Below the pieces are notes generated by a model. The model worked only from the letters and a program-made list of their open reading frames with translations, ran no database searches and was not told where the DNA came from. Positions 1-64,000 of a stretch of DNA of 64,000 nt are shown piece by piece. Origin of the DNA: a bacterium (lineage in GTDB: Bacteria; Elusimicrobiota; Elusimicrobia; UBA1565; UBA9628); contig JAKAQO010000004.1 of the NCBI GenBank assembly GCA_021822495.1, positions 123,152-187,151 on the forward strand. Reading direction: 5' to 3'. The translations under genes and the position numbers were made by a program. How positions within the stretch are numbered: position 1 is the first letter of the stretch; each line of letters opens with the position of its first letter.

Positions 1-1311
1 AAGGCCCATCGCTCCGCAGGCCATGAAGATCATACTCGTTGTTCCACCGAATCCACTCCCAACCTGAAAATCCCCAAAACTCCCAGCAGCGATGGTCGCC
101 CCAGCCATCGCAATAAATGTCCCGGCTAAGGTAAAAGCTCCGCCCTGAAAGCTTTGACCGAATTGACCTCCGGCAATTTGACTTCCGAGATAAGCGATAA
201 AACCGCCAACTGCGGCAATCACAGCTCCAAGAACCATTAAGATCGCCTGTGCGGTGCCCAAAGTAAGAGTCTTGGACATTGACACCTTATAAGCCGCAAA
301 CATGAGCCCCCCGGCCAAGAGGGAGAGCATGGTCGCCATGTTAATCGCGCCCTGCCAGGGAGTCACATTGTTTCCGTTTCCACTGTAGGGCATTTGGTTC
401 CCACCTTGAGGAGAAGATTGACCTCCGTAACTCGAGGCATTAGGAAATTGACTAGCGGCCCCATTTCCCAGTCCGCCCGCTCCGCTGCCGCTGGGAAGCC
501 CAAGTCCCGAGGCACGCGATCCATCAAAAAGACCGTTGCCGGGAACGTTGTTGGGGCCGAGACCTCCGCTATATCCCGTTCCCGCGCCGTTCATGGCCCG
601 AGGACTTCCACCGCCAGAGCTGCCCGAGCCAAACCCTCTTCCCGCCACGGCTCCATGAGACGCTCCGCCGATAGGACCGCCAGCCAGGGTTGAGGCCAGC
701 GCATGAACCGGACCGGCTTTTTTTGCGGCAGCGGCAGGGCCCGCCGCATTCAAATTTGAAAGTTGTCCAATTTTACTGGCTCCGGCCAGTTTTGGCATCA
801 CCTTAGGCCCCTTGCCGCCGAAAGCTTTGCCAAGATTAGGAGATTTCGGAGTAGCCCCTATAGCCGCGGACGCAACTGGAGAAGCGCTTGCGGGCGCCGC
901 CGAACTTCCCATGGAGCCTTGATTAGCCTGGCTGAGATACCCCAATGAAGATTGTCCGGAATTTTTAGAATTTCCATTTCCGCCTTGAGATGACCCGGAA
1001 GCCGGTTGCGCCGGCTTTGGCTGGAAGACCTGAAAATGCGCATTCGCTTTGTCCCCTGGACCAGGACCCAAAACCTTGTATCCCAGCCAACCGACGCCTC
1101 CGGCAATGGTTGTGCCAGCCAAGGCAAGACCGACAATGCCAGCCTTGGTCGCCAGGATTCCGCCGGAAGTCGCCGCGTCAATCAAACCGCCCAGACCTCC
1201 GGACACGGCTTCCCCCTCCGCCGCGTTCCAACCCAAGGCGCTGAGAATTCCGGCAATACCGGTTTTCTCTCCTTTGTTAATTTTAGGACCGGAATTCTGT
1301 TTAGTTTCCAT
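1..1311 (-). CDS. Gly/Ser/Ala-rich membrane protein, partial (C-terminus beyond the window)
   Basis: The frame is open from an ATG at 1311 to base 1, giving 437 codons with no stop, so the C-terminus lies outside the window. An AGAGAGG ribosome site precedes the ATG. The N-terminal 40 residues are soluble, followed by a hydrophobic Gly-rich segment (about 45-80). Then comes about 230 residues of low-complexity Gly/Ser/Asn/Ala, and from about residue 330 at least three hydrophobic segments that look like membrane helices. I recognise no family. The gene directly downstream of the 1328-2308 gene's stop codon (gap 16 bases) has the same plan of anchor, Gly-rich middle and hydrophobic end, so the two probably form one transcript and may work together at the envelope. 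Function unknown. Confidence 0.75.
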   Translation of the reverse strand, partial: METKQNSGPKINKGEKTGIAGILSALGWNAAEGEAVSGGLGGLIDAATSGGILATKAGIVGLALAGTTIAGGVGWLGYKVLGPGPGDKANAHFQVFQPKPAQPASGSSQGGNGNSKNSGQSSLGYLSQANQGSMGSSAAPASASPVASAAIGATPKSPNLGKAFGGKGPKVMPKLAGASKIGQLSNLNAAGPAAAAKKAGPVHALASTLAGGPIGGASHGAVAGRGFGSGSSGGGSPRAMNGAGTGYSGGLGPNNVPGNGLFDGSRASGLGLPSGSGAGGLGNGAASQFPNASSYGGQSSPQGGNQMPYSGNGNNVTPWQGAINMATMLSLLAGGLMFAAYKVSMSKTLTLGTAQAILMVLGAVIAAVGGFIAYLGSQIAGGQFGQSFQGGAFTLAGTFIAMAGATIAAGSFGDFQVGSGFGGTTSMIFMACGAMGL

Positions 1312-1327
1312 AGAGACCTCTCTTAAA

Positions 1328-2308
1328 TTAGGCGGCTAACCCAATGCCTCCTAAAATTGCCTTGACCACCCCGCCCGTAACACCCCCCACCACCGCCATC
1401 ATCAACATCTGCATGATCTGTTGCATCATACTGGGTTGTTGCATATTGGGAGGAGGCGTAGCGGGGACCGCATTGGGTTTTGACTGATTTAAGTTGGGAT
1501 TATTCGCCTTGAGATTCATCGGAGTTCCCTGGCCGATTCCCACGGCATTAGACATTCCTTTGGGATTTTTAATCAGACCCGTCCCTATCGCGCCTCCATC
1601 AAAAACTTGAGAGGACAAAGCCCCGGACTGTGTTCCATTTAAAGCCAAAGCCGCCGTTTTCATTTGCGCCGCCGCATTTTTTAAAGCCCCCATCGCGCCT
1701 CCACCGTTGGATTGAGAGGAACCCGCATTGGAAGTCCCATGAGCGTAACTGATCCCGATTTTGGGCGTAGAAGCGCCAAACCCACTTAAACCTCCACCCG
1801 AGGAAGCGCCGGACGGAGCAATGGACCCCTCGCTTCCCCCAAGGCCCGAGAGGCTGGAAAAATTTCCTCTAGGAAATGCAACCGATAAAGCCGGGGGAGC
1901 CGCCGCAACCGCCTGACCCGCTTGCCCCTGGGAAGCCAGACTCGCCAAGGCATTCGCCCATCGAGAAGATTTTTTTCCTGTTTTTTTAGAAGCCACCGCC
2001 GATTTATTCGCGGATGGCGGCGGAGAGAAAAGCAAGGAGGCGAAAGGGTCGATCAAGGCCTTTTTTCCATAGGCCTCAAAAGATTTCATGGATAAATCCA
2101 CAGGCCCCCCGGGCGCGCCGTTGGGGTTCTGAGTTGAATCAAGGCTTTGATTCATGGGATGGAGCCCTTGTTCGGCGGAAGCCACCGAAGCCTCGGAAGA
2201 ATTAAAAGCGGGATAACACACCCAAAGCCCCACGAGTCCAAAAGCGATTAAGATAAGCCACCAATATTTCTTAAAGGGGTCGGATTGTTTTTTGATTACA
2301 AGGGCCAT
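1328..2308 (-). CDS. Membrane-anchored Gly/Ser/Asn-rich protein of unknown function
   Basis: 326 residues. A short basic N-terminus is followed by one membrane helix (about 16-33, WWLILIAFGLVGLWV). A long low-complexity stretch rich in Gly, Ser, Ala, Asn and Gln follows (about 130-290), then a Met/Gln-rich patch and a hydrophobic Gly-rich end (QIMQMLMMAVVGGVTGG...). It resembles the downstream gene in plan but not in any alignable domain. The start at 2308 sits about 7 bases after a good -10 box, so the mRNA may be leaderless. No catalytic motif is visible. It could be a secretion or surface-structure component, but nothing in the sequence proves that. Confidence 0.7.
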   Translation of the reverse strand: MALVIKKQSDPFKKYWWLILIAFGLVGLWVCYPAFNSSEASVASAEQGLHPMNQSLDSTQNPNGAPGGPVDLSMKSFEAYGKKALIDPFASLLFSPPPSANKSAVASKKTGKKSSRWANALASLASQGQAGQAVAAAPPALSVAFPRGNFSSLSGLGGSEGSIAPSGASSGGGLSGFGASTPKIGISYAHGTSNAGSSQSNGGGAMGALKNAAAQMKTAALALNGTQSGALSSQVFDGGAIGTGLIKNPKGMSNAVGIGQGTPMNLKANNPNLNQSKPNAVPATPPPNMQQPSMMQQIMQMLMMAVVGGVTGGVVKAILGGIGLAA

Positions 2309-2314
2309 ACTCTG

Positions 2315-2343
2315 AGTGTAGCCCCTCTTCTTTTTTTTGTCAA
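2315..2343 (-). promoter_or_regulatory. sigma70-type promoter of the Gly-rich gene pair
   Basis: On the minus strand TTGACA (2343-2338), a 17-base spacer and TACACT (2320-2315). The ATG at 2308 lies at the expected transcription start, which suggests a leaderless message. Confidence 0.6.
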
Positions 2344-2359
2344 GACAACGCGCGCTTTT

Positions 2360-2393
2360 TTACCATATTTTTACCAATCGAAAATAATGGTAA
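2360..2393. promoter_or_regulatory. TTACCA repeats, possible operator
   Basis: TTACCAT (2360-2366) and TTACCAA (2371-2377) are direct repeats, and ATGGTAA (2387-2393) is the inverse of the first. They occupy the space between the divergent genes starting at 2308 and 2403, where a regulator could act. No matching regulator is seen nearby. Confidence 0.3.
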
Positions 2394-2402
2394 CATGAAA
2401 GC

Positions 2403-2861
2403 ATGGAAGAGGGAAAACGAAATAAAATCATTGTGTTTCTGATGCTTCTCATCGGCCTTCTTCTCATTGTTCCCTCGACTTTTTTCCTTGAGAAAATCCG
2501 GGAATACCGCGATTTCTTCGCCGGAATCAACCCCAGCGTCCTCAAGCAAACCGGGGACAACACAATTCCCGATGACTTCCATAAAAACCCATCCTTCAAA
2601 CCTCGGCTCTCTTTTGTCGAGTTTACGCTTAAAGCTCCGAAAGCCAAGGAAGTCTATTTAATAGGAAATTTCAATAATTGGACCCCTCAAGCGATTAAAA
2701 TGTTGGAAAAAGGATCCGGAGAGTGGAGCGTGTTTTTGCCGCTTCCCAAAGGGCCCTGCCAATACCTTTTCGTGGTGGACGGAAAAAAGATGCTCGATCC
2801 CAAGAACCCGAAATCAGAGAAATTAAACGGAGAGATCGTTTCCGTCAAGACCATCCGCTGA
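2403..2861 (+). CDS. Membrane-anchored CBM48/AMPK-beta-like glycan-binding domain protein
   Basis: 152 residues. A single membrane helix near the N-terminus (about 9-29) is followed by a spacer with a short amphipathic stretch. An early-set beta-sandwich occupies about 68-150, with the hallmark run IGNFNNWTP, a later GEWSV and the YLFVVDGKK strand. These are typical of CBM48 and AMPK-beta glycogen-binding modules, which bind alpha-glucans and often sit on starch or glycogen enzymes. Here no enzyme domain is attached and the module is tethered to the membrane. The gene is monocistronic between a divergent neighbour and a strong hairpin. A second ATG at 2395 is out of frame. No clear ribosome site precedes the start. 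Confidence 0.7.
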   Translation: MEEGKRNKIIVFLMLLIGLLLIVPSTFFLEKIREYRDFFAGINPSVLKQTGDNTIPDDFHKNPSFKPRLSFVEFTLKAPKAKEVYLIGNFNNWTPQAIKMLEKGSGEWSVFLPLPKGPCQYLFVVDGKKMLDPKNPKSEKLNGEIVSVKTIR

Positions 2862-2866
2862 TTGAT

Positions 2867-2892
2867 AAAAAAAGGGGACTGTCCCCTTTTTT
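2867..2892. terminator. Bidirectional hairpin terminator, REP-like palindrome
   Basis: A-run, GGGGAC, T, GTCCCC, T-run: 12-base perfect arms around a single base. It lies between the convergent CBM48-like gene and fpg and has a U-tract in both directions. The core palindrome recurs at 10538 and 26497. Confidence 0.8.
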
Positions 2893-2900
2893 ACCCTTTT

Positions 2901-3680
2901 TTATTTCTGGCAAGAAGGGCAGTAATAGGCGCGTCTTCCGGCAATCACTCGCGGAGTTCTCAAAACCGGATGCCCCTCGGGGCACATCTTCTTTCCATAA
3001 ACCTTGAGTTGATTTTGGAAACGCCCCGCGCGTCCCAGGGGATCAAGATAAGACTCATCGGGAAGAGTCGTCCCGCCGCATGAAATGGCTTCCCGCAAAA
3101 CCTCTTTGGCCGAAAGCGCGACTCTTTGAACTTCTCTAAATGAAACCCGAGCAGATTTTCGTCCGGGCCGAATTTTGGCGCGGTAGAGAATTTCGGTCGC
3201 GTAAATATTTCCAAGACCCGCCACCAATCCCTGATCCATCAAGACAGACTTAACAGGGGCTTTTTTATTTTTAAAGATTGAAGCCAGGTAATCCGCGCTA
3301 AAGTCCTGGGATAAAGGTTCTAACCCTAAAGCGGGAAGACTTTCCATCACTCGCCCAAACCGGCGAACATCCTGAAAGCAAACAACTGTCTTGGAAAAAT
3401 GAAGTTTGATTCTAATTTGTGGAGACTGTTCGGCAAAATGAATCCTTCCCGACATTCCCAAGTGCAGAATCAGCCGGCAATTTTCTTGAAAGTGCAACAG
3501 GAGATATTTCCCGTGACGCAAAACTCTGGAAACATTGAAGCCCTTGAGGCTTTTTAAAAAATTTTTGTCGGGCGAACGGTAAAAGGTAGGACTCCCAAGA
3601 GAATAAGACAAAAAAGTCTGCCCGCGAATTTCTTCGTCTAAAACTCGCCGAACGGTTTCAACTTCCGGCAGTTCCGGCAA
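2901..3680 (-). CDS. mutM: Formamidopyrimidine-DNA glycosylase (Fpg/MutM)
   Basis: 259 residues. It removes oxidised purines from DNA and nicks the strand. The start is taken as TTG at 3680, because the family needs Pro as residue 2 after Met removal and the protein then reads M-P-E-L-P-E-V-E-T-V. A GGGAGA site lies 9 bases upstream. The catalytic Pro and Glu and the helix-two-turn-helix region (GLGNIYATEILYRAKI) are present. The C-terminal zinc finger ends in the usual CPSCQ, but its first half reads CPEGHP, so the usual second Cys is replaced and His five residues on may serve as ligand. It lies 6 bases after the rhodanese stop codon and is probably co-transcribed with it. Confidence 0.92.
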   Translation of the reverse strand: MPELPEVETVRRVLDEEIRGQTFLSYSLGSPTFYRSPDKNFLKSLKGFNVSRVLRHGKYLLLHFQENCRLILHLGMSGRIHFAEQSPQIRIKLHFSKTVVCFQDVRRFGRVMESLPALGLEPLSQDFSADYLASIFKNKKAPVKSVLMDQGLVAGLGNIYATEILYRAKIRPGRKSARVSFREVQRVALSAKEVLREAISCGGTTLPDESYLDPLGRAGRFQNQLKVYGKKMCPEGHPVLRTPRVIAGRRAYYCPSCQK

Positions 3681-3685
3681 GGAAA

Positions 3686-4006
3686 CTAGTCTCCCGGAGG
3701 AGCGTGGTGACCGCAATCAACCCAGGCCATGATTCCGCCCTCAAGATTGATGGCCTTATACCCATTTTGAATAAGAAACGCCGCGGCTCTCGCCGAACGT
3801 CCTCCCACATGGCAATAGACGACGACATCGGAAGATTTGTCGAGTTCATGACAGCGCTCGGCCAGGCGGTCAAGTGGGATAAATTGGGAACCCTTGATGT
3901 GAGCTCTCTTTCGCTCGGATTCCTGACGGACATCTAAAATGACTAATTTTTCTCCGCGCTCAATGCGAGCCTTGAGTTCACCAGCGGTCATGCAAGGGAC
4001 GTTCAT
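3686..4006 (-). CDS. Rhodanese-like sulfurtransferase domain protein
   Basis: 106 residues from an ATG at 4006, a single rhodanese domain. The active-site loop is CHVGGRS, with Cys as the persulfide-carrying residue, preceded by the VVVY strand. An ILDVR motif and FIPL before the loop are also typical. Single-domain rhodaneses move sulfane sulfur or act in stress response; the substrate cannot be told from sequence. A longer reading from 4048 would start inside a terminator hairpin, so I reject it. The ATG lies 6 bases after a TACAAT box, so the message may be leaderless. fpg follows at 6 bases. Confidence 0.85.
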   Translation of the reverse strand: MNVPCMTAGELKARIERGEKLVILDVRQESERKRAHIKGSQFIPLDRLAERCHELDKSSDVVVYCHVGGRSARAAAFLIQNGYKAINLEGGIMAWVDCGHHAPPGD

Positions 4007-4020
4007 ATTTATATTGTAAC

Positions 4021-4059
4021 AGAAAAAGGAGAGCCCCCCTACGCGCAAAGGGGGGCTCT
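4021..4059 (-). terminator. Rho-independent terminator downstream of the 4146 gene
   Basis: Arms AGAGCCCCCCT (4030-4040) and its exact inverse (4049-4059) with an 8-base loop, followed on the minus strand by CCTTTTTC. It ends the message of the 4146-4607 gene just before the rhodanese start. Confidence 0.8.
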
Positions 4060-4072
4060 GTGCCCCTTCTTC

Positions 4073-4100
4073 ATAATTCTTGCGGACGGCGCTGTCCCGA
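4073..4100. repeat. 28-base dispersed repeat, copy A
   Basis: Begins ATAATTCTT and contains GGACGGC and TGTC. It matches 23 of 28 bases of 34340-34367, and all five differences are transitions. Both copies lie just downstream of the stop codon of a minus-strand gene. Confidence 0.4.
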
Positions 4101-4145
4101 CCTTAAGATTATGAAAAAAGGGACTGAAAGACTAAACTCTCCGGC

Positions 4146-4607
4146 TTATTGTCCGAGAGGGGTTTGAGACGCGTTCTGGGCCTTTAACTCTTTCGCTTTC
4201 GCTTTTTGCGCGTCTTTGCGGTCCAATTTTTCGGTTTTATTGGCGGCAAAGCGAGCGTCTTTTCTCATCGCATCATATTTCGCGCGAATCTTCGCGATAG
4301 CTTGACTGCGGACAGCCGGGCTCAAGGAGTGATCGCCGCGAACGGCATTGAGGTCATGATCCTCGGCTTTCTGGATGTCGGCCAAGGTTTTAATCTCGCT
4401 TTTCTGAACCTTTTTATTGTCAACTTTGCTCTTTTGAACCTGCTGCGCCGCTTGCACAACGGGATTGGCGGGAATGACCGGCGCCTGGGGTTGCCCTTGC
4501 TGGCCGTTTGGCTGCGCGTTGGGATTACCTCCCATGGGGGCTTGAGCCCATAAGGCAGGGGCGAACATCACGATTCCTGTCGCTAACGTCAAGATGCTTT
4601 TTTTCAT
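4146..4607 (-). CDS. Small exported Lys/Ala/Gln-rich protein of unknown function
   Basis: 153 residues from ATG 4607, chosen because an AGGAGA site precedes it and a clean signal peptide follows (MKKSILTLATGIVMFAPALW, cut after AQA or nearby). The mature N-terminus is rich in Pro, Gln, Asn and Gly. The rest (about 55-150) is highly charged and probably helical, with many Lys, Ala and Asp (DAQKAKAKELK). No family is recognised. Such small basic exported helical proteins resemble periplasmic stress proteins, but the resemblance is only compositional. It stands alone with a strong terminator behind it. Confidence 0.7.
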   Translation of the reverse strand: MKKSILTLATGIVMFAPALWAQAPMGGNPNAQPNGQQGQPQAPVIPANPVVQAAQQVQKSKVDNKKVQKSEIKTLADIQKAEDHDLNAVRGDHSLSPAVRSQAIAKIRAKYDAMRKDARFAANKTEKLDRKDAQKAKAKELKAQNASQTPLGQ

Positions 4608-4718
4608 TTGAACAGTTCTCCTATTTATTGAATGTAGTCCGCTTATGCGAACCCATAAGTTTGGGACTATTATTACTACGCGCACCCATCAAAAAAGTTC
4701 GCGGCCTATTTCCACCAT

Positions 4719-4747
4719 TTGCCAATCCATCCATATTCCTCTATAAT
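4719..4747 (+). promoter_or_regulatory. sigma70-type promoter of the trehalose operon
   Basis: TTGCCA (4719-4724), a 17-base spacer and TATAAT (4742-4747), 24 bases before the otsB ATG. Confidence 0.65.
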
Positions 4748-4771
4748 TAAAGTTGAAGCTGGTAATCAGTC

Positions 4772-5554
4772 ATGCAAAGCTGGAACGAACTCAAAACCCG
4801 CGCGCAAAACGGTGGATTTCCTCATAAAAATCTTCTGATTGGCTGTGATTTCGATGGGACTCTCGCCCCTTTTACGCTCAAACCCCATCAAGCCAAACTC
4901 CCCACGGAAATACGAAAACTGCTGGAAAGACTCGCGCGTAAAAAGGAAATCCAAGTCGCTGTCATCAGCGGACGAGCGCTTAAGGATGTCGAAAAAAAAG
5001 TCGGAATCAAACGACTGATCTACTGTGGGAACCATGGACTTGAAATAAAAATAAGGGACCAAGTCTGGATTCACTCCGAGGCGACGGACTTAGCCGAACA
5101 CATTCAAACTCTCTCCCAAAAAATAAGGAGATGGTTACCTCAATTTAGCGGAACAGAACTGGAAAACAAACATTTAAGCCTCAGCCTTCATTACCGAAGA
5201 GTTCGAAAAAAAAGCGCAATCAAAAAATTAGAGAGTTTCCTCAAAAAAGAAATGTCCCCCTATGGCGATCATCTGAGGGTGGTCCATGGAAAAAAACTTT
5301 TTGACGTGCGCCCTAAAATCGCCTGGGATAAGGGAGACGCGATTCTCCATCTGATTAAACAGCTCGGGCCTTCTTGGAAAGCTTGTTTTATCGGAGACGA
5401 CGTCACCGACGAAGAGGCGTTTCACACTCTCAACCAAAAAGCCCTGTCCATCCGGGTCGGCCCCGCAAAAAACACCCACGCTCAATTTCTGATTCACAAC
5501 CGCGGGTATGTCGAAAGGTTTCTCAAACTCCTGGTTCAACGATATGAAAAATAA
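4772..5554 (+). CDS. otsB: Trehalose-6-phosphate phosphatase (OtsB), HAD family
   Basis: 260 residues. It should remove phosphate from trehalose 6-phosphate to yield trehalose in the cytoplasm. HAD motif I is CDFDGTLAPF (residues about 26-35, first Asp the nucleophile), motif II VISGR, and motif IV GDDVTDEEAF near the C-terminus, with K at WDKGDA as motif III. The CGNHGLE run is typical of OtsB. The ATG at 4772 follows a strong promoter but no obvious ribosome site. The next gene starts inside its last codons. There is no otsA in the window; the third gene of the operon is a TreT-like glycosyltransferase instead. Confidence 0.9.
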   Translation: MQSWNELKTRAQNGGFPHKNLLIGCDFDGTLAPFTLKPHQAKLPTEIRKLLERLARKKEIQVAVISGRALKDVEKKVGIKRLIYCGNHGLEIKIRDQVWIHSEATDLAEHIQTLSQKIRRWLPQFSGTELENKHLSLSLHYRRVRKKSAIKKLESFLKKEMSPYGDHLRVVHGKKLFDVRPKIAWDKGDAILHLIKQLGPSWKACFIGDDVTDEEAFHTLNQKALSIRVGPAKNTHAQFLIHNRGYVERFLKLLVQRYEK

Positions 5555-6224
5555 ACACATCCTTCAAAAAGCGAAAAATTCGTTCGTGTTCTACGCGAGA
5601 TTGAGTCTGACTCTCGCGACCGGGAAATCGGTTTCAACGGCGAGAAGCCTACTCGAGGCATTAAAAACCTGCCCTGACTCCGTCATCTACGCCCATACGC
5701 ACCGGTTTTTACAAGTCCATCAATTTACCGGCCCCAGCCCCGCCAACGACTTTTCACTTTGGGCTTCCCAAGCCCTGGGAGACGAGGAACTCGCGGAAAA
5801 GCTCGGGGTTATCGAGCCCTTGAGCTACTCTAGCCTCGCTCAAATGAGAAAAGATTTCATCTCCATTTTGAGCCGCCATTTGGAATCTCGGACCGATAAT
5901 CGCTCCGTCCCGCCAGGACAAGAGCTTCATCTTCTTTCCTCCATCCGGTTTTCCATACCCACGGGACAAAAGGCCTGGGATTTGGAAGAGTTTTGGAAAT
6001 CGCTCCAGAAATCGAGTCCGGCTACTCTTTATCTTCACGCTTTTGAATCGCGCTTAAGGTCTTCCCAAGGCATCAGCGATTTCTCGAAATGGCTTAAAGA
6101 AGAAATCGGGGAAGCAGAACTCGCCCAAAAAATCGCGGATATTGATCCCCACGCTCAGACCTTGTCGGAAATTAAAGAAAACATCCTCGCCATGACGGCT
6201 CAACGATTGGAGGGCGGACAATGA
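5544..6224 (+). CDS. DUF5752-type protein with two tandem repeats, trehalose operon
   Basis: 226 residues from ATG 5544, which overlaps the end of otsB by 11 bases. The protein is an internal duplication. Repeat 1 (about 15-115) and repeat 2 (about 125-222) share an aromatic start, a leader of about 15 residues with S-x-x-T-G, a Y-x-H-x-x-x-x-L patch, DFS-W, the GEAEL or GDEEL run with A-KI or -KLG, and an ending like I-A---RL. I place it in DUF5752, a family I know to accompany TreT-like genes; its biochemical role is unknown. A role in assisting or regulating the synthase is an inference from position. The next gene overlaps by 4 bases. Confidence 0.75.
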   Translation: MKNKHILQKAKNSFVFYARLSLTLATGKSVSTARSLLEALKTCPDSVIYAHTHRFLQVHQFTGPSPANDFSLWASQALGDEELAEKLGVIEPLSYSSLAQMRKDFISILSRHLESRTDNRSVPPGQELHLLSSIRFSIPTGQKAWDLEEFWKSLQKSSPATLYLHAFESRLRSSQGISDFSKWLKEEIGEAELAQKIADIDPHAQTLSEIKENILAMTAQRLEGGQ

Positions 6225-7444
6225 ATATGCTGGAGTCGTATCGAACAATTGCCGGACCGGAAATCATCACTGAAATTGAAACCCTGGCCGAACGCCTGTC
6301 TGGAAAAAGCGTCGTCCACGTCAATTCAACCAAGGTCGGAGGCGGAGTCGCCGAAATTCTCGCCCGAATGGTTCCCCTTCTCAATGAATTGGGCCTTAAG
6401 ACCCGCTGGGAAATCGTCAAGGGCGCTCAGGATTTTTACAACGCGACAAAGAAATTTCACAACGCGCTTCACGGAACGGCGCAAGACATTACCGAAGCCG
6501 ATTTCAAGGCTTACGCCGAAACAGTGAAAGCCAACGCCTCTCAAATCGATCTGAATTCGGATTTTGTCTTTATCCATGATCCGCAGCCGGCCGCTCTCGT
6601 CAAAAATCGCGCGCAGTTTAAAAACCGTTGGATTTGGAGATGCCATATCGATCTGTCCCACGCTTCTCCCCTGGTTTGGAATTACTTTAAACCCCTGGTT
6701 TCCTCTTATGACGCCTGCGTCATATCCGATCCGCATTTTTCCCAGGAACTCCCCATCCCCCAAACCTTGATCGCCCCTTCCATCGATCCATTGAGCGAAA
6801 AAAACCGCGATTTGACGAAAGCGGAAATTGACGAAGTCTTTATCCGTCTTAAAATTCCAAGAGACAAGCCTCTCATCACCCAGGTATCGCGCTTTGACCG
6901 TCTCAAAGATCCTCTCGGTGTCATTGAGGCCTTTGAAGCCCTCGGCCCGCGTCCTCAAGCCCGGCTGCTTTTGGTCGGCGGTTCCGCCGATGACGATCCG
7001 GAAGGTGCCGTCGTTTACCGGGAAGTCATGGAAAAAGCCAAAGGCAATGAAAATATCATCATTCTATCCCTGCCTCCAACCAGCAACCTTGAAATCAACG
7101 CCATTCAAAGAGGCTCGGCTATCATCATTCAAAAATCCTTGCGGGAAGGATTCGGTCTGACGGTCTCAGAGGCCTTATGGAAGTCAAAACCGGTCATTGC
7201 CGGCGCGGTCGGCGGCATTCCCCAACAAGTCGTCCACAAACACACCGGGATTCTGGTTCATTCCATTGAGGGGACGACCTATTGGATGCGCCAACTCTTG
7301 CGAAACCCGGAAATGGCCCAGAAACTGGGCGAAAACGGCAAGGAACATGTCCGAAATAATTTTCTCTTGACCCGACATTTAAGAGACTATCTGCTTTTAT
7401 TCTTAATGACAGAAAATCCGAACAGCGATTTTATTCGCCTATAG
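6221..7444 (+). CDS. treT: TreT-like trehalose synthase, GT4 glycosyltransferase
   Basis: 407 residues. The N-terminal Rossmann half carries HVNSTKVGGGVAEIL, typical of trehalose glycosyltransferring synthases, and HDPQPAAL. The C-terminal half carries the GT4 signature: VSRFDRLKDPLGVIEAF, LREGFGLTVSEALWK (with the E-x7-E pair) and AGAVGGIPQQV. TreT enzymes join NDP-glucose to glucose to form trehalose. Its pairing with an OtsB phosphatase makes trehalose 6-phosphate as product an alternative. The ATG overlaps the previous stop. No hairpin with a clear T-run follows, but the next 160 bases are rich in inverted repeats. Confidence 0.88.
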   Translation: MNMLESYRTIAGPEIITEIETLAERLSGKSVVHVNSTKVGGGVAEILARMVPLLNELGLKTRWEIVKGAQDFYNATKKFHNALHGTAQDITEADFKAYAETVKANASQIDLNSDFVFIHDPQPAALVKNRAQFKNRWIWRCHIDLSHASPLVWNYFKPLVSSYDACVISDPHFSQELPIPQTLIAPSIDPLSEKNRDLTKAEIDEVFIRLKIPRDKPLITQVSRFDRLKDPLGVIEAFEALGPRPQARLLLVGGSADDDPEGAVVYREVMEKAKGNENIIILSLPPTSNLEINAIQRGSAIIIQKSLREGFGLTVSEALWKSKPVIAGAVGGIPQQVVHKHTGILVHSIEGTTYWMRQLLRNPEMAQKLGENGKEHVRNNFLLTRHLRDYLLLFLMTENPNSDFIRL

Positions 7445-7479
7445 TCCCGTTTCCCTATAATCATAAGGTCAGGACAATA

Positions 7480-7547
7480 CCTGCGGCAAAAGGAATCGTC
7501 AGCGAATATAACCTTTCCGCAGGCACTCGGCGCATTATATTGCGCCG
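7480..7547. promoter_or_regulatory. Structured intergenic region with two inverted repeats
   Basis: CCTGCGG (7480-7486), continuing as AAAGG after a two-base bulge, pairs with CCTTTCCGCAGG (7512-7523). CGGCGCA (7528-7534) pairs with TGCGCCG (7541-7547) around TTATAT. This may end the treT message or form part of the symporter leader; neither is proven. Confidence 0.4.
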
Positions 7548-7584
7548 GGTACCGTCCAAAAATTATAAGGAGGCGGTATAGTTA

Positions 7585-7601
7585 TATAATAAGCACGGAG
7601 G
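7585..7601 (+). promoter_or_regulatory. -10 box and strong ribosome site of the symporter
   Basis: TATAAT (7585-7590) with no good -35, then GGAGG (7597-7601) 7 bases before the TTG start at 7609. The ribosome site supports the TTG as the start. If the -10 box is used, the leader is very short and the GGAGG would be near the 5' end. Confidence 0.4.
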
Positions 7602-7608
7602 AATTTTC

Positions 7609-9387
7609 TTGCATCTAGCCCCTATTGATTGGATTGTCCTTGCGGTTTACTTTTCTTTTGTCTTGGGCATTGGATATTTCCTTAAACGTTCAACTCGAAC
7701 CGGCAACGACTTTTTCATGGCTGGGCGCGCCATTCCGGCCTGGGTGGCGGGACTTGCGTTTTTATCCGCCAACCTCGGCGCCCAAGAGGTCATCGGCATG
7801 GCCGCCTCAGGCGCCAAATACGGGCTTGCCACCAGCCACTTTTACTGGATCGGCGCGGTTCCAGCCATGATTTTCGTCGGGGTTTTCATGATGCCGTTTT
7901 ACTACGGTTCCCGAGCGCGTTCGGTTCCGGAATATCTTAAACTCCGCTTTGATTCCAAAACCCACGTTTTCAACGCCGTCAGCTTTGGAGTCATGACGAT
8001 TTTCTCATCCGGAATTTCTCTTTATGCCATGGCTAAACTCCTCATCGCGCTTCACATTTGCGATGGGCCCATGGACGTCTTACGCATACCCCATTCCTGG
8101 GCTTTCCATGTCAGCGTTTTTATTTCCGCCCTGGTCGTCTTGGCCTATGTTTTCTTTGGCGGGCTGACCAGCGCGATTTACAACGAAGTTCTCCAATTTT
8201 TTCTTATATTGGCCGGCCTCATTCCGCTCGTTTGGCTGGGACTTAAGAATTTGGGCGGTTGGAAATCGCTCAAGGCTCATCTCCCCAACCCCGCAATGGC
8301 TCATGCCTGGATGGGGCTCTCTCACGCCCACACAAACCCGATGGGCGTTGACTGGTTTAGCCTTACGGCGGGACTCGGGTTTGTTCTTTCTTTTGGATAC
8401 TGGTGCACGGATTTCCTGGTCATCCAAAGAGCGATGGCGGCTGATTCCATGAATTCCGCGCGGAAAACGCCTCTTATTGCCGCCATTCCCAAAATGCTTT
8501 TTCCTTTTATCGTCATTCTCCCCGGACTCATCGCCATTGCATTAACTCCCCCTGTTTCTCCAAACGCAAGCGTTCCCATTTCTCAAAGCGCCGGAGTTAT
8601 TCCCATCAAAAGAGATGAAGCCACAGGCCGCGTCATACGCAAACTTGACGGGACCCCGGAACTCGACTACAACATGGTCATTCCCGCTCTTTTTAAGCGT
8701 TATTATCCGGAAGGGCTTTTAGGACTAGGGCTGACCGCGCTACTAGCCAGCTTCATGTCCGGAATGGCGGGGAACGTGACAGCCTTTAACACCATCTGGA
8801 CTTATGATCTCTATGAACATTACATCCACCCGGGGGCGCCGGATAAGCATTATCTCTGGATGGGTCGCGGGGCGACCGTGGGGGGAATCTTACTTTCTAT
8901 TTTTACGGCTTATCTTGCCGCGCGCTTTAACAACATCATGGACATCTTGCAGCTGGTTTTCGCCTTCGTCAACGCTCCTTTGTTTGCGACATTCCTTTTG
9001 GGAATGTTCTGGAAAAAAACGACCGGACACGGCGCTTTTTGGGGGCTTCTCATGGGAACCTTGGCCGCGACCCTTCACCAAGGGCTCACCCTTCCCCAAG
9101 GATCGCTTCCGGGACTCAGCGGAGGTTGGATCATGAGTTTGGAGACCTACCCAAGTCTCATGGCCCAAAATTTCTGGACCGCCATTTATGCTTTCGGCGC
9201 CTGTTTTGGAACCACCATCCTCATTAGTCTCGCAACCAAACCCAAGCCTGAAGCGGAACTTTCAGGACTAGTCTATTCTTTAACCGTTGCGCCTCCAGCG
9301 GGAGAACAACCTTTTTTCCAACGCCCCGCCGTTTTGGGAGTCATTGTTTTGATTTTAGTTATTTTTCTCAATTTTGTTTTTAGATAA
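7609..9387 (+). CDS. Sodium:solute symporter, SSS family
   Basis: 592 residues, polytopic with about 14 hydrophobic segments. Family features include DWIVLAVYF in helix 1, GNDFFMAGRAIPAWVAGLAFLSANLGAQEVIG (the unwound helix 1 with Asn and the Gln/Glu patch) and a GLTSAIYNEVLQFFLIL sodium-site region. SGLT-like members carry sugars or inositol, others carry amino acids, proline or pantothenate; the substrate here is not readable. A loop of about 55 residues after ALTPPVS is longer than usual. TTG start with GGAGG upstream. The next two genes follow with a gap of 4 bases and an overlap of 4, so it is one unit with pyrB. Confidence 0.88.
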   Translation: MHLAPIDWIVLAVYFSFVLGIGYFLKRSTRTGNDFFMAGRAIPAWVAGLAFLSANLGAQEVIGMAASGAKYGLATSHFYWIGAVPAMIFVGVFMMPFYYGSRARSVPEYLKLRFDSKTHVFNAVSFGVMTIFSSGISLYAMAKLLIALHICDGPMDVLRIPHSWAFHVSVFISALVVLAYVFFGGLTSAIYNEVLQFFLILAGLIPLVWLGLKNLGGWKSLKAHLPNPAMAHAWMGLSHAHTNPMGVDWFSLTAGLGFVLSFGYWCTDFLVIQRAMAADSMNSARKTPLIAAIPKMLFPFIVILPGLIAIALTPPVSPNASVPISQSAGVIPIKRDEATGRVIRKLDGTPELDYNMVIPALFKRYYPEGLLGLGLTALLASFMSGMAGNVTAFNTIWTYDLYEHYIHPGAPDKHYLWMGRGATVGGILLSIFTAYLAARFNNIMDILQLVFAFVNAPLFATFLLGMFWKKTTGHGAFWGLLMGTLAATLHQGLTLPQGSLPGLSGGWIMSLETYPSLMAQNFWTAIYAFGACFGTTILISLATKPKPEAELSGLVYSLTVAPPAGEQPFFQRPAVLGVIVLILVIFLNFVFR

Positions 9388-9391
9388 AAAC

Positions 9392-9598
9392 ATGGGACTT
9401 GATATTCGCAAACCGATTGGATGGCTGTTTATCTGCCTAGGGTTTCTTCTTTTGGGAACGGGACTTTTGATGCCCCCCGCAAGCTATCAAAAATCATTGG
9501 GAATTAACGTCGACTTTGGATGGGGGATCATCCTCATCTTAGGCGGCATTTTTTCGCTCACTTTATCTTATCTTGCGGCCAAAAAGCTTAAAAAATGA
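9392..9598 (+). CDS. Two-helix small membrane protein
   Basis: 68 residues from ATG 9392 (an in-frame TTG at 9374 would overlap the symporter end). Two membrane helices, about 8-30 (IGWLFICLGFLLLGTGLL) and 43-63 (WGIILILGGIFSLTLSYLAA), with a basic C-terminus (KKLKK). No family recognised. It sits between the symporter (4 bases) and pyrB (overlap 4 bases) and is translationally coupled to both. It may be an accessory subunit of the symporter, an inference from place only. Confidence 0.6.
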   Translation: MGLDIRKPIGWLFICLGFLLLGTGLLMPPASYQKSLGINVDFGWGIILILGGIFSLTLSYLAAKKLKK

Positions 9599-10533
9599 AT
9601 TCTCAAAAAGATTCCTCCGCAAGGTGGACGCGCAAGGATTTATTAGGCCTTAAGGACTTAAGCGCGGAAGAAATCAGCGCGATTTTTAAACGCGCCGCAC
9701 AATTTCAAAAAGGCCTTTCATCCCCGCAAACCCAACTCAAGGGAGAATACGCCGCGCTTCTTTTTCTTGAACCATCAACCCGCACTCGGATGTCCTTTGA
9801 AGTCGCCCTGACTAACCTGGGCGGACATACGCTTATTTTCTCGCCCCAAGTCTCAAGCCTTGAAAAGGGAGAAACTCTTTTAGACACCGTCAAGAATCTT
9901 GAGGCCATGGGGATCCATTTTTTTATCCTCAGAAGCCGGGAAAATGGGCTCATCCGGGAATTGTCCCAAAAAAGCTCTTCATCTTTTATTAACGCCGGAG
10001 ACGGAACCAACGAACACCCCACCCAGGCCCTTCTCGATCTTTTTACCCTCAAAGAAGCCAAGGGGAAAATCGAAGGTCTTAAAGTCGTCATCGTTGGAGA
10101 TATCCTTCATAGCCGGGTCGCGCGTTCAAATGTTTTCGCGCTTAAAAAGTTAGGGGCCAGGGTCATTCTGTGCGGCCCCAAGGAATTTTTATCCGATGAT
10201 TTGCGCGCCTTGGCCGATGAAACCTCCGAAAACCTCAACCATTCCCTCAAAGGCGCCGATGCGGTCATAGCCCTCAGAATCCAACAAGAGCGGCTGGAAG
10301 CGAGGCTTCATTTTACCGCTCAAGATTATTTCAAAAACTTCGGGCTGACCGAAGAGCGCCTAAAGAAATACGCCTCCTCAAACTGTGTCGTCTTGCATCC
10401 GGGACCCATTAACCGGGAAGTGGAGATTTCATCGCAACTTGCCGACAGCCCCCGCTCTTTAATTCTCAAACAAGTCTCCAACGGGGTCTTTATCCGCATG
10501 GCGGTCTTATCTCTTTTAAGGCTGAAAAAATAA
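9595..10533 (+). CDS. pyrB: Aspartate carbamoyltransferase catalytic chain
   Basis: 312 residues. It makes N-carbamoyl-aspartate from aspartate and carbamoyl phosphate, the first committed step of pyrimidine synthesis. Carbamoyl-phosphate loop EPSTRTRMSFE (about 59-69), GDGTNEHPTQALLDLFT (about 135-151), GDILHSRVARSN (about 168-179) and LHPGPINREVEI. The last motif and the HSRVARSN run separate it from ornithine carbamoyltransferase. Starts at ATG 9595 overlapping the upstream stop. No pyrI or other pyr gene is near, so regulation by a PyrI subunit is unlikely here. A REP-like hairpin terminator begins at the stop codon. Confidence 0.93.
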   Translation: MNSQKDSSARWTRKDLLGLKDLSAEEISAIFKRAAQFQKGLSSPQTQLKGEYAALLFLEPSTRTRMSFEVALTNLGGHTLIFSPQVSSLEKGETLLDTVKNLEAMGIHFFILRSRENGLIRELSQKSSSSFINAGDGTNEHPTQALLDLFTLKEAKGKIEGLKVVIVGDILHSRVARSNVFALKKLGARVILCGPKEFLSDDLRALADETSENLNHSLKGADAVIALRIQQERLEARLHFTAQDYFKNFGLTEERLKKYASSNCVVLHPGPINREVEISSQLADSPRSLILKQVSNGVFIRMAVLSLLRLKK

Positions 10534-10555
10534 AAAAGGGGACAGTCCCTTTTTT
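10532..10555 (+). terminator. REP-like hairpin terminator after pyrB
   Basis: A-run GGGGAC, then AGTCCC and a T-run. The arms are as at 2867 but with one unpaired G. It ends the symporter-pyrB unit. Confidence 0.7.
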
Positions 10556-10582
10556 ATTTTTGAGAGTTTGTAGAATAGACAG

Positions 10583-11464
10583 GTGATTTCGCTTCTGATT
10601 CAGTGTTTTGGCTACGGGCTTTTGCATGGAATATTGCCGGATGAACACACCTGGCCAATTACGTTTAGTTATGCCGTCCAGGGCGCCTCGGGAAAAAAGG
10701 GAATCCAGGCGGGATTTTATTTTTCTCTGGCCTTTACGCTTCAGCGCGCGATGGGTTCCGAGCTCTCCTATCTTTTTTTAGCTTCCTGGCTTTCCAGCTC
10801 CCGCATTAACCCCGCCATCAATATCGTGGTGGGAATCGTCATGATCTGGGCGGGAATTCTCATGAGAAAACGCGGAAACTACATTCATCTTCACCTTTTG
10901 GGACATCATCATGAAAACTCCGAACATTTGGAGGCGGAAGGATCGATTCTCACCCACCACCATAAAGAAAGTCCCACAAATCTCTCCGCTCAAAATCAAT
11001 TTCCCCGAAGATGGGCGATGATTCACGGGTTTATCGCGGGTTTCGGCGTCGGGCCTTTCGCTCTTTTTATTTACACCGTCGCTTCTCCAAGGATGCCGTC
11101 AGCCTTGTTTGGATTTTTGCCGGGGCTTTTGTTCGGGCTTGGAACCATGCTCATGCTCGCTCTTTTGGGTGGAATTTTTGGCTCTGCCCTTAAGACCACG
11201 GGGAAATTCAGCGCGGATGAAATCAAGGCCATTGGAAGCCTGACCGGCAGTTTGACGCTTCTTGGAGGCGGTTTTGTTTTCGCCATCGGCGGGATACTGG
11301 AAGCCGCCCTCAAACCCCGCCTTCCCTTTGATTTTGGAAACGCCCTTATCTTAGCCCTTGGTTTTTTTGTTCTTTTTCCCGTCTTGACCTATTCTATCTG
11401 GAGGGTCATTCGCTGCCGGAAAGAAGGGAAAAACATCTCTTCAGAAGACTGCGCCCTCCATTAA
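10583..11464 (+). CDS. NicO/UreH-like metal permease, membrane protein
   Basis: 293 residues with about 6-7 hydrophobic segments. Helix 1 carries HGILPDEHTWPITF, comparable to the H-x4-D-H motif of NicO/RcnA nickel-cobalt transporters and UreH-like proteins. A cytoplasmic or periplasmic loop is very His-rich (HLHLLGHHH ... HLE ... THHHKE, about 101-133), which would bind transition metal. Further helices carry GFIAGFGVGPFALF and FGFLPGLLFGLG. The GTG at 10583 is 6 bases after a TAGAAT box, consistent with a leaderless message. Metal efflux or uptake is likely; the metal and direction are not determined. Confidence 0.72.
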   Translation: MISLLIQCFGYGLLHGILPDEHTWPITFSYAVQGASGKKGIQAGFYFSLAFTLQRAMGSELSYLFLASWLSSSRINPAINIVVGIVMIWAGILMRKRGNYIHLHLLGHHHENSEHLEAEGSILTHHHKESPTNLSAQNQFPRRWAMIHGFIAGFGVGPFALFIYTVASPRMPSALFGFLPGLLFGLGTMLMLALLGGIFGSALKTTGKFSADEIKAIGSLTGSLTLLGGGFVFAIGGILEAALKPRLPFDFGNALILALGFFVLFPVLTYSIWRVIRCRKEGKNISSEDCALH

Positions 11465-11479
11465 GGACTTGGGAGTTAA

Positions 11480-11503
11480 TATTTTGCGCTTAAGCGCAAA
11501 ATA
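11480..11503. promoter_or_regulatory. 24-base perfect palindrome, probable operator
   Basis: Left half TATTTTGCGCTT and its exact inverse, centred between 11491 and 11492. A third half-site ATTTTGCGCTT at 11513-11523 repeats the left half in the same direction 32 bases on, about three helix turns. The palindrome ends 1 base before the -35 box of the ATPase gene. Confidence 0.6.
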
Positions 11504-11504
11504 G

Positions 11505-11532
11505 TTGCAAGCATTTTGCGCTTTTGTATAAA
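11505..11532 (+). promoter_or_regulatory. Promoter of the AAA_14/DUF4143 gene
   Basis: TTGCAA (11505-11510), a 16-base spacer containing the third half-site, and TATAAA (11527-11532). The ATG at 11544 lies about 11 bases downstream and has no ribosome site, so the leader would be only a few bases. Confidence 0.55.
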
Positions 11533-11543
11533 ATACAAACAGC

Positions 11544-12662
11544 ATGAAAAGAGCCCCGCGTTATCTCGTCCCGCAGATTCTTGACGACTTGAAAAGAAAA
11601 ATGGTCTTCGTGGCTGGGCCCAGACAAACGGGAAAGACCACCATGGCCCTTTCTTTAATCAAAACCAAGAGAGGCTATTTGAACTGGGATATCCGCGCCC
11701 ATAGAAATCTGATTTTGCAAGATGAGTGGCCGGAAGTTCCATTCTTAGTCCTAGATGAGATCCATAAGTTTAGAAAATGGCGCAATCTGCTCAAGGGACT
11801 CTTCGATCAATATCGCGAAAAAATGAAAATCTTAGTCACTGGAAGCGCCCGCCTGGACTATTACCGCTTCGGCGGCGATTCGCTTCAAGGACGCTACCAC
11901 CTGCTGCGCCTGCATCCTCTGTCTGCGGCGGAACTCAAGCTAAAAACCCAATCGGATTTTCGCGATCTCTTGAATTTGGGAGGGTTTCCTGAACCTTATT
12001 ACGGAGCCTCGCTTATCCAGGCCCGCCGCTGGTCGCAGGATTATCGCGGCAGACTTTTGGAAGAAGACTTGCGCGATCTCGAGTCGGTTCACGATTTGGG
12101 GACACTGGAACAATTGATGATTCGCCTTCCGGATTTGGTCGGAGCCCCGCTGTCTCTCAACGCCTTAAGGGAAGACCTTCAAATCAACCACCACACAATC
12201 TCCCGCTGGATGGAAATTCTCGAAAGGCTCTACGCCATTTTTCGGCTTTCACCCTTGGGCGCGCCTCAAATTAGAGCGGTCAAAAAAGAAAGAAAGCACT
12301 ATCATTTTGACTGGACACTGCCGCCCCGTCCAGCGCAACGTTTTGAGAATCTCGTCGCGGAGCATCTGAAAAAATGGGTTGATTTCGAGAAAGACGCCCA
12401 CGGTCGCGACATGGAACTGCGCTATTTTAGGGACGCGCAGGGAAGGGAAGTTGATTTCGTTGTCGTTGAGAAGCTCAAACCGCTCTTTTTCGTCGAGTGC
12501 AAATGGGCGGATGAGGAAATACATCCGGCGCTGCGATACGCCAAAACCCGCTTTCCCCAAGCCGATTTCTGGCAAATCACTGCGGAAGGGGAGAAAGATT
12601 TTAAAACCAAGGACGGAATCCGCGTCTGCCCCGCCCGCATTTTTTTAAGCCATTTGATTTAG
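11544..12662 (+). CDS. AAA_14 ATPase with C-terminal DUF4143 domain
   Basis: 372 residues. N-terminal P-loop domain of the AAA_14 type: Walker A GPRQTGKTT (about 24-32), Walker B FLVLDEIHK (about 69-77) and a sensor LVTGSARLD. A DUF4143 C-terminal domain follows, ending in a restriction-endonuclease-like fold with EVDFVVVE and FFVECKW (D, E-x-K). This is a widespread family of unknown function, common in anaerobes and archaea, often as scattered singletons, and sometimes suggested to act on DNA. It stands alone on the plus strand, with rmuC convergent 19 bases on. The palindromic promoter region implies tight control, perhaps autoregulation, since no regulator is encoded nearby. Confidence 0.88.
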   Translation: MKRAPRYLVPQILDDLKRKMVFVAGPRQTGKTTMALSLIKTKRGYLNWDIRAHRNLILQDEWPEVPFLVLDEIHKFRKWRNLLKGLFDQYREKMKILVTGSARLDYYRFGGDSLQGRYHLLRLHPLSAAELKLKTQSDFRDLLNLGGFPEPYYGASLIQARRWSQDYRGRLLEEDLRDLESVHDLGTLEQLMIRLPDLVGAPLSLNALREDLQINHHTISRWMEILERLYAIFRLSPLGAPQIRAVKKERKHYHFDWTLPPRPAQRFENLVAEHLKKWVDFEKDAHGRDMELRYFRDAQGREVDFVVVEKLKPLFFVECKWADEEIHPALRYAKTRFPQADFWQITAEGEKDFKTKDGIRVCPARIFLSHLI

Positions 12663-12681
12663 AAGCCTCAATAACGGAAAA

Positions 12682-14019
12682 TTACGAGATATGTTCCCCA
12701 GGTTCAGGAGACGAAACGCCTAAAAGCGAAGCCTCTTCCTCATCCACCGAATCCAAAATATCATTTGAGATTTGCTTTGAGGCCTTGCCTCCCAACTTTT
12801 TTAAATTTTCAATTTTCCGGATGAGGTTTCCTCTTCCTTGTTTAATGCGGTTAAAAACTTCTTCCCGTTTTTCCTGGGCTTTATCCAACGCATTCTCCAA
12901 ATCTTTGAGAGCCTCAAGCACCGAGACAAAACCGTCATAAAGCGCCCCGGCTTCCTTTGAAATGGCCAGGGCGTTTTTGGTCTGCCGCTCACTTTTCCAA
13001 AGCTGCGCCACCGTTTTCAAGGCGGCAAAAGCGGTCGAAGGTCCCACAATCACGATGCTTTTGTTCCAAGCCTGCTCAAATAAATTCGGCTCCGCTTTAA
13101 GAGCCGAAAGCAAAGCCCCTTCAGGAGAAACAAACATCAGGACAAAATCGGGGGTTTTGAGCCCTTGGGCGTTCGAATAATGCTTAGCGGACAATTCATC
13201 AATATGGGCTTTAATGGAAGCGACGGTTTTTTTCAGAAAGTCCCGCTTCATTTCTTCTCCATCTGTTTGACAATAATCCATCCAGGCGCTGAGGGAAACC
13301 TTGGAATCCAAAACCAAATGTTTACCCTCGGGCAGGTTAATGAGATAATCCGGCTTTTGAAGCCGCCCGTCCTCATTCGTCAGATTTAAGCCCGTTCCTT
13401 GAACGGTATATTCTTCGCCTTTGCGAAGTCCCGAAGCCTCTAAAAGAGTCTCCACCTGCATCTCGCCCCAATCCCCCTGGGTTTTCTGTTCTCCCCGCAA
13501 GGCTTTGGACAAGGCGTCCGCCTCTTTGGAAATCCGTTCGTTGGAATCCACAATCCGCTTAATCTCTTCTTTAAGGGCATGGACGTCTTTGGTTTGATTG
13601 ACGTATCTTTCCTCAATTTTTTTCTCAAAATCCTGAATTTTTTCCTTGAGCGGATTTAAGACCATCCCCACGCCCTTTTCCGCCCGCTCCTGAAACTGAA
13701 GCGCATTTTTTTCCAAGGCCTTTCCCGCGGCAAGTTCTATTTCCTTGTAAACCTTTTCCCTCAAAGAGTCTAAATCTCGGCGCTGGGATTCGAGCTGTTC
13801 TTGATAGGAATTGCGCAAGGACTCAAGCTCGCCGACTTTTCGGTTGAGTTCTTCCGTCTTTTGAAGGGCTAGGTCGCGCTCAAGCCGCACTTTTTCTTTT
13901 TCGCCATTGGACTCCTCAAGGCGAGCGGATAAAGCGAGATTGTCGCCCACGCCCGAAAACCTCCGTCCCAGCCAAAACCCGAGAAGAACGCCGATGAGAG
14001 AGAGAATGGCGCCTAGCAT
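12682..14019 (-). CDS. rmuC: DNA recombination protein RmuC
   Basis: 445 residues. One N-terminal membrane helix (2-20), then a long coiled coil (about 32-185, many Glu, Lys, Arg, Leu). The RmuC core follows with GDWGEMQVETLLEASGL, KPDYLINLPEGKHLVLDSKVSL (the D-x-K nuclease-like signature) and IVGPSTAFAALKTVAQLWKSE. RmuC limits sequence inversions at short inverted repeats in E. coli and is thought to be a nuclease. The gene lies 12 bases downstream of the histidine kinase in the same direction, so it may be the last gene of the ppk-phosphate unit, though no functional link is known. Confidence 0.92.
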   Translation of the reverse strand: MLGAILSLIGVLLGFWLGRRFSGVGDNLALSARLEESNGEKEKVRLERDLALQKTEELNRKVGELESLRNSYQEQLESQRRDLDSLREKVYKEIELAAGKALEKNALQFQERAEKGVGMVLNPLKEKIQDFEKKIEERYVNQTKDVHALKEEIKRIVDSNERISKEADALSKALRGEQKTQGDWGEMQVETLLEASGLRKGEEYTVQGTGLNLTNEDGRLQKPDYLINLPEGKHLVLDSKVSLSAWMDYCQTDGEEMKRDFLKKTVASIKAHIDELSAKHYSNAQGLKTPDFVLMFVSPEGALLSALKAEPNLFEQAWNKSIVIVGPSTAFAALKTVAQLWKSERQTKNALAISKEAGALYDGFVSVLEALKDLENALDKAQEKREEVFNRIKQGRGNLIRKIENLKKLGGKASKQISNDILDSVDEEEASLLGVSSPEPGEHIS

Positions 14020-14031
14020 GGAATTATTCTA

Positions 14032-14985
14032 CTACTTCCGCGCCCCCAAGGCGGGAATTCTAAAGAAAAATTTGCTTCCCTTTCCCAAAACGCTTTCAAC
14101 CCCCACGCTTCCGCCGTGAAGCTCAATACTATGCTTGACTATGGAAAGGCCCAAGCCCGTCCCCCCCATTTCGCGGGAACGCGCCTTATCCACGCGGTAA
14201 AAACGTTCAAAAATACGCGGCAAATCTTCCGCTGATATGCCAATTCCATTGTCTTCTATCGTCACTTTAACGTTGTCCCCGTCCAAAACGGCAGAAACGC
14301 GAATCAACCCTTTTTCCGGGGTATATTTGATCGCATTTTCAATAAGATTAATAAAAACGCGCCTCATCAATTCCCGATCGGCATGGACTTCGGACAAGTC
14401 TCCAAAAGGTTCCATTCTTAGAACAATCTGTTTTTGCTCGGCCAGGGGAATAAGACTTGCAACCGCTTCAGAGGCGATTCTCATGAGAGACACCGCTTCA
14501 AAACGCGGCGGCATTTTTCCGGATTCAAGAGCCGAGAGCTGAAGAATATCCTCGACCAATTTTTCCATGCGCTCGGAACTCAAGGCAATTTCCTTGATAA
14601 ATTCTTGGGCTCTCTCTTTATCTTGAAGAGCCCCTTCCAAAAGAGTCTCCGCGAATGCCCGTATCGTTGAGATTGGGGTTCGAAGTTCATGGCTGACGTT
14701 GGCGACAAATTCTTTTCTTATTTCCTCAAGCCGTTTCATTTCCGACAAATCATATTGAAACCGTTCCGAAAGCAGTTTAAGAGATAAAGATAACCGCGCC
14801 AATTCCCCCGGAGGCATTTTGGGAATGAGGGCCGATTTTCCGGAACTGATGGTTTCCGCGACTTTTGAAATTTTTCGGATATTTTTTTTAAGGCGGTATC
14901 TTTCAGCGATGAAATATGCGCAGGCAATAAGAAAAAGCGCGCCGAGAATGGGACAACTCTTAAACTCGGAAGCGATAGCCGACAT
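14032..14985 (-). CDS. phoR: PhoR-like sensor histidine kinase
   Basis: 317 residues from ATG 14985. One hydrophobic segment (about 13-29) anchors it, followed by a short linker, a HisKA dimerisation helix with VSHELRTPIS (His phospho-site) and a HATPase_c domain: N box NLIENAIKYTP, G1 DNGIGI, F box FERFYRVDKARS, G2 GGTGLGLSIVKHS. The sensor part is minimal, with no periplasmic domain, as in PhoR-type kinases that sense through partners. The start overlaps the response-regulator end by 26 bases; a TTG at 15000 is an alternative. Its place after ppk supports a phosphate role, but the symbol is by analogy. Confidence 0.85.
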   Translation of the reverse strand: MSAIASEFKSCPILGALFLIACAYFIAERYRLKKNIRKISKVAETISSGKSALIPKMPPGELARLSLSLKLLSERFQYDLSEMKRLEEIRKEFVANVSHELRTPISTIRAFAETLLEGALQDKERAQEFIKEIALSSERMEKLVEDILQLSALESGKMPPRFEAVSLMRIASEAVASLIPLAEQKQIVLRMEPFGDLSEVHADRELMRRVFINLIENAIKYTPEKGLIRVSAVLDGDNVKVTIEDNGIGISAEDLPRIFERFYRVDKARSREMGGTGLGLSIVKHSIELHGGSVGVESVLGKGSKFFFRIPALGARK

Positions 14986-15649
14986 TTTTAACCGTGACAA
15001 TGAGCGAAGATTCCGGCCCCAACTTGTCCCGCAAACGCGCGATATGTTGATCCACAGTTCGCGTATCTAAATCCAAGCCCCGCTCATAACCCCAAACTTC
15101 TTTAAGAATCTCCGTCCGGGATAAAGCGCGGCCCCGAGCGCTCACCAGCACTTTCAATAGCTCCCACTCCTTACTCGTCAAAGAAACGGAATTTTCCCCA
15201 ATTGAACACTCATAACGATCAAAATCGAGTTTGAGCGTTCGATGTTTAAAGAGAGACGCCCCCGCATCGCTGACGGAAGAAGAGGCTCGCCTCAAAATGG
15301 ATTTGACTCTCGCGCAAAGCTCGCGAACGCTAAAGGGCTTGGTCACATAGTCATCTGCTCCCATTTCAAGACCCAAGACGCGATCCACCTCGTCTTTTTT
15401 GGCCGTCAAAATAAGAACGGGGGTTTTTGATTTTAAACGAACCGCTTTTAAGAGCTCCATCCCGTTCATCTTGGGAATCATTAAATCCAAAACAATGAGG
15501 TCCGGGCGTTCTTCTTGAAAAAGCTCAAGACCTTCTTGTCCGTCAAAAGCGCATAGAACCGCATAGCCTTCTTTCTCAAAATTATATTTGAGTACCTTCG
15601 ATAACGGCTTTTCGTCTTCAATGAGCAGTATTTTTTGAGTCAGAGCCAT
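14960..15649 (-). CDS. phoB: PhoB-like response regulator, OmpR family
   Basis: 229 residues from ATG 15649, preceded by AAGGA. Receiver domain (about 1-120) with acidic pair IEDE, phospho-acceptor Asp in VLDLMIPKMNG, Thr in ILTAKK and Lys in YVTKPF. Winged-helix DNA-binding domain (about 135-229) with SLTSKEWELLKVL, RTEILKEVWGY, RTVDQHIARLRDKL and VGYRF. It should activate genes after phosphorylation by the adjacent kinase. A longer reading to 15796 has no homology and overlaps the upstream gene, so I reject it. It starts 10 bases inside the end of the phosphoesterase gene, supporting coupled expression. Confidence 0.92.
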   Translation of the reverse strand: MALTQKILLIEDEKPLSKVLKYNFEKEGYAVLCAFDGQEGLELFQEERPDLIVLDLMIPKMNGMELLKAVRLKSKTPVLILTAKKDEVDRVLGLEMGADDYVTKPFSVRELCARVKSILRRASSSVSDAGASLFKHRTLKLDFDRYECSIGENSVSLTSKEWELLKVLVSARGRALSRTEILKEVWGYERGLDLDTRTVDQHIARLRDKLGPESSLIVTVKNVGYRFRV

Positions 15650-16287
15650 GATTCCTTGTAACGGTAAACCCGTTTGGCCCGCACGCTGACTATTTTTTTC
15701 TCCGGCCAAATAAAGGCGCTCAGTTGGCCGCCATAAACGCATCCGGTGTCCAGGCAAACGGCGTTTTTTCTCTGCAAGATTTCTCGCCTCACCCAATGGC
15801 CAAAGACAATAAACTCCCGGCCTTTATAAGATTCATACCAGGGTTTTTTCGTATCGGCCAAGCGACGAATATTAGTCAATTCCCATTTTGACTGACTTTC
15901 AATGGAATGCCGGGGATCAAAGCCCGCATGAACTGCCCGCCAACCGCGCCCGGAAATAGTCGCCGGCAAGGAATCCAAAAACTTCATATACCTTCCAAAT
16001 TGATTTCCCAGTTGGCGAACGGTCTTTAGATCATAAGGCTTTTGGTCGGGAATCAAGCCTTCCTTCCAATACAACAAATATCTTAATTCATGGTTTCCGA
16101 TGATCACGCGCAGGTTTTTCGTCTTCATCGCCCAATCAAGAACTCCCTTCGAATCGGGACCCTTACAAATCAAATCTCCGAGACTGATTAAGTCATCCTC
16201 GGGCCGAACCGCCAGTTTTCTTAAAAGCTCCTTAAGCTCCGTCAGACAGCCGTGGATATCTCCAATAAAAATCGTGCGTTTATTCAT
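15640..16287 (-). CDS. Calcineurin-like metallophosphoesterase, ApaH/PrpE type
   Basis: 215 residues. Motifs of a two-metal phosphoesterase in order: GDIHG (9-13), GDLICKGPDS (about 37-46), GNHE (about 64-67), HAGF (about 118) and FGHW (about 159), with a late LDTGCVYGGQLS. These match ApaH-like Ser/Thr phosphatases or diadenosine tetraphosphatases. The late motif with G-GGxLxA is usual in PrpE/ApaH. The exact substrate (Ap4A, protein phosphate or other) is unclear. It overlaps ppk by 8 bases and the response regulator by 10, so it belongs to the same phosphate operon. Confidence 0.87.
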   Translation of the reverse strand: MNKRTIFIGDIHGCLTELKELLRKLAVRPEDDLISLGDLICKGPDSKGVLDWAMKTKNLRVIIGNHELRYLLYWKEGLIPDQKPYDLKTVRQLGNQFGRYMKFLDSLPATISGRGWRAVHAGFDPRHSIESQSKWELTNIRRLADTKKPWYESYKGREFIVFGHWVRREILQRKNAVCLDTGCVYGGQLSAFIWPEKKIVSVRAKRVYRYKESWL

Positions 16288-18379
16288 CGTCTGAAACCGT
16301 TCTCGAGTGGCGATGGGCCAAGGCCGTATCCTGGTAATCTGCCTGGGCTAAGGCCGTAAAAACCGATTGAGAGCGAATCATTTTCCTCGACGCCGGAACT
16401 TTGACCTTCATCCAATTGCCATCGGCCTGAAGAGTCCAAGATTTCACGTTATCTTGAATGCCATTGGCTAAAATCACGCTTACAATATAGCGTTTTAAAG
16501 CGATATCTTTAACCGGAAAAGCGATTTCCATCCGCGTATAGAAATTTCGCGGCATCCAATCGGCGCTGGAGAGATAAAGATTCCCCTCCCCGCCGGAGCG
16601 AAAGTAGTAAATTCGGCTGTGCTCCAAAAAGCGGTCTATCACGCTAATGACGCGAATCCGTTCGCTCAGACCCGGAACACCGGGCCTTAAGCAACAAATT
16701 CCGCGCACCACAAGATCGATTTGTACTCCAGCGCAAGAGGCCTGATAGAGGGCCTGAATAATATCTTGATCCACCAAGGAATTAACTTTCGCAATAATGC
16801 GCCCATGCCCACCGCTTTTTTGAATCTCCATTTCAGCGCGGATGAGGCGCAAAATCTGACCGCGGAGATTTTGAGGGGCGACTAAGAGTTTTTTAAAACG
16901 CGGCGTGGGACCGCGGCGAGACAATAAATTAAAATAAGAACGGACCTCGCGGGCAAGCGCGGAATCCGCCGTAAAAATTCCCAGATCGGTGTATTGCCGC
17001 GCGGTCGTCGCATGATAGTTTCCAGTCCCTAGATGCAAATAAGAGACAAGCCCGCCTTCTTCCTGCCGAATCACCTCGGTCAACTTACTATGGACTTTGA
17101 GCCTCCCAAAAGGGCGCACCACCCTGACCCCCGAGCGTCGAAGTTCGGACGCCCATTTGACGTTATTGATTTCATCGAACCGGGCTTTGACCTCGACATA
17201 GGCCGTCACCTTCTTCCCGTTTTTAGCGGCTTCCTGAAGGGCTTCCATCATGGGAGAACGCGCGCCAACCCGGTAAACCGTCTGGGAAATATGAGTCGTC
17301 TTAGGATCGCGCGCCGCCGCTTTTAAAAAATTAACGACGATGTCGAAGGAATCATAAGGGTGATGAAGCAAGATGTCGTTGGATTTAATGCCCTCGAAAA
17401 TTTGCTTTTTCCTTAAGGGTTTTGGAATGGGAGAAGCGATCGCGGGATACCTGAGAACGTCAAAGCCGGGAGCGTGATAAATCTGGGTCAAAGCCCGCAG
17501 ATCCAAAGGCAAGTCGAAACGATAGAGAGCCGCTAAATCAAGCCCCAAGGCCGTTCCTAAAAACAAAGAACCCTCGGTATAAGCCGAGGCATCCACTTCT
17601 AAGCGCACAATCTTAGCCGAGGAACGTTTTTTAACCGCTTCCTCAATCTGATACTCCAAGGACTCCTCGTCATCAGGGTGATAGCGCAAATCGGCCTCGC
17701 GAAGGATTTTGAAAGAAAACGCCTCTAAAACTTTTTTTTCCGGAAAAAGTTCGGGGGCTTTCACGCAAAGCCATCTTTCGGCCAAGGCAAAACGCAATAA
17801 ATTTTTTTGAGAGGGGAGAACCACCAGCCTTTTTTCCCGGTCTTCAATCGTCAAGATAGCGTATTCTCCCGGAAAACGCACGAACACATGCAAGCATTCG
17901 CTTTTCAAATGCGGAAAAGGATCCCGGGATTTTCGAATCACGACGCTGATTTTAGGAAGCCGCTTTTGAATTTCCGCGTCTAAAGCCCGGTGAGCCTCCA
18001 AACGGTTGTAGATGAAAATTCCGTGCTTTCTCAGTTCTTGAAATACTTCATCAACAATAACCGCCTGTCTGGATTTTTGACGGAGAACTCTCTCTCGGAT
18101 TTGAATCAAGAGGTTGGCGGAGGTCAGCCCATCTGGAAACTTGCGATTGGGAAGCCTTCGGGCGAAACGGGCGATCTCAGCCACGCGCACCATGAAAAAT
18201 TCATCCAGGTTAGAACTGACGATAGCGGAAAAGCGAAGTCGTTCAAGGGCCGGAACGGATGGGTCTTCCGCTTCGGAGAGAACTCTTTCGTTAAAATCAA
18301 GCCAGCTTAAATCCCGATTTAAAAAGAGTTCACCCCGCGAAAAATGCACGGAGTTCTTTGATGGAAAATTTTTATTCAC
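16280..18379 (-). CDS. ppk: Polyphosphate kinase 1
   Basis: 699 residues, the usual length. It polymerises ATP terminal phosphate into polyphosphate, reversibly. N domain FLNRDLSWLDFNERVLSEA; head domain; C1/C2 catalytic domains with DILLHHPYDSFDIVVNF, HSKLTEVI and YLHLGTGNYHATTARQYTDLG, which hold the phospho-His (in HSKL) and other conserved His. GGHGRIIAKVNSLVDQ and SADWMPRN near the C-terminus. It heads the phosphate operon: ppk - phosphoesterase - response regulator - kinase (- rmuC), with overlaps. The ATG at 18379 has no strong ribosome site. Confidence 0.95.
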   Translation of the reverse strand: MNKNFPSKNSVHFSRGELFLNRDLSWLDFNERVLSEAEDPSVPALERLRFSAIVSSNLDEFFMVRVAEIARFARRLPNRKFPDGLTSANLLIQIRERVLRQKSRQAVIVDEVFQELRKHGIFIYNRLEAHRALDAEIQKRLPKISVVIRKSRDPFPHLKSECLHVFVRFPGEYAILTIEDREKRLVVLPSQKNLLRFALAERWLCVKAPELFPEKKVLEAFSFKILREADLRYHPDDEESLEYQIEEAVKKRSSAKIVRLEVDASAYTEGSLFLGTALGLDLAALYRFDLPLDLRALTQIYHAPGFDVLRYPAIASPIPKPLRKKQIFEGIKSNDILLHHPYDSFDIVVNFLKAAARDPKTTHISQTVYRVGARSPMMEALQEAAKNGKKVTAYVEVKARFDEINNVKWASELRRSGVRVVRPFGRLKVHSKLTEVIRQEEGGLVSYLHLGTGNYHATTARQYTDLGIFTADSALAREVRSYFNLLSRRGPTPRFKKLLVAPQNLRGQILRLIRAEMEIQKSGGHGRIIAKVNSLVDQDIIQALYQASCAGVQIDLVVRGICCLRPGVPGLSERIRVISVIDRFLEHSRIYYFRSGGEGNLYLSSADWMPRNFYTRMEIAFPVKDIALKRYIVSVILANGIQDNVKSWTLQADGNWMKVKVPASRKMIRSQSVFTALAQADYQDTALAHRHSRTVSDDE

Positions 18380-18454
18380 CTGTTTTCCATCATATCAATT
18401 TCACCCGGTCGCTTTCGACGACAAACGGGTAAAATCCGCGTGACAAGACTGTTC

Positions 18455-19435
18455 TTACGGAATTGGGCGCATCTTAAAATCAGCGGCGGAAGCCTTCGCA
18501 AAACCGTAACGAGCATAGGCCGCCTGCGCCTCTTTGGTCTTAAGATAAGAAGCGTAGAGTTCGGCGTTTTTTAAGCGCTCTCCATTTTTTAAGATGCTTG
18601 CGATATAATTGACCTTGTTTTTGAGGCTGTCTTGAGCCGGAAGAGAAACCCCTTGAACGGCATAGCCTTTTTTAGCGGCATGAACGTTTTCGGTCGCCCA
18701 CACAAGCCCGACATCCGCCCGCCCGGCATTAATAGCCTTGGGAATCTCGCGGTGATGAACGCGCGTGAAATAAACGTTGGGCGCTCCCCAACAACCAGCG
18801 CAAATTTTCCCTTGGGTAAGCTTTTTCCAGAGATGATGTTTTTTGAGAGTTTCTTCTCCATAAACACTCATGATCCCTTCGGTCACAGGATTTGGGAGAA
18901 AAATGCGCAAATGCGGCCGTCCCAAATCCGCGATTCCATGAATATGCCTGGGGTTGCCCTTGGCCACCATCAAAGCCAGCTGATTATGGAGATAGGTGAA
19001 ATACCGGCTGGCAAGCCCCGCTTTTTTAAGGCTTTTGAGATGCGCGAGATCAACGGTTGTGTAGAGATCGGGATGCAAAAGAAACTGACGCCCCTGATAG
19101 GTCCAGCCGCCATCAATAATCGCGCGCATGATTTTTCCCGGCGGAAGCGTGATCAGGCCTATGGATTTAATTTCGGGATGTTCTTTTTGAAAAGTTCCCA
19201 AGACCTCCGGCATCGCGAAAAACTGGTTTCCCGCGATCCAGAGAGAAAAATCAACTCCCTTTTGCATCCGCTCAAGAGCCTTAATTCCTGAAATATTTTT
19301 TCCGTTGGAAAAAAAGACCCTCACGTCCGCGTCTCGGCCCGAAGGAATAGGCTCTAACTTGGGGGACTTAGCCAAAGCCGCCCGCGCCAACAAAAATCCG
19401 ATAAACGCCAGAACAAAGGGTCTTATTTTTCTCAT
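18455..19435 (-). CDS. Exported substrate-binding protein, ModA/type II periplasmic fold
   Basis: 326 residues from ATG 19435, preceded by GGAGA. Signal peptide about 1-23 (RPFVLAFIGFLLARAALA). The rest reads like a type II periplasmic binding protein: DVRVFFSNGKN, IAGNQFFAMPEVL, LALMVAKGNP (ligand-lobe hinge), FLPNPVTEGI and GRADVGLVWATE. This layout is close to molybdate or tungstate-type binding proteins. A loop GKICAGCWG has two Cys spaced by two residues, unusual for the family. It lies directly after the DsrE-like and TsdA-like genes, so a sulfur-oxyanion or metal ligand is possible, but no permease is encoded here. Confidence 0.7.
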   Translation of the reverse strand: MRKIRPFVLAFIGFLLARAALAKSPKLEPIPSGRDADVRVFFSNGKNISGIKALERMQKGVDFSLWIAGNQFFAMPEVLGTFQKEHPEIKSIGLITLPPGKIMRAIIDGGWTYQGRQFLLHPDLYTTVDLAHLKSLKKAGLASRYFTYLHNQLALMVAKGNPRHIHGIADLGRPHLRIFLPNPVTEGIMSVYGEETLKKHHLWKKLTQGKICAGCWGAPNVYFTRVHHREIPKAINAGRADVGLVWATENVHAAKKGYAVQGVSLPAQDSLKNKVNYIASILKNGERLKNAELYASYLKTKEAQAAYARYGFAKASAADFKMRPIP

Positions 19436-19459
19436 TAAAGTTTCTCCAATCAACTCCAA

Positions 19460-19933
19460 TTAGGATGGATGGACATAAGCCCAGCCGTTTCCTTCCCGAA
19501 TAATCAATTCCCCGGCCGCCGAGGGAACAAAGGAGATAAACGGATAGAGGGTTTTCTTGTCAATTTTAAGCTCGCGAAGCGTATTAGAACATTGAGCCAA
19601 AATCACTCCCTGGGCCTGAAGCTGACGCAAAAGTTTTTCAAAGCCGTTTCCTTTGAGATACACCTTATACCCCATGCTGTTGGCGATGAGTTCGATTTTC
19701 ACCTTGCCCTTGAGCCGCGGATCCTGAAGAGCGTTTTTTATGTTATTGAGGGTCTTTTTCATGGTCTTAGGCGAAGCTGAATCCAATTGAAAAATAGCCT
19801 TATACATGGGTTTAGTCGCCTGCGCTCCCTGAAAGACTCCTTGGGAATAGCCACGGTGAAGCCAAGCCCCCGCTATCAAGGCCATCGCCATTAATGCCGC
19901 CCACGCCCACTTCTTGTCCATTGTGATTTTCAT
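19460..19933 (-). CDS. Exported DsrE-like protein
   Basis: 157 residues from ATG 19933, with GGAG 7 bases before. N-terminal hydrophobic signal or anchor (about 9-25, WAALMAMALIAGAWL). The rest has the DsrE/DsrF-like fold: AIFQLDSASPKTMKKTLNNIKNAL, KVKIELIANSMGYKVYL, a conserved Cys in ILAQCSNTL, and a C-terminal FVPSAAGELIIREGNGWAYVHPS. DsrE-type proteins carry sulfur on that Cys; periplasmic members often stand beside sulfur-oxidation genes. It is 23 bases after the TsdA-like gene, which supports a sulfur role. Whether the N-terminus is cleaved is unclear. Confidence 0.77.
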   Translation of the reverse strand: MKITMDKKWAWAALMAMALIAGAWLHRGYSQGVFQGAQATKPMYKAIFQLDSASPKTMKKTLNNIKNALQDPRLKGKVKIELIANSMGYKVYLKGNGFEKLLRQLQAQGVILAQCSNTLRELKIDKKTLYPFISFVPSAAGELIIREGNGWAYVHPS

Positions 19934-19956
19934 TGAGTTCTCCTATTTTTAACAAC

Positions 19957-20772
19957 TTAGTATCTGGCATCGGCGGGCTTTCCACCCTTGGGCCAGTCCT
20001 TATTTTTTCCGGCAAAATCAGGCCGCGGCTGATGAATCAAATAATCCGCTATATCATAGCTTTGTTGGGAGGACAAACTTTTCCCCTGCCATCTCGGCAT
20101 ATTCCATTTAATAAAAGCGGCCGCAACACTTACGCGGGCCATGCCGGCTCCGATATTAAAAGATTTTGGTCCCCAAACCGGCGGAACAAGCGCTCGCCCT
20201 TTAGAGGAGACAAACCCCTGTCCCTCGCGGCCATGACAGCGAGAACAACGCGCAAGATAAAGGATCTTTCCATGAGACAAATTGGTTTTAAAAGTTCCTT
20301 TGATTTTCTTAATCCCCGCCCCCACGGCTTTTTTCCCCGGAGGCACATCTTTCGATAACCATTGAATATAGGCGACAAACGCCTTCATTTCATCCCCGTC
20401 AAGAGGCAAGGGCTTTCCGTTTAAACTCCGCACGAAACAACCATTGATTCTTTGTGGTAATGTAACGATATGCCCTGCCCGAGCTTGATAGCGCGGATAG
20501 TGATGAGCAATACCAACCAATGAAGCCCCAAAGGGTTTCTGTCCGCCCCTCAAATGGCAACTCGAACAAGACAAATCGCTTTTTGCGTATTTTTTAAGCA
20601 ACTGCGGAGTGTGGTTAAAAAAAGCTTCTCCTTTGCGCGCCCAGAACTCATGCGGGCGCTTCATGGGGTAGAGGGAATCCGCCAAAACCATGGGAAATTC
20701 CGAAGATAAAAGAAGAGAACCCAGCCCGAAAGCCAACACTACTTGAATGATTTTAGTCTTTGAATAGGTCAT
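19957..20772 (-). CDS. tsdA: TsdA-like dihaem cytochrome c (thiosulfate dehydrogenase type)
   Basis: 271 residues from ATG 20772 (18 bases inside an alternative ATG at 20790). Signal peptide about 1-31. Two haem sites: CSSCH (69-73) and CSRCH (176-180). After haem 1 the run RINGCFVRSLNGKPLPLDGDEM matches TsdA, including the Cys at 112 that in characterised TsdA is the distal iron ligand of haem 1. KWNMP near the end gives the likely Met ligand of haem 2. TsdA joins two thiosulfate to tetrathionate or works in reverse as a tetrathionate reductase. Partner electron carrier not seen. A LysR regulator is encoded just upstream in the same direction. Confidence 0.85.
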   Translation of the reverse strand: MTYSKTKIIQVVLAFGLGSLLLSSEFPMVLADSLYPMKRPHEFWARKGEAFFNHTPQLLKKYAKSDLSCSSCHLRGGQKPFGASLVGIAHHYPRYQARAGHIVTLPQRINGCFVRSLNGKPLPLDGDEMKAFVAYIQWLSKDVPPGKKAVGAGIKKIKGTFKTNLSHGKILYLARCSRCHGREGQGFVSSKGRALVPPVWGPKSFNIGAGMARVSVAAAFIKWNMPRWQGKSLSSQQSYDIADYLIHQPRPDFAGKNKDWPKGGKPADARY

Positions 20773-20826
20773 GTCTAAATCATACGCCATCCTTCAAACA
20801 AAAAAAAGATTATTTACTTGATGAGG

Positions 20827-20843
20827 CATCAGTTTTTCTGATG
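20827..20843. promoter_or_regulatory. ATCAG-N5-CTGAT dyad, possible LysR site
   Basis: CATCAG (20827-20832) and CTGATG (20838-20843) around five T. It lies between the LysR gene and the TsdA-like gene. It may be the regulator's site or a short hairpin; the sequence alone does not decide. Confidence 0.35.
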
Positions 20844-20858
20844 GTCTTCTATTATTTT

Positions 20859-21773
20859 TTATGCGCCAGTTAAAATAGGAAGATGCTTTTTTGCAAAGTG
20901 AAAAAATTCAAGATAAAGCCGCGGCATACCGCCGGAAGGAAGCACCCAGTGGAAAAGGCGTTTTATTTTAATATCGCTTAATGGGAAAACCGTAAGCTGC
21001 TTTAAGGCAATTTCCTTTTGAACGGCCCAATGTGAAACAAACGCAAAACCAAAGCCGGAGGAAACCGCAGATTTAATCGCTTCGGTGCTGCCCAATTCCG
21101 CCGCATAGGAAAAGCGCCGCGCGGGAAAGCCAGCTTTTCTTAAGGAACGCTCAACCACCGAGCGCGTTCCACTTCCTTGTTCGCGAGATAAAAGAGGACA
21201 CTTTAATAAATCCTGGGCGCGTTTTGGATGAAAAACAGACGAAGTGGGGCCGATGAGAACAATCTCATCTTCTAAAAAAGGCTTAAGCCCGACGGCCGGA
21301 GCCCGTGAATGGCCTTCGACCAAGCCCAAAGAAACCGCCCCCTGCCTCACCCAACTTAAAACCTCCTCAGTATTTCCTATATTAAGGACAAAAGAAATTC
21401 CCGGATTTTTCTTTTTAAATTTTGAAAAAATAGGCGGCAAAAGATGAGAGGCGATCGTCGTGCTGGCGGCGAGAAGGAGTTGCCCCTTGGGAGAAGGAGA
21501 TTTCCTGGTTTCAAAAGCGGCCTCATCCATCAGGCTGTAAATTTTTTTCGCTCGCGCGTAAAAAATCTTACCTGCCGGGGTTAAACGCACTCCTTCGCTG
21601 GAGCGAGTCAAAAGCTGAACGCCTAGTTGCCTTTCCAGATTTCTCATGCGAGCGGTCACGGCCGGCTGGGACAAATGCACCTCCCCTGCCGCAGCGGAAA
21701 TTGTTCCCGCATCGGCTACCGCCAAAAAGATGGGTAATATTTCGGGGTTAAAATCTAACTGATAGGAACTCAC
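20859..21773 (-). CDS. LysR-family transcriptional regulator
   Basis: 304 residues from GTG 21773 with AAGGAT before it. N-terminal winged helix-turn-helix: AVADAGTISAAAGEVHLSQPAVTARMRNLERQLGVQLLTRSSEGVRLTPAG, the LysR signature. Effector domain (about 95-300) with LLLAASTTIASHLLPPIF and a GLVEG effector-cleft run, as in CysB-like/CbbR-type regulators. It lies upstream of and in line with the TsdA-DsrE-binding protein genes and probably controls them in response to a sulfur or redox signal; this is inferred from place. A strong terminator separates it from the TetR unit. Confidence 0.9.
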   Translation of the reverse strand: MSSYQLDFNPEILPIFLAVADAGTISAAAGEVHLSQPAVTARMRNLERQLGVQLLTRSSEGVRLTPAGKIFYARAKKIYSLMDEAAFETRKSPSPKGQLLLAASTTIASHLLPPIFSKFKKKNPGISFVLNIGNTEEVLSWVRQGAVSLGLVEGHSRAPAVGLKPFLEDEIVLIGPTSSVFHPKRAQDLLKCPLLSREQGSGTRSVVERSLRKAGFPARRFSYAAELGSTEAIKSAVSSGFGFAFVSHWAVQKEIALKQLTVFPLSDIKIKRLFHWVLPSGGMPRLYLEFFHFAKKHLPILTGA

Positions 21774-21800
21774 GCTTTCATCGTATCCTTTTTACCGATA

Positions 21801-21836
21801 AAAAAAAAGGGCCCGGAAACGCTTCCGAGCCCTTTT
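21801..21836 (-). terminator. Terminator of the fatty-acid/TetR unit
   Basis: Inverted arms around GCGTTT: GGGCTCGGAA and its near inverse TTCCGGGCCC, then on the minus strand a run of eight T. It lies just after the 9-residue ORF at 21847-21876. Confidence 0.8.
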
Positions 21837-21846
21837 GATTCCAGGC

Positions 21847-21876
21847 TTAGCAGCCGCAGGGTGTCTTCGGTCCCAT
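21847..21876 (-). CDS. Candidate 9-residue peptide MGPKTPCGC
   Basis: ATG 21876 to TAA 21847 encodes MGPKTPCGC. The end of the TetR gene supplies GGGAGGG as a ribosome site 9 bases before the ATG, and the strong terminator begins 10 bases after the stop. The site spacing and tight packing fit a real translated peptide, but a 10-codon frame is expected by chance. The two Cys flanking Gly could bind a metal or a thiol. I know no family for it. Confidence 0.25.
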   Translation of the reverse strand: MGPKTPCGC

Positions 21877-21881
21877 GGTGT

Positions 21882-22490
21882 TTAACCCTCCCTTTTACGA
21901 CTTTTTTGCGTCAAAACAATTTTGGCTAGTTTTCCCATTCGCCTAAAAACGACCGGGTCTTTATGCGTTCGGGCCAGAAGCACCGCCCCTTCATAAAGGG
22001 CAATAATCGCTTCCGCCAAGGCACGCGGAGACAAATCGCTCCTCAAAAATCCTTTTTTTTGAGCGCAAGCAAAACTTCGGGACAAATTTTCAGCCCATAC
22101 GGAGAAAAACGCGCTCGCCTTCTCGCGAAAAAGAGAATTGACATCGCTCATCTCAAGGGCGATATTGGCCACTAAACATCCGGCCCGACAGCCGTTTTTT
22201 TCGTAATGAGTCGCCGCGCGTTCAAAAAGCTCCCCAATGGCCAAGACCATATCTTCTCCCGCACAAAGAGGCTCGACCCGACGTTTTTGATAATCCGAGA
22301 TTTTAGCGTCTAAAACGGAAAGGCCGATATTTTCTTTTGACGGAAAATGATAAAAGAGATTGGCCTTGGTCATTTTACAACGGCCGGCGATATCATCCAT
22401 CGTCGTCAGGTGATACCCTTGAAGATGGATTAAATGCTCCGCCTCGTTGAGTATTTTTTCTCTTGTCTTTGGATCTGGTTTTCTAGCCAT
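21882..22490 (-). CDS. TetR-family repressor
   Basis: 202 residues. N-terminal helix-turn-helix with KTREKILNEAEHLIHLQGYHLTTMDDIAGRCKMTKANLFYHFPSKENI, the TetR signature. The C-terminal helical ligand domain (about 60-200) contains three Cys (GCRAGCLVA and others). It sits downstream of a set of hotdog-fold fatty-acid proteins, so an acyl-CoA or acyl-ACP ligand is plausible, as for FadR- or FabT-type TetR proteins; this is inference. Its own promoter carries a palindromic operator across the start point, so it likely represses itself. A tiny ORF and terminator follow. Confidence 0.9.
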   Translation of the reverse strand: MARKPDPKTREKILNEAEHLIHLQGYHLTTMDDIAGRCKMTKANLFYHFPSKENIGLSVLDAKISDYQKRRVEPLCAGEDMVLAIGELFERAATHYEKNGCRAGCLVANIALEMSDVNSLFREKASAFFSVWAENLSRSFACAQKKGFLRSDLSPRALAEAIIALYEGAVLLARTHKDPVVFRRMGKLAKIVLTQKSRKREG

Positions 22491-22516
22491 GAGTTTTATC
22501 GCGAGGCAACCATTTA

Positions 22517-22536
22517 TTAACCAACCGGTCAGTTAA
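22517..22536. promoter_or_regulatory. TetR operator
   Basis: TTAAC-N2-ACCGGT-N2-GTTAA, a symmetric 20-base site of classic TetR-family form. It begins directly after the -10 box of the TetR gene, across the expected transcription start. Confidence 0.75.
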
Positions 22537-22565
22537 ATAATAGCAGGAAATAAAAGTTTCGTCAA
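22537..22565 (-). promoter_or_regulatory. Promoter of the TetR gene
   Basis: Minus strand TTGACG (22565-22560), 17 bases, TATTAT (22542-22537). It lies inside the otherwise co-directional unit, giving the repressor its own start. Confidence 0.65.
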
Positions 22566-22583
22566 GACCCCTAATCTTTTTTC

Positions 22584-23063
22584 TTATTCTCCTCGAGGAA
22601 CCCACATCCCGGAAAGGAGCCCTTCAAAAATATCCTGTCCGTCATTAGGCCCGCCGTCAAACTGCATCTGGACTTCGCTCAACAGTTTGCTGGTCCGAAA
22701 ATAACCTTCTTCTCCAAAAGAGGCAAAACACGCGATTTTGTCCCCTGGAAAAACTAGTTTTTTACACTCCGCCCGACGAATTTCCGCGAAGAAACCGACC
22801 ATCCCGCCAATCGCGGACTCGGAAATGGTTTGGGTCATATGATAAATGCACCAAGCGACGCTTCCAATCTGAGCCGCCATTTCAATGAGTTTCGCGGCGG
22901 GAATAAGCGACACGCCCTTGGGAGTCAGAATAGCATCCTCTTTTTTCCAAGTATAAACGCCTAATATGTGCTCCTCATCTAATTCCACTATCTCATCGAC
23001 AAAACGCATCGGCCGCTCTTGGGGAATTAAGGACAATATTTTTTCTCTCGTTAAACCGCCCAC
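22584..23063 (-). CDS. FabZ-like hotdog protein lacking the catalytic His
   Basis: 159 residues from GTG 23063; the GAGGAG ribosome site lies in the last codons of the previous gene. Start ILSLIPQERPMRFVDEIVELDEEHILGVYTWKKED is FabZ-like. The helix LIEMAAQIGSVAW keeps the FabZ Glu, but the stretch where GHFPxxPVMPG should stand reads AILTPKGVSLIPAAK, with no His. It is therefore unlikely to be a normal hydroxyacyl-ACP dehydratase. A binding, thioesterase or subunit role with the neighbouring double FabA-like protein is possible. Confidence 0.68.
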   Translation of the reverse strand: MGGLTREKILSLIPQERPMRFVDEIVELDEEHILGVYTWKKEDAILTPKGVSLIPAAKLIEMAAQIGSVAWCIYHMTQTISESAIGGMVGFFAEIRRAECKKLVFPGDKIACFASFGEEGYFRTSKLLSEVQMQFDGGPNDGQDIFEGLLSGMWVPRGE

Positions 23064-23064
23064 C

Positions 23065-24249
23065 TTATTCTTCTCCTCTTTTAAGACTCCCTCCCAAAGA
23101 CATCGGGGTTCTCAGCGGATAGTCCGCATAGCGAATGCGCGAATGGCAACCAACGCGGGCGTTTAAGCAACTTAAAATCAACCGCCCATCCGAGAAAACG
23201 CTCGCATCCCCTTTGACAAAGACATCGGATGTCCCGGTCGGGCGAATCAGCTTATGAATTTTGACCTGATAAATTATTTCGCGATCATCAGAACCGGCCG
23301 CGTCAAAGACTTCGACTTTTTCAACCCCCAGGGCGCGCCCAACTCCGGACGCCCCGGTCCACGTTAGAAAAAGTCCGAGAATCTGCCAGACGGAATCAAT
23401 CAAGAGAGCAGAGGGCTTAAGGCCGCCGCTCATTGAATAAAACCACTCTAAACCGTTGTTTTTTTGAACGGCCAAAACCTCTCCCGCGCCCGTGAAAGAA
23501 TCAAAAGACAACCGCGCAGCCGAATCAAACCCCAGCATTAAAGACGAGGGAAGAAGCCCCATTTCAACCGGCGGATTTTCCACCAAGCGCCCTTGGGACA
23601 AGGCGATAATTTCCGCGCGCGATAAAATATTTTTGGACAGAAACTCATCATGACCCAGCCGCTTCTCAAATGGAGATTCATTCATCCGTGGAGCGGAAGG
23701 AACAGATTCTTGTTTATCTTTTTCCCAAAAAACCGTTCCTATCCGAGCCGAGCCTATAGAATAGATGAGAGCCTCTCCAAGAAAAACGGAAGCTGAAGCC
23801 GTGATTAACACGTCCGCGCCCTCTTGTTCGACGGATTTAATATCCACCGTATAAGTGATTTTTTCGTCATAGGGCCGTATCTGGCCGGAAAAGGCCGCCT
23901 CTGAAAACTCAAGCTCCTTATCGCACCTTTCAATTCCCCGCCAGGCGGCGAAAAATTTAAGAGATTGCCAGACCGCATCAAGCCCCCAACAACCGGGCAT
24001 GACGGGGTCTCCCAGAAAATGACAGAAGTAAAACCAATCATCCATCCGGTTGTGTCGAACGGCGACTATGCGCCCGGTTTGAGAAGCCGCATCCCAGGAA
24101 ACAGACTCAATCTCATGGAAAGGAAGAAGCAAAAAATCAGAAATTTTCGGAAGGCAAGGAGGCGCGCCTTTTAAGAGTCGTCCACGCGCGTAGGCCTCAA
24201 CCTCCGCGCGAGTAAAACTTGAACGACCTTGAAATTCCCTAAATTCCAT
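23065..24249 (-). CDS. Tandem FabA-like double-hotdog protein
   Basis: 394 residues with two FabA-type halves. Half 1 (about 45-180) has the active site FYFCHFLGDPVMPGCWGLDAVWQ with His and Asp, but its following strand is degenerate. Half 2 (about 225-380) has lost the His and Pro-Gly loop (WFYSMSGGLKPSALLIDSVWQ) but keeps the structural run GRALGVEKVEVF. Together the halves could form one functional double hotdog, as in eukaryotic or PUFA-synthase dehydratase domains. FabA makes 2-decenoyl-ACP and isomerises it for unsaturated fatty acids. The next gene, another hotdog, starts 2 bases after the stop. A TATAAT box at 24272-24277 may drive the unit. Confidence 0.75.
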   Translation of the reverse strand: MEFREFQGRSSFTRAEVEAYARGRLLKGAPPCLPKISDFLLLPFHEIESVSWDAASQTGRIVAVRHNRMDDWFYFCHFLGDPVMPGCWGLDAVWQSLKFFAAWRGIERCDKELEFSEAAFSGQIRPYDEKITYTVDIKSVEQEGADVLITASASVFLGEALIYSIGSARIGTVFWEKDKQESVPSAPRMNESPFEKRLGHDEFLSKNILSRAEIIALSQGRLVENPPVEMGLLPSSLMLGFDSAARLSFDSFTGAGEVLAVQKNNGLEWFYSMSGGLKPSALLIDSVWQILGLFLTWTGASGVGRALGVEKVEVFDAAGSDDREIIYQVKIHKLIRPTGTSDVFVKGDASVFSDGRLILSCLNARVGCHSRIRYADYPLRTPMSLGGSLKRGEE

Positions 24250-24288
24250 CGAAAACCAAGTAGAATATTATATCAAGACGACGCCAAA

Positions 24289-24981
24289 TTAGTTCGGGCT
24301 GTCTCCGGGAAGGACATTCTCGGGAATGTCTTTAAAGGAAGTCGGCTTTCCATTCTCAAAGTTGAGAACCCAAGCGCGGTCAAAAACGTCTCCCTTCCAG
24401 GAATCCGGAGCCGAGTCCCAACCAAAAGAATGGACGAGATTGGGAATATCGTGATGTTCCCAACAAATGAGAACCATCTTTCCGGCATAATCAAGACTGG
24501 TCTTAATGGACTGAGCCATCGCGTCCCCATCTTTTTTCGCGTAATCCTCATTAATGGAAAGCCCCAAACTATCGGCTAAAGGAGTCACGGTTTCTATCGG
24601 CCGAAAACTGCCGTCATCCGAGCTGGGCCGCATCGCGTAAATCGCGGCCGGAGTCCCATGTTGAGTTACCTCTGGGTTGTTTTTGAAAAATTCAACCAGG
24701 GCCTGGGCGCGAGCGCGGCCTCTGTCATTTAAATGATTGCCGACCGGAGGCTTCTCCGCATGCCGAATAATGATGATTTGCGCGGGACCGAGAGTCTCGG
24801 GAGAAGACAGATTCAAAGACACGGGTTCCGGAGCGGCGTCTTCCGCAGGCAAGGAGGAAGGCTGGGAATTAACGCTCGCAAAAGTTGGTGCTTCCGACCC
24901 TTTCGATTCAAAGGACCCGGCGGAATAAAGGCGCGGCGATAAGCTTAAGGACAGAAACAACGCCAGGAGATTTCTTTTCAT
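24289..24981 (-). CDS. Exported histidine phosphatase family protein
   Basis: 230 residues. Signal peptide about 1-20 (KRNLLALFLSLSLSPRLYS) and a Pro/Ser/Glu-rich linker to about 65. A histidine-phosphatase-like domain follows with IIIRHAEKP (RHG motif, phospho-His), LNDRGRARAQALVEFF, IYAMRPSSDDGSFRPIET and the second catalytic His in LICWEHHDIP. Substrate unknown. It overlaps the membrane-protein gene by 4 bases and is the last gene of the exported Clp unit. Confidence 0.83.
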   Translation of the reverse strand: MKRNLLALFLSLSLSPRLYSAGSFESKGSEAPTFASVNSQPSSLPAEDAAPEPVSLNLSSPETLGPAQIIIIRHAEKPPVGNHLNDRGRARAQALVEFFKNNPEVTQHGTPAAIYAMRPSSDDGSFRPIETVTPLADSLGLSINEDYAKKDGDAMAQSIKTSLDYAGKMVLICWEHHDIPNLVHSFGWDSAPDSWKGDVFDRAWVLNFENGKPTSFKDIPENVLPGDSPN

Positions 24982-26729
24982 TTAGATTGGCTCCATTTAA
25001 ACCAGTTCTTTTTTTTAGCGTTTAAGGCGGCCAAATCTTCTTGAATCCGGGGATTTTCCTGGGCTAATTTCCTGACCGCGCGGTAATTTAAAATCCAAAA
25101 GGGAAGAGCGAGCCCCCACAAAAGAAGGGTCGCCACCGGAACGCCGTGGGTATAACGCATGAGAAATGGATCGAGAAAGAGCCCGGGGAATTTAACGATA
25201 AACCGGGCAATCGCCAAGGTTTCCCGCGTCATGGTCACTCCTTTAACCGTCGCGGCCGCAATCGCCCCTGAATGCAGAATCTTTCCGACAAGACTCCGAA
25301 AGGGAACATTCATCCTGACCGGGAAAAACCACGGCTTCATGAAATACTTTTGATGAATTTTAGGCACCACATTCATGACCGTGGAAAGATAGCGATCCCC
25401 AAAACCGACCAGCCACACCATCATGTTCGTCTGCCAGGTGAAAATCATATGCCAATCTCCATGCGCCTGCATCACCGCCAAGGGGTAGAAAAGAAGGGCG
25501 CTGATCATCATCCTTTTGGTTGATTCCCAACTCCGATTTTCGCCCCTTTGAACGAAGGCCGCGTAACTGTCGCTAAAAACGGCAATCAGGAGAGCAAAAA
25601 CCCCTGAGGCGACGGCCGGCCCTAAAGTAAAGGTATCAGCATTAGGATTAAAATGGGCGGCCAAGGCCGCCATTCCGTAGGCCAGGCCAAATTGAATGGA
25701 GGCCGATACCGTGCCGCGAAAAACGTCTCCATAGTGGACCGGCTCAAGCGTTCCTTTAATCCAATGTTTCCACCAGCGCAGGCTCCGATGAAAGAAAGAA
25801 GGGACCGCGTTTTGATCTCCCAAGGCCGGAGATAAAAATGATTTATTAGAAGCGGCGTCAATCATCAAAACCGCGCGATAGGGCTCTCCAAAAGAGCCTT
25901 TCAAAAGTCCCCAGGGATGGATTTTGCGGTTGATTAAAAGTCGGGAGCGGTAGGTGTTCAAACGTTTTGAGCCAAGCATAGGATCTGGAGAATTTCCTGT
26001 TTTTTTGGAAGCCTCGGAGCCGTCAACCTGAATATGGGCTAGTCCCTCATCGACCGCCAAAGAGGGATTGGAAACAACGGCAATCAAGGGATGGGAACCC
26101 TTAACGGCAAAACGAATCGCCACCTGACCATCGATGAGCTTGGCCTCAATTTCCCCAACCCCGGGTTTAGCGGAATGAAAACGGCTCTGTTCGACATCGC
26201 GAATAAACGAGGCTCTATCAGATTTGTATTCAGAAGAGTTAAATTTTAAATCGAGGTCCTGAACAAAATGAGAATAAAAATCAAAAAAATCAGACTCGCT
26301 AATGACCGTCTCCGGCGAATGGACTTTAAGAGCCTTGGAAATCGAAGAATAAATTTGACCAATAGAACGGAGGTTTGAAACAGACTGGGCCGCCTTGGCA
26401 AGAGATTGCGGCGGTGTCTTTGTTTCTTCATTGATAACCGGAGCGGGAAGCTTTCGACCATCCGGGCGGAGTTCTAGGTCTAAGCGCTCCTCTGAGTTGG
26501 GGACAGTCCCCAATTCCCGGGGCAAATCAGGAAAATTTAGCGAAGAACCAGGGAGAGCAGCATCCCCAAGAGAAGCGCTGACGGGACTTAAAGAAGGAAG
26601 GCTTTCGGGAACGGCCTCCCGAAAGCCTTCGGCGCAAAGAGGCGAAAGAACGGAGAAGAAAACCTGGGCGAGACCCAGAAAAACCGCGAGGGCCTTAAGT
26701 CCAGGACGTTTCCGTTTATAGAGCTTCAA
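24978..26729 (-). CDS. Exported/membrane protein of unknown function in the Clp unit
   Basis: 583 residues from a TTG at 26729 with GGAGAGG upstream and an overlap of 14 bases with the Clp gene. Signal-like helix about 12-33 (LKALAVFLGLAQVFFSVL), then a Pro/Ser-rich linker and an exported globular part (about 115-300). From about 345 to 560 there are five or so hydrophobic segments (for example VSASIQFGLAYGMAALAAHF, VASGVFALLIAVF and PVATLLLWGLALPFWIL). No family recognised. Residues ELGTVPN in the linker are encoded by a perfect REP-like palindrome. It is bracketed by a Clp ATPase and a phosphatase, both with export signals. Confidence 0.65.
   Translation of the reverse strand: MKLYKRKRPGLKALAVFLGLAQVFFSVLSPLCAEGFREAVPESLPSLSPVSASLGDAALPGSSLNFPDLPRELGTVPNSEERLDLELRPDGRKLPAPVINEETKTPPQSLAKAAQSVSNLRSIGQIYSSISKALKVHSPETVISESDFFDFYSHFVQDLDLKFNSSEYKSDRASFIRDVEQSRFHSAKPGVGEIEAKLIDGQVAIRFAVKGSHPLIAVVSNPSLAVDEGLAHIQVDGSEASKKTGNSPDPMLGSKRLNTYRSRLLINRKIHPWGLLKGSFGEPYRAVLMIDAASNKSFLSPALGDQNAVPSFFHRSLRWWKHWIKGTLEPVHYGDVFRGTVSASIQFGLAYGMAALAAHFNPNADTFTLGPAVASGVFALLIAVFSDSYAAFVQRGENRSWESTKRMMISALLFYPLAVMQAHGDWHMIFTWQTNMMVWLVGFGDRYLSTVMNVVPKIHQKYFMKPWFFPVRMNVPFRSLVGKILHSGAIAAATVKGVTMTRETLAIARFIVKFPGLFLDPFLMRYTHGVPVATLLLWGLALPFWILNYRAVRKLAQENPRIQEDLAALNAKKKNWFKWSQSK
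26497..26513. repeat. REP-like palindrome inside a coding region
   Basis: TTGGGGAC, A, GTCCCCAA: a 17-base perfect palindrome, the same core as the hairpins at 2874 and 10538. Here it encodes part of RELGTVPNSE in the linker of the 24978-26729 product. Confidence 0.7.
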
Positions 26730-29337
26730 ATTTCAGGCCCTCTCCATTGGGACTGACGACGACGCGCAAACGTTGCGGCTGATCAGACTTCAAGGATTCC
26801 ATCGCCAAGGGCCGCGTCAGATACTGGTCTATCGCGCGGCGCATCGGGCGCGCGCCGTAAGACTCATCATAGCCCTTCGACAAGAGAAAATCTCGCGCCC
26901 CAAGACTCATTTCAAGTTCAATGCCTTTTTCTTGCGCGATGCGTTGAACCTGGACAAGCATCTGGTCCAAGATTTCTCCTGCGGCAGTCTTGGTCAAGGA
27001 GTTAAAGGCCACGACATCTCCAATGCGGTTGTAGAACTCAGGCCTGAGGATATGCTTAATCCCTTCGTTCACCGTCATTTTTTTCTCCGCCAGAGTCGCT
27101 TCCTCATTGTCCGCATTGAAGCCAAGATGATGAGGACGCTCGACATAGGCTTGGCTCATGTAGTTAGCGCTCATGATAATAATTGTATGACTGAAATCGA
27201 CAATTTTTCCCGAATTATCGGTCAAATGTCCTTCATCCAAAACCTGAAGAAGAAGATTGAGAAAATCCGGGCTTGCTTTATCGATTTCATCAAGCAAGAT
27301 GACGCTATAGGGGTTTCTCCTCACTTTTTCGGTTAAATCTCCCGGCTTATCCGAGCCGATATATCCCGGAGCCGCGCCGATAGCCCGCGACTGCTGGAAA
27401 GAGTCATGATACTCAGACATATCCAGGCGAATAAGATTTTTCTCGCTTCCGAACAAAAACTCCGTCAAAGCCTTGGCCGTTTCCGTCTTTCCCACTCCAG
27501 TCGGACCGGTAAAGAGAAAGCTTAAAGGGGCTTTCGTCATTTTAAAACCGGCGCGATCGGCCCGAACGGCCTCGGAAACAACTTTGAGGGCCTCATCCTG
27601 GCCTTTAATCCTTTGTTTTAAAAAGCTCTCAATGTGGGTCAGCTTATCTTTTTTTGCCTGATCCATTTTTTCGACTGGAATTCCGCTGATTCTGGAAACC
27701 ACCGCCCGCACATCATTTTCGGTCACCGTATTGCGGCCTAAAGCGCGGACTGCCGCCCCGGCCCCGTCTAAAACGTCAATGGCGCTATCCGGCAGATTTC
27801 GGCCGTAAACGTAACGCCCGGCCAGTTCCGCCGCGGCCTTAAGCGCCGCTTCTTCATAGACTACCTGATGATGTTTTTCAAATCCGGGCTTGAGAGTCTG
27901 GAGAATCGCCACAGTCTCTTGGGCGCTGGGAGCCTTGACTGTTACGGTTTGAAGCCGTCTTTCTAAAGCCGCGTCTTTTTCGATGTACTGGCGGTATTCA
28001 TCCAAGGTCGTCGCTCCAATCATCTGAACTGTCCCTCTAGCCAAAGCGGTTTTGAGCATATTGGCCATATTCATCGAGTTTCCTTTGTCGCCCGATGAAT
28101 TAGCTCCGACAATTTGATGAAGCTCATCAATAAAAACAATGATGTTTGGATTTTCTTCGAGTTCTCTAATGAGACTACTCACACGCTCCTCGAATTCTCC
28201 CCGGTATTTCGTGCCCGCAATCAAGGCCCCCACATCCAAGGAAACAATTCGTTTGCCTTCGAGTCCGGGAACTTCGCCCGCCGCGATTTTTTGAGCCAAA
28301 CCTTCCACAATCGCGGTTTTTCCCACTCCGGCTTCGCCGATCAGAACCGCGTTTCTCTTTCTTTTTTGGTTGAGGATATTGATGAGTTCCGCGATTTCAT
28401 GCTCGCGACCATAAACCGGGTCCATTTTTCCAGCGGCGGCCTGCGCGGTTAAATCGCTTCCGAAATTATCCAAGGTCGGGGTATGGGAAACTCTCGCCGC
28501 CACGCGAGCGGGAATCGCAAGCTGTCCATTATTCTGCTCCCAGCCTTTTTGAAGATCGTCATTGGCCGCTTTTTCAACACCCAAACCCTTGAGCCCTTCA
28601 TTTCCCGCTTCTCGCTTGAGTTCAACAACTTTATTGACGCGATCTAAATACTCAAGATAGGTGATATTTGAAAAATTATCCGGGCGCGAGAGATCGAAAT
28701 AATGCTCCAAGGCCCGCAAAACCTTAAAGCCTTTAAGAGGAACGCCATTTGGATTTTCCTCTGACGGCTCATCATGTCCCGCTCGGCGTTCAAATTGAAT
28801 CGGGCTAAAGCCGTCTTTGTCTTTTTTTCCGTAAAAAGCCTCCTTGGCTTTGGCCAAATTTTTCTCAACGCGATTTTCAGCGCCTTGAAGCCCGTCTTCT
28901 TTTTTATCCTTGGCCTTATCTTGATGGGCCGATTGATCCCCGTTTTCTCCCGAAACTTCTTGGTTGGGGCTGTCGGATTCATTTTCCGCTGAGTTTCCTT
29001 GATTATTATCTTCCGCTTTGATGCGAATAGTTTTCGGCTTTTGCGGCTGGTTCTTGCCTTCGCTATCGCCAGAATTCGAATTTAGAGCTTGAATGGATTG
29101 AAAAATATTTGAGGAATTATCAAGGTTGCCTGGTAAGTTGGAAATCCTATCGCCAAGCGGAGATAAATTATTTGAAATTCCCATAGGCAAGGACAAACCT
29201 TGAAAGCCGCCGGAAAGCTCGCCCATCGTGCGCACGCTTTCTTGAGCCAAAACTGAAGAGAAACTTGAACCTACAAGCGCTAACGCCAACACGACGCTTA
29301 AGCTTCTGCGCACCGGCCCCGAATTTCTTATGATCAT
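26716..29337 (-). CDS. Clp/Hsp100-type AAA+ unfoldase with N-terminal export signal
   Basis: 873 residues from ATG 29337, chosen for the AAGGAG site 5 bases before it. Residues 1-31 look like a signal peptide (Arg10-Arg11, hydrophobic core 12-23, cut after VLA). Residues 35-195 are low-complexity and acidic, rich in Asn, Gln, Ser and Glu; no typical Clp N-domain is seen. D1: TPTLDNFGSDLT, Walker A GEAGVGKT (334-341), pore loop KYRG (377-380), Walker B FIDEL, Arg finger ERRLQ. D2: Walker A GPTGVGKT (611-618), pore loop GYIG, Walker B LLDEID (681-686), LGF (738-740) where ClpP-binding loops stand, and YGARPMRRAI. The ClpB middle domain is absent, as in ClpA. A cytosolic Clp would not need a signal peptide. 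It heads a unit with two other exported proteins. Confidence 0.85.
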   Translation of the reverse strand: MIIRNSGPVRRSLSVVLALALVGSSFSSVLAQESVRTMGELSGGFQGLSLPMGISNNLSPLGDRISNLPGNLDNSSNIFQSIQALNSNSGDSEGKNQPQKPKTIRIKAEDNNQGNSAENESDSPNQEVSGENGDQSAHQDKAKDKKEDGLQGAENRVEKNLAKAKEAFYGKKDKDGFSPIQFERRAGHDEPSEENPNGVPLKGFKVLRALEHYFDLSRPDNFSNITYLEYLDRVNKVVELKREAGNEGLKGLGVEKAANDDLQKGWEQNNGQLAIPARVAARVSHTPTLDNFGSDLTAQAAAGKMDPVYGREHEIAELINILNQKRKRNAVLIGEAGVGKTAIVEGLAQKIAAGEVPGLEGKRIVSLDVGALIAGTKYRGEFEERVSSLIRELEENPNIIVFIDELHQIVGANSSGDKGNSMNMANMLKTALARGTVQMIGATTLDEYRQYIEKDAALERRLQTVTVKAPSAQETVAILQTLKPGFEKHHQVVYEEAALKAAAELAGRYVYGRNLPDSAIDVLDGAGAAVRALGRNTVTENDVRAVVSRISGIPVEKMDQAKKDKLTHIESFLKQRIKGQDEALKVVSEAVRADRAGFKMTKAPLSFLFTGPTGVGKTETAKALTEFLFGSEKNLIRLDMSEYHDSFQQSRAIGAAPGYIGSDKPGDLTEKVRRNPYSVILLDEIDKASPDFLNLLLQVLDEGHLTDNSGKIVDFSHTIIIMSANYMSQAYVERPHHLGFNADNEEATLAEKKMTVNEGIKHILRPEFYNRIGDVVAFNSLTKTAAGEILDQMLVQVQRIAQEKGIELEMSLGARDFLLSKGYDESYGARPMRRAIDQYLTRPLAMESLKSDQPQRLRVVVSPNGEGLKFEAL

Positions 29338-29407
29338 AATTTCTCCTTTTGTCTCCGAACCTCTCTGTAAAGGATAAAACAAGATAAGCTCCGAGAACAG
29401 GGTCTTT

Positions 29408-29474
29408 AGGCCTAATAAGAGGATAGGCCTTTTGGCCCAGAACTATCGCAATAGTCTGGGAAGGCGAGTTCTGG
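29408..29474 (-). promoter_or_regulatory. Structured leader of the exported Clp gene, competing hairpins
   Basis: AGGCCTA (29408-29414) pairs with TAGGCCT (29424-29430). CCCAGAACTA (29436-29445) can pair either with TAGTCTGGG (29452-29460) or, by its CCAGAACT, with AGTTCTGG (29467-29474). The alternatives exclude each other. No known riboswitch consensus recognised. Confidence 0.4.
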
Positions 29475-29492
29475 CACAAGCGTTAAGCGCGC

Positions 29493-30296
29493 TTATTTTA
29501 CAGCGCCGGGATGAGGCAAGGAGAAAAGAGTCAGGGCATTTTGGGTCGTTTTTTCCGCAATGTGGGGAACAGAAACGCCGAAGAGTTCCGCGAGTTTCCC
29601 GGCGATTTCAGGAATAGCGGACGGCTCATTTCTTTTCCCGCGCGAACTTTGGGGCGGAAGATACGGGCTGTCGGTTTCCAAAACCAAACGTTCAAGTCCG
29701 GCTAAACGCAAGGCCTCTCTAAGCGCGTTATTTTTAGGATAGGTCACCGGGCCGTCTACTCCAAGAAGAAAGCCCTTTTCCTTAAAAAATGCGGCCTCAA
29801 CGCTCCCCCCCGAAAAGCAGTGAACCACGCCCCAAAACCCGGACTCGGAAGTGTTAGGGTAAACTTTTTCAATAATGGGAATCAAATCTTGATAGGCTTC
29901 CCGGCAATGAATGACGCAAGGTTTTTTTAAATTCCTAGAAAGGGAAAGAAGGCGTTCAAAAACCGGCCTTTGGATTTCAGCGGGAACCGGGGATTTAGCG
30001 TAATCAAGCCCGATTTCTCCAATCGCGACGACTTCGGGCAAAAGAGCTTTTTTGGATAGATCATCCAACAGTTCTTCCGAAAACTGATCGGCATGATAGG
30101 GATGGAGCCCCAAGGCCGCGCGCACAAAACGAGGACGCGCCCGCGCTAAAGATAAAGCGCAGGACCATTCCTCGGGGCCGTCGGCAATTTCAACCAGCCG
30201 ACGGACCCCCAAGGCTTCCGCGCGCGACAAAACCTCCGCGCGATCTACATCGAAACGCTCATCGCAAAGATGAGCGTGCGTGTCGATGAATTCTAT
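29493..30296 (-). CDS. tatD: TatD-family metal-dependent hydrolase/DNase
   Basis: About 267 residues. The metal-binding motif FIDTHAHLCDERFD lies at the start, then GLHPYH, GEIGLDYAKS, PCVIHCREA, GVVHCFSG and LETDSPYLPP, all TatD motifs. No ATG, GTG or TTG precedes THAHL before an in-frame stop. Translation must start at a rare codon: ATA 30296 (overlapping the previous TAG), ATC 30287 or CTG 30314. The CTG has GGAG 5 bases upstream. A TTG at 30230 would remove the metal ligands and is rejected. TatD acts as a 3'-5' DNase in repair or as a deoxyribonuclease of housekeeping type. It is coupled to the 71-residue gene before it. Confidence 0.85.
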   Translation of the reverse strand: MEFIDTHAHLCDERFDVDRAEVLSRAEALGVRRLVEIADGPEEWSCALSLARARPRFVRAALGLHPYHADQFSEELLDDLSKKALLPEVVAIGEIGLDYAKSPVPAEIQRPVFERLLSLSRNLKKPCVIHCREAYQDLIPIIEKVYPNTSESGFWGVVHCFSGGSVEAAFFKEKGFLLGVDGPVTYPKNNALREALRLAGLERLVLETDSPYLPPQSSRGKRNEPSAIPEIAGKLAELFGVSVPHIAEKTTQNALTLFSLPHPGAVK

Positions 30297-30508
30297 TTCC
30301 CGAAGTATTTCCAGCGGCGCTCCAAATTAGCGTCTCGGTGACTTTTCTCTAAAAGATGCTCTTCCAAGGACAGCCACGGATCCGCTTCGCGTTGAGGCAC
30401 GAACAAATCAAGCCAAGCCCGCTCGCTCTTAAAATCCAGAACGACATCTTCCTGCGCGGCTCTCTTAACGTCTTTGCGGATAGGTTTTTTCGATTTCAAC
30501 TTAAGCAT
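30293..30508 (-). CDS. Small hypothetical protein, 71 residues
   Basis: ATG 30508 with a strong GGAGGG site 5 bases upstream makes it credible. The N-terminus is basic (LKLKSKKPIRKDVKR), the rest acidic and helical (LSLEEHLLEKSH, NLERRWKYFGK). No family, membrane segment or motif recognised. The stop codon overlaps the likely start of tatD, so the two are probably translated together. It may be an antitoxin-like or adaptor protein, but I have no evidence for either. Confidence 0.6.
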   Translation of the reverse strand: MLKLKSKKPIRKDVKRAAQEDVVLDFKSERAWLDLFVPQREADPWLSLEEHLLEKSHRDANLERRWKYFGK

Positions 30509-30573
30509 GGCAACCCTCCAATTAAGAAACGATGGTTAAGACCCTCAAAGTATAAAGGACAAATGGAAAAATT

Positions 30574-31308
30574 TCAAGGGGGGGCGATTTTTTCGGTCCA
30601 AAAGGACGCTTCTCTCCGCGCTTTCAAAAGCCCTTCCGGGGACCCAATATCCAGCCAGGGAAAGGGGTCAGAGGAAAAGGCTTGGATTTTTTCTCCCTCA
30701 GAAGCTAAGCGCAAGTATAAATCGATAATCGAAAATTTTCCCGTTTCCTTGATTTTTGAAAAGATAGCGGGACTGACGACGTGGATGCCGTCAAAAGCCA
30801 GGGCCTCAAAGCGCGAGGCCTTTGGAAAAGACGAAATCTGACCTTCGCGTTTAACACCGCGCAAGCGACCCTCCTCAAACAAAAGAAGCCTTGAACTTGC
30901 GCGCTTGCGCGCCGAAAGAGTGGCAAGCGCGTTTTTAGAATTCAAGTGAAACTGGTAAATACTTTTTAAATCAACCCGGCTTAAGACGTCCGCGTTGTGA
31001 ATAAAAAAAGGAGCGCCTCCGGAGAAAAAACGCGTCGCATTTTTAAGCCCGCCGCCCGTCTCAAGAATTTCTTTCTCATGGGAAATTTGGATCGGAACCC
31101 CAAAAGATTTTTGGGATAGAAAATTCTCGATTTTTTCGGCTTGATGGTGGGTGTTAATGACAATTGAGGAAACTCCGGAGGCGACTAGCCGTCGAATTAC
31201 GATTTCCAAAAGAGAAACGCCCCCAATCGTCAATAAGGGCTTGGGCGTCTCATCCGTTAAAGGTTTAAGCCTTCGCCCAAAACCGGCGGCGAAAATCAGG
31301 GCTTCCAT
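30574..31308 (-). CDS. Sugar-1-phosphate nucleotidyltransferase, MurU-like
   Basis: 244 residues. N-terminal signature ALIFAAGFGRRLKPLTDETPKPLL (nucleotide-binding G-x-G-x-R and K), then INTHHQAEKI, a GGGLKNA metal/sugar loop and FFIHNADVLSRVDL with the metal-binding Asp. The late LDIGSPEGLLKAR matches sugar nucleotidyltransferases. With a sugar kinase encoded directly before it (gap 6 bases) it resembles the MurU-AmgK pair, in which MurNAc is phosphorylated and turned into UDP-MurNAc for wall recycling. Other sugar 1-phosphates (glucose, mannose) remain possible. Confidence 0.8.
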   Translation of the reverse strand: MEALIFAAGFGRRLKPLTDETPKPLLTIGGVSLLEIVIRRLVASGVSSIVINTHHQAEKIENFLSQKSFGVPIQISHEKEILETGGGLKNATRFFSGGAPFFIHNADVLSRVDLKSIYQFHLNSKNALATLSARKRASSRLLLFEEGRLRGVKREGQISSFPKASRFEALAFDGIHVVSPAIFSKIKETGKFSIIDLYLRLASEGEKIQAFSSDPFPWLDIGSPEGLLKARREASFWTEKIAPP

Positions 31309-31314
31309 GAAAAA

Positions 31315-32769
31315 TCAAGAAACCGGCTGGGGCAAGCTAATATGGCGAACGGGAGAATTGACGGAAGCGTTTCTTCGCAAATGTTCCGCCAGCTTTTCCG
31401 CGCAGTAGACCGAACGATGACGCCCACCGGTGCATCCAAAGGCGACAAAAAGACTTGTAAACCCGCGGGAGAGATAATTCTCAACGCTTTGATCAACCAG
31501 AGAGAAAACGGACGCTAAAAACTTTTTAACCTCCGGGCTTTTTTCTAAAAATCCGACAACCTCAGCGTCAAGCCCGCTGAGATGAGCCATGCTTTTATCC
31601 CGCCCAGGATTGGGAAGCGCCCGGCAATCAAACACAAATCCGCCGCCGTGCCCGCTTCCGTCCTTGGGAGGGCCTTCCGCATACGAAAAACTAGAAATAT
31701 GGACCGTTAATTTCTTAGCGGAAGGAGACGGCGCGCCTAACGCCAAAAGTTGCGGAGAAGCGGCCATTTTTTTTAGGAGAGGAGTAAAAGCGGGCAAGGA
31801 AACCTTCAAATCCTGGGTTTCCAAAAGCCAGGAAAGATTTTTTAAGGCAAAAGGAATGCTTTGGAGAAAATGAGGTTTTCTCTCATAAAAGCCTCTGAGC
31901 CCATAAGCTCCGAGAGCCTGCAAAATGCGGATGAGAATAAAGCCTGGATAATATTTTTTAAAATCCGCGCGGTTAAAAGACATCTTTTTTCCCAAAGCCT
32001 TTAAATAAGCCTCAAGAAGCTCTTCTCTAAACGCGGCACTGAGATTGGCTTTCGCGTCAAAGGCCAGGGAGGCGATATCATACTGCAAAGCGCCGAGGCG
32101 CCCGCCCTGATAATCAATAAAGGCGGGTTTCCCGCGGCAAACCATGATGTTTCTCGACTGAAAATCACGGTAAAGAAAATAATCAGACCCCGCCTCGGAT
32201 AAAAAATCGCTCAAGCGCTCAAAATCTTCTTCAAGAGCCTGCTCATCAAACGGAATATGGGCCAAGGTCAGAAAATAATACTTGAAGTGGTTCATATCCC
32301 ACAGCATTGATTTCTTATCGAAACGAGAGCGCGGATAACAAACGGAATAATCCAGGTTTTTCCCCGCTTCAATCTGAAAACGCGGAAGAGTTTGAGCGAC
32401 TTCCAAATAGACCGCCGCGACCTCGGGAGAAATTTTTTGTTTGGAGCGGTTTTGAGACAAATAATCAAAAAGGGTGACGTCTCCCAAATCTTCTTCGAGA
32501 TAAACTCCCAAAGCTAGATTTTCAGCGTAAATTTCTGGAACAAAAATCCCGCTCTTAAGAAAATGCCTGGAAAAAGAAAGAAAGGCTTCGTTTTCTTTTC
32601 GGTCTGGCCCCCAAACCCCGATGACGCTCGAATTTTTTCCGCGCAGGCGAAAAATCTTTCTGCTAGAGCCGTCGCCCTTTAAAGCCTCGATGGAAACGGG
32701 GGCTTGAGAATAGGCGTTTTTAAATAGGCTTGCGAGCGCAACTTCTGGAGATTCCGACTCGCTCCTCAT
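31315..32769 (-). CDS. AmgK-like sugar kinase fused to a RapZ C-terminal domain
   Basis: 484 residues in two parts. Residues about 1-340 form an aminoglycoside-phosphotransferase-type kinase with LYRDFQSRNIM (catalytic Asp and Asn) and FIDYQGGRLGALQYDIASL (metal Asp). Residues 354-484 match the C-terminal domain of RapZ/YvcJ: FVFDCRALPNP, HLSGLDAEV, VAFGCTGGRHRSVYCAE. In RapZ this domain binds small RNA and senses glucosamine 6-phosphate in E. coli. The N-terminal kinase of RapZ itself is replaced here by the sugar kinase. The fusion with a nucleotidyltransferase gene next door suggests wall-sugar recycling. Start ATG 32769 overlaps the response-regulator stop by 4 bases. Confidence 0.83.
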   Translation of the reverse strand: MRSESESPEVALASLFKNAYSQAPVSIEALKGDGSSRKIFRLRGKNSSVIGVWGPDRKENEAFLSFSRHFLKSGIFVPEIYAENLALGVYLEEDLGDVTLFDYLSQNRSKQKISPEVAAVYLEVAQTLPRFQIEAGKNLDYSVCYPRSRFDKKSMLWDMNHFKYYFLTLAHIPFDEQALEEDFERLSDFLSEAGSDYFLYRDFQSRNIMVCRGKPAFIDYQGGRLGALQYDIASLAFDAKANLSAAFREELLEAYLKALGKKMSFNRADFKKYYPGFILIRILQALGAYGLRGFYERKPHFLQSIPFALKNLSWLLETQDLKVSLPAFTPLLKKMAASPQLLALGAPSPSAKKLTVHISSFSYAEGPPKDGSGHGGGFVFDCRALPNPGRDKSMAHLSGLDAEVVGFLEKSPEVKKFLASVFSLVDQSVENYLSRGFTSLFVAFGCTGGRHRSVYCAEKLAEHLRRNASVNSPVRHISLPQPVS

Positions 32770-33164
32770 TTATTTTTCTTGCGGTTTTGAACGGCAACCA
32801 GAGCCCGCTCAATCTTGGATTTTAGGATATCGATTTCAACGGGCTTGACGATATAGTCAACCGCGCCAAACAAAAGAGCGTCGTTTAAGGTCGCGGCGTC
32901 GGCAAGACCTGAGACGACAATAATGGGAATGTCAGAGTATTCAGCGGAAGCGCGAAGCTCCCGGGTAAAACCGATGCCGTCTTCTCCCGGCATCATGATA
33001 TCCATCAAAATCAAGTTGGGCTTGCGAACGCGAATGGCTTCGCGCGCCTCTTTCGCGCTTAAAGCGACGGCGGCGTCATAGCCCAAAAGCGGCAAGGTTT
33101 TTTCATAAAACTCGCAAAGAGAGACCTCATCATCCACCGCCAAAACTAAATTTTTAGCCGCCAT
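32766..33164 (-). CDS. Stand-alone response regulator (receiver only)
   Basis: 132 residues from ATG 33164 with AAGGAG before it. Receiver fold with VDDE acidic pair, phospho-acceptor in ILMDIMMPGEDGI, Ser in VVSGLADAA and Lys in YIVKPVE. No output domain, so it works through protein partners, as CheY- or Spo0F-like proteins do. No kinase is encoded next to it. It is between the MauE-like gene (overlap 11 bases) and the kinase-RapZ fusion (overlap 4), so its message is shared with both. Confidence 0.9.
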   Translation of the reverse strand: MAAKNLVLAVDDEVSLCEFYEKTLPLLGYDAAVALSAKEAREAIRVRKPNLILMDIMMPGEDGIGFTRELRASAEYSDIPIIVVSGLADAATLNDALLFGAVDYIVKPVEIDILKSKIERALVAVQNRKKNK

Positions 33165-33663
33165 GGTTCTCCTTCGGCCCGGACCAAGAATCAAGAGCCC
33201 ATAGCGGCCGCACTTTAAACACAATCAAAGATAAAACAATCAACGTAAAATCAACCCCAATCATTATTCTGGGTTCTGGGTGAAAAGAAGCGCCAAAACA
33301 ACCGCAACTGGGTAGTTCAATTCCGCGAATTTTGAGAGACAAAAGCGCGAAATCAAAAGCGATAAACAAAATCCCGGAGGCGGCGGAAGCAAGACGCAAG
33401 GCATATCCGGTTAAAAGGCTATACCCTATCAATAACTCAACCCAGGGCAAAAAAGTCGCCATGGTCAGGGCTGTCGATGGAGACACCAAATTATAGGCCT
33501 GAATAATTAAAGCGAACTCTTCCTTGGGCGCCGCCAATTTAGAAACCGCAGCCGCAATTAAAACAGCCCCGATTAAAATTCGGGCCAAGACGGATACAAA
33601 CTGGAAAATCTTCCCAGAATTAGAATTTGCGGCAACCGCGGGCTTCTCGACTGGATTATCCAT
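33154..33663 (-). CDS. DoxX/MauE-like membrane protein
   Basis: 169 residues, four membrane segments (about 21-41, 64-83, 88-110 and 133-152). DoxX/MauE features: AVSKLAAP at the first helix end, WVELLIGYSLLTGYALRLAS and the SCGCFG motif in the loop after helix 3. MauE-type proteins help form disulfides in exported enzymes. The upstream neighbour is an exported DsbA-like protein and overlaps by 8 bases, so the two likely form a thiol-oxidation pair. Their substrate is unknown. Confidence 0.78.
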   Translation of the reverse strand: MDNPVEKPAVAANSNSGKIFQFVSVLARILIGAVLIAAAVSKLAAPKEEFALIIQAYNLVSPSTALTMATFLPWVELLIGYSLLTGYALRLASAASGILFIAFDFALLSLKIRGIELPSCGCFGASFHPEPRIMIGVDFTLIVLSLIVFKVRPLWALDSWSGPKENHGG

Positions 33664-34279
33664 TTTTCTTGCCTAAAATCTTATCGATCCAAATAGGCCC
33701 CAAAGCCGAAAGTTGAAGCCCCCCGATAAATCTTTTTCCATTAATAAAAAAAGTCGGGGTCGCATCAACCCAGCGCCGATTCCCTTCATCAATATCGGCT
33801 TGAATCAAAGCGGCGGTCTTGGGATCTTTGAGGCAAGCCTTATAGGTTGCGTTGTCCAACCCCAAAGACTTAACATAGGCCTCAATGGCCTCAGGAGGAG
33901 ATTTTGCGTTCACCCATTCATCCTGATGATCGTATAAGAGATCGTGAAACTCCCAGAACTTGCCCTGCTCTCCCACGCACTCAGCCGCAATTGCCGCGGT
34001 CTTGGCCCAGGGATGAATGCGCTCTAAGGGAAAATCCTTAAAGATAAAACGCACCTTATCTCCATATAAAGCCAAAAGCTGCTTTCTAGGGCCTTCCGCC
34101 GAAAGGCAAGCAGGACACTCAAAGTCGGAGAACTCGGCAATCGTGACCGGAGCGTTCGCCGGGCCTTCAATGCGGTAAGAAGGCGCGGTCTCAACATAGG
34201 GCTTACGGCTCTTCTTGGCTAAAAATCCGGTCAACGCAACCAAGGCTAAAACCATAAGACCGCCATAAAAGCGCTTCAT
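33656..34279 (-). CDS. Exported DsbA-family thioredoxin-fold protein
   Basis: 207 residues. N-terminal anchor or signal (about 4-20, YGGLMVLALVALTGFLA). DsbA/DsbG-like domain (about 35-205) with EFSDFECPACLSAE holding the CPAC active site, FKDFPLERIHPWA and the cis-Pro loop ATPTFFINGKRF. This family forms or shuffles disulfides in the periplasm. It starts the chain DsbA - MauE-like - response regulator - kinase/RapZ - nucleotidyltransferase. The CPAC pair differs from the CPHC of E. coli DsbA. Confidence 0.88.
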   Translation of the reverse strand: MKRFYGGLMVLALVALTGFLAKKSRKPYVETAPSYRIEGPANAPVTIAEFSDFECPACLSAEGPRKQLLALYGDKVRFIFKDFPLERIHPWAKTAAIAAECVGEQGKFWEFHDLLYDHQDEWVNAKSPPEAIEAYVKSLGLDNATYKACLKDPKTAALIQADIDEGNRRWVDATPTFFINGKRFIGGLQLSALGPIWIDKILGKKNG

Positions 34280-34339
34280 CCCGATTATTCTACAAAACCT
34301 AAACGACTAAACTCCCTCGTCTCTTACGCCTCTTCCTAA

Positions 34340-34367
34340 ATAATTCTTATGGACGGCATTGTCTCGA
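34340..34367. repeat. 28-base dispersed repeat, copy B
   Basis: Copy of 4073-4100 with 23 of 28 identities. It lies 12 bases beyond the nrdJ stop codon and upstream of the DsbA gene. The rest of the intergenic stretch 34280-34378 shows no hairpin with a T-run. Confidence 0.4.
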
Positions 34368-34378
34368 GCCCTAAAGGA

Positions 34379-36895
34379 CTATGAGCACTCGGAAAAACCG
34401 CAGTCGTGACAAACGGGCCCAGGGCATCCGGACTCAAACGAAACGTTGGAAGAATAGCACTTCGGGCAATACGAAGTCATAGGCAAAGGCGCGGCTTCCG
34501 TCTTAGTCGGTCCTGAGGCATCTTCCAGCCATCCGGTTTTCTTTAAGTGCTGACGAAGAGCGATCGCGATGGCATGAGGAATTGAGTCCACCCGATTTTC
34601 CCCAAAACCGGACGGTCGATCGCCTTTGACGCAGTTCAGATGCTTTAAGACGCGAATGGGATCTCCTCCTTCCGCGAAATACTTGGACAAGAGAATTCCC
34701 ACCAAAGAAGTCAGCCCTGAAATCTCGGTTCCCAGAGGCGGAATGTTGGTAAACATCTGGTAAGGGCCCCTTTCGTCGTAATTGATGTGAATATGGAGCG
34801 GCCCGTAACCGGTTCGCATCTGGTAATACTCGGAAGAAACGCCAAAGGCCCGTTGAACTGATTCGCGGCGATTCTTTTTCTCCTGGGCCGGAGCGATATT
34901 CAAAACCTGCTGGGCTTTCGAACCATCGCGGTAGATCGTAATTCCCTTGCAGTTAAGCTCATAGGCCAAGAGATAAGAGCGGCGAACATCTTCCACTGTC
35001 GCGGAATGCGGAAGGTTAATGGTCTTTGAAACTCCGTTGTCCGTATGCTTTTGAAACGCCGCCTGAATGCGGACATGGTCCTCAATTCCAACGTCATGGG
35101 CAGTCGGAAATAGGGATTGGATTTTAGCCGGAATAGCTGAGAGCCCCCGAACGGACTTGTGGTTTTTATCAATCAATCCCCACAGTTCTTTTTCCGAGAG
35201 TCCAAAGAAATTATTTTCCTTGGCGATACGCTGGAAAAGAGGATTGATCTCGAAAAAAACGTCTTTGTCCGCCGGCTTTTCTCCGTTTTTAATTTTGGCG
35301 AGGGCTTGGGCGTTGTAGCGGGTGTAGGCAATCGCAAAGAAAGGCTCGATTCCTCCTCCTTGAAGTCCGGCGGAAATCGCGATCGTTCCAGTCGGCGCGA
35401 TAGTCGTGCGCGCGCAGTGTCTCGGAGTGCGATTCTCCCCTCTGAAATAAGAGCCTTCCGGATCATAGATAGAGTTCTTCCAGTTTGGAAATACGCCGCG
35501 CTCCTTGGCCAATTCCTCGGAGGCATTGAGGGCCGAGTCGTTAATGGAATGCATTAACTTTTCGGCAAAAGAGAAACAAGCCTCGGAATCATAAGCGATT
35601 CCGACTTTCACCAAAGCCTCGGCAAAGCCCATGACGCCAAGACCAATTCGGCGATTCCCCTTGGCCATCCGCTCGATTTCAGGAAGGGGATAATTGTTGA
35701 CCTCAATCACGTCATCTAAAAAGCGAACCGCAACCCGAACCGCTTCGCCCAATTTCTTAAAATCAAATTCTCCCACCATGATAGGTCCATGGACGAAATT
35801 TGAAAGATTAATGGAACCCAAATTACAAGGCTCCCAGGGCAAAAGCGGCTGCTCGCCGCAAGGGTTGGTTGACTCAATCTGCCCAAGAGCGGGAGTCGGG
35901 TTGGAGCCCGAGGAATTAATCCGGTCAATGACAATCATGCCCGGATCCCCGGTCTTCCACGCTTGTTCGACCATTAAATCAAAAATTTCGCGCGCCTTGA
36001 CGCGTCCGGCGGGTTCTTTAGTCCGAGGATTTAAAAGATCGTACTCGGAATCAGCGGCCACCGCTTTCATGAAAGTCTCGTCAATGGCGACTGAGACGTT
36101 GAAATTCTCCATGACTCCAGGCTGGGATTTAAGGGTGATAAAATCCTTGATCTCGGGATGGGTGTAATGCAAAATGCCCATGTTCGCCCCTCTGCGAGTT
36201 CCGCCCTGCTTAACGACTTCCGTCATTTTGTCGAAAAGCTGCATGAAGGAAATCGCGCCGGAAGCGACTCCGTGAGTTTTCTTGACCAAATCTCCCCGAG
36301 AGCGAAGCCGACTAAAAGCGAAACCCGTCCCGCCGCCGGACTTTTGAATCAAGGACTGAGCGGACAAAGCGTCGTTGATGCCTTCCATGGAATCCGCCAC
36401 GGGAAGAACGTAGCAGGCAGACAACTGCTGCAAATCCCGTCCCGCGTTCATCAAGGTCGGAGAATTGGGCAAAAAATCCCAAGAGGACATCAAGGCAAAG
36501 AATTTATCTTCCCATTCGGACACCAAGGCTTGCGCGGTTTTATTTTTCTGGAAAATTTTCTCAAGATTCGACATCAAATGCGCAAAGTTTTTTTCGCGTT
36601 CGGAAGAAGGACGCAACCCCTCGTGAAAGAGATTCATCCGCGAAACGCCGTTTCCGGAAACGGCGGGAATTTTTTCAACAGAAACGTGAACGCCTTCAAA
36701 CGCCCCCCATTCCTCGGCGCGAGAATCGTAAAGAATTTCAGCCAGAGCGATATTATGAGCCACTCCCCTCAGCCAAGACTCCACCGATGCCGCATCCCGG
36801 AGGTATTTATCTTTAATAACCTTTAATTGATTTTCGGTGACTGAAACAGTTCCCAATGAATTTGAATTTTTTTCAAGCGATGTTTTATGGCTCAT
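34379..36895 (-). CDS. nrdJ: Adenosylcobalamin-dependent ribonucleotide reductase (class II)
   Basis: 838 residues. It reduces ribonucleotides to deoxyribonucleotides using B12, without oxygen. Core: FLPNSPTLMNAGRDLQQLSACYVLPV, QKSGGGTGFAFSRLR, THGVASGAISFMQLFD, TEVVKQGGTRRGANMG, then NPCGEQPLLPWEPCNLGSINL with the radical Cys, and RTTIAPTGTIA. Two Cys (ACYV and NPCGE) form the substrate-reducing pair. The C-terminus is Cys-rich (YCPKCYSS, CHDCGFSECS), a zinc-ribbon-like tail for re-reduction. No ATP-cone N-terminus. It has its own promoter and no nrdR gene in view. Confidence 0.93.
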   Translation of the reverse strand: MSHKTSLEKNSNSLGTVSVTENQLKVIKDKYLRDAASVESWLRGVAHNIALAEILYDSRAEEWGAFEGVHVSVEKIPAVSGNGVSRMNLFHEGLRPSSEREKNFAHLMSNLEKIFQKNKTAQALVSEWEDKFFALMSSWDFLPNSPTLMNAGRDLQQLSACYVLPVADSMEGINDALSAQSLIQKSGGGTGFAFSRLRSRGDLVKKTHGVASGAISFMQLFDKMTEVVKQGGTRRGANMGILHYTHPEIKDFITLKSQPGVMENFNVSVAIDETFMKAVAADSEYDLLNPRTKEPAGRVKAREIFDLMVEQAWKTGDPGMIVIDRINSSGSNPTPALGQIESTNPCGEQPLLPWEPCNLGSINLSNFVHGPIMVGEFDFKKLGEAVRVAVRFLDDVIEVNNYPLPEIERMAKGNRRIGLGVMGFAEALVKVGIAYDSEACFSFAEKLMHSINDSALNASEELAKERGVFPNWKNSIYDPEGSYFRGENRTPRHCARTTIAPTGTIAISAGLQGGGIEPFFAIAYTRYNAQALAKIKNGEKPADKDVFFEINPLFQRIAKENNFFGLSEKELWGLIDKNHKSVRGLSAIPAKIQSLFPTAHDVGIEDHVRIQAAFQKHTDNGVSKTINLPHSATVEDVRRSYLLAYELNCKGITIYRDGSKAQQVLNIAPAQEKKNRRESVQRAFGVSSEYYQMRTGYGPLHIHINYDERGPYQMFTNIPPLGTEISGLTSLVGILLSKYFAEGGDPIRVLKHLNCVKGDRPSGFGENRVDSIPHAIAIALRQHLKKTGWLEDASGPTKTEAAPLPMTSYCPKCYSSNVSFESGCPGPVCHDCGFSECS

Positions 36896-36934
36896 GATTA
36901 ACCCCCGGGTCTAAAAATTTTTATGAAAGAAATA

Positions 36935-36958
36935 AACGGTAACAAGAAGTTTACCGTT
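36935..36958. promoter_or_regulatory. Inverted repeat over the nrdJ -10 box
   Basis: AACGGTAA (36935-36942) and TTACCGTT (36951-36958) with 8 bases between. It covers the -10 region of the nrdJ promoter. It does not match the NrdR box as I know it. Confidence 0.45.
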
Positions 36959-36976
36959 ACAAAAGGCTTCTGTCAA
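36948..36976 (-). promoter_or_regulatory. sigma70-type promoter of nrdJ
   Basis: Minus strand TTGACA (36976-36971), 17 bases, TAAACT (36953-36948). The -35 box is half of a second dyad, TGTCAAG-GT-CTTGACA (36971-36986). The leader is about 47 bases, with GGGGG before the ATG. Confidence 0.6.
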
Positions 36977-36998
36977 GGTCTTGACAAAACCCAGAATT

Positions 36999-37385
36999 TT
37001 ATTTTCGGACCGCCACGGCGTCAATCTCAATCAAAACGCCCTTGGGAAGGGCTTTAACTTCAACGGTTGCGCGCGCGGGATAAGGCTGGCTAAAATGAGC
37101 GGCATAGGCTTCATTCATCGCCGGAAATTGGGAAAGATCCGTCATGTAAACCGTCGTTTTGACCACATCCGCCAGGGATAAACCGACTGTCCGCAAAATG
37201 GCGTCAATTTGCCCCAAGCATTGGTTGGTCAACTCCGCAATCGTTCCTTTGACCAAATTTCCAGAGGGATCGGCGGGAATTTGACCGGAAACAAAGATGA
37301 GATTTCCCATTTGAACGGCTTGAGAATACGGACCAATCGCCTTCGGCGCGAGATCGCTGTGAAGGGCTTGTTTTTCGTTGTTCAT
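36999..37385 (-). CDS. ridA: RidA-family enamine/imine deaminase
   Basis: 128 residues. RidA (YjgF/YER057c) proteins hydrolyse reactive 2-aminoacrylate and related imines. Motifs: AIGPYSQAV, IFVSGQIPADP, QIDAILRTVGLSLADVVKTTVYMTDLSQFPAMNEAY and PARATVEVKALPKGVLIEIDAVA, including the active-site Arg in ARATVEV. It is the last gene of the long minus-strand chain and its ATG overlaps the rho stop by 4 bases. Confidence 0.93.
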   Translation of the reverse strand: MNNEKQALHSDLAPKAIGPYSQAVQMGNLIFVSGQIPADPSGNLVKGTIAELTNQCLGQIDAILRTVGLSLADVVKTTVYMTDLSQFPAMNEAYAAHFSQPYPARATVEVKALPKGVLIEIDAVAVRK

Positions 37386-38410
37386 TTAAGAGCTCCTAGT
37401 AACGCGTGATTTGTTTTATGCGTACGCATGAGTTCCAGCAAAGACTTTAAGGCCTCCGTGTCGCCTTTATCCGCCAAAAGCCTCCTTAGCTTCCAGACGC
37501 CTTCGAGGACATCGGGCGGAAACAATTTTTCTTCCTTTCTAGTTCCAGAATCGCGCACCTTCATCGCTGGAAAAAGCCGCATCTCCGCAGCCGATCGTGA
37601 AAGAACGATCTCCATGTTTCCCGTGCCTTTAAACTCCTGGAATATAATATCATCCATTTTGCTCCCCGTGTCAACCAGGATTGTCGCAATAATGGTAAGT
37701 GACCCTCCCTCTTCCAGTTTTCTCGCGGCTCCGAAAAAGCGGCGCGGAACTTCCATGGCCCGGGAATCAAGCCCACCCGTCATGGTTCTTGATCCGCCAG
37801 CGAACTGATTGTGAACGCGCGAAAGCCTCGTTAAGGAATCCAGCAAAATCAAGACATCCGCGCCTCCTGCCGCGTCCGCTATGGCTTTTCCCATCAACCC
37901 CTCCGCAGTCGCCACGTGTTCCTGATAGCTTCTGTCGCTGGAAGACGCCGACACCTCGGCCTTCACGCTCCTTTTAAAGTCCGTCACTTCCTCGGGACGC
38001 TCATCCACCAAAAGGCAATACTGTTTGATATTGGGGTCTACCGCGTAAACGGTATTTGACAGCGATTTTAGAATCGTGGTCTTTCCCGCCTTGGGAGGAG
38101 CGACAATCAGCCCTCGGGTTCCGCGTCCGATGGGGCACAATAAATCCATCGCGCGCATCGTCAAATCCGAGGAGCCCTTTTCCAATTGAATCCACTGATG
38201 AGGGTCAACCGGAGTCTTATCAGCGAAAGCCTTTTCTATTTCGCTTAAAACCCGGGGGGTTCTAGCCTCCATGGTTCCCATCCCTCCGGAATTGGGATTA
38301 TTGTTTTGTCTCTTATTCCATCTCTGCCCGGGACGGTTGCGATAACGAGGACGGAATCTCCTCCGTCCGAAATGCCCGCCGCCCGATCCTTGTTTTTCAG
38401 GGTTATTCAT
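37382..38410 (-). CDS. rho: Short transcription termination factor Rho without the N-terminal RNA-binding domain
   Basis: 342 residues from ATG 38410, which overlaps the upstream stop by 4 bases and has GGAGG upstream. Usual Rho is about 420 residues. The helicase core is intact: QLEKGSSDLTMRAMDLLCPIG (81-94 region), Walker A APPKAGKTT (104-112), LLVDERPEEVTDF, SSSDRSYQEHVATAE, LLDSLTRLSR and the DTGSKMDD Q-loop, GTGNMEI and R-loop. The preceding ~50 residues are Gly/Arg/Asn-rich (FGRRRFRPRYRNRPGQRW) and show none of the N-terminal helical bundle and cold-shock-like OB domain that grip rut sites. The region upstream encodes an unrelated protein, so no frameshift explains the loss. RNA capture may rely on the basic tail. 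Confidence 0.88.
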   Translation of the reverse strand: MNNPEKQGSGGGHFGRRRFRPRYRNRPGQRWNKRQNNNPNSGGMGTMEARTPRVLSEIEKAFADKTPVDPHQWIQLEKGSSDLTMRAMDLLCPIGRGTRGLIVAPPKAGKTTILKSLSNTVYAVDPNIKQYCLLVDERPEEVTDFKRSVKAEVSASSSDRSYQEHVATAEGLMGKAIADAAGGADVLILLDSLTRLSRVHNQFAGGSRTMTGGLDSRAMEVPRRFFGAARKLEEGGSLTIIATILVDTGSKMDDIIFQEFKGTGNMEIVLSRSAAEMRLFPAMKVRDSGTRKEEKLFPPDVLEGVWKLRRLLADKGDTEALKSLLELMRTHKTNHALLGALK

Positions 38411-39012
38411 GCCTTCTGCCTCCGCTGTCGATGCGCGACTTCTTCTAGTCCCGTAAAATGTCCCTTCCAATGAACTTCCAATGCCTCAACAATGTGAGTC
38501 ATAAACAAGCCCGCCACCTCAGCCGCCACAGACGCCGAGGAAGGCGCAAAAAAATATTTTTCCGATAAATGGTCCCAAGGAACGCTGCCTGTCTTGGAAT
38601 AAAATTTGAGATATCTAAGCTCAATCATTATTTCTCTCAACGAACTTTCAAAATTAAGTTGTGCCGCGCGCTCGACCAACAAATCCCCTTGCCAATAAGT
38701 TTCCCAGTCCGGTTTGGAAATTTGAGACAACGCCTCCGTGGCTCTTTTTTCCGAGTCTTTTTCCATAATCCAGCGCGACCAGACCGAGAGAATTCCCAAG
38801 GACCTCAAGATGGGCAAGGCTTCTATTTCATGCCCATGCGAGATTAATAAGGCAATAGCGTTTGAAGAGGCCACGGCGCGAGAAGCAAAAACAACCAAGA
38901 CCGAATCCACGGGATTTTGGAAATTGATATCTTTGCCTAATCGGCTCAACCCATTATCAATGGAAGCCTTGGCCCGCGCCATCAAAGAAATCGTTTGGTT
39001 CATGTTATTCAA
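38407..39012 (-). CDS. Hypothetical protein, DUF5677-like
   Basis: 201 residues, no signal peptide or clear membrane helix. The stretch ASRAVASSNAIALLISHGHEIEALPILRSLGILSVWSRW resembles DUF5677-type proteins, an all-helical family of unknown function often found near mobile or defence genes, but the match is by eye. Here it lies among housekeeping genes, overlapping murI by 8 bases and rho by 4, so it is part of the same transcript. A role with wall or RNA metabolism cannot be inferred. Confidence 0.6.
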   Translation of the reverse strand: MNNMNQTISLMARAKASIDNGLSRLGKDINFQNPVDSVLVVFASRAVASSNAIALLISHGHEIEALPILRSLGILSVWSRWIMEKDSEKRATEALSQISKPDWETYWQGDLLVERAAQLNFESSLREIMIELRYLKFYSKTGSVPWDHLSEKYFFAPSSASVAAEVAGLFMTHIVEALEVHWKGHFTGLEEVAHRQRRQKA

Positions 39013-39844
39013 AATTTTTCTTTAAAACCTGTTTCACCGTAATCTTGGATCCAAGAAATCGCCGGGAGAGCCTCAAAAATCTATCTGGATCGTCAGAGGC
39101 GTAAAAGCGGGACCAGCCTCGGCCTTTTTTCTTCCTTAAATTAAGAGACTCTAATATTTTTTGAAATTCCCTGGCCGTTTCTTCTCCAGAATCAATCAAG
39201 GAAACCTTTTTTCCCATTACGCGTGAGATGACTGACCTAATTACGGGGTAATGGGTGCAGCCCAAAACCAAGGAATCCACCCGCGCTTTTTGAAAAGGCT
39301 TTAAGTAAATTCGCGCCACATCTTCCGTTACCTTATAATTCCACCATCCCTCTTCAACCAAAGGAACAAAAAGAGGGCACGCCGCTTGAAGCACGCGGAC
39401 TTCTGGTAAAATTTTTTTTATTTCTTTCGCGTAAGCGCCGGACCTCACGGTCCTCTCGGTCCCAATCACCCCGATGCGCCGAGACGCCATCCGAGCGCAA
39501 GCCCGGGCTCCGGGAACAATAACCCCTTCAACCGGAACAGAAACGGCTTTTTTAATTTCGGATAAAGCCACCGCGCTGGAAGTATTGCACGCCACCACCA
39601 AGGCCTTAATCCCCTGCTGGCACAAGAAACGGGCAATCTCAACCGAAAACTGAACAATGGACGCTTTGGATTTTGAACCGTATGGCAAATGCGCAGTATC
39701 TCCGAAATAAATCATATCCTCTTCCGGCATTAAGGCGCGCAGAGATTTAAAAACAGTCAGCCCTCCAATGCCGGAGTCGAATACTCCAATGGGACGCTCG
39801 GATTCCTGGATGCTATTTCTTTGGGGTTTTGATTTTTTTTGCAT
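39005..39844 (-). CDS. murI: Glutamate racemase
   Basis: 279 residues from ATG 39844, which overlaps the amidase end by 32 bases. It makes D-glutamate for peptidoglycan. Motifs: PIGVFDSGIGGLTV (Asp), YFGDTAHLPYG, VVACNTSSAVAL (first catalytic Cys), GVIGTERTV, and LVLGCTHYPVIR (second Cys and His). A start at 39898 would add residues without homology inside the amidase frame. It lies in the cell-wall chain after the amidase and before the DUF5677-like gene. Confidence 0.93.
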   Translation of the reverse strand: MQKKSKPQRNSIQESERPIGVFDSGIGGLTVFKSLRALMPEEDMIYFGDTAHLPYGSKSKASIVQFSVEIARFLCQQGIKALVVACNTSSAVALSEIKKAVSVPVEGVIVPGARACARMASRRIGVIGTERTVRSGAYAKEIKKILPEVRVLQAACPLFVPLVEEGWWNYKVTEDVARIYLKPFQKARVDSLVLGCTHYPVIRSVISRVMGKKVSLIDSGEETAREFQKILESLNLRKKKGRGWSRFYASDDPDRFLRLSRRFLGSKITVKQVLKKNFE

Positions 39845-41045
39845 ACTCGATAATTCCGGCGTACAAACCGCGCATGAGACGGCGGCGAAAATTTTCATTT
39901 CTTAAATCCTGTTCATCTTTCGGGTTGGTGAGATATCCCATCTCAAAAAGAATGGCCGGGGCATGCGTCCCTCTTAGAACGTAAAAGCCGGCTTGTTCGA
40001 CTCCCCGGTCCGGAATATTAACCTCCCCGCCGGTTTCCCGGGAAACTAGTCCCGCGAATTCAGAAGAAGCGTTGACGTATTCCGTTTTCGACAGCTCCCC
40101 CAAAAGCATTTGAACCTCGGCCTGTTGGCGAAATTTGGATTCATAATTAATGGAAGAGTTTTCAAATTCCGCCAAACGTTGCGCGTGGGGGTCGGAAGCT
40201 TTTTCAGACATAAAATAAGTCTCAAACCCGGAATCTCGCGGGTCCTTGGCGGCATTGGAGTGAAGCGAAACAAATAAATCGGCCTTCCAATTATTGGCAA
40301 TTTCCGAACGTTTGGAAAGAGAAACAAAGGTGTCGTCATGACGAGTCAGACGAACTTCAAAAACGCCAGTTTTTTTAAGCAAACGAGCAAGCTCCAGAGC
40401 GGCTTTAAGGTTAATGTCTTTTTCAAGAGTCCCGTGAATACCCCGCGCTCCTGGGTCCTTGCCGCCGTGTCCAGGATCAACGACAATGCGGAGTTTTCTC
40501 ACCCAGATATGTCCATAACTCGGCTGCGTCTTGGCGACGGGAACCGCTTGAGGATGAGATGGGGCAACTGCCGCGGAAGAGGGTTTAGATTCCCCAATGG
40601 TTAAAAGCGCTTTAGGCGCGTCAAAAAAAGCCGGAATCCCGGACCAATCAGCAAAAGCGGGAGATTCCAAAAACGAAACCGGAATCCATGCCTCTGAAGC
40701 GCTCCACACAATGGGAGACTTAAGCGGAACGACCTTACCTGAGACAGAAGCGTCCTCCGCATTGGCCTCAAAAGCGACAATTTTTCCCAAACGGCTCAGT
40801 TCCACGATTTTTGACACCGGACGCCAATAGATTTGAGCTCCGTAAAGACGCGCCATTTCATTAGCGCTTAGAAAATAATTCGAACCCTCACGATAGCCGG
40901 AAACAATTTTTGGAGGACTTCCGGTATGAGCGAACGCGATGGAAATGGGAGATGCCTCGGCAAAAACCGAAAGCGGAAAAATAAACGGAACCGCCATCAA
41001 AAAGCGGCAAGAGAACATCGACGCGAAAAGGTTAAACTTCCTCAT
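39813..41045 (-). CDS. N-acetylmuramoyl-L-alanine amidase, exported (Amidase_3)
   Basis: 410 residues. Signal peptide about 1-29 (FLMAVPFIFPLSVFA). Residues about 40-160 look like a copper-amine-oxidase-N or AMIN-type binding domain (LSANEMARLYGAQIYWRP, PVSFLESPAF). The Amidase_3 domain (about 190-405) has RIVVDPGHGGKDPGARG (zinc His), GTLEKDINL (zinc Glu), DLFVSLHSNAAK (zinc His) and APAILFEMGYLTN (catalytic Glu), with an inserted segment after YFMSEK typical of AmiC-like enzymes. It cuts the stem peptide from muramic acid, as in daughter-cell separation. It is coupled to the RNase gene upstream (overlap 4). Confidence 0.92.
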   Translation of the reverse strand: MRKFNLFASMFSCRFLMAVPFIFPLSVFAEASPISIAFAHTGSPPKIVSGYREGSNYFLSANEMARLYGAQIYWRPVSKIVELSRLGKIVAFEANAEDASVSGKVVPLKSPIVWSASEAWIPVSFLESPAFADWSGIPAFFDAPKALLTIGESKPSSAAVAPSHPQAVPVAKTQPSYGHIWVRKLRIVVDPGHGGKDPGARGIHGTLEKDINLKAALELARLLKKTGVFEVRLTRHDDTFVSLSKRSEIANNWKADLFVSLHSNAAKDPRDSGFETYFMSEKASDPHAQRLAEFENSSINYESKFRQQAEVQMLLGELSKTEYVNASSEFAGLVSRETGGEVNIPDRGVEQAGFYVLRGTHAPAILFEMGYLTNPKDEQDLRNENFRRRLMRGLYAGIIEYAKKIKTPKK

Positions 41046-42739
41046 TCTAAAACAATACGATAATCCTCTAACGGAATAGCGGGGCTTGATTCAATCTTAA
41101 TCGAGCGCTGAATATTTTTTTCAATCATCGCCTGCTTGGATTTCAGAGACTCCGAGATAAGAGGATGAACGCACACGCGCACGTGGCCGCCCGGACGCCC
41201 GCGCGTCATGTCCAAAACTTCCTCTTGGATTTTAATGCGCATCGTTTCTTCTGACAGAACCCGTCCGGAGCCGTGGCATTCCCGGCATTCCTGGGTAATC
41301 AATTTAACGGTAGACTCGCGCTTGCGCTCCCTCGTCAACTCAATCAAGCCCAGTCTGGTAATGGGAAGAATGCGAATCTTGGCGCGATCTCCCTTAAGCG
41401 CCGCCGCAAAAGCATCCATGACCTTGTTTCGGTTGGAGGCTTTTTTCATATCGATGAAATCAACCACAATAATGCCGCCGATATTGCGAAGCCTCAGTTG
41501 ATGAGCGACTTCCTTGGCCGCCTCGACATTGGTTTGAGTGACGGTTTCTTCCTGCGATTTTGAACCGGTAAAGCGCCCAGTATTAACGTCAATGGCGCAA
41601 AGAGATTCCGCTTCTTGAATGACGATGGAGCCCCCATTGGGCAAGGAAACGACGGGCTTGCGCATTTTCTCAATGCCTTCCTCAATTTTAAACGCCTTAA
41701 AGATGGGAGTTTTTCCATCATAGAATTGAATTCTCTTTTTAAGCTCAGGGGAGATTTTATCGATAAACTCCGACAAGCGATCGCAAGCCTCTTTGTTGTC
41801 GCACAAAAAGATTGAAACGTCTTCCGATAAAATATCGCGCGCGACTTGAAGCGTCAAATCCAAGTCCTTGTGGAGTAGAGCCGGCGCCGGCTCAGACTCC
41901 ATCTTTTTTTGGATGTCTTCCCAAAGACTCAAAAGATACCTCGCTTCCCGTTCAAGCTCATCGGCCGCAATTCCTTCCGCCTCGGTTCTTGCCACGAGGC
42001 CCTTCCCGCCTAAAATCCCGGAGACAAAGCCCTGCATCAAAGCGGAAAGCCTCGCTCTCTCATCGGAATTTTCAATATTTTTTGAGACCCCTGCGAAATT
42101 TTCAAACGGCGTAAAGACCACGTACCGCCCAGGAAGACTGACCGCCATAGTCACCTTCATTCCCTTGGTCCCAATCGCTTCTTTGGCGACTTGAATCATC
42201 ACGGGCTGATTTTTCTTGAGGATGGATTCAATCCCGGCATTTTTATCTCCCACGACATCCGAGATATAGAGGTAGGCATTTTTATCGTAGCCGATATTGA
42301 TAAAAGCCGAAGAAATTCCGGGGAGAACGTTTTCGATGACTCCTTTATAAATGTTCCCGACCAGATTCTGTTGGTTCTTTCTTTCCCAGAAAAGTTCGAC
42401 CAATTTTCCATTTTCCAAAATCGCGATGCGAACTTCCTCCGCGTTCACATTGGCTAGAATTTCTCTCTTGACCGGGGCGGATTGAGCATGGCCCCCAGAA
42501 TTTTCCAAAGCCCCCGTATGAGGTTCGTGAGAACGGCGCCCGTTCCCATGCTTCTGATTCTGATAGTCCTGCCTTCTTTGCTGTTGAAAACGCCGGCGCT
42601 TTTGCCGGCGCTTATCATCGTTGCCTCCCGATCCCGAGGACGCCGGCGCCGCTGGCTTTTCCGCCGACTCCGCGCTTGCCTGGCTCACAACCAATTCTTC
42701 CTTCAAATCTTCCTTATGCGAAACCTCTTCTTCAGACAT
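41042..42739 (-). CDS. rng: Ribonuclease E/G
   Basis: 565 residues from ATG 42739, with AGGAGG 6 bases before it; the longer reading to 42943 lies in the rodA gene. The N-terminal 95 residues are Ala/Ser/Gln/Arg-rich and disordered, with RRQKRRRFQQQRRQDYQ as a possible RNA tail. Then EILANVNAEEVRIAILENGKLVELFWER, an S1-like domain (NLVGNIYKGVIENVLPGISSAFINIGYDKNAYL) and the nuclease core with metal Asp in LCAIDVNTGRFTG and IVVDFIDM. The zinc link is CRECHGSGR. It processes rRNA and mRNA and is often next to mre genes, as here, after rodA. Confidence 0.92.
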   Translation of the reverse strand: MSEEEVSHKEDLKEELVVSQASAESAEKPAAPASSGSGGNDDKRRQKRRRFQQQRRQDYQNQKHGNGRRSHEPHTGALENSGGHAQSAPVKREILANVNAEEVRIAILENGKLVELFWERKNQQNLVGNIYKGVIENVLPGISSAFINIGYDKNAYLYISDVVGDKNAGIESILKKNQPVMIQVAKEAIGTKGMKVTMAVSLPGRYVVFTPFENFAGVSKNIENSDERARLSALMQGFVSGILGGKGLVARTEAEGIAADELEREARYLLSLWEDIQKKMESEPAPALLHKDLDLTLQVARDILSEDVSIFLCDNKEACDRLSEFIDKISPELKKRIQFYDGKTPIFKAFKIEEGIEKMRKPVVSLPNGGSIVIQEAESLCAIDVNTGRFTGSKSQEETVTQTNVEAAKEVAHQLRLRNIGGIIVVDFIDMKKASNRNKVMDAFAAALKGDRAKIRILPITRLGLIELTRERKRESTVKLITQECRECHGSGRVLSEETMRIKIQEEVLDMTRGRPGGHVRVCVHPLISESLKSKQAMIEKNIQRSIKIESSPAIPLEDYRIVLE

Positions 42740-42759
42740 GACCATCCTCCTATCAAATT

Positions 42760-44103
42760 TTATAAAAGCGCGTACTTGCGCCTCCCGACATTCGCGACAA
42801 TTCCTAAAGACCACAAACTCGCCATCAAGCTGGAACCTCCATAGGAAATCAAGGGAAGCGGAATTCCCGCGACCGGGAAAAGCCCCAAGCACATCCCGAC
42901 ATTCAAAATGAAGTCGAAAGCAAACATCGCTCCAACTCCGCAACAGACCAAATACCCATAGCGATCGCGGGCATTAAAACCAATACCTGCAATTCTCCAG
43001 ATCATCGCCGCATAAAGAAAGATAACAAGAACCGCCCCCAAAAATCCCGTCTCTTCTCCAATGACGGAATAGATGAAATCCGTGTGCCGCTCGGGAAGAA
43101 AACCTAACTGAGATTGGGTCCCGGAAAAAAGTCCTTTCCCCACAATCCCGCCAGAACCGATGGCAATCTGCGATTGATGGACGTGATAAGCCGCCCCGTG
43201 AATATCGGAATGAGGATTAATATAAGCGGTAAACCGGCTTTTTTGATATCCCTTAAGCTTACGGCTCACCGCAACGCCCCCCACGATTCCGGAGGCAAGT
43301 AGAAACCAAAAAACAACAAACAGGCTCGGTCTTAAGCGCCAGCGCATCAAGAAGTTGACGTAATAAGCCACCCCAAAAACGGCGGCCAAGATTAAGAGTA
43401 GCGCGAATTCCGCCCCTTTAGAACGAAAAACTTCCATAAAAAAATAGAGGAAACTTCCTGAAACAGGATAGGGATGATAGACGCTCAAGAATAGATAGAG
43501 AAAAGGCATGGCGGCTGCGGCGATGGAGACGACCATAAAACCGGCCAAATGCTCCCATCCAACGCCTGCGCAAAAAAGCATAGATAGAAAAATAGGAAAG
43601 AGAGTCAATGTCATTGAAAAATCAGGCTGTTTCACAATCAGAGCCACAATTGGCAAAATAGCCGCCAAAGACATAAAAACAGTCGAGATATCTTCCATCT
43701 TCAGGGCTCTTTTATCAAGGATTGAGGCTAGAATTAGGACCATCCCGACGCGAGCGAATTCCGAGGGCTGGAACGCGAAAAAACCCAGCTGAATCCAAGA
43801 CCGATGGCCTTTATGAACCGTTCCAAAAATCAGAACCGCAACAAGGCAGAAAATGACAGTCCCATACACAACCCAAAATTGGTCTTCGTAGGCCTCGTAA
43901 GCGAAGTTGGCCGCAAGAGCAAAAATAAAAAGGCCAAAAAGCATGGCTAAAAAATGGCGTTCCAAGGCTTGATGATAATACGGAAGCGGCCGGGCAGCCG
44001 AGAGAACCGCCAGACTTCCCACCACAAGAAGCGACAGAAGCGTCCCTAAAAAAATACCGTCAAGACGGCTCTTTCTTCCGTGTGAGTGGGGAATAGCCGT
44101 CAC
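42760..44103 (-). CDS. rodA: RodA, SEDS peptidoglycan polymerase of elongation
   Basis: 447 residues with about 10-11 membrane helices. SEDS motifs: GHRSWIQLGFFAFQPSEFARVGMVL, VKQPDFSMTLTLFPIF (Asp region) and, near the end, GFLPERHTDFIYSVIGEETGFLGAVLV and GIPLPLISYGGSSLMASL. It polymerises glycan strands with PBP2 along the side wall. Start GTG 44103 overlaps the mrdA stop (GTGA). A loop with Tyr/Phe-rich helices (about 205-260) is longer than usual. Confidence 0.93.
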   Translation of the reverse strand: MTAIPHSHGRKSRLDGIFLGTLLSLLVVGSLAVLSAARPLPYYHQALERHFLAMLFGLFIFALAANFAYEAYEDQFWVVYGTVIFCLVAVLIFGTVHKGHRSWIQLGFFAFQPSEFARVGMVLILASILDKRALKMEDISTVFMSLAAILPIVALIVKQPDFSMTLTLFPIFLSMLFCAGVGWEHLAGFMVVSIAAAAMPFLYLFLSVYHPYPVSGSFLYFFMEVFRSKGAEFALLLILAAVFGVAYYVNFLMRWRLRPSLFVVFWFLLASGIVGGVAVSRKLKGYQKSRFTAYINPHSDIHGAAYHVHQSQIAIGSGGIVGKGLFSGTQSQLGFLPERHTDFIYSVIGEETGFLGAVLVIFLYAAMIWRIAGIGFNARDRYGYLVCCGVGAMFAFDFILNVGMCLGLFPVAGIPLPLISYGGSSLMASLWSLGIVANVGRRKYALL

Positions 44104-45938
44104 AACGCAACTCCTTTTCGAGCAGAAGGTCCGATTTTTTTAGGAGAAAATTGAGGCCATTGGTATTGAGACTTTTTCCCAACATGAAAAACAGCGGCAA
44201 TAACCTGATGGGCAATAGGAACAGCGGTCCAAGTTCCATGACCCCCATTTTCAACCAAGACAGAGATCGCGATCGAAGGAGCTTGTCCAGGCTTAGCGGC
44301 AAAACCGATAAACCAAGCGTGATCTTTTCCAGAAGAATTTTGCGCAGTTCCAGTTTTTCCCCAAACCTGAACTCCTTTAACATAGGCTCCACGGGCTGTT
44401 CCTGAGGCCACTACCAAAGCCATTGCCTGATCCAACAAACTCCAGGTCTTCTTGCTAGCCCGCACAAAACCTATTTGTTGGGGATTCTGCCTTAAAATTT
44501 CTCCACCATTCTCTGAATCAATAGAATTTAAATATTGCGGCCTCCAAAGCGTTCCATGGTTAGCCAGGGCTGCCGCAACCACCGCCATCTGAAGTGGGGT
44601 GACCAGAAGCCGGCCTTGACCAATTGCGAGATTAAGAGTATCTCCCCCCACCCAAGGTTTTCCATCTTTCATCGAGGTCTCGGGTCCAAATAAATTTCCA
44701 GCCTCTTCACCCTTCAAGGCGATTCCAGTTTTCTGTCCCAGATGAAAAATCTTTTCATATTTCTCAATTAAATCTGGGCCGATTGCAAGGCCCATTTTAT
44801 AGAAATAGACATCGCAAGATTGAGCAAAACCCGTTAAAAAATCAACATTCCCATGTCCGCGATGATTCCAACACTTAAAGGTTCTCCGTCCAAATTTAAA
44901 ATATCCCGGACAAAAAATAATCTTGGAGACATCTAGTTTTCCTTCATTAATTCCCGCGACTGAAACAATCGTCTTAAACGTCGATCCCGGGGCATAAAGC
45001 CCGGAAATCGCGCGATCAAATTCAGGCACGGAAGAAGGAACAAAAGTGGAATAATCCAAAGAAAATGGATCCGCGCCAAGAAACTCATTGGGATCAAAAT
45101 CAGGAGAAGAAGCAAACGCAAGAATATCGCCATTGGATGGATCTAAAGCAACTACCGCCCCCCTTCTAGAAGCAGTGCGACGAAGCGCCTCATCAGCAGC
45201 CCTTTGAGCGAAGGAATCCAAGGTCAAATGAACGTTTTGCCCATCTTTCCAGGACAGACGTTTTAAAATTTTTTGGATTCTCCCATGAGCGTCGACCTCT
45301 ATCTTGACGGCCCCGTCTCTTCCCCGCAATTGTCTTTCAAAAATAGACTCGACTCCCAAGCGCCCAATTCGGGAATCCATACGGTAATTCCTATTTTTCA
45401 GGCGCTCCCACTGCGCCGGGGTAATTTTACCCATGTAACCCATCAGATGACTTGCAAAGGAGCCGAAAGGATAATAGCGCCGAGCTTCAAGAACCAAATC
45501 TATTCCGGGATAAAAGGGCTTCAACTCGGACAGCCGAAACATCACGGGAACCGGCAGGTTCTCGGCGATGCGCAAAGCCGTCCGTTCTTTTTTCGCCTGC
45601 TCCAGTTTCGCCAATACGCCTTCTGGATTTTGCCGCAGCGTACGACTTAATTCGCCAGCCAAGCGGTTCAACTCTGTTTGAGTCGTCAGCCTAGATGGAA
45701 GATAAATAAGGGAAAAAACCGGTTCGTTAGTCGCGAGAGGAATATCGTTTCTATCATAGATAATTCCGCGCGGAGCCGTTTGATACACCATCTCGGTACG
45801 ATTGCGTTCCGCAGCCAGCTCATAAGAATCTTTTTCCAGAATTTGCATCTGAAAAAGCCTGAGAACCATTCCGCCGGATAGAATGAAAAATCCCATTAAA
45901 AGGAGCTGCAACCGCTCGGGAGAAAAATTTCTTTTCAT
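44100..45938 (-). CDS. mrdA: Penicillin-binding protein 2 (transpeptidase of elongation)
   Basis: 612 residues. One N-terminal helix (about 10-30), a PBP dimerisation domain with RGIIYDRNDIPLATN, then the transpeptidase: SxxK in YAPGSTFKTIVS, the second motif in FAQSCDVYFYKMG (SCD, where many PBPs have SxN) and KTGTAQNSSGKDHAWFIGFA. It cross-links peptidoglycan together with RodA, MreC and MreD, whose genes flank it. Start ATG 45938 overlaps mreD by 4 bases. Confidence 0.93.
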   Translation of the reverse strand: MKRNFSPERLQLLLMGFFILSGGMVLRLFQMQILEKDSYELAAERNRTEMVYQTAPRGIIYDRNDIPLATNEPVFSLIYLPSRLTTQTELNRLAGELSRTLRQNPEGVLAKLEQAKKERTALRIAENLPVPVMFRLSELKPFYPGIDLVLEARRYYPFGSFASHLMGYMGKITPAQWERLKNRNYRMDSRIGRLGVESIFERQLRGRDGAVKIEVDAHGRIQKILKRLSWKDGQNVHLTLDSFAQRAADEALRRTASRRGAVVALDPSNGDILAFASSPDFDPNEFLGADPFSLDYSTFVPSSVPEFDRAISGLYAPGSTFKTIVSVAGINEGKLDVSKIIFCPGYFKFGRRTFKCWNHRGHGNVDFLTGFAQSCDVYFYKMGLAIGPDLIEKYEKIFHLGQKTGIALKGEEAGNLFGPETSMKDGKPWVGGDTLNLAIGQGRLLVTPLQMAVVAAALANHGTLWRPQYLNSIDSENGGEILRQNPQQIGFVRASKKTWSLLDQAMALVVASGTARGAYVKGVQVWGKTGTAQNSSGKDHAWFIGFAAKPGQAPSIAISVLVENGGHGTWTAVPIAHQVIAAVFHVGKKSQYQWPQFSPKKIGPSARKGVAL

Positions 45939-46432
45939 GAGAGGAAGCTTCCAGACCTTGATGAGGAAAAATAAGAACTCGGTCTTAGAGCGGCCAGGAC
46001 AAAGCAGAAAACGCCGTTATAGAGGGGTTCAATCAGGAAAATGAGCCCTCCCAGCCACAAAAATTGTCCGGAGAAAACTAAATAAATCAGCCCCAAAATC
46101 AGACGATAGGCGATCGTTGAAAGCACGGCGACAATGGCCTGGGAAGCCGGAGTGACCATGTCTACTTGCCTCCGAACAAGGCCAAGCCCGTAAGCAATCA
46201 AAGTTAAAGCCAAGGCTCGCGCGCCAAACAACTTGAGACTCAGCGCGTCCCAGCAAAGACCCCAGAAAAATCCAAAGACCATCGCTTCCGGCGCGCCGTT
46301 AAAGGCCGCCACATTAATCGTGAGAATCAGTAGGACCTGGGGATTAAGTCCATGAAACGATAAATAGCGCGAAAAAAACCACTCTCCCACGAGCCCCAAG
46401 AGAAAAATGGCCGCGCTTTTTATTAATTTCAT
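45935..46432 (-). CDS. mreD: Rod-shape protein MreD
   Basis: 165 residues, about five membrane helices. MreD-type layout: LVGEWFFSRYL, PQVLLILTINVAAFNGAPEAMVFGFFWGLCWDALSLKLFGARALALTLIAYGLGL. It links MreC and RodA-PBP2 to MreB filaments in the membrane. Overlaps of 4 bases on both sides fix its place between mreC and mrdA. Confidence 0.87.
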   Translation of the reverse strand: MKLIKSAAIFLLGLVGEWFFSRYLSFHGLNPQVLLILTINVAAFNGAPEAMVFGFFWGLCWDALSLKLFGARALALTLIAYGLGLVRRQVDMVTPASQAIVAVLSTIAYRLILGLIYLVFSGQFLWLGGLIFLIEPLYNGVFCFVLAALRPSSYFSSSRSGSFLS

Positions 46433-47292
46433 TGGTTGATTTCCGTCTTCTTAATTCCCCGGCCCACCAAAACCTCATTAATCTCTGATGGAGACAAGGC
46501 CGGAAAGACGTCGGCGGACTTGAAAATTAAAAATGGGTCTACAGGATAGACCCTCGATACCGTCCCAATAAAAATAGACGGCGGGAAACTCGCGCTGTTG
46601 GGAGAAGTATAGACCTTGTCTCCTTCCTTGAGAGGAGCCTGAACCGGAAGATAACTAATCTGCAAATTAGGAGAATCCTGCCCTTGAACGAGCCCATTAA
46701 ACAATCCTCTGGTGCGGGAACTTTGAGACACGCTATAGGAGTCAACCGCAGAGAGATCGCTAGTCAATAGCTGGACCACCGCGGTATTCGAACGAACCTC
46801 AACCACGCGCCCAATCGCGTCGAGAGAAGAATCGCCGATGGCAAAAACCGGATCATTGAGTTCTATCCCCTTGTTTTTCCCAATTGAAATAATAAAATCT
46901 TGATACCAGTCGGCGGGCGATTTTTTAATCACTTCTGCCCAAGCAAAAGAAAAGGAAGCTCGCTTTCCCAAATCCATTTCAGAACGCAGACGATCATTTT
47001 CGGTTTTTAAAGAATCGACTTCAGATTCTAGGACCGGCTCCGTCTTAATTTCATCCTTGAGTTTCCTATTTTGAATATCGGCTAATAATAAATTCTTAAG
47101 AGAAGATGGGATATTAGATAAACGTTCAAGACCGCTAGAGCCTTGGTACAGCTCTGGTTCAATCAAATATTGCAGAGAAAATTTCAAGGAAGCGACAAGG
47201 CCAGACAAAGGCAAGGAAAGCAAAAAAATGGAAATCCCTACAAAAAAAATTGCCAGTCGATTGGCTAGCCGCAACTCGCGGTGCATATTCAA
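46429..47292 (-). CDS. mreC: Rod-shape protein MreC
   Basis: 287 residues. One N-terminal membrane helix (about 11-32), a coiled coil (about 85-110, SLKTENDRLRSEMDL) and two beta-barrel domains: FAWAEVIKKSPADWYQDFIISIGKNKGIELNDPVF, AIGRVVEVRSNTAVVQLLTSDLSAVDSY and the C-terminal part with GDKVYTSPNSASFPPSIFIGTVSRV. It acts in the periplasm and activates PBP2. 76 bases separate it from mreB; no promoter or terminator stands out there. Confidence 0.9.
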   Translation of the reverse strand: MNMHRELRLANRLAIFFVGISIFLLSLPLSGLVASLKFSLQYLIEPELYQGSSGLERLSNIPSSLKNLLLADIQNRKLKDEIKTEPVLESEVDSLKTENDRLRSEMDLGKRASFSFAWAEVIKKSPADWYQDFIISIGKNKGIELNDPVFAIGDSSLDAIGRVVEVRSNTAVVQLLTSDLSAVDSYSVSQSSRTRGLFNGLVQGQDSPNLQISYLPVQAPLKEGDKVYTSPNSASFPPSIFIGTVSRVYPVDPFLIFKSADVFPALSPSEINEVLVGRGIKKTEINQ

Positions 47293-47368
47293 TTAGTTAG
47301 AGACAACGCTTCTTTAAGAAGAACGCGAAACGCGGGCGCGCAGAAATTCCATCTCCCAACAGCGCAAT

Positions 47369-48409
47369 CTAGGAGCGAGACACGGCAAATCTGTGGCGGT
47401 GTTCCATGATACGATCAAGTTCTTCCAGGAACTTACCGGTCCCGATAGCCACGCAACTGAGGGGATCGGCCGAGCGATGAACGGGAAGCTCGGTTTCCTG
47501 CCGAATCAAGTCCGGAAGACCGCGCAAAAGCGATCCTCCTCCCGCAAGCATAATGCCGCGATCAACTAAATCGGCGGATAACTCCGCAGGCGTTTCTTCT
47601 AAAGTGTTCTTGATAACGTCTAGGATCAACTGAACCGGATCTAAAAGAGCTTGCCGCACTTCTTCAGAAGTAATTAAAACGGTCTTGGGTAGTCCAGTCG
47701 ACTGATCTCTGCCTTTAACCTCCATCGTCTTTTCTTCTTTAAGGGGAAAAACCGAGCCGATCTGAATCTTCACTTCCTCGGCGGTCGATTCCCCAATCAG
47801 TAAGTTATACTTGCGGCGAAAATGGGCGACAATGGCTTCATCCATCTCATCGCCCGCGATATCCAAGGATTTGGAAACGACTAATCCACCCAAGGAAATA
47901 ACGGCCGCTTCGGTTGTCCCGCCGCCAATATCCACGATAAAATTGCCTCTCGGCTCGGAAATCGGCAAATCCGCTCCGATTGCCGCGGCCATCGGCTCTT
48001 CGATCAAATGCACATCTCGCGCGCCCGCTTGCTGAGCGGACTCTTGAACGGCTCTTCTCTCCACTTCAGTAATTCCTGATGGAATTCCGATTACGACCCG
48101 CGGGTGCAAAAGAGAACGACGATTATGGACCTTGCGGATGAAATATTTAATCATCTCTTGCGTCGCTTCAAAATCGGCAATCACTCCATTTTTGAGAGGA
48201 CGTACGGCGATAATCGAGGCCGGAGTACGACCCAACATCTTTTTCGCTTCCGCGCCGATGGCGAGTAAACGCCGGGTCTCTCGGTCAATGGCCACGACTG
48301 AGGGCTCTCTTAACACAATCCCCTGCCCTTTGACGTAAACCAAGGTGTTGGCCGTTCCCAGGTCAATACCCATGTCGTTGGAGAAGAGGCGGAAGAAAAA
48401 ATCAAGCAT
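47369..48409 (-). CDS. mreB: Rod-shape actin MreB
   Basis: 346 residues. Actin-fold phosphate 1 loop [17 protein letters not shown], then [10 protein letters not shown], the [14 protein letters not shown] patch, phosphate 2 [19 protein letters not shown], and the adenosine motif [15 protein letters not shown]-terminal LDFFFRLF gives the membrane-binding amphipathic helix. It directs the elongation complex. It follows rplQ by 9 bases with no terminator, so cell-shape genes may be read through from the ribosomal cluster. Confidence 0.95.
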
Positions 48410-48418
48410 GGGTATATC

Positions 48419-48763
48419 TTACGATAAAAGCTCGACTAAACCGCGCTGAGATCCGTCGCCTTGTCTTTGAGCGAGCTTCAAGATGCGGACATATCCGCCG
48501 GGGCGAGAAGTGTAACGCTGAGCCAAGGTATCAAAAAGCTTTTCATAAGCTTTTTTATCTTGAACTTGCCGACGAACCATATAATGCTGGCCTTTTTTGG
48601 CGGCGGTAATAATGCGCTCGGCAAAAGGTCTCAACTCCTTGGCCTTGGCCAAGGTTGTTTCTACCTTCTCATGGATAAACAAACTTGTCGCCATATTTCT
48701 CAACATCGCGCGGCGATGGGAAGAAGTAACTCCCAATTTTCGCGCTCCCATATTTTTGACCAT
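48419..48763 (-). CDS. rplQ: 50S ribosomal protein L17
   Basis: 114 residues, the common short bacterial form. LGVTSSHRRAMLRNMATSLFIHEKVETTLAKAKELRPFAERIITAAKKG is the L17 signature, and YVRILKLAQRQGDGSQRGLVELL ends it. It sits at the peptide exit tunnel. Last gene of the alpha operon, after rpoA by 24 bases and before mreB. Confidence 0.96.
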   Translation of the reverse strand: MVKNMGARKLGVTSSHRRAMLRNMATSLFIHEKVETTLAKAKELRPFAERIITAAKKGQHYMVRRQVQDKKAYEKLFDTLAQRYTSRPGGYVRILKLAQRQGDGSQRGLVELLS

Positions 48764-48787
48764 AAGAATCTCCTCGGAAAATATTTT

Positions 48788-49789
48788 TTAAGAGGCGGAC
48801 GAAACGGACCCCTCGGGGACATCCATTCCTAAAGAAAGGCCCATATCTTTCAACCGTTCTTTTATTTCATCGAGCGATTTCTGCCCGAAATTTTTAACCG
48901 CGAGAAGCTCGTCATCTCGCTTTGAAACCAATTCGCCCACTGTTTTAATATGGGCGACTTTCAAGCAGTTGGCCGCGCGAGATGACAACTCAATCATATC
49001 AACAGATTGATTTAAGATATCCTTGAGTTTTATTTCGGAAGAGCCTTCCATCATTCCTTCTTCGGAAGCCCCGGCAACGGAAGCGGCTTCTTCCTCAGGA
49101 ATAAAGATATTGAGGGATTCTCTCAGGAGTTTGGACGCCTGAATCAGCGCTTCCGCGGGATTCAAGGTCGAATCAGTCCAGATTTCCAAAATCAGGCGAT
49201 CGTAATCGGTCACTTGGCCTACGCGCGCGTTTTCAACGTCATAATGAACCTTGGAAACGGGCGAAAACAAAGCGTCTAGCGGGATAAAACCAACCGGCCA
49301 GTGGTTCTGATTGCGAAGCTCATCGGCGGTGATATATCCGCGCCCGCGGGAAACTTCGATTTCCATTGACAATTTCGCACCTGGTTCGAGATGGGCCAAG
49401 ACCAGATTGCCATTCACAATTTCCACGTTGGCATTTTTCTGGATTTGAGAAGCCACCACCGCACCCTCTTTGTTGACTTCCAGATAAAGAATCTCAGGAC
49501 CTGATGAGAACATTTTAAGCCTGAGTTTTTTAAGATTAAGGAGAATGTTCATCACATCTTCCCGCACTCCTGGAATCGTCATATATTCGTGGGAAGCTTT
49601 ATCCACGCGAACGGCGGTCACGGCCGCGCCCTCAAGGCTGGAAAGAAGAACGCGCCTGAGCGCATTTCCAACCGTATGTCCATAGCCTCTCTCATAAGGC
49701 TCAGCGACGAATTTCGCATAACTATCGGACATTGTCCGCTCATCCACGCTCAATTTTTGCGGAAAGATTAATTCTTTGTAATGGGCCAT
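48788..49789 (-). CDS. rpoA: RNA polymerase alpha subunit
   Basis: 333 residues. N-terminal domain for assembly (YAKFVAEPYERGYGHTVGNALRRVLLSSLEGAAVTAVRV) and the C-terminal DNA-binding domain (LSSRAANCLKVAHIKTVGELVSKRDDELLAVKNFGQKSLDEIKERLKDMGLSLG). It joins beta and beta' and contacts upstream promoter DNA and activators. The acidic linker EEEAASVAGASEEGMMEGSSE joins the two. Located between rpsD and rplQ as is usual. Confidence 0.97.
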   Translation of the reverse strand: MAHYKELIFPQKLSVDERTMSDSYAKFVAEPYERGYGHTVGNALRRVLLSSLEGAAVTAVRVDKASHEYMTIPGVREDVMNILLNLKKLRLKMFSSGPEILYLEVNKEGAVVASQIQKNANVEIVNGNLVLAHLEPGAKLSMEIEVSRGRGYITADELRNQNHWPVGFIPLDALFSPVSKVHYDVENARVGQVTDYDRLILEIWTDSTLNPAEALIQASKLLRESLNIFIPEEEAASVAGASEEGMMEGSSEIKLKDILNQSVDMIELSSRAANCLKVAHIKTVGELVSKRDDELLAVKNFGQKSLDEIKERLKDMGLSLGMDVPEGSVSSAS

Positions 49790-49807
49790 ATCATCCTCTC
49801 TCTAATT

Positions 49808-50431
49808 TTATCTTGAGTAATATTCGACAATCAGTTGTTCCGAAACCGGCAAAGAAATCTCGCTTCTCTCCGGCAAACGAATCACTTTCGCGGACATTGC
49901 ATTCGCGTCAAACTCCAGGTAGTTAGGCCGATTATTCAGCCTCTGAGCGGTCTCAAGACTCAATTTCACTCCTACGTTTTCCTTGAGTTTCGGGTCCAGA
50001 GCCACGACGTCCCCCGCCCCGCACCGATAGGAAGGAATATTGAGCCAGCGGCCATTCACCTTAATATGTCCGTGAGAAACAATTTGCCGAGCAGTTTTAA
50101 GAGAAGAGGCAAGCCCCATTCTCCGCACCACATTATCGAGCCGCATTTCCAAAAGGGCCAACAACTCAGCCCCGCTGTTGGCGGCCTTGAAGGCTTGGTC
50201 TACCCAGCGACGGAAAGGCTTTTCGGTCATCAAAACAAAACGGCGAAGTTTTTGTTTTTCCCGCAAACGCACGGCGTAGGCTGACATTTTTCCCCGTTGA
50301 ACGCCCGCCATTCCGGGCTTGGTTGGGCGCTTGTCTAAAACGCAACGCGTATGGCACTTATCCCCTTTAAGAAAAAGCTTGGTTTGCTCTCGGCGACAAA
50401 GCTTGCAAACAGGTCCGCTATAATTAGCCAT
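49808..50431 (-). CDS. rpsD: 30S ribosomal protein S4
   Basis: 207 residues. The start has four Cys (CKLCRREQ...KCHTRC) for a zinc site, the C+ type. S4 domain with MRLDNVVRRMGLASSLKTARQIVSHGHIKVNGRWLNIPSY. It binds 16S rRNA early in assembly and often represses its own operon in other bacteria. Located after rpsK by 4 bases. Confidence 0.97.
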   Translation of the reverse strand: MANYSGPVCKLCRREQTKLFLKGDKCHTRCVLDKRPTKPGMAGVQRGKMSAYAVRLREKQKLRRFVLMTEKPFRRWVDQAFKAANSGAELLALLEMRLDNVVRRMGLASSLKTARQIVSHGHIKVNGRWLNIPSYRCGAGDVVALDPKLKENVGVKLSLETAQRLNNRPNYLEFDANAMSAKVIRLPERSEISLPVSEQLIVEYYSR

Positions 50432-50434
50432 GAA

Positions 50435-50857
50435 TTACACCCTCCTCGACTTCGGCGGCCGGCAACCATTATGCGGAAGCGGCGAAACGTCTTTTAAAGA
50501 GAGAATCGTCAACCCCGCGTTTCCTAAAGCGCGCACGGCGGTTTCTCTTCCAGGTCCCGGCCCCTTGACAAAAACGACAATCTGCTTAACTCCCAGTTCT
50601 AACGCTTTTTTAGCCACTTTTCCAGCCGTCACGCCGGCGGCAAAGGGAGTTCCTTTTTTGGTTCCCTTAAAACCATTCACCCCCGCGGAAGCCCAGGCGA
50701 GAACATCGCCCTTGTCATCGGTGAGGGAAACAATCGTATTGTTAAAGGAACATTGAATGAACACTTTCGCGAAACTCAAATGCTTCCAATTTTTTTTCTT
50801 CGCCGGACTAGCCGGTTTTACGCCTTGAGCGGCGGATTTTTCTTTTTCTTCTGACAT
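50435..50857 (-). CDS. rpsK: 30S ribosomal protein S11
   Basis: 140 residues from ATG 50857, with GGAGG 5 bases before it; an in-frame TTG at 50869 is rejected. A charged N-terminal tail of about 25 residues precedes the core ([45 protein letters not shown]). It ends in the conserved [12 protein letters not shown]11 lines the mRNA channel on the platform. Confidence 0.96.
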
Positions 50858-50872
50858 AAATGCCTCCAAACC

Positions 50873-51286
50873 TTAAGCTTTAGCTGGGGCTTTCGCTTGA
50901 GGTTTTTCACCCTTAGCCGCTCCCGCTCCCACCGTTCTCCGGCGACCACGACGAGTACGCGCATTCGTCCGCGTCCTTTGTCCACGAAGAGGAAGGTTCC
51001 GGCGATGCCGCTGCCCGCGATAAGAACCAATTTCCTGCAAGCGTCCGACATTGGACTGAATTTCGCGCCGCAATTCTCCTTCCACTTTATACTCTTTCAC
51101 CAACAAATTATTGATGAGTCCGACTTGGTTTTCCGTCAAATCCTTGACTCGGGTCGCCGGATCAACAGCCCCATTTAATTTTTCAAGAAGCTGATTGGCC
51201 GTCGTTTTTCCTATTCCATACAAATACCGCAAAGCGATATCCACTCGTTTTCCCTTAGGCAAATCCACACCCGCAACGCGCGCCAT
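50873..51286 (-). CDS. rpsM: 30S ribosomal protein S13
   Basis: 137 residues. [35 protein letters not shown] start and [28 protein letters not shown] core. It bridges the head to the large subunit. The C-terminal tail is extended and basic ([22 protein letters not shown]), about 15 residues longer than usual. It follows rpmJ by 16 bases. Confidence 0.96.
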
Positions 51287-51302
51287 AATCGTTCTCCTTT
51301 AT

Positions 51303-51416
51303 TTATCCTTGTCTTTGTTTGTGCTTAGGGTTCGAGCAAAATACGCGAATCACTCGTCCCCTTTTAATCACCTTGCACTTCTGGCAAATCGGTTTAACGC
51401 TCGCTCTGACTTTCAT
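51303..51416 (-). CDS. rpmJ: 50S ribosomal protein L36
   Basis: 37 residues from ATG 51416 to TAA 51303. [17 protein letters not shown] and [13 protein letters not shown] give the three Cys and the His of the zinc-binding form. It is in the usual place between infA and rpsM. It binds 23S rRNA near the L6 region. Confidence 0.96.
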
Positions 51417-51432
51417 ATCAACACCCCTCTCC

Positions 51433-51675
51433 TTATGCCCTAAAAACGATGCGCCCACGAGTCAAATCATAAGGCGAAAGCTCAATTTTGACTCGGTCGC
51501 CCGGCAAAATTTTAATGTAATGCATTCTCATTCGGCCCGAGATATGGGCCAGGATGATTTTCCCAGGGGCGATTTCCACTCGAAACATCGCATTAGGAAG
51601 GGCTTCTAAAATATTCCCTTCCACTTCAATTTTATCGCCCTTTTTCTCTTCCTTCTCGCTGTTTACTTTTTTCAT
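51433..51675 (-). CDS. infA: Translation initiation factor IF-1
   Basis: 80 residues with the OB-fold of IF-1: [56 protein letters not shown]. An N-terminal tail of about 14 charged residues is longer than in E. coli. It binds the A site during initiation. The start overlaps the map stop by 4 bases. Confidence 0.95.
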
Positions 51676-52454
51676 CGAGTTAAAATCTCCGGTCCGGTCG
51701 AAGTAATGGCGATCGTATGCTCAAAATGCGCGGACAAACGCCCATCAAGGGTCACCACCGTCCACTCATCCTCTAAAATCCTCACCTCGTGCCCTCCGGC
51801 ATTCACCATCGGCTCAATCGCTAAAACCATTCCAGGCACCAGGCGAAGACCCGCTCCCTTTTTGCCGTAATTAGGAACCTGCGGTTCTTCATGAAGAGAA
51901 CGCCCGATCCCATGCCCGACAAAATCTCGAACAACGGAAAAACCGGCTTCTTCGCAATGCGATTGAACGGCAAAACCGATGTCGCCAAGACGATTTCCAG
52001 CCGTAGCCGCCCAAATTCCGCGCTCAAGAGACTCTTCCGTCACGCGGATTAATTTTAGAGCCGCGTCCGAAACCTTTCCCACCGGAACCGTCACAGCAGA
52101 ATCAGCGTAAAAGCCGTCCACGACGCAACCGAAATCCAAGCTGACAATATCTCCATCTAAGATTTTCCTTTTTGACGAGGGAATTCCATGCACCACTTCG
52201 GAATTTATAGAGACGCAAATCGAAGCGGGAAAACCACGATACCCTAAAAAAGCGGGCTTAGCATTATTTTTTTTCAAAAAACTCATCGCCAAGTCATCAA
52301 TATTCTGGGTCGTCATACCAACTGAGAGATTTTGTCGCAACATCGTCAAAGCTCCGGCGACAACAGATCCGGCGCGGCGCATCACAGATATCTCCTGTTC
52401 GGTTTTCATCTCTATTTTTCGAGAGGGCTTCGGCGTCAACACGGTGGAACTCAT
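51672..52454 (-). CDS. map: Methionine aminopeptidase, type I
   Basis: 260 residues. It removes the initiator Met from nascent proteins. Metal ligands: [17 protein letters not shown] (two Asp), [18 protein letters not shown] (His), [10 protein letters not shown] (Glu) and [24 protein letters not shown] (Glu and His). An N-terminal tail of about 15 residues precedes [15 protein letters not shown]. Start overlaps adk by 4 bases. Confidence 0.95.
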
Positions 52455-53101
52455 GACTTAGCAAAAATGGAATCGACAAAGATCGCCAAAGCCGCGCTGA
52501 CCTCGTCAGGTTTAAGGCCAGCATCGACCTCTTTAAAAATAAATTCCGATTGATAATAGGCGATCATAGGGCGCGTGATATCCTCAAAAACCATCAAACG
52601 TTTCCTAGCGGTCACTTCGAAGTCATCTTCTCTTAAGACCACAGCCCCGCCGCAAATTCCACATTTCCCGTTCAAAGCGGGCTTGGTCTGGACATTATAG
52701 ACTTCCCCGCATTGAGAGCAAACTCTACGCGAAACGATGCGCTCAAGAGCTAATTCTTGCGAAATTTTAAGTAAAACGACTAAATTAACGGACATTTTTT
52801 CCTGAGCGAGAATTGAAGACAGCGCCTGAGCCTGGACGAGATTTCTGGGAAAACCGTCCAACAAATAACGTCCTTCTTTCGAGTTCAAACGGGCGGCAAC
52901 CATTTCAGTGACCAAATCATCCGGAACAAGTTTCCCCGCCTTGACATAAGACTGAGCCTTTATTCCGAGCGGAGTTTTCCCGGCGATCTCGCTTCGAAAA
53001 ATATCTCCCGTCGCCAAATGCGTAAGCCCATATTTCGCGCTTAAAAACTTAGCTTGGGTTCCCTTGCCAGATCCAGGAGCGCCGAGTAGAATTGCGATCA
53101 T
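52451..53101 (-). CDS. adk: Adenylate kinase
   Basis: 216 residues. P-loop GAPGSGKGTQAKFL (8-21), NMP-binding ATGDIFRSEI and RYLLDGFPRNLVQAQAL. The LID domain has four Cys (CSQCGEVYN ... CGICGG), so it carries structural zinc as in Gram-positive and many thermophile enzymes. It balances ATP, ADP and AMP. Start ATG overlaps the secY stop by 4 bases. Confidence 0.96.
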   Translation of the reverse strand: MIAILLGAPGSGKGTQAKFLSAKYGLTHLATGDIFRSEIAGKTPLGIKAQSYVKAGKLVPDDLVTEMVAARLNSKEGRYLLDGFPRNLVQAQALSSILAQEKMSVNLVVLLKISQELALERIVSRRVCSQCGEVYNVQTKPALNGKCGICGGAVVLREDDFEVTARKRLMVFEDITRPMIAYYQSEFIFKEVDAGLKPDEVSAALAIFVDSIFAKS

Positions 53102-54435
53102 GAACTGCTCCCTACGTTAAACCAGCGCTGCCTTAAGCGGCTTTTCTTTAAAAAGCCCTCATAATGGCGCATAATGAGCTGCGCTTCTAACTGCCCCATC
53201 GTGTCTAGCGCAACACCAACCACGATTAACAATGCCGTGCCTCCAAAATAAAATGGAACATTGAGCCCCGTGCGCAACCAGTCCGGAAGGACGGCAATCG
53301 CCGCGACAAACAAAGCTCCTCCCAAGGTAATTCTTTCCAAGACCCACTCGATATATTTCGCGGTTGATTCTCCAGGACGATACCCAGGGATAAATCCGCC
53401 GGACTTTCTCATGTTGTCGGCCAAATCCGTAGGATTAAAGGAAACGGAATTATAAAAATAGCAAAAGAAAATAATCAAGGAAGCGTAGACGAGTTGATAA
53501 ACCCAGCTTCCCGTTCCCCAGAAATGGAGCATTTTTTGCGCCCACGCCGCCCGTGGAGCGAAACTCGCGACCGTAATAGGAACGGCCAAGAGAGAAACGG
53601 CGAAGATCACCGCGATCACCCCTGATTGGTCAACTTTAAGCGGCAAGTAACTCTGGGAACCGCCGTACATTTTTCTTCCCACCACTCTTTTCGCATATTG
53701 AACTGGAATTTTTCTTTGAGCGGTTTCAATCCATACGACTAGGACAGTGACAACCAAGATAGCGGCAATAATAAGCAAGGCCGGTATAAGCCCCATGACC
53801 TCGGCCTGAACCAAGCGCACCATGTTTATCACTGCGCTCGGTATCCGACCCACGATACCCGCGAAAATGATCAAAGAAACTCCGTTCCCAATTCCAATTT
53901 CAGTGACCTGTTCTCCCAGCCACATGACGAAAATAGAACCGGAGGTCAAAGTGAGAACCGTCAGGACATAAAACCCCCAAGAGGGATTTGAGATGACGGG
54001 AATATTCCCAGGAGTCGGCATTTTCGAAATCGCCAAGGTTAAACCGAAAGATTGAAATGCGGCCAAGATTAAGGTTAAGTAACGCGTATAAGTGTTGAGT
54101 TTGCGCCGGCCCAACTCGCCTTCTTTATAAAGGCGATCCAAATGCGGCAAAACATGGGCGCCTTGCAAAAGGCTCATGATGATGGAAGCATTGATATAAG
54201 GCATCACCCCCATCGAAAAAATAGAAAATCGTCTCAAGGCGCCGCCTGAAAAAATATTGATAAACCCCAACAATCCTCCGCGTTGAGAGTTGAAAATAGA
54301 TTTGAGAGCATCCGCGTTAATTCCCGGAATCGGAATAGCCGCGCCCACCCGGTAAACAGCGATAGCCCCCAAGGTATAAAGGAGCTTTCGCCTTAAATCC
54401 GGAGATTCAACCAGTTCGGTGAGACTTTGAGCCAT
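53098..54435 (-). CDS. secY: Protein translocase subunit SecY
   Basis: 445 residues with ten membrane helices. SecY motifs: AIPIPGINADAL in the plug region, GVMPYINASIIMSLL, LEAQLIMRHYEGFLKKSRLRQ tail, and YFYNSVSFNPTDLADNMRKSGGFIPGYRPG in cytosolic loop C5. It forms the Sec pore. ATG 54435 shares its first base with the end of rplO. Confidence 0.96.
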   Translation of the reverse strand: MAQSLTELVESPDLRRKLLYTLGAIAVYRVGAAIPIPGINADALKSIFNSQRGGLLGFINIFSGGALRRFSIFSMGVMPYINASIIMSLLQGAHVLPHLDRLYKEGELGRRKLNTYTRYLTLILAAFQSFGLTLAISKMPTPGNIPVISNPSWGFYVLTVLTLTSGSIFVMWLGEQVTEIGIGNGVSLIIFAGIVGRIPSAVINMVRLVQAEVMGLIPALLIIAAILVVTVLVVWIETAQRKIPVQYAKRVVGRKMYGGSQSYLPLKVDQSGVIAVIFAVSLLAVPITVASFAPRAAWAQKMLHFWGTGSWVYQLVYASLIIFFCYFYNSVSFNPTDLADNMRKSGGFIPGYRPGESTAKYIEWVLERITLGGALFVAAIAVLPDWLRTGLNVPFYFGGTALLIVVGVALDTMGQLEAQLIMRHYEGFLKKSRLRQRWFNVGSSS

Positions 54436-54887
54436 TACCCGCCTATGACCACGGCAGAGCCGCCCGCTTTCTCGATTTGCGCGCGCGAAGAGGCCGAGAA
54501 GGCATGAACCGAGATTTTATAAGGATTCTTAATTTCCCCTTTCCCACCCAAAATTTTAACGGGAAGCTTAGAGGAAGTCAGACCATGCATTTTGAGAGAT
54601 TCCAAAGTCACTTCTTTCTGGTTTTTAAAAACGCGCTCGATATCGGTCAAGGAAACAATTTGATAACGCTTGGTAAACGCCGCGTTGCTAAAACCGTATT
54701 TCGGCACGCGTCTAAGCAAGGGAGTTTGTCCGCCTTCAAAACCGGCCATTTTTCCGTCACCGGATCTGGAGCGCTGTCCCTTTTGCCCCTTCGTGGCCGT
54801 TTGTCCATGCCCGGAACCTTCTCCCAAACCAATTCGGGTCCTTCGGCGGCGAGCCCCTGCTTTTGGAGACAACGAAGTTAAATTCAT
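54435..54887 (-). CDS. rplO: 50S ribosomal protein L15
   Basis: 150 residues from ATG 54887 with GGGAGGG 4 bases before it. [66 protein letters not shown] is the usual start and core. It follows rpsE directly with a 4-base overlap, so rpmD (L30), which often stands between them, is absent. Confidence 0.96.
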
Positions 54888-55465
54888 TTTTCCCTCCCGC
54901 GCAACTTCAAAATCGCTTCCCTGGTCCTTAAAAGGCGCAAACATTGGAGCGTCGCCTCAATCACGTTAAAAGGATTGGAAGACCCCAAGCTCTTTGTGAG
55001 AATATTTTTAACTCCGGCGGCTTCCAAAACCGCCCGGACGGCTCCCCCGGCGATAACCCCGGTTCCAGGAGCGGCCGGCTTCATCCAAACCTTGCCTGAG
55101 CCAAATTTAGCTATCACTTCATGAGGAATGGTGCCGTTCACCAAGGGAAATTTAAAAACTTCTTTTTTCGCCTGCATCTGCCCTTTTTGAATCGAGGACT
55201 GAACATCCTTCGCTTTTCCAAGACCAAACCCAACCGTGCCTTCTCCATTACCGACAATGACCAAGGCGCTGAAAGAAAATCTTTTTCCGCCTTTAACCAC
55301 TTTGGCTACGCGATTAATCGCGACGACATTTTCCACCAGCTCTCCGGGAAGCCTCGGCGCGCTTACGCGCGGGGCCCTGGGATTTCTTCCGGCGGAAGCG
55401 AAATTCTCCTTGGGAGTTGCGGATTTTTTTTCTTGTTTTTCTGGAACGGATGCAGTTTCAGTCAT
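54884..55465 (-). CDS. rpsE: 30S ribosomal protein S5
   Basis: 193 residues. Core [47 protein letters not shown] and [43 protein letters not shown]. An N-terminal tail of about 35 residues is Ala/Lys/Pro-rich. S5 helps decoding and mRNA helicase action at the entry channel. Confidence 0.97.
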
Positions 55466-55475
55466 TCAATCCTCT

Positions 55476-55841
55476 CTAAAATTCAAGCCCGCCGACGCGA
55501 GCGGAATCGGCCAAGGCTTTCAAACGTCCATGATAAACATGGCCGCCACGATCAAAAGCGACTTTTTTAACGCCCGCTTCAACAGCTTTTTTCGCGATTA
55601 AACTTCCCACGGCCTGAGCCGCTTCCTTATTTTTGGCGGATTTAGGAAATTTTTGATGAATTTCCTTAGACAGGGAAGAAACCGAAGCGATGGTCGTACC
55701 CTTGGAATCGTCAATGACCTGCGCATAAATATGGCGCAGGCTCCGATGAACGCTGAGTCTTGGGCGATCCGAGGCAAATTGGGCCAAGGTCTTTCGCGTT
55801 CTTTCTTTTCTAAACTCAAAACGAACTTTTTTATCCTTCAT
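55476..55841 (-). CDS. rplR: 50S ribosomal protein L18
   Basis: 121 residues. [43 protein letters not shown] start and [26 protein letters not shown] end. It binds 5S rRNA. Between rplF and rpsE. Confidence 0.96.
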
Positions 55842-55849
55842 TTCATCTC

Positions 55850-56422
55850 CTACTTCTTGGCTCCGCCGGCCGCGCCAGCTCCAGCCGCCGTTTTGCCGGC
55901 CTTTCTGCGAATATGTTCGCCTTGATAGCGAATACCAGTCCCTTTGTAGGGTTCCGGCTCTCTCAAACCGCGAATCTTAGCGGCGATTTCGCCGACCAAT
56001 TCTTTATTGATTCCGCTCACGGTAATCTGAGTCTTTTTGGGATCGACGCCCAAGGTCACGCCCTTTGGAGCCTCGAAAACAACCGGGTGAGATTTTCCAA
56101 TAGCCAAGGTTAATTTTTGCCCCGCCACTTCCGCGCGAAATCCCAATCCCACGATGTCTAAAACCTTACTGAACCCGTTTGAAACTCCCAAGACCATATT
56201 TTGAACCCTGGCGCGGGATAAGCCATAAATAGCCGAAACTTCTTTTTGCTTTGACAAATCCGCGCTCAAAACGACTTGACCGTCCTTAACCTCCGCATTG
56301 ACGAAAGAATGGAGCGGCTCTTTTAACTCGCCCTTAGGCCCCTTAACGGTAATCAATCGATTAGCGATAGAAACCTGAACTCCCGAGGGAATAACGACCG
56401 GCTGTCTTCCAATTCTGCTCAT
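55850..56422 (-). CDS. rplF: 50S ribosomal protein L6
   Basis: 190 residues. [17 protein letters not shown] start, two repeated domains, [10 protein letters not shown]-like second half ([56 protein letters not shown]). The tail is Gly/Ala/Lys-rich ([15 protein letters not shown]) beyond the usual end. Near the factor-binding site of the large subunit. Confidence 0.96.
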
Positions 56423-56428
56423 ATTATT

Positions 56429-56827
56429 TTACCAAACCTGACAGAGAACTTCTCCGCCGATTTTCTTTTCAATAGCTTGTCTCTCCGTAAAAAAACCCTC
56501 CGGAGTCGACAAAATACTTACCGACATTCCATTCGGGTTCTTCATCGGCAACTGCCGATAAGAGCGGTACACCCTTAAACCCGGCTTAGAAACGCGCTTA
56601 AGCCCCCGGATAGCGGCTTCCTTCGTCGGAGAATATTTTAAAAAGACCCGCAGAATCCCGTATTTAACGCCCGCGGGATACAGGGATTTGTAATTAGCGA
56701 TGAACCCCTCATCTTTTAGCAGTTTGACGATTTCAAACTTGATTTTAGAGTAAGGGACATCGACCCGGTCTTTCATCCGGGAGTTTGCGTTGCGAATTCC
56801 AGTCAATAGATCAGCAATAGGGTCCAT
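56429..56827 (-). CDS. rpsH: 30S ribosomal protein S8
   Basis: 132 residues. MDPIADLLTGIRNANSRMKDRVDVPYSKIKFEIVKLLKDEGFI start and GMSVSILSTPEGFFTERQAIEKKIGGEVLCQVW end. It organises the 16S central domain. Six bases after rpsN. Confidence 0.97.
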   Translation of the reverse strand: MDPIADLLTGIRNANSRMKDRVDVPYSKIKFEIVKLLKDEGFIANYKSLYPAGVKYGILRVFLKYSPTKEAAIRGLKRVSKPGLRVYRSYRQLPMKNPNGMSVSILSTPEGFFTERQAIEKKIGGEVLCQVW

Positions 56828-56833
56828 TTTATC

Positions 56834-57019
56834 CTACCATGAAGATTTTTTAACTCCCGGGATTAAACCCCGGTGAGCCATGTTTCTTAAACAAATTCGG
56901 CATAAGCCGAAATCGCGGTAATACGCCCTTGGGCGTCCGCAAATCTGACAACGATTTCTATAGCGCGTGGAAAACTTTTGGGGTTTTCTTAATTTCGCTA
57001 CCCAGGCTGTTGTAGCCAT
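56834..57019 (-). CDS. rpsN: 30S ribosomal protein S14, type Z
   Basis: 61 residues, the short zinc-binding form: [38 protein letters not shown] with CxxC pairs. It lies 3 bases after rplE. No second, longer S14 is in the window. Confidence 0.96.
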
Positions 57020-57022
57020 TTT

Positions 57023-57751
57023 CTATTTCTCCTTTCCAGCCGCGGCCAAAGCCCCAGCCTTTCCCTGAGCAGAATTTTGCGGCTTTTTAAACGGAAAGCC
57101 CAGGGCGGTCAAAAATTCCAGACTACGGTCATCATGGGCCGCGGAGGTGACGATGGAAATATTCATTCCTTGCTGGCCCAATGATTTTTCCATATTAACC
57201 TCGGGAAATATCGTCTGGTCTCTGAGTCCGAGATTATAATTTCCTCGTCCATCAAATCCTTTTAATTCCAGTCCGCGGAAGTCTCGAATGCGGGGAATGG
57301 CAATCGTGATCATCCGGTCCAAGAACTCCCACATCCGATCGCCCCTCAATGTCACGCGCAAACCAATCGGCATCCCTTCTCTTAATTTAAAATTTGAGAT
57401 GGACTTTTTCGATTTTCTCACTTGCGGCCATTGGCCGACCATCAACGCCAACTCTTCGCGAGCGGAATCGAGAGCCTGGACATTTTCCCGCGCGCGCGAT
57501 ACGCCCATATTGACGACAATTTTAATTAAGCGAGGAATCTGAAAAGGGTTCTCGAGATTCCATTTCTCCATGAGCCCCGGAACCAATTCTTCCTCGTAAT
57601 ATTTTTTCAAGCGGGGTTTTGTGTGCGGAGCTTCTTTCCCATCGGAAACGACGATGGAAGAAACAACCGCGGCGGGCTTTCCGCCATGAGCCTGTTTAGG
57701 CGAACGCGCCTGCCCCGGCTTTTCCGTTTTATTTTTCTCTATGGTAGCCAT
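57023..57751 (-). CDS. rplE: 50S ribosomal protein L5 with extended ends
   Basis: 242 residues against about 180 usually. The core begins at about 46 (KPRLKKYYEEELVPGLMEKWNLENPFQIPRLIKIVVNMGV) and includes SKKSISNFKLREGMPIGLRVTLRGDRMWEFLDRMI. It ends with FFGFPF-like LGFPFKKP. An N-terminal Lys/Pro/Gly-rich tail of about 45 residues and a short C-terminal tail are extra. It binds 5S rRNA. Confidence 0.95.
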   Translation of the reverse strand: MATIEKNKTEKPGQARSPKQAHGGKPAAVVSSIVVSDGKEAPHTKPRLKKYYEEELVPGLMEKWNLENPFQIPRLIKIVVNMGVSRARENVQALDSAREELALMVGQWPQVRKSKKSISNFKLREGMPIGLRVTLRGDRMWEFLDRMITIAIPRIRDFRGLELKGFDGRGNYNLGLRDQTIFPEVNMEKSLGQQGMNISIVTSAAHDDRSLEFLTALGFPFKKPQNSAQGKAGALAAAGKEK

Positions 57752-57765
57752 GTTCTATTTCCCGA

Positions 57766-58077
57766 TTATTCAATCTGTTGTTCGCAACGACGACAAATTC
57801 GGACATTATCCCCGCTTGGAAGACGTTCAAGTCCGACCCGAGACGGCTTTTCGCATTTCGGGCACATCAGCATGACCTTGGAATAAGAAATAGGAGCTTC
57901 ATATTTCTGAATCCCACCCGGGTCGGTCTGGGTTCCTTTTTTGTGTTTGGAAATAATATTAACCTGGGAGACCAAAACCTTCATTTCACTCGGAAAAACT
58001 TTAACGATTTCGCCAATTTTCCCTTTATCCTTGCCGGACATAACCATCACTTTGTCTTTTTTGCGGATTTTAAGCAT
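57766..58077 (-). CDS. rplX: 50S ribosomal protein L24
   Basis: 103 residues. KDKVMVMSGKDKGKIGEIVKVFPSEMKVLVSQVNIISKHKK is the KOW-domain signature, and MCPKCEKPSRVG-x-CRRCEQQ gives two Cys pairs for a zinc-ribbon end, as in C+ forms. It starts assembly of the large subunit. Confidence 0.96.
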   Translation of the reverse strand: MLKIRKKDKVMVMSGKDKGKIGEIVKVFPSEMKVLVSQVNIISKHKKGTQTDPGGIQKYEAPISYSKVMLMCPKCEKPSRVGLERLPSGDNVRICRRCEQQIE

Positions 58078-58078
58078 C

Positions 58079-58447
58079 TTAGATCACCTCCGGAGCGAGA
58101 GAGATGATTTTCAGAAATTCCTTATCGCGAAGTTCCCGTGCCACGGGGCCGAAAACGCGCGTTCCCTTAGGCTCATTTTTATCATCAATGAGGCAAGCGG
58201 CGTTTTCATCAAAACGGACATAAGAACCATCTGCGCGCCGAGAATTTCTCACGACTCTCACGACCACCGCTTTAACCACTTCCCCTTTCTTAATCGCGCC
58301 GTGCGGAATGGCGTCTCGGACGCTGCAAACGATAATATCTCCAACGCCCGCGTAACGGCGATAAGACCCGCCCATCACGTGAAAACACTGCAATTTTTTT
58401 GCGCCGGAATTATCGGCGACATTTAAAATAGAACGTAGCTGAATCAT
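58079..58447 (-). CDS. rplN: 50S ribosomal protein L14
   Basis: 122 residues. [46 protein letters not shown] and [28 protein letters not shown] are diagnostic. It contacts the small subunit. Overlaps rpsQ by 4 bases. Confidence 0.97.
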
Positions 58448-58776
58448 CCCGCAATGCCTCCCACTTGAGCTTCTTTCTTATTAATCGCGACATAGGCCGC
58501 AGGAGCTTTTTTAACGATTCTCACCAGGCGCCAGCGCTTCGTTTTAGAAATGGGACGGCAACTCATCACTTCAACCAAATCTCCTAACTTCGAGGCTCCT
58601 TCTTCGTCATGAACGACAAAACGGGAATTTTTTTTCATGACTTTCTCATAAACTCTGTGCTTGGACAAACGCTCAACTGAAACAACTCGCGTTTTAGTCA
58701 TCTTATCCGAGACAACCACGCCTTCAAATATCTTTCTCGCAAGTCTGGATTTTTCAACAGACGATTCAAGAACCAT
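58444..58776 (-). CDS. rpsQ: 30S ribosomal protein S17
   Basis: 110 residues. OB-fold core [64 protein letters not shown] tail of about 20 residues is extra. The first codons overlap rpmC by 11 bases. Confidence 0.95.
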
Positions 58777-58978
58777 GAGCCACCACCTTCTTATTGGAAA
58801 TCCAAGTATTGATTTGGGCGATATAACGCCTCAAATTTCTTAACTCCATCGGGTTATCCAACGGACTTAAAGAATGTTTCCAAGAAAGATTCGATAATTT
58901 TTCTTTCGCTTGGCGAAGCTCCTGCTCCAACTCCGCCACGGTCAAACTTTTTTTCGCTTCTCGTTCTTTTGTCTTCAT
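58766..58978 (-). CDS. rpmC: 50S ribosomal protein L29
   Basis: 70 residues, the helical hairpin of L29: LTVAELEQELRQAKEKLSNLSWKHSLSPLDNPMELRNLRRYIAQINTWI. It lies at the exit tunnel near the trigger factor site. Between rplP and rpsQ. Confidence 0.95.
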   Translation of the reverse strand: MKTKEREAKKSLTVAELEQELRQAKEKLSNLSWKHSLSPLDNPMELRNLRRYIAQINTWISNKKVVAHGS

Positions 58979-58993
58979 GATAAAACCCTTAGA

Positions 58994-59410
58994 TTAAACG
59001 TGCTCCCGAACGACGACCTTGGTCTTAATCGGAAGCTTATAAGAAGCGGAGCCAAACGCCTTTTCCGCCTCTTCTTGCGGAATTCCTTCCAATTCAAAAA
59101 GAACCCGGCCCGGCTTGACCACGCAAACCCAATGATCAGGAGCGCCTTTTCCTTTTCCCATGCGAGTTTCAGCGGGATGCTTCGTCACCGCTTTATCCGG
59201 AAAAACGCGGACCCAAAGCTTTCCACCTTTTTTGAGGTAGCGACCGATGGCCACGCGAGCCGACTCAATCTGACGAGCGGTCACCCACTTCGGCTCCAAA
59301 GCCTTGAGGCCAAATTCTCCGAAAGAAATTTCGGTCCCACGTTTAGCCAAACCCTTAATGCGGGGATGACTGTGCGGCTTTCTGTATTTAACGCGCTTAG
59401 GCATCAACAT
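58994..59410 (-). CDS. rplP: 50S ribosomal protein L16
   Basis: 138 residues. [95 protein letters not shown] is the full L16 core. It orders the A-site tRNA region. Nine bases after rpsC. Confidence 0.97.
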
Positions 59411-59419
59411 AAAATTCCC

Positions 59420-60187
59420 CTATTTTATCTCCGCAGAATCAGCGCCTTGAGCCGCCGCTTCTTTCGGGGCAGAAGCCGCGACAGGCTGAATACCCGTCGG
59501 GGCTATGACCGCAGCCACATTCTGATCCTTTTTAGCCAAAAGGAGAAGCTCTTTCGGACTCTTGACGAAAAGTTGTTTGCGGAAAATCCAAACTTTAACC
59601 CCAATAAGCCCGGCCGTCGTCATCGCTTCGGCCGACCCATAATCAATATCCGCAGAAAAAACATGCAAGGGAACCCGCCCTTCGCGTGCCCACTCACGGC
59701 GAGCAATTTCCGAACCATTCAAGCGTCCGCCGACCATAACCTTGATTCCCAAAGCTCCAGCCTGCATGGTCCGCTCCATGGCGCGCTTCATCACTCGGCG
59801 ATAAGCCGCGCGCTTTTCAATTTGGGCGGCAATGGCCTCAGCGACCAAACGAGAATCCAATTCCGGTTCCTTGACTTCGATGACGTTAATAAAAGTCTTG
59901 CGGCCGGTCATGTCTTCGATTTGTTTGCGGACAGACTCAATATCGGCGCCTTTTTTACCAATGACAATTCCGGGGCGCGCGGTATGAACGTTCACTCTCA
60001 AATAAGTTCCTGCCCGCTCAATGGCGATCGCGCTGACCGCCGCGTGGCGAAAAGTTTGCTTAACCAACAAGCGAATTCTGTGATCTTCTCCGATCAAGGC
60101 GGGCATTTCTTTCAAGGAAAACCATCGCGATTCCCAATCATGGATATAGCCCAAACGCATCGCGTTAGGATGAGTTTTATTTCCCAT
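59420..60187 (-). CDS. rpsC: 30S ribosomal protein S3
   Basis: 255 residues. KH domain with RPGIVIGKKGADIESVRKQIEDMTG and the C-terminal domain RAMERTMQAGALGIKVMVGGRLNGSEIARREWAREGRVPLHVFSADIDYGSAEAMTTAGLIGVKVWI. A C-terminal tail of Ala/Glu/Pro residues follows. It lines the mRNA entry. Confidence 0.97.
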   Translation of the reverse strand: MGNKTHPNAMRLGYIHDWESRWFSLKEMPALIGEDHRIRLLVKQTFRHAAVSAIAIERAGTYLRVNVHTARPGIVIGKKGADIESVRKQIEDMTGRKTFINVIEVKEPELDSRLVAEAIAAQIEKRAAYRRVMKRAMERTMQAGALGIKVMVGGRLNGSEIARREWAREGRVPLHVFSADIDYGSAEAMTTAGLIGVKVWIFRKQLFVKSPKELLLLAKKDQNVAAVIAPTGIQPVAASAPKEAAAQGADSAEIK

Positions 60188-60188
60188 A

Positions 60189-60566
60189 TTATTTCCCTTT
60201 TCCCGACTTTTGATAGGAGTCTGAAACGACGACGGTCACATGACAAATCTTGCGGTGAAGCGTCATCGCCCGGCCCTGCGGGCCCGGATTGACGCGTCTC
60301 ATGGCGCTCAAGGGTCCAATGGTCGCCCAGCAAGATTTAATATAAACTTTCTCCGGAACCAAGGGTTTGCCTTGCTTGGCCGCTTTATTGGCGAGATTAG
60401 CCGCCGCAGATTTGACCACATGGGCGACCATCTTTCCAGAAATACGCGGGATGTTCGGCAGAATTTCTTCCGCTTCAAGAACCGCTTTTCCCCGAATTTC
60501 ATCGAGGACTTGATTGACTTTCCGCGCTCCGTATCTTTGAAAACGTCCGTATGCTGTAGCTTCCAT
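60189..60566 (-). CDS. rplV: 50S ribosomal protein L22
   Basis: 125 residues from ATG 60566 (a longer frame overlaps rpsS and is rejected). ATAYGRFQRYGARKVNQVLDEIRGKAVLEAEEILPNIPRISGKMVAHVVKSAAANLANK and GPLSAMRRVNPGPQGRAMTLHRKICHVTVVVS. It lines the exit tunnel with L4. Confidence 0.96.
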   Translation of the reverse strand: MEATAYGRFQRYGARKVNQVLDEIRGKAVLEAEEILPNIPRISGKMVAHVVKSAAANLANKAAKQGKPLVPEKVYIKSCWATIGPLSAMRRVNPGPQGRAMTLHRKICHVTVVVSDSYQKSGKGK

Positions 60567-60570
60567 GTTA

Positions 60571-60855
60571 TTAAGTAAGAGCCGTCGCTTCTTTATGCAT
60601 TCCGCCATGGGATCTGAAAAATCTCGTAAAAGAAAATTCGCCCAAGCGGTGGCCGACCATTTGTTCGGTCACGTAGACCGGTAAAAATTTGCGCCCATTA
60701 TGAACGCCGAAAGTATGCCCGACAAATTCCGGCGGAATCGCACAAGCGCGCGCCCAGGTTTTAATCATCTTTTTATCCCCGGAAACGTTCATCTTCTGCA
60801 CTTTTTTAAGCAATTTAGCGTCTATATACGGACCTTTTTTCGTCGATCGACTCAT
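60571..60855 (-). CDS. rpsS: 30S ribosomal protein S19
   Basis: 94 residues. [23 protein letters not shown] start, [46 protein letters not shown] core. It binds the 16S head with S13. The stop is 4 bases before the L22 ATG. Confidence 0.97.
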
Positions 60856-60882
60856 ATTTTCCTTGACCTCATCAAATTGGGA

Positions 60883-61728
60883 CTAGGCCGTCGCCTGTTT
60901 GGCGCGTCTTCGATCCGCCACAATCAGCCAACTCCAAATCTTTTTCTTCTTGCGCGTCTTATAACCCTTCGCCAACTGATTCCAAGGCGACTTCGGATGA
61001 TTTCCACCTTTTGATTTTCCACGACCTCCGCCCATGGGGTGATCGGTCGCGTTCATGGCTCCGCCTCTGACTGTCGGGCGAATTCCCAAATGTCTTGAGC
61101 GCCCGGCTTTTCCCAAGCTAATGGTATTATGCTCGGCATTGGAAACTTGTCCAATGGTCGCTAAACAAGAATCGGGAACCTTCCGAATTTCGCCCGAAGG
61201 CATTCTCAGTTGGGCGAAACCGGAGTCTTTAGCCATTAATTGGGCTTGAGCTCCAGCGGAACGAATCATCTGGGCGCCCTTCCCCGGCAAGAGTTCAATG
61301 TTATGAATAAAAGTTCCATCAGGAATATTAGACAAAGGCAAGGCATTTCCAATCTTAATCTCCGCCTTAGGCCCGCTCATAATCGTATCCCCGACATTAA
61401 GACCAACGGGATGAACGATATAGCGCTTTTCTCCATCCACATAATTGACTAAAGAAATTCGCGCGCTCCGGTTCGGATCGTATTCAATGGAAACAACACG
61501 CCCAGGAATGCCAAATTTTTCGCGCTTAAAATCGATGATTCTGTAAGAACGGCGGTGGCCGCCGCCCTGATGGCGAACCATGATGGTTCCCGTGTTATTT
61601 CGGCCGCCTTTTCTGCGAAGATTTTTAAGCAGGCTTTTCTCCGGAGTATCGGTGGTTAATTCCGCGAAATCCGGGCTCGTCATGTTGCGACGAGAGGGGG
61701 TATACGGCTTATAAGATTTAACGCCCAT
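60883..61728 (-). CDS. rplB: 50S ribosomal protein L2
   Basis: 281 residues. [20 protein letters not shown] start, [53 protein letters not shown] and [21 protein letters not shown] with the peptidyl-transferase His. It sits next to the active site and is the most conserved protein of the cluster. Confidence 0.98.
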
Positions 61729-62019
61729 CTAATTTTCCTCTCCGATTTTAATAGTCTGGCCCGCTTTCACGCGCACAATCGCTTTTTTCCAATCTGATTT
61801 TCGACCGACGCTTTTCGTGACGCGGCGGATTTTCCCAGGGAAAACCATCGTGCGAACGTCTTCCACGGTCACATGAAAAAGACCCTCCACCGCTTTTTTG
61901 ATTTCAGGTTTAGTGGCCGATTTATTAACGCGAAACACATAAGCGTTCTGCTTATCTTTTAAGATGGTACTCCGTTCGGTGCGAATAGGCCGTTCAATAA
62001 TTCCGTAAAGATTTTCCAT
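61729..62019 (-). CDS. rplW: 50S ribosomal protein L23
   Basis: 96 residues. IIERPIRTERSTILKDKQNAYVFRVNKSATKPEIKKAVEGLFHVTVEDVRTMVFPGKIRRVTKSVGRKSDWKKAIVRVKAGQTI matches the whole L23 fold. It is the docking site for trigger factor and SRP at the tunnel exit. Confidence 0.96.
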   Translation of the reverse strand: MENLYGIIERPIRTERSTILKDKQNAYVFRVNKSATKPEIKKAVEGLFHVTVEDVRTMVFPGKIRRVTKSVGRKSDWKKAIVRVKAGQTIKIGEEN

Positions 62020-62022
62020 AAA

Positions 62023-62673
62023 TTACTTTCCCACAACGCTTAATTTTTGCCACGCCGCTTTCGTTAAAAGAAGGCGTTCGGCGGAGAGAACCCGATAAGC
62101 GTTTAAATTTTCGGGTTGAGTGACAATAAATTCCTTGATGTTGCGGGAGGCAAGAGAAACCTTTGGGTTTTTCTCTTCCATCACTAAAACAGTCCGAGGG
62201 GAGCAGTTTAGTTTTTTTAAAAAAGACGCCATTTCCCGGGTGCGAGCGTCGTCTAATTGAACGGAATCTAAAAACGTGATTTTCCCTTCTTGATATTTGG
62301 CGGCTAACGCATGAGCCAAGGCCTTACGGGCTTTTTGTTTTGGAAACTCCAAATAGATCCGACCAGGCTTCGGACCATGGATAACTCCTCCATGCCGCCA
62401 TAAAGGCGAGCGATTAGACCCCGCCCGCGCGCGCCCGGTGTGTTTTTGCTTCCAAGGCTTGTGGCCGCCTCCGGAAACCTCCGAGCGGGTTTTGACGCTT
62501 GCCGAACGTTCCCGCTGATTCGCCAAATAAACAGTCACATACTCATGAAGAAACTCTTTGGACGGCTTAAGCTCAACGAGCGTATCCTGAAGATCAACTT
62601 CCCCCACCGATTCGCCCTTCATATTCAGAAGAGGGGCCTGGGTCTTCGCTTGTTTTTGTTTTGACTGCGCCAT
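62023..62673 (-). CDS. rplD: 50S ribosomal protein L4
   Basis: 216 residues. NQRERSASVKTRSEVSGGGHKPWKQKHTGRARAGSNRSPLWRHGGVIHGPKPGRIYLEFPKQKARKALAHALAAK is the L4 core with its tunnel loop. An N-terminal tail of about 15 Lys/Gln residues is extra. In other bacteria L4 represses the S10 operon. Confidence 0.97.
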   Translation of the reverse strand: MAQSKQKQAKTQAPLLNMKGESVGEVDLQDTLVELKPSKEFLHEYVTVYLANQRERSASVKTRSEVSGGGHKPWKQKHTGRARAGSNRSPLWRHGGVIHGPKPGRIYLEFPKQKARKALAHALAAKYQEGKITFLDSVQLDDARTREMASFLKKLNCSPRTVLVMEEKNPKVSLASRNIKEFIVTQPENLNAYRVLSAERLLLTKAAWQKLSVVGK

Positions 62674-62689
62674 ATTAAATCACCAAATC

Positions 62690-63493
62690 CTATTTTTTAG
62701 CGGCCGTCGGCTTTTTAGCCGTGATAATGTTACCCATCTTATCTTTCTTAACGGCGGATTTCGCGGGTTCGACCCAGAACTTTCTGGATTTAACCGTCTC
62801 TAAAACCTTAACCAATCCACCACGAGGCCCCGGAACGGAACCCTGCAAATAAACCAAATTCTTGTCTGAATCAACCTGAATCACTTCAATCTTCTGGACT
62901 GTGCACATTTCTCCGCCCATACGCCCAGCCATTCTTTGCCCCGGCAAAACGCGACCCAAGGAGCGACGAGAAGCCAAAGAACCTGGAGAACGCTGTTTAT
63001 CAGAAGCTCCATGAGAAGCGGGAAGACCTCTAAAATTATGACGCTTCATCGCGCCCGCGAAACCCTTTCCCTTATTAACGGCTTGAACATCCACATAGTC
63101 GCCGGGTTTAAAAATATCCGCGACATGAACTTGTTGCCCCAACTCCAAACCGGAAATGCTGTCAACGCGAATCTCGCGAACCCAGCGAGCAGGAGAAATG
63201 GCAACTTTTTTAAATTGCCCCAAAAGAGCCTTGGGGAGGTTTTTTTCCTTGCGCTTTCCATAAGACAGCTGGACGGCATTATAGCCATCCGGGCCGCTCG
63301 AACTCTTAACGCCAATCACGTCGCAAGGACCCGCCTGAACCACCGTCACATCGCAGAGACGGCCATTTCTCTCGCGAAACACTTGCGTCATTCCCACTTT
63401 CTGCCCAAAAATAACGCGCAGGGACGCCGGCGCTTTTTTAACGGCGCCCGCTTGAATTTCCACATTTTCCGCCTTCGCTGTTTCTTCGCTCAC
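62690..63493 (-). CDS. rplC: 50S ribosomal protein L3
   Basis: 267 residues. LRVIFGQKVGMTQVFRERNGRLCDVTVVQAGPCDVI start, GKGFAGAMKRHNFRGLPASHGASDKQRSPGSLASRRSLGRVLPGQRMAGRMG core. Tails of about 20 residues at both ends are longer than usual, the C-terminal one rich in Lys. It binds near the peptidyl-transferase centre. Confidence 0.97.
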   Translation of the reverse strand: MSEETAKAENVEIQAGAVKKAPASLRVIFGQKVGMTQVFRERNGRLCDVTVVQAGPCDVIGVKSSSGPDGYNAVQLSYGKRKEKNLPKALLGQFKKVAISPARWVREIRVDSISGLELGQQVHVADIFKPGDYVDVQAVNKGKGFAGAMKRHNFRGLPASHGASDKQRSPGSLASRRSLGRVLPGQRMAGRMGGEMCTVQKIEVIQVDSDKNLVYLQGSVPGPRGGLVKVLETVKSRKFWVEPAKSAVKKDKMGNIITAKKPTAAKK

Positions 63494-63525
63494 ATGATCC
63501 TCGAATATTAAAAAAATTTCCCAAA

Positions 63526-63849
63526 CTAGAGTTTTATCTCAACGTCAACCCCAGCTGGTAAATCCAACTTCATCAATTCATCCACGGTCTTTGCCGTGGT
63601 GCTGTCAAGCTCAATCAGACGCTTATGAATGCGCATCTCAAATTGCTCACGGGATTTTTTATCCACGTGCGGAGAACGCAACAGCGTATATTTTTTAATC
63701 CGCGTCGGAAGGAGTACTGGACCCCGAACCACAGCGCCAGTGCGCTGGGCGGTTTCAACAATCTTCCCTACACTCGCATCTAGGATGCGATAGTCATACG
63801 AACGAAGCCGTATCCGAATTTTTTGCTGCGGACTGCTTAGCTCAACCAT
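63526..63849 (-). CDS. rpsJ: 30S ribosomal protein S10
   Basis: 107 residues from ATG 63849. [72 protein letters not shown] is diagnostic. The longer frame to 63993 lies in tuf and is rejected. S10 also acts as NusE in antitermination. It opens the S10 cluster 28 bases after tuf. Confidence 0.97.
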
Positions 63850-63877
63850 TTTATTGTACCTTATTTTTAATTTTTTT

Positions 63878-64000
63878 TCAAGCGATAATATCGCCGACGA
63901 CGCCGGCGCCGACGGTGTGGCCGCCTTCACGAACCGCGAACCGAAGACCTTTCTCAAGCGCGATCGGGCAGATGAGCTCAACATCAATATCAATGTTGTC
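63878..64000 (-). CDS. tuf: Elongation factor Tu, C-terminal part (partial)
   Basis: The last 40 codons and TGA (63878) of EF-Tu. The gene runs off the window end, where the frame is still open. The visible part includes [30 protein letters not shown], the C-terminal beta-barrel domain 3. tuf directly before rpsJ is the common order. Short AT-rich spacer 63850-63877 shows no terminator. Confidence 0.95.

Follow-up and report, generated by a model that had tools for sequence, protein, structure and literature searches.

The 64,000-nucleotide stretch analysed here (the window), which belongs to an Elusimicrobiota MAG, encodes an Hsp100-type unfoldase in which two AAA+ modules follow an N-terminal export signal, and such signal-bearing Clp proteins form a class within one order of Elusimicrobiota, not the oddity of a single gene. 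We are very confident that this class is real and conserved. Clp-type ATP-driven unfoldases normally reside inside bacterial cells, and in the open-access literature we found no description of a bacterial Hsp100 outside the cytosol. The probability that the Clp rings face outward is placed somewhat under one half.

The earlier note on this DNA had described two complete ClpA/ClpC-type AAA+ modules, and domain and motif searches bore this out. The frame and the features of its core are as follows.

29337 to 26716, minus strand: Clp ATPase open reading frame, 873 aa
27733 to 28482, minus strand: D1 AAA+ module, residues 286-535 (Pfam and structure-match alignment)
28315 to 28338, minus strand: D1 Walker A, GEAGVGKT (motif table)
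28189 to 28215, minus strand: D1 pore loop, GTKYRGEFE (motif table)
28123 to 28140, minus strand: D1 Walker B, IVFIDE (motif table)
26719 to 27732, minus strand: D2 AAA+ module and C-terminal small domain, residues 536-873
27484 to 27507, minus strand: D2 Walker A, GPTGVGKT (motif table)
27349 to 27375, minus strand: D2 pore loop, AAPGYIGSD, missing from three congeners
27277 to 27303, minus strand: D2 Walker B, VILLDEIDK (motif table)
27118 to 27126, minus strand: LGF tripeptide where ClpP would dock, aligned with KYVGFN of B. subtilis ClpC

Pfam recognized AAA (residues 331-445), AAA_lid_9 (471-565), AAA_2 (605-773) and ClpB_D2-small (781-852) but found no Clp_N, and the best solved-structure match was B. 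subtilis ClpC (E 2e-161). The Walker A and B motifs of D1 and D2, the pore-loop tyrosines (GTKYRG and PGYIG), the Arg motifs and HLGFN are all intact. The spacing of the two Walker A motifs is 277 residues, close to that of E. coli ClpA (281) and shorter than in ClpC (338) or ClpB (402), so the protein has no middle domain, in agreement with what had been proposed. The cut-offs of the NCBIfam equivalogs were not reached for either ClpA (620.7 bits against 993) or ClpB (686 bits against 1232). The LGF tripeptide (residues 738-740) does lie where a ClpP-binding loop is expected, since HLGFN aligns on KYVGFN, the ClpP-docking tripeptide of B. subtilis ClpC; the docking-loop motif is defined as (L/I/V)-G-(F/L) (PMC8745299). 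An xGF loop was present in 13 of the 14 Clps of the signal-bearing type, the remaining one (L050) reading KGL, and was absent from ClpB. The Tyr pore loops reported for the window protein are likewise both present, but the one in D2 is not constant in the genus: three congeners (L095:3330-6011, L096:1-1881 and L097:3342-6011) lack 12 D2 residues including the pore-loop 1 tyrosine (GYIG) and keep the Walker motifs and the LGF loop, so that D2 may no longer thread substrate in these proteins. AlphaFold models of the 873-aa Clp and of its 583-aa neighbour were poor (mean pLDDT 41.8 and 33.5, respectively) and were set aside.

The region upstream of D1 carries the features that set the protein apart.

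29343 to 29350, minus strand: Shine-Dalgarno sequence AAAAGGAG, 5 nt before the ATG (read directly)
29245 to 29337, minus strand: signal peptide, residues 1-31 (R10R11, hydrophobic core, VLA/Q)
28723 to 29244, minus strand: acidic low-complexity linker rich in N, Q and S, residues 32-205, replacing the Clp N-domain
28483 to 28722, minus strand: helical segment before D1, residues 206-285, conserved within the genus

Upstream of the Clp ATG stands AAAAGGAGAAATT, and three congeners likewise have AAAGGAG ahead of the start. A wrong start was rejected because of this conserved Shine-Dalgarno sequence; the next methionine is residue 38, and a start there would still leave the protein without Clp_N. 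By direct reading and our own hydropathy scan, residues 1-31 comprise a positive n-region with Arg10-Arg11, a 19-residue hydrophobic core, which is the sole membrane-like segment of the 873-aa protein, and an AxA-type site (VLA/Q). RR-x-L-S is kept in 4/4 congeneric Clp N-termini, and AxA-type signals begin the order-level relatives whose N-terminus is readable; two signal-bearing relatives (L045 and L047) have no ATG nearby and would need another start codon. The description of residues 1-31 as a signal sequence with an Arg pair is thus upheld by reading, hydropathy and conservation. To judge from its motifs, the signal would be of Sec type or possibly of Tat type: TatC is present in the genome, and the Tat motif S/T-R-R-x-F-L-K is matched in part, the congeners showing RR-x-L-S with the last positions unmatched and the distant relatives having no RR. 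The acidic Asn/Gln/Ser-rich segment said to replace the Clp N-domain is found as residues 32-205, with a pI of 5.06 and 17.8% N+Q; in the low-confidence AlphaFold model this linker is predicted to be unstructured.

The comparison with homologs, which the earlier note had proposed as a check, showed the signal conserved in all four congeneric N-termini and in relatives from the order; residues 1-31 did not read as non-signal, and no homolog had its start after them in a normal ClpC N-domain. A scan of named genomes with the Clp alone gave no match, but one with the 583-aa neighbour gave four named relatives, which place the host in Elusimicrobia. Across 38 genomes, proteins with an uninterrupted match to both D1 and D2 were present in the genus and in further families of its order, and in a survey of 149 Elusimicrobiota genomes this D1+D2 type appeared, among the matches listed, only in that order, although forms with low scores may have escaped notice. 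The same order also holds signal-free Clps of similar Walker spacing (L046 and L048). A single origin of the 14 Clp rows, compared with two, was not rejected (AU p 0.062), so that these rows cannot be counted as independent.

Given these N-termini, we considered whether the hydrophobic N-terminus is translated but does not work as a signal and is merely drifting on what would be a normal Clp of the cytosol. The linker behind the signal is poorly conserved, with 35% identity between two species, as this explanation would have it. However, identity between species pairs is 70-75% in the signal as against 35-64% in the linker, the dN/dS of the signal region is 0.18 (G000-G003) and 0.43 (G002-G004), both below 0.45, and the signal recurs in distant relatives and in FtsH and M50 classes. 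The Clp signal region is under purifying selection, and the drift explanation, which would also have to accommodate the loss of cysteine described below, is improbable.

The Clp cores of the signal class contain 0 Cys in 10,993 aa (19 rows), whereas other Clp cores contain 49 Cys in 16,132 aa. L127 had first been classed as an ordinary ClpC; it was found to start with a signal, and no other row of the order in the comparison set was Cys-free. Cores were Cys-free in 20/20 rows of the signal class, in 15 of which the signal was read directly and five of which (L015, L041, L051, L055 and L139) are 5'-truncated and were assigned by clade or type, and at least one Cys was present in 26/27 other cores of the phylum (Fisher 2e-12). 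It is the class as a whole that gives the test its force, which the shared descent of the Clp rows reduces. For the window Clp alone, the probability of having no Cys at the ordinary Clp-core rate is 0.17, which is weak by itself. Wherever the motif RGELQ-C-IGATT, common in ClpC and ClpB, is readable in the class, its Cys is replaced. The same tendency was seen in FtsH, whose cores are Cys-free in 11/13 signal-bearing proteins versus 0/28 canonical ones (L155, L163 and L165 being counted as canonical by score). Within the window, Cys makes up 1.0% of the residues encoded by 29 cytosolic genes and 0.23% of those in six mature exported proteins, both small hand-picked sets. Exclusion of Cys from exported proteins has been described in other bacteria (PMC12453122). 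Four proteins (L057, L138, L139 and L140), otherwise nearly Cys-free, have a conserved C-x5-C (e.g. CSYDYWC) near an M50 region, a pair that might form a disulfide.

Two genes follow the Clp gene.

24978 to 26729, minus strand: downstream gene, 583 aa, with its own signal, a linker and a polytopic C-terminal part; no known family
24289 to 24981, minus strand: next gene, 230 aa, with a signal and a RHAEK motif resembling that of histidine phosphatases (by eye)

The Clp stop overlaps the 583-aa gene, whose product is found in the genus only; in three congeners it too lies next to the Clp gene, and three keep the order Clp, 583 aa, 230 aa. The 230-aa protein has no Pfam match. Downstream of the operon, two congeneric loci carry a 473-residue frame (L095:10453-11871 and L096:6429-7847) whose printed beginnings are identical; it was not seen at the corresponding position of the window and may be a mobile element inserted recently.

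Fusion partners of the Clp in other genera are an LspA-like domain (Peptidase_A8; E 1e-4 and 8e-8) and an Rce1-like domain (matches of E 2e-4 and E 5e-4 that fall narrowly short of the Pfam cut-off) in which EExxxR, FxxxH and HxxxN are visible by eye; Clp-class loci with trailing membrane segments and LspA- or Rce1-like domains are L044, L045, L047, L052 and L053. The first three of these end in a region that by eye looks like a HAD-like phosphatase. M50 occurs in an AAA_2 class that is more distantly related. The genome of the window itself encodes, besides canonical FtsH, two signal-bearing FtsH proteins that have no Cys beyond the signal. One is a tandem-AAA FtsH with M41 (HEAGH; L133:4852-7917, contig C10), the other an AAA+ protease with a long linker (L173, contig C2). 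Collectively, one Elusimicrobiota order has a signal-bearing AAA+ quality-control set consisting of Clp, FtsH and M50-, LspA- and Rce1-like fusions.

Our preferred reading, which we hold tentatively and at a little short of even confidence, is that the window protein, an unfoldase of ClpA/ClpC type, has lost its N-domain, bears a signal and a disordered linker, and is exported, with its rings on the extracytoplasmic side acting on envelope proteins. The signal would target the protein to the membrane and then be cut by signal peptidase, the ATPase rings would be placed on the extracytoplasmic face, and there they would unfold envelope proteins, possibly in concert with the polytopic 583-aa product of the overlapping next gene. 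Outward rings would need ATP in the envelope, and its supply is an assumed step. Conservation of the signal and loss of Cys favour a Clp that is handled as an exported protein; the retained ClpP loop, the charges of the cousins' membrane segments and the ATP problem favour a ring that faces the cytosol. Bacterial envelope chaperones are held to be ATP-independent because of the lack of ATP in the periplasm. This lack has been reported in the literature (PMC8144458). As a source of ATP, an ATP/ADP translocase was rejected, being absent from five genomes of the genus, with weak partial matches elsewhere. An extracytoplasmic ClpP partner was also rejected, given that 0/31 ClpP loci read start with a signal. 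A DnaK with a signal was considered as well, but judged from frame length most of the open frames matching DnaK are too short to hold a signal plus a linker.

The window protein might instead be tethered to the membrane and face the cytosol, its signal serving as an anchor or targeting element, its LGF loop docking ClpP, and membrane or nascent exported proteins being degraded in the manner of FtsH. We regard this as a serious possibility, though one clearly below even probability. ATP is at hand in the cytosol, and the near-constant xGF loop, which ClpB lacks, would retain its use. The membrane-segment charges of the signal-bearing FtsH and M50 cousins also fit a normal orientation: two-span signal-bearing FtsH proteins (e.g. 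L173, L175, L178 and L182) have 3-5 K/R before the first span and about 1 after it, and four of five members of the M50 class show a similar bias, which points to a cytosolic linker despite the signal. In L133 and L188, a single span lies between the linker and the AAA modules and is followed by K/R, charges that point to AAA modules in the cytosol; both are nevertheless Cys-free, so that loss of Cys follows the signal and is no proof of side. Behind the AAA modules of the LspA and Rce1 fusions, hydropathy fits a hairpin or a single span alike. However, the signal is the only membrane segment of the window Clp itself, the charges flanking it put the N-terminus inside and the rest outside, signal-peptidase sites are conserved, and a cytosol-facing ring leaves the total loss of Cys unexplained.

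By analogy with Plasmodium HSP101, the Clp might also be exported to act in or against another cell that has ATP. HSP101, a part of the PTEX translocon, is an Hsp100 unfoldase active outside the cytosol, and its presence in the vacuole lumen depends on a signal (PMC7355975, PMC6550532). Joint conservation of signal and ATPase motifs is compatible with such a role, but the analysis identified neither a secretion machinery nor a host, and the many membrane segments of the cousins would hold them in the inner membrane; we consider it very improbable. HSP101 further differs from the window Clp in being eukaryotic and of ClpB type with a middle domain and an N-domain, and no translocon was seen around the window Clp.

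The wider form of the preferred, outward-facing reading, in which one order would have moved its unfoldases and proteases (Clp, FtsH and intramembrane-protease fusions) to the extracytoplasmic side, would likewise need envelope ATP, and we consider it doubtful. The earlier note had offered an anchor of odd topology, action before or during export, or an envelope unfoldase; its description of the protein was right, and none of its options is proved. A class of signal-bearing, Cys-free ATPases would either break the rule of ATP-independence or mean that a textbook signal sits on a cytosol-facing machine, and either outcome bears on signal peptides as predictors of location.

Compared with known systems, the window Clp shares two AAA+ modules, the Walker, pore and Arg motifs and the xGF docking loop with ClpA and ClpC, and the absence of a middle domain with ClpA; it differs from both in having no N-domain, in its signal and disordered linker and in being Cys-free, and three of its congeners in the loss of the D2 pore loop. 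It resembles FtsH as a candidate for membrane-linked AAA+ quality control with a parallel signal-bearing FtsH class in the same order, but FtsH belongs to another AAA family, has its M41 protease covalently attached and is established to face the cytosol. Another lineage-specific Clp class is ClpI of Actinomycetota, with a variable N-domain and LGF in some members but not in others; it has a ClpC-like middle domain, and the words "signal" and "transmembrane" are not mentioned in its description (PMC10149685). Clp-type AAA modules also occur, together with phospholipase-D-like repeats recognized by eye, in part of a 17,755-aa open frame (L056, G036:C5:38000-57000); huge proteins have been reported for the phylum (PMC11573180).
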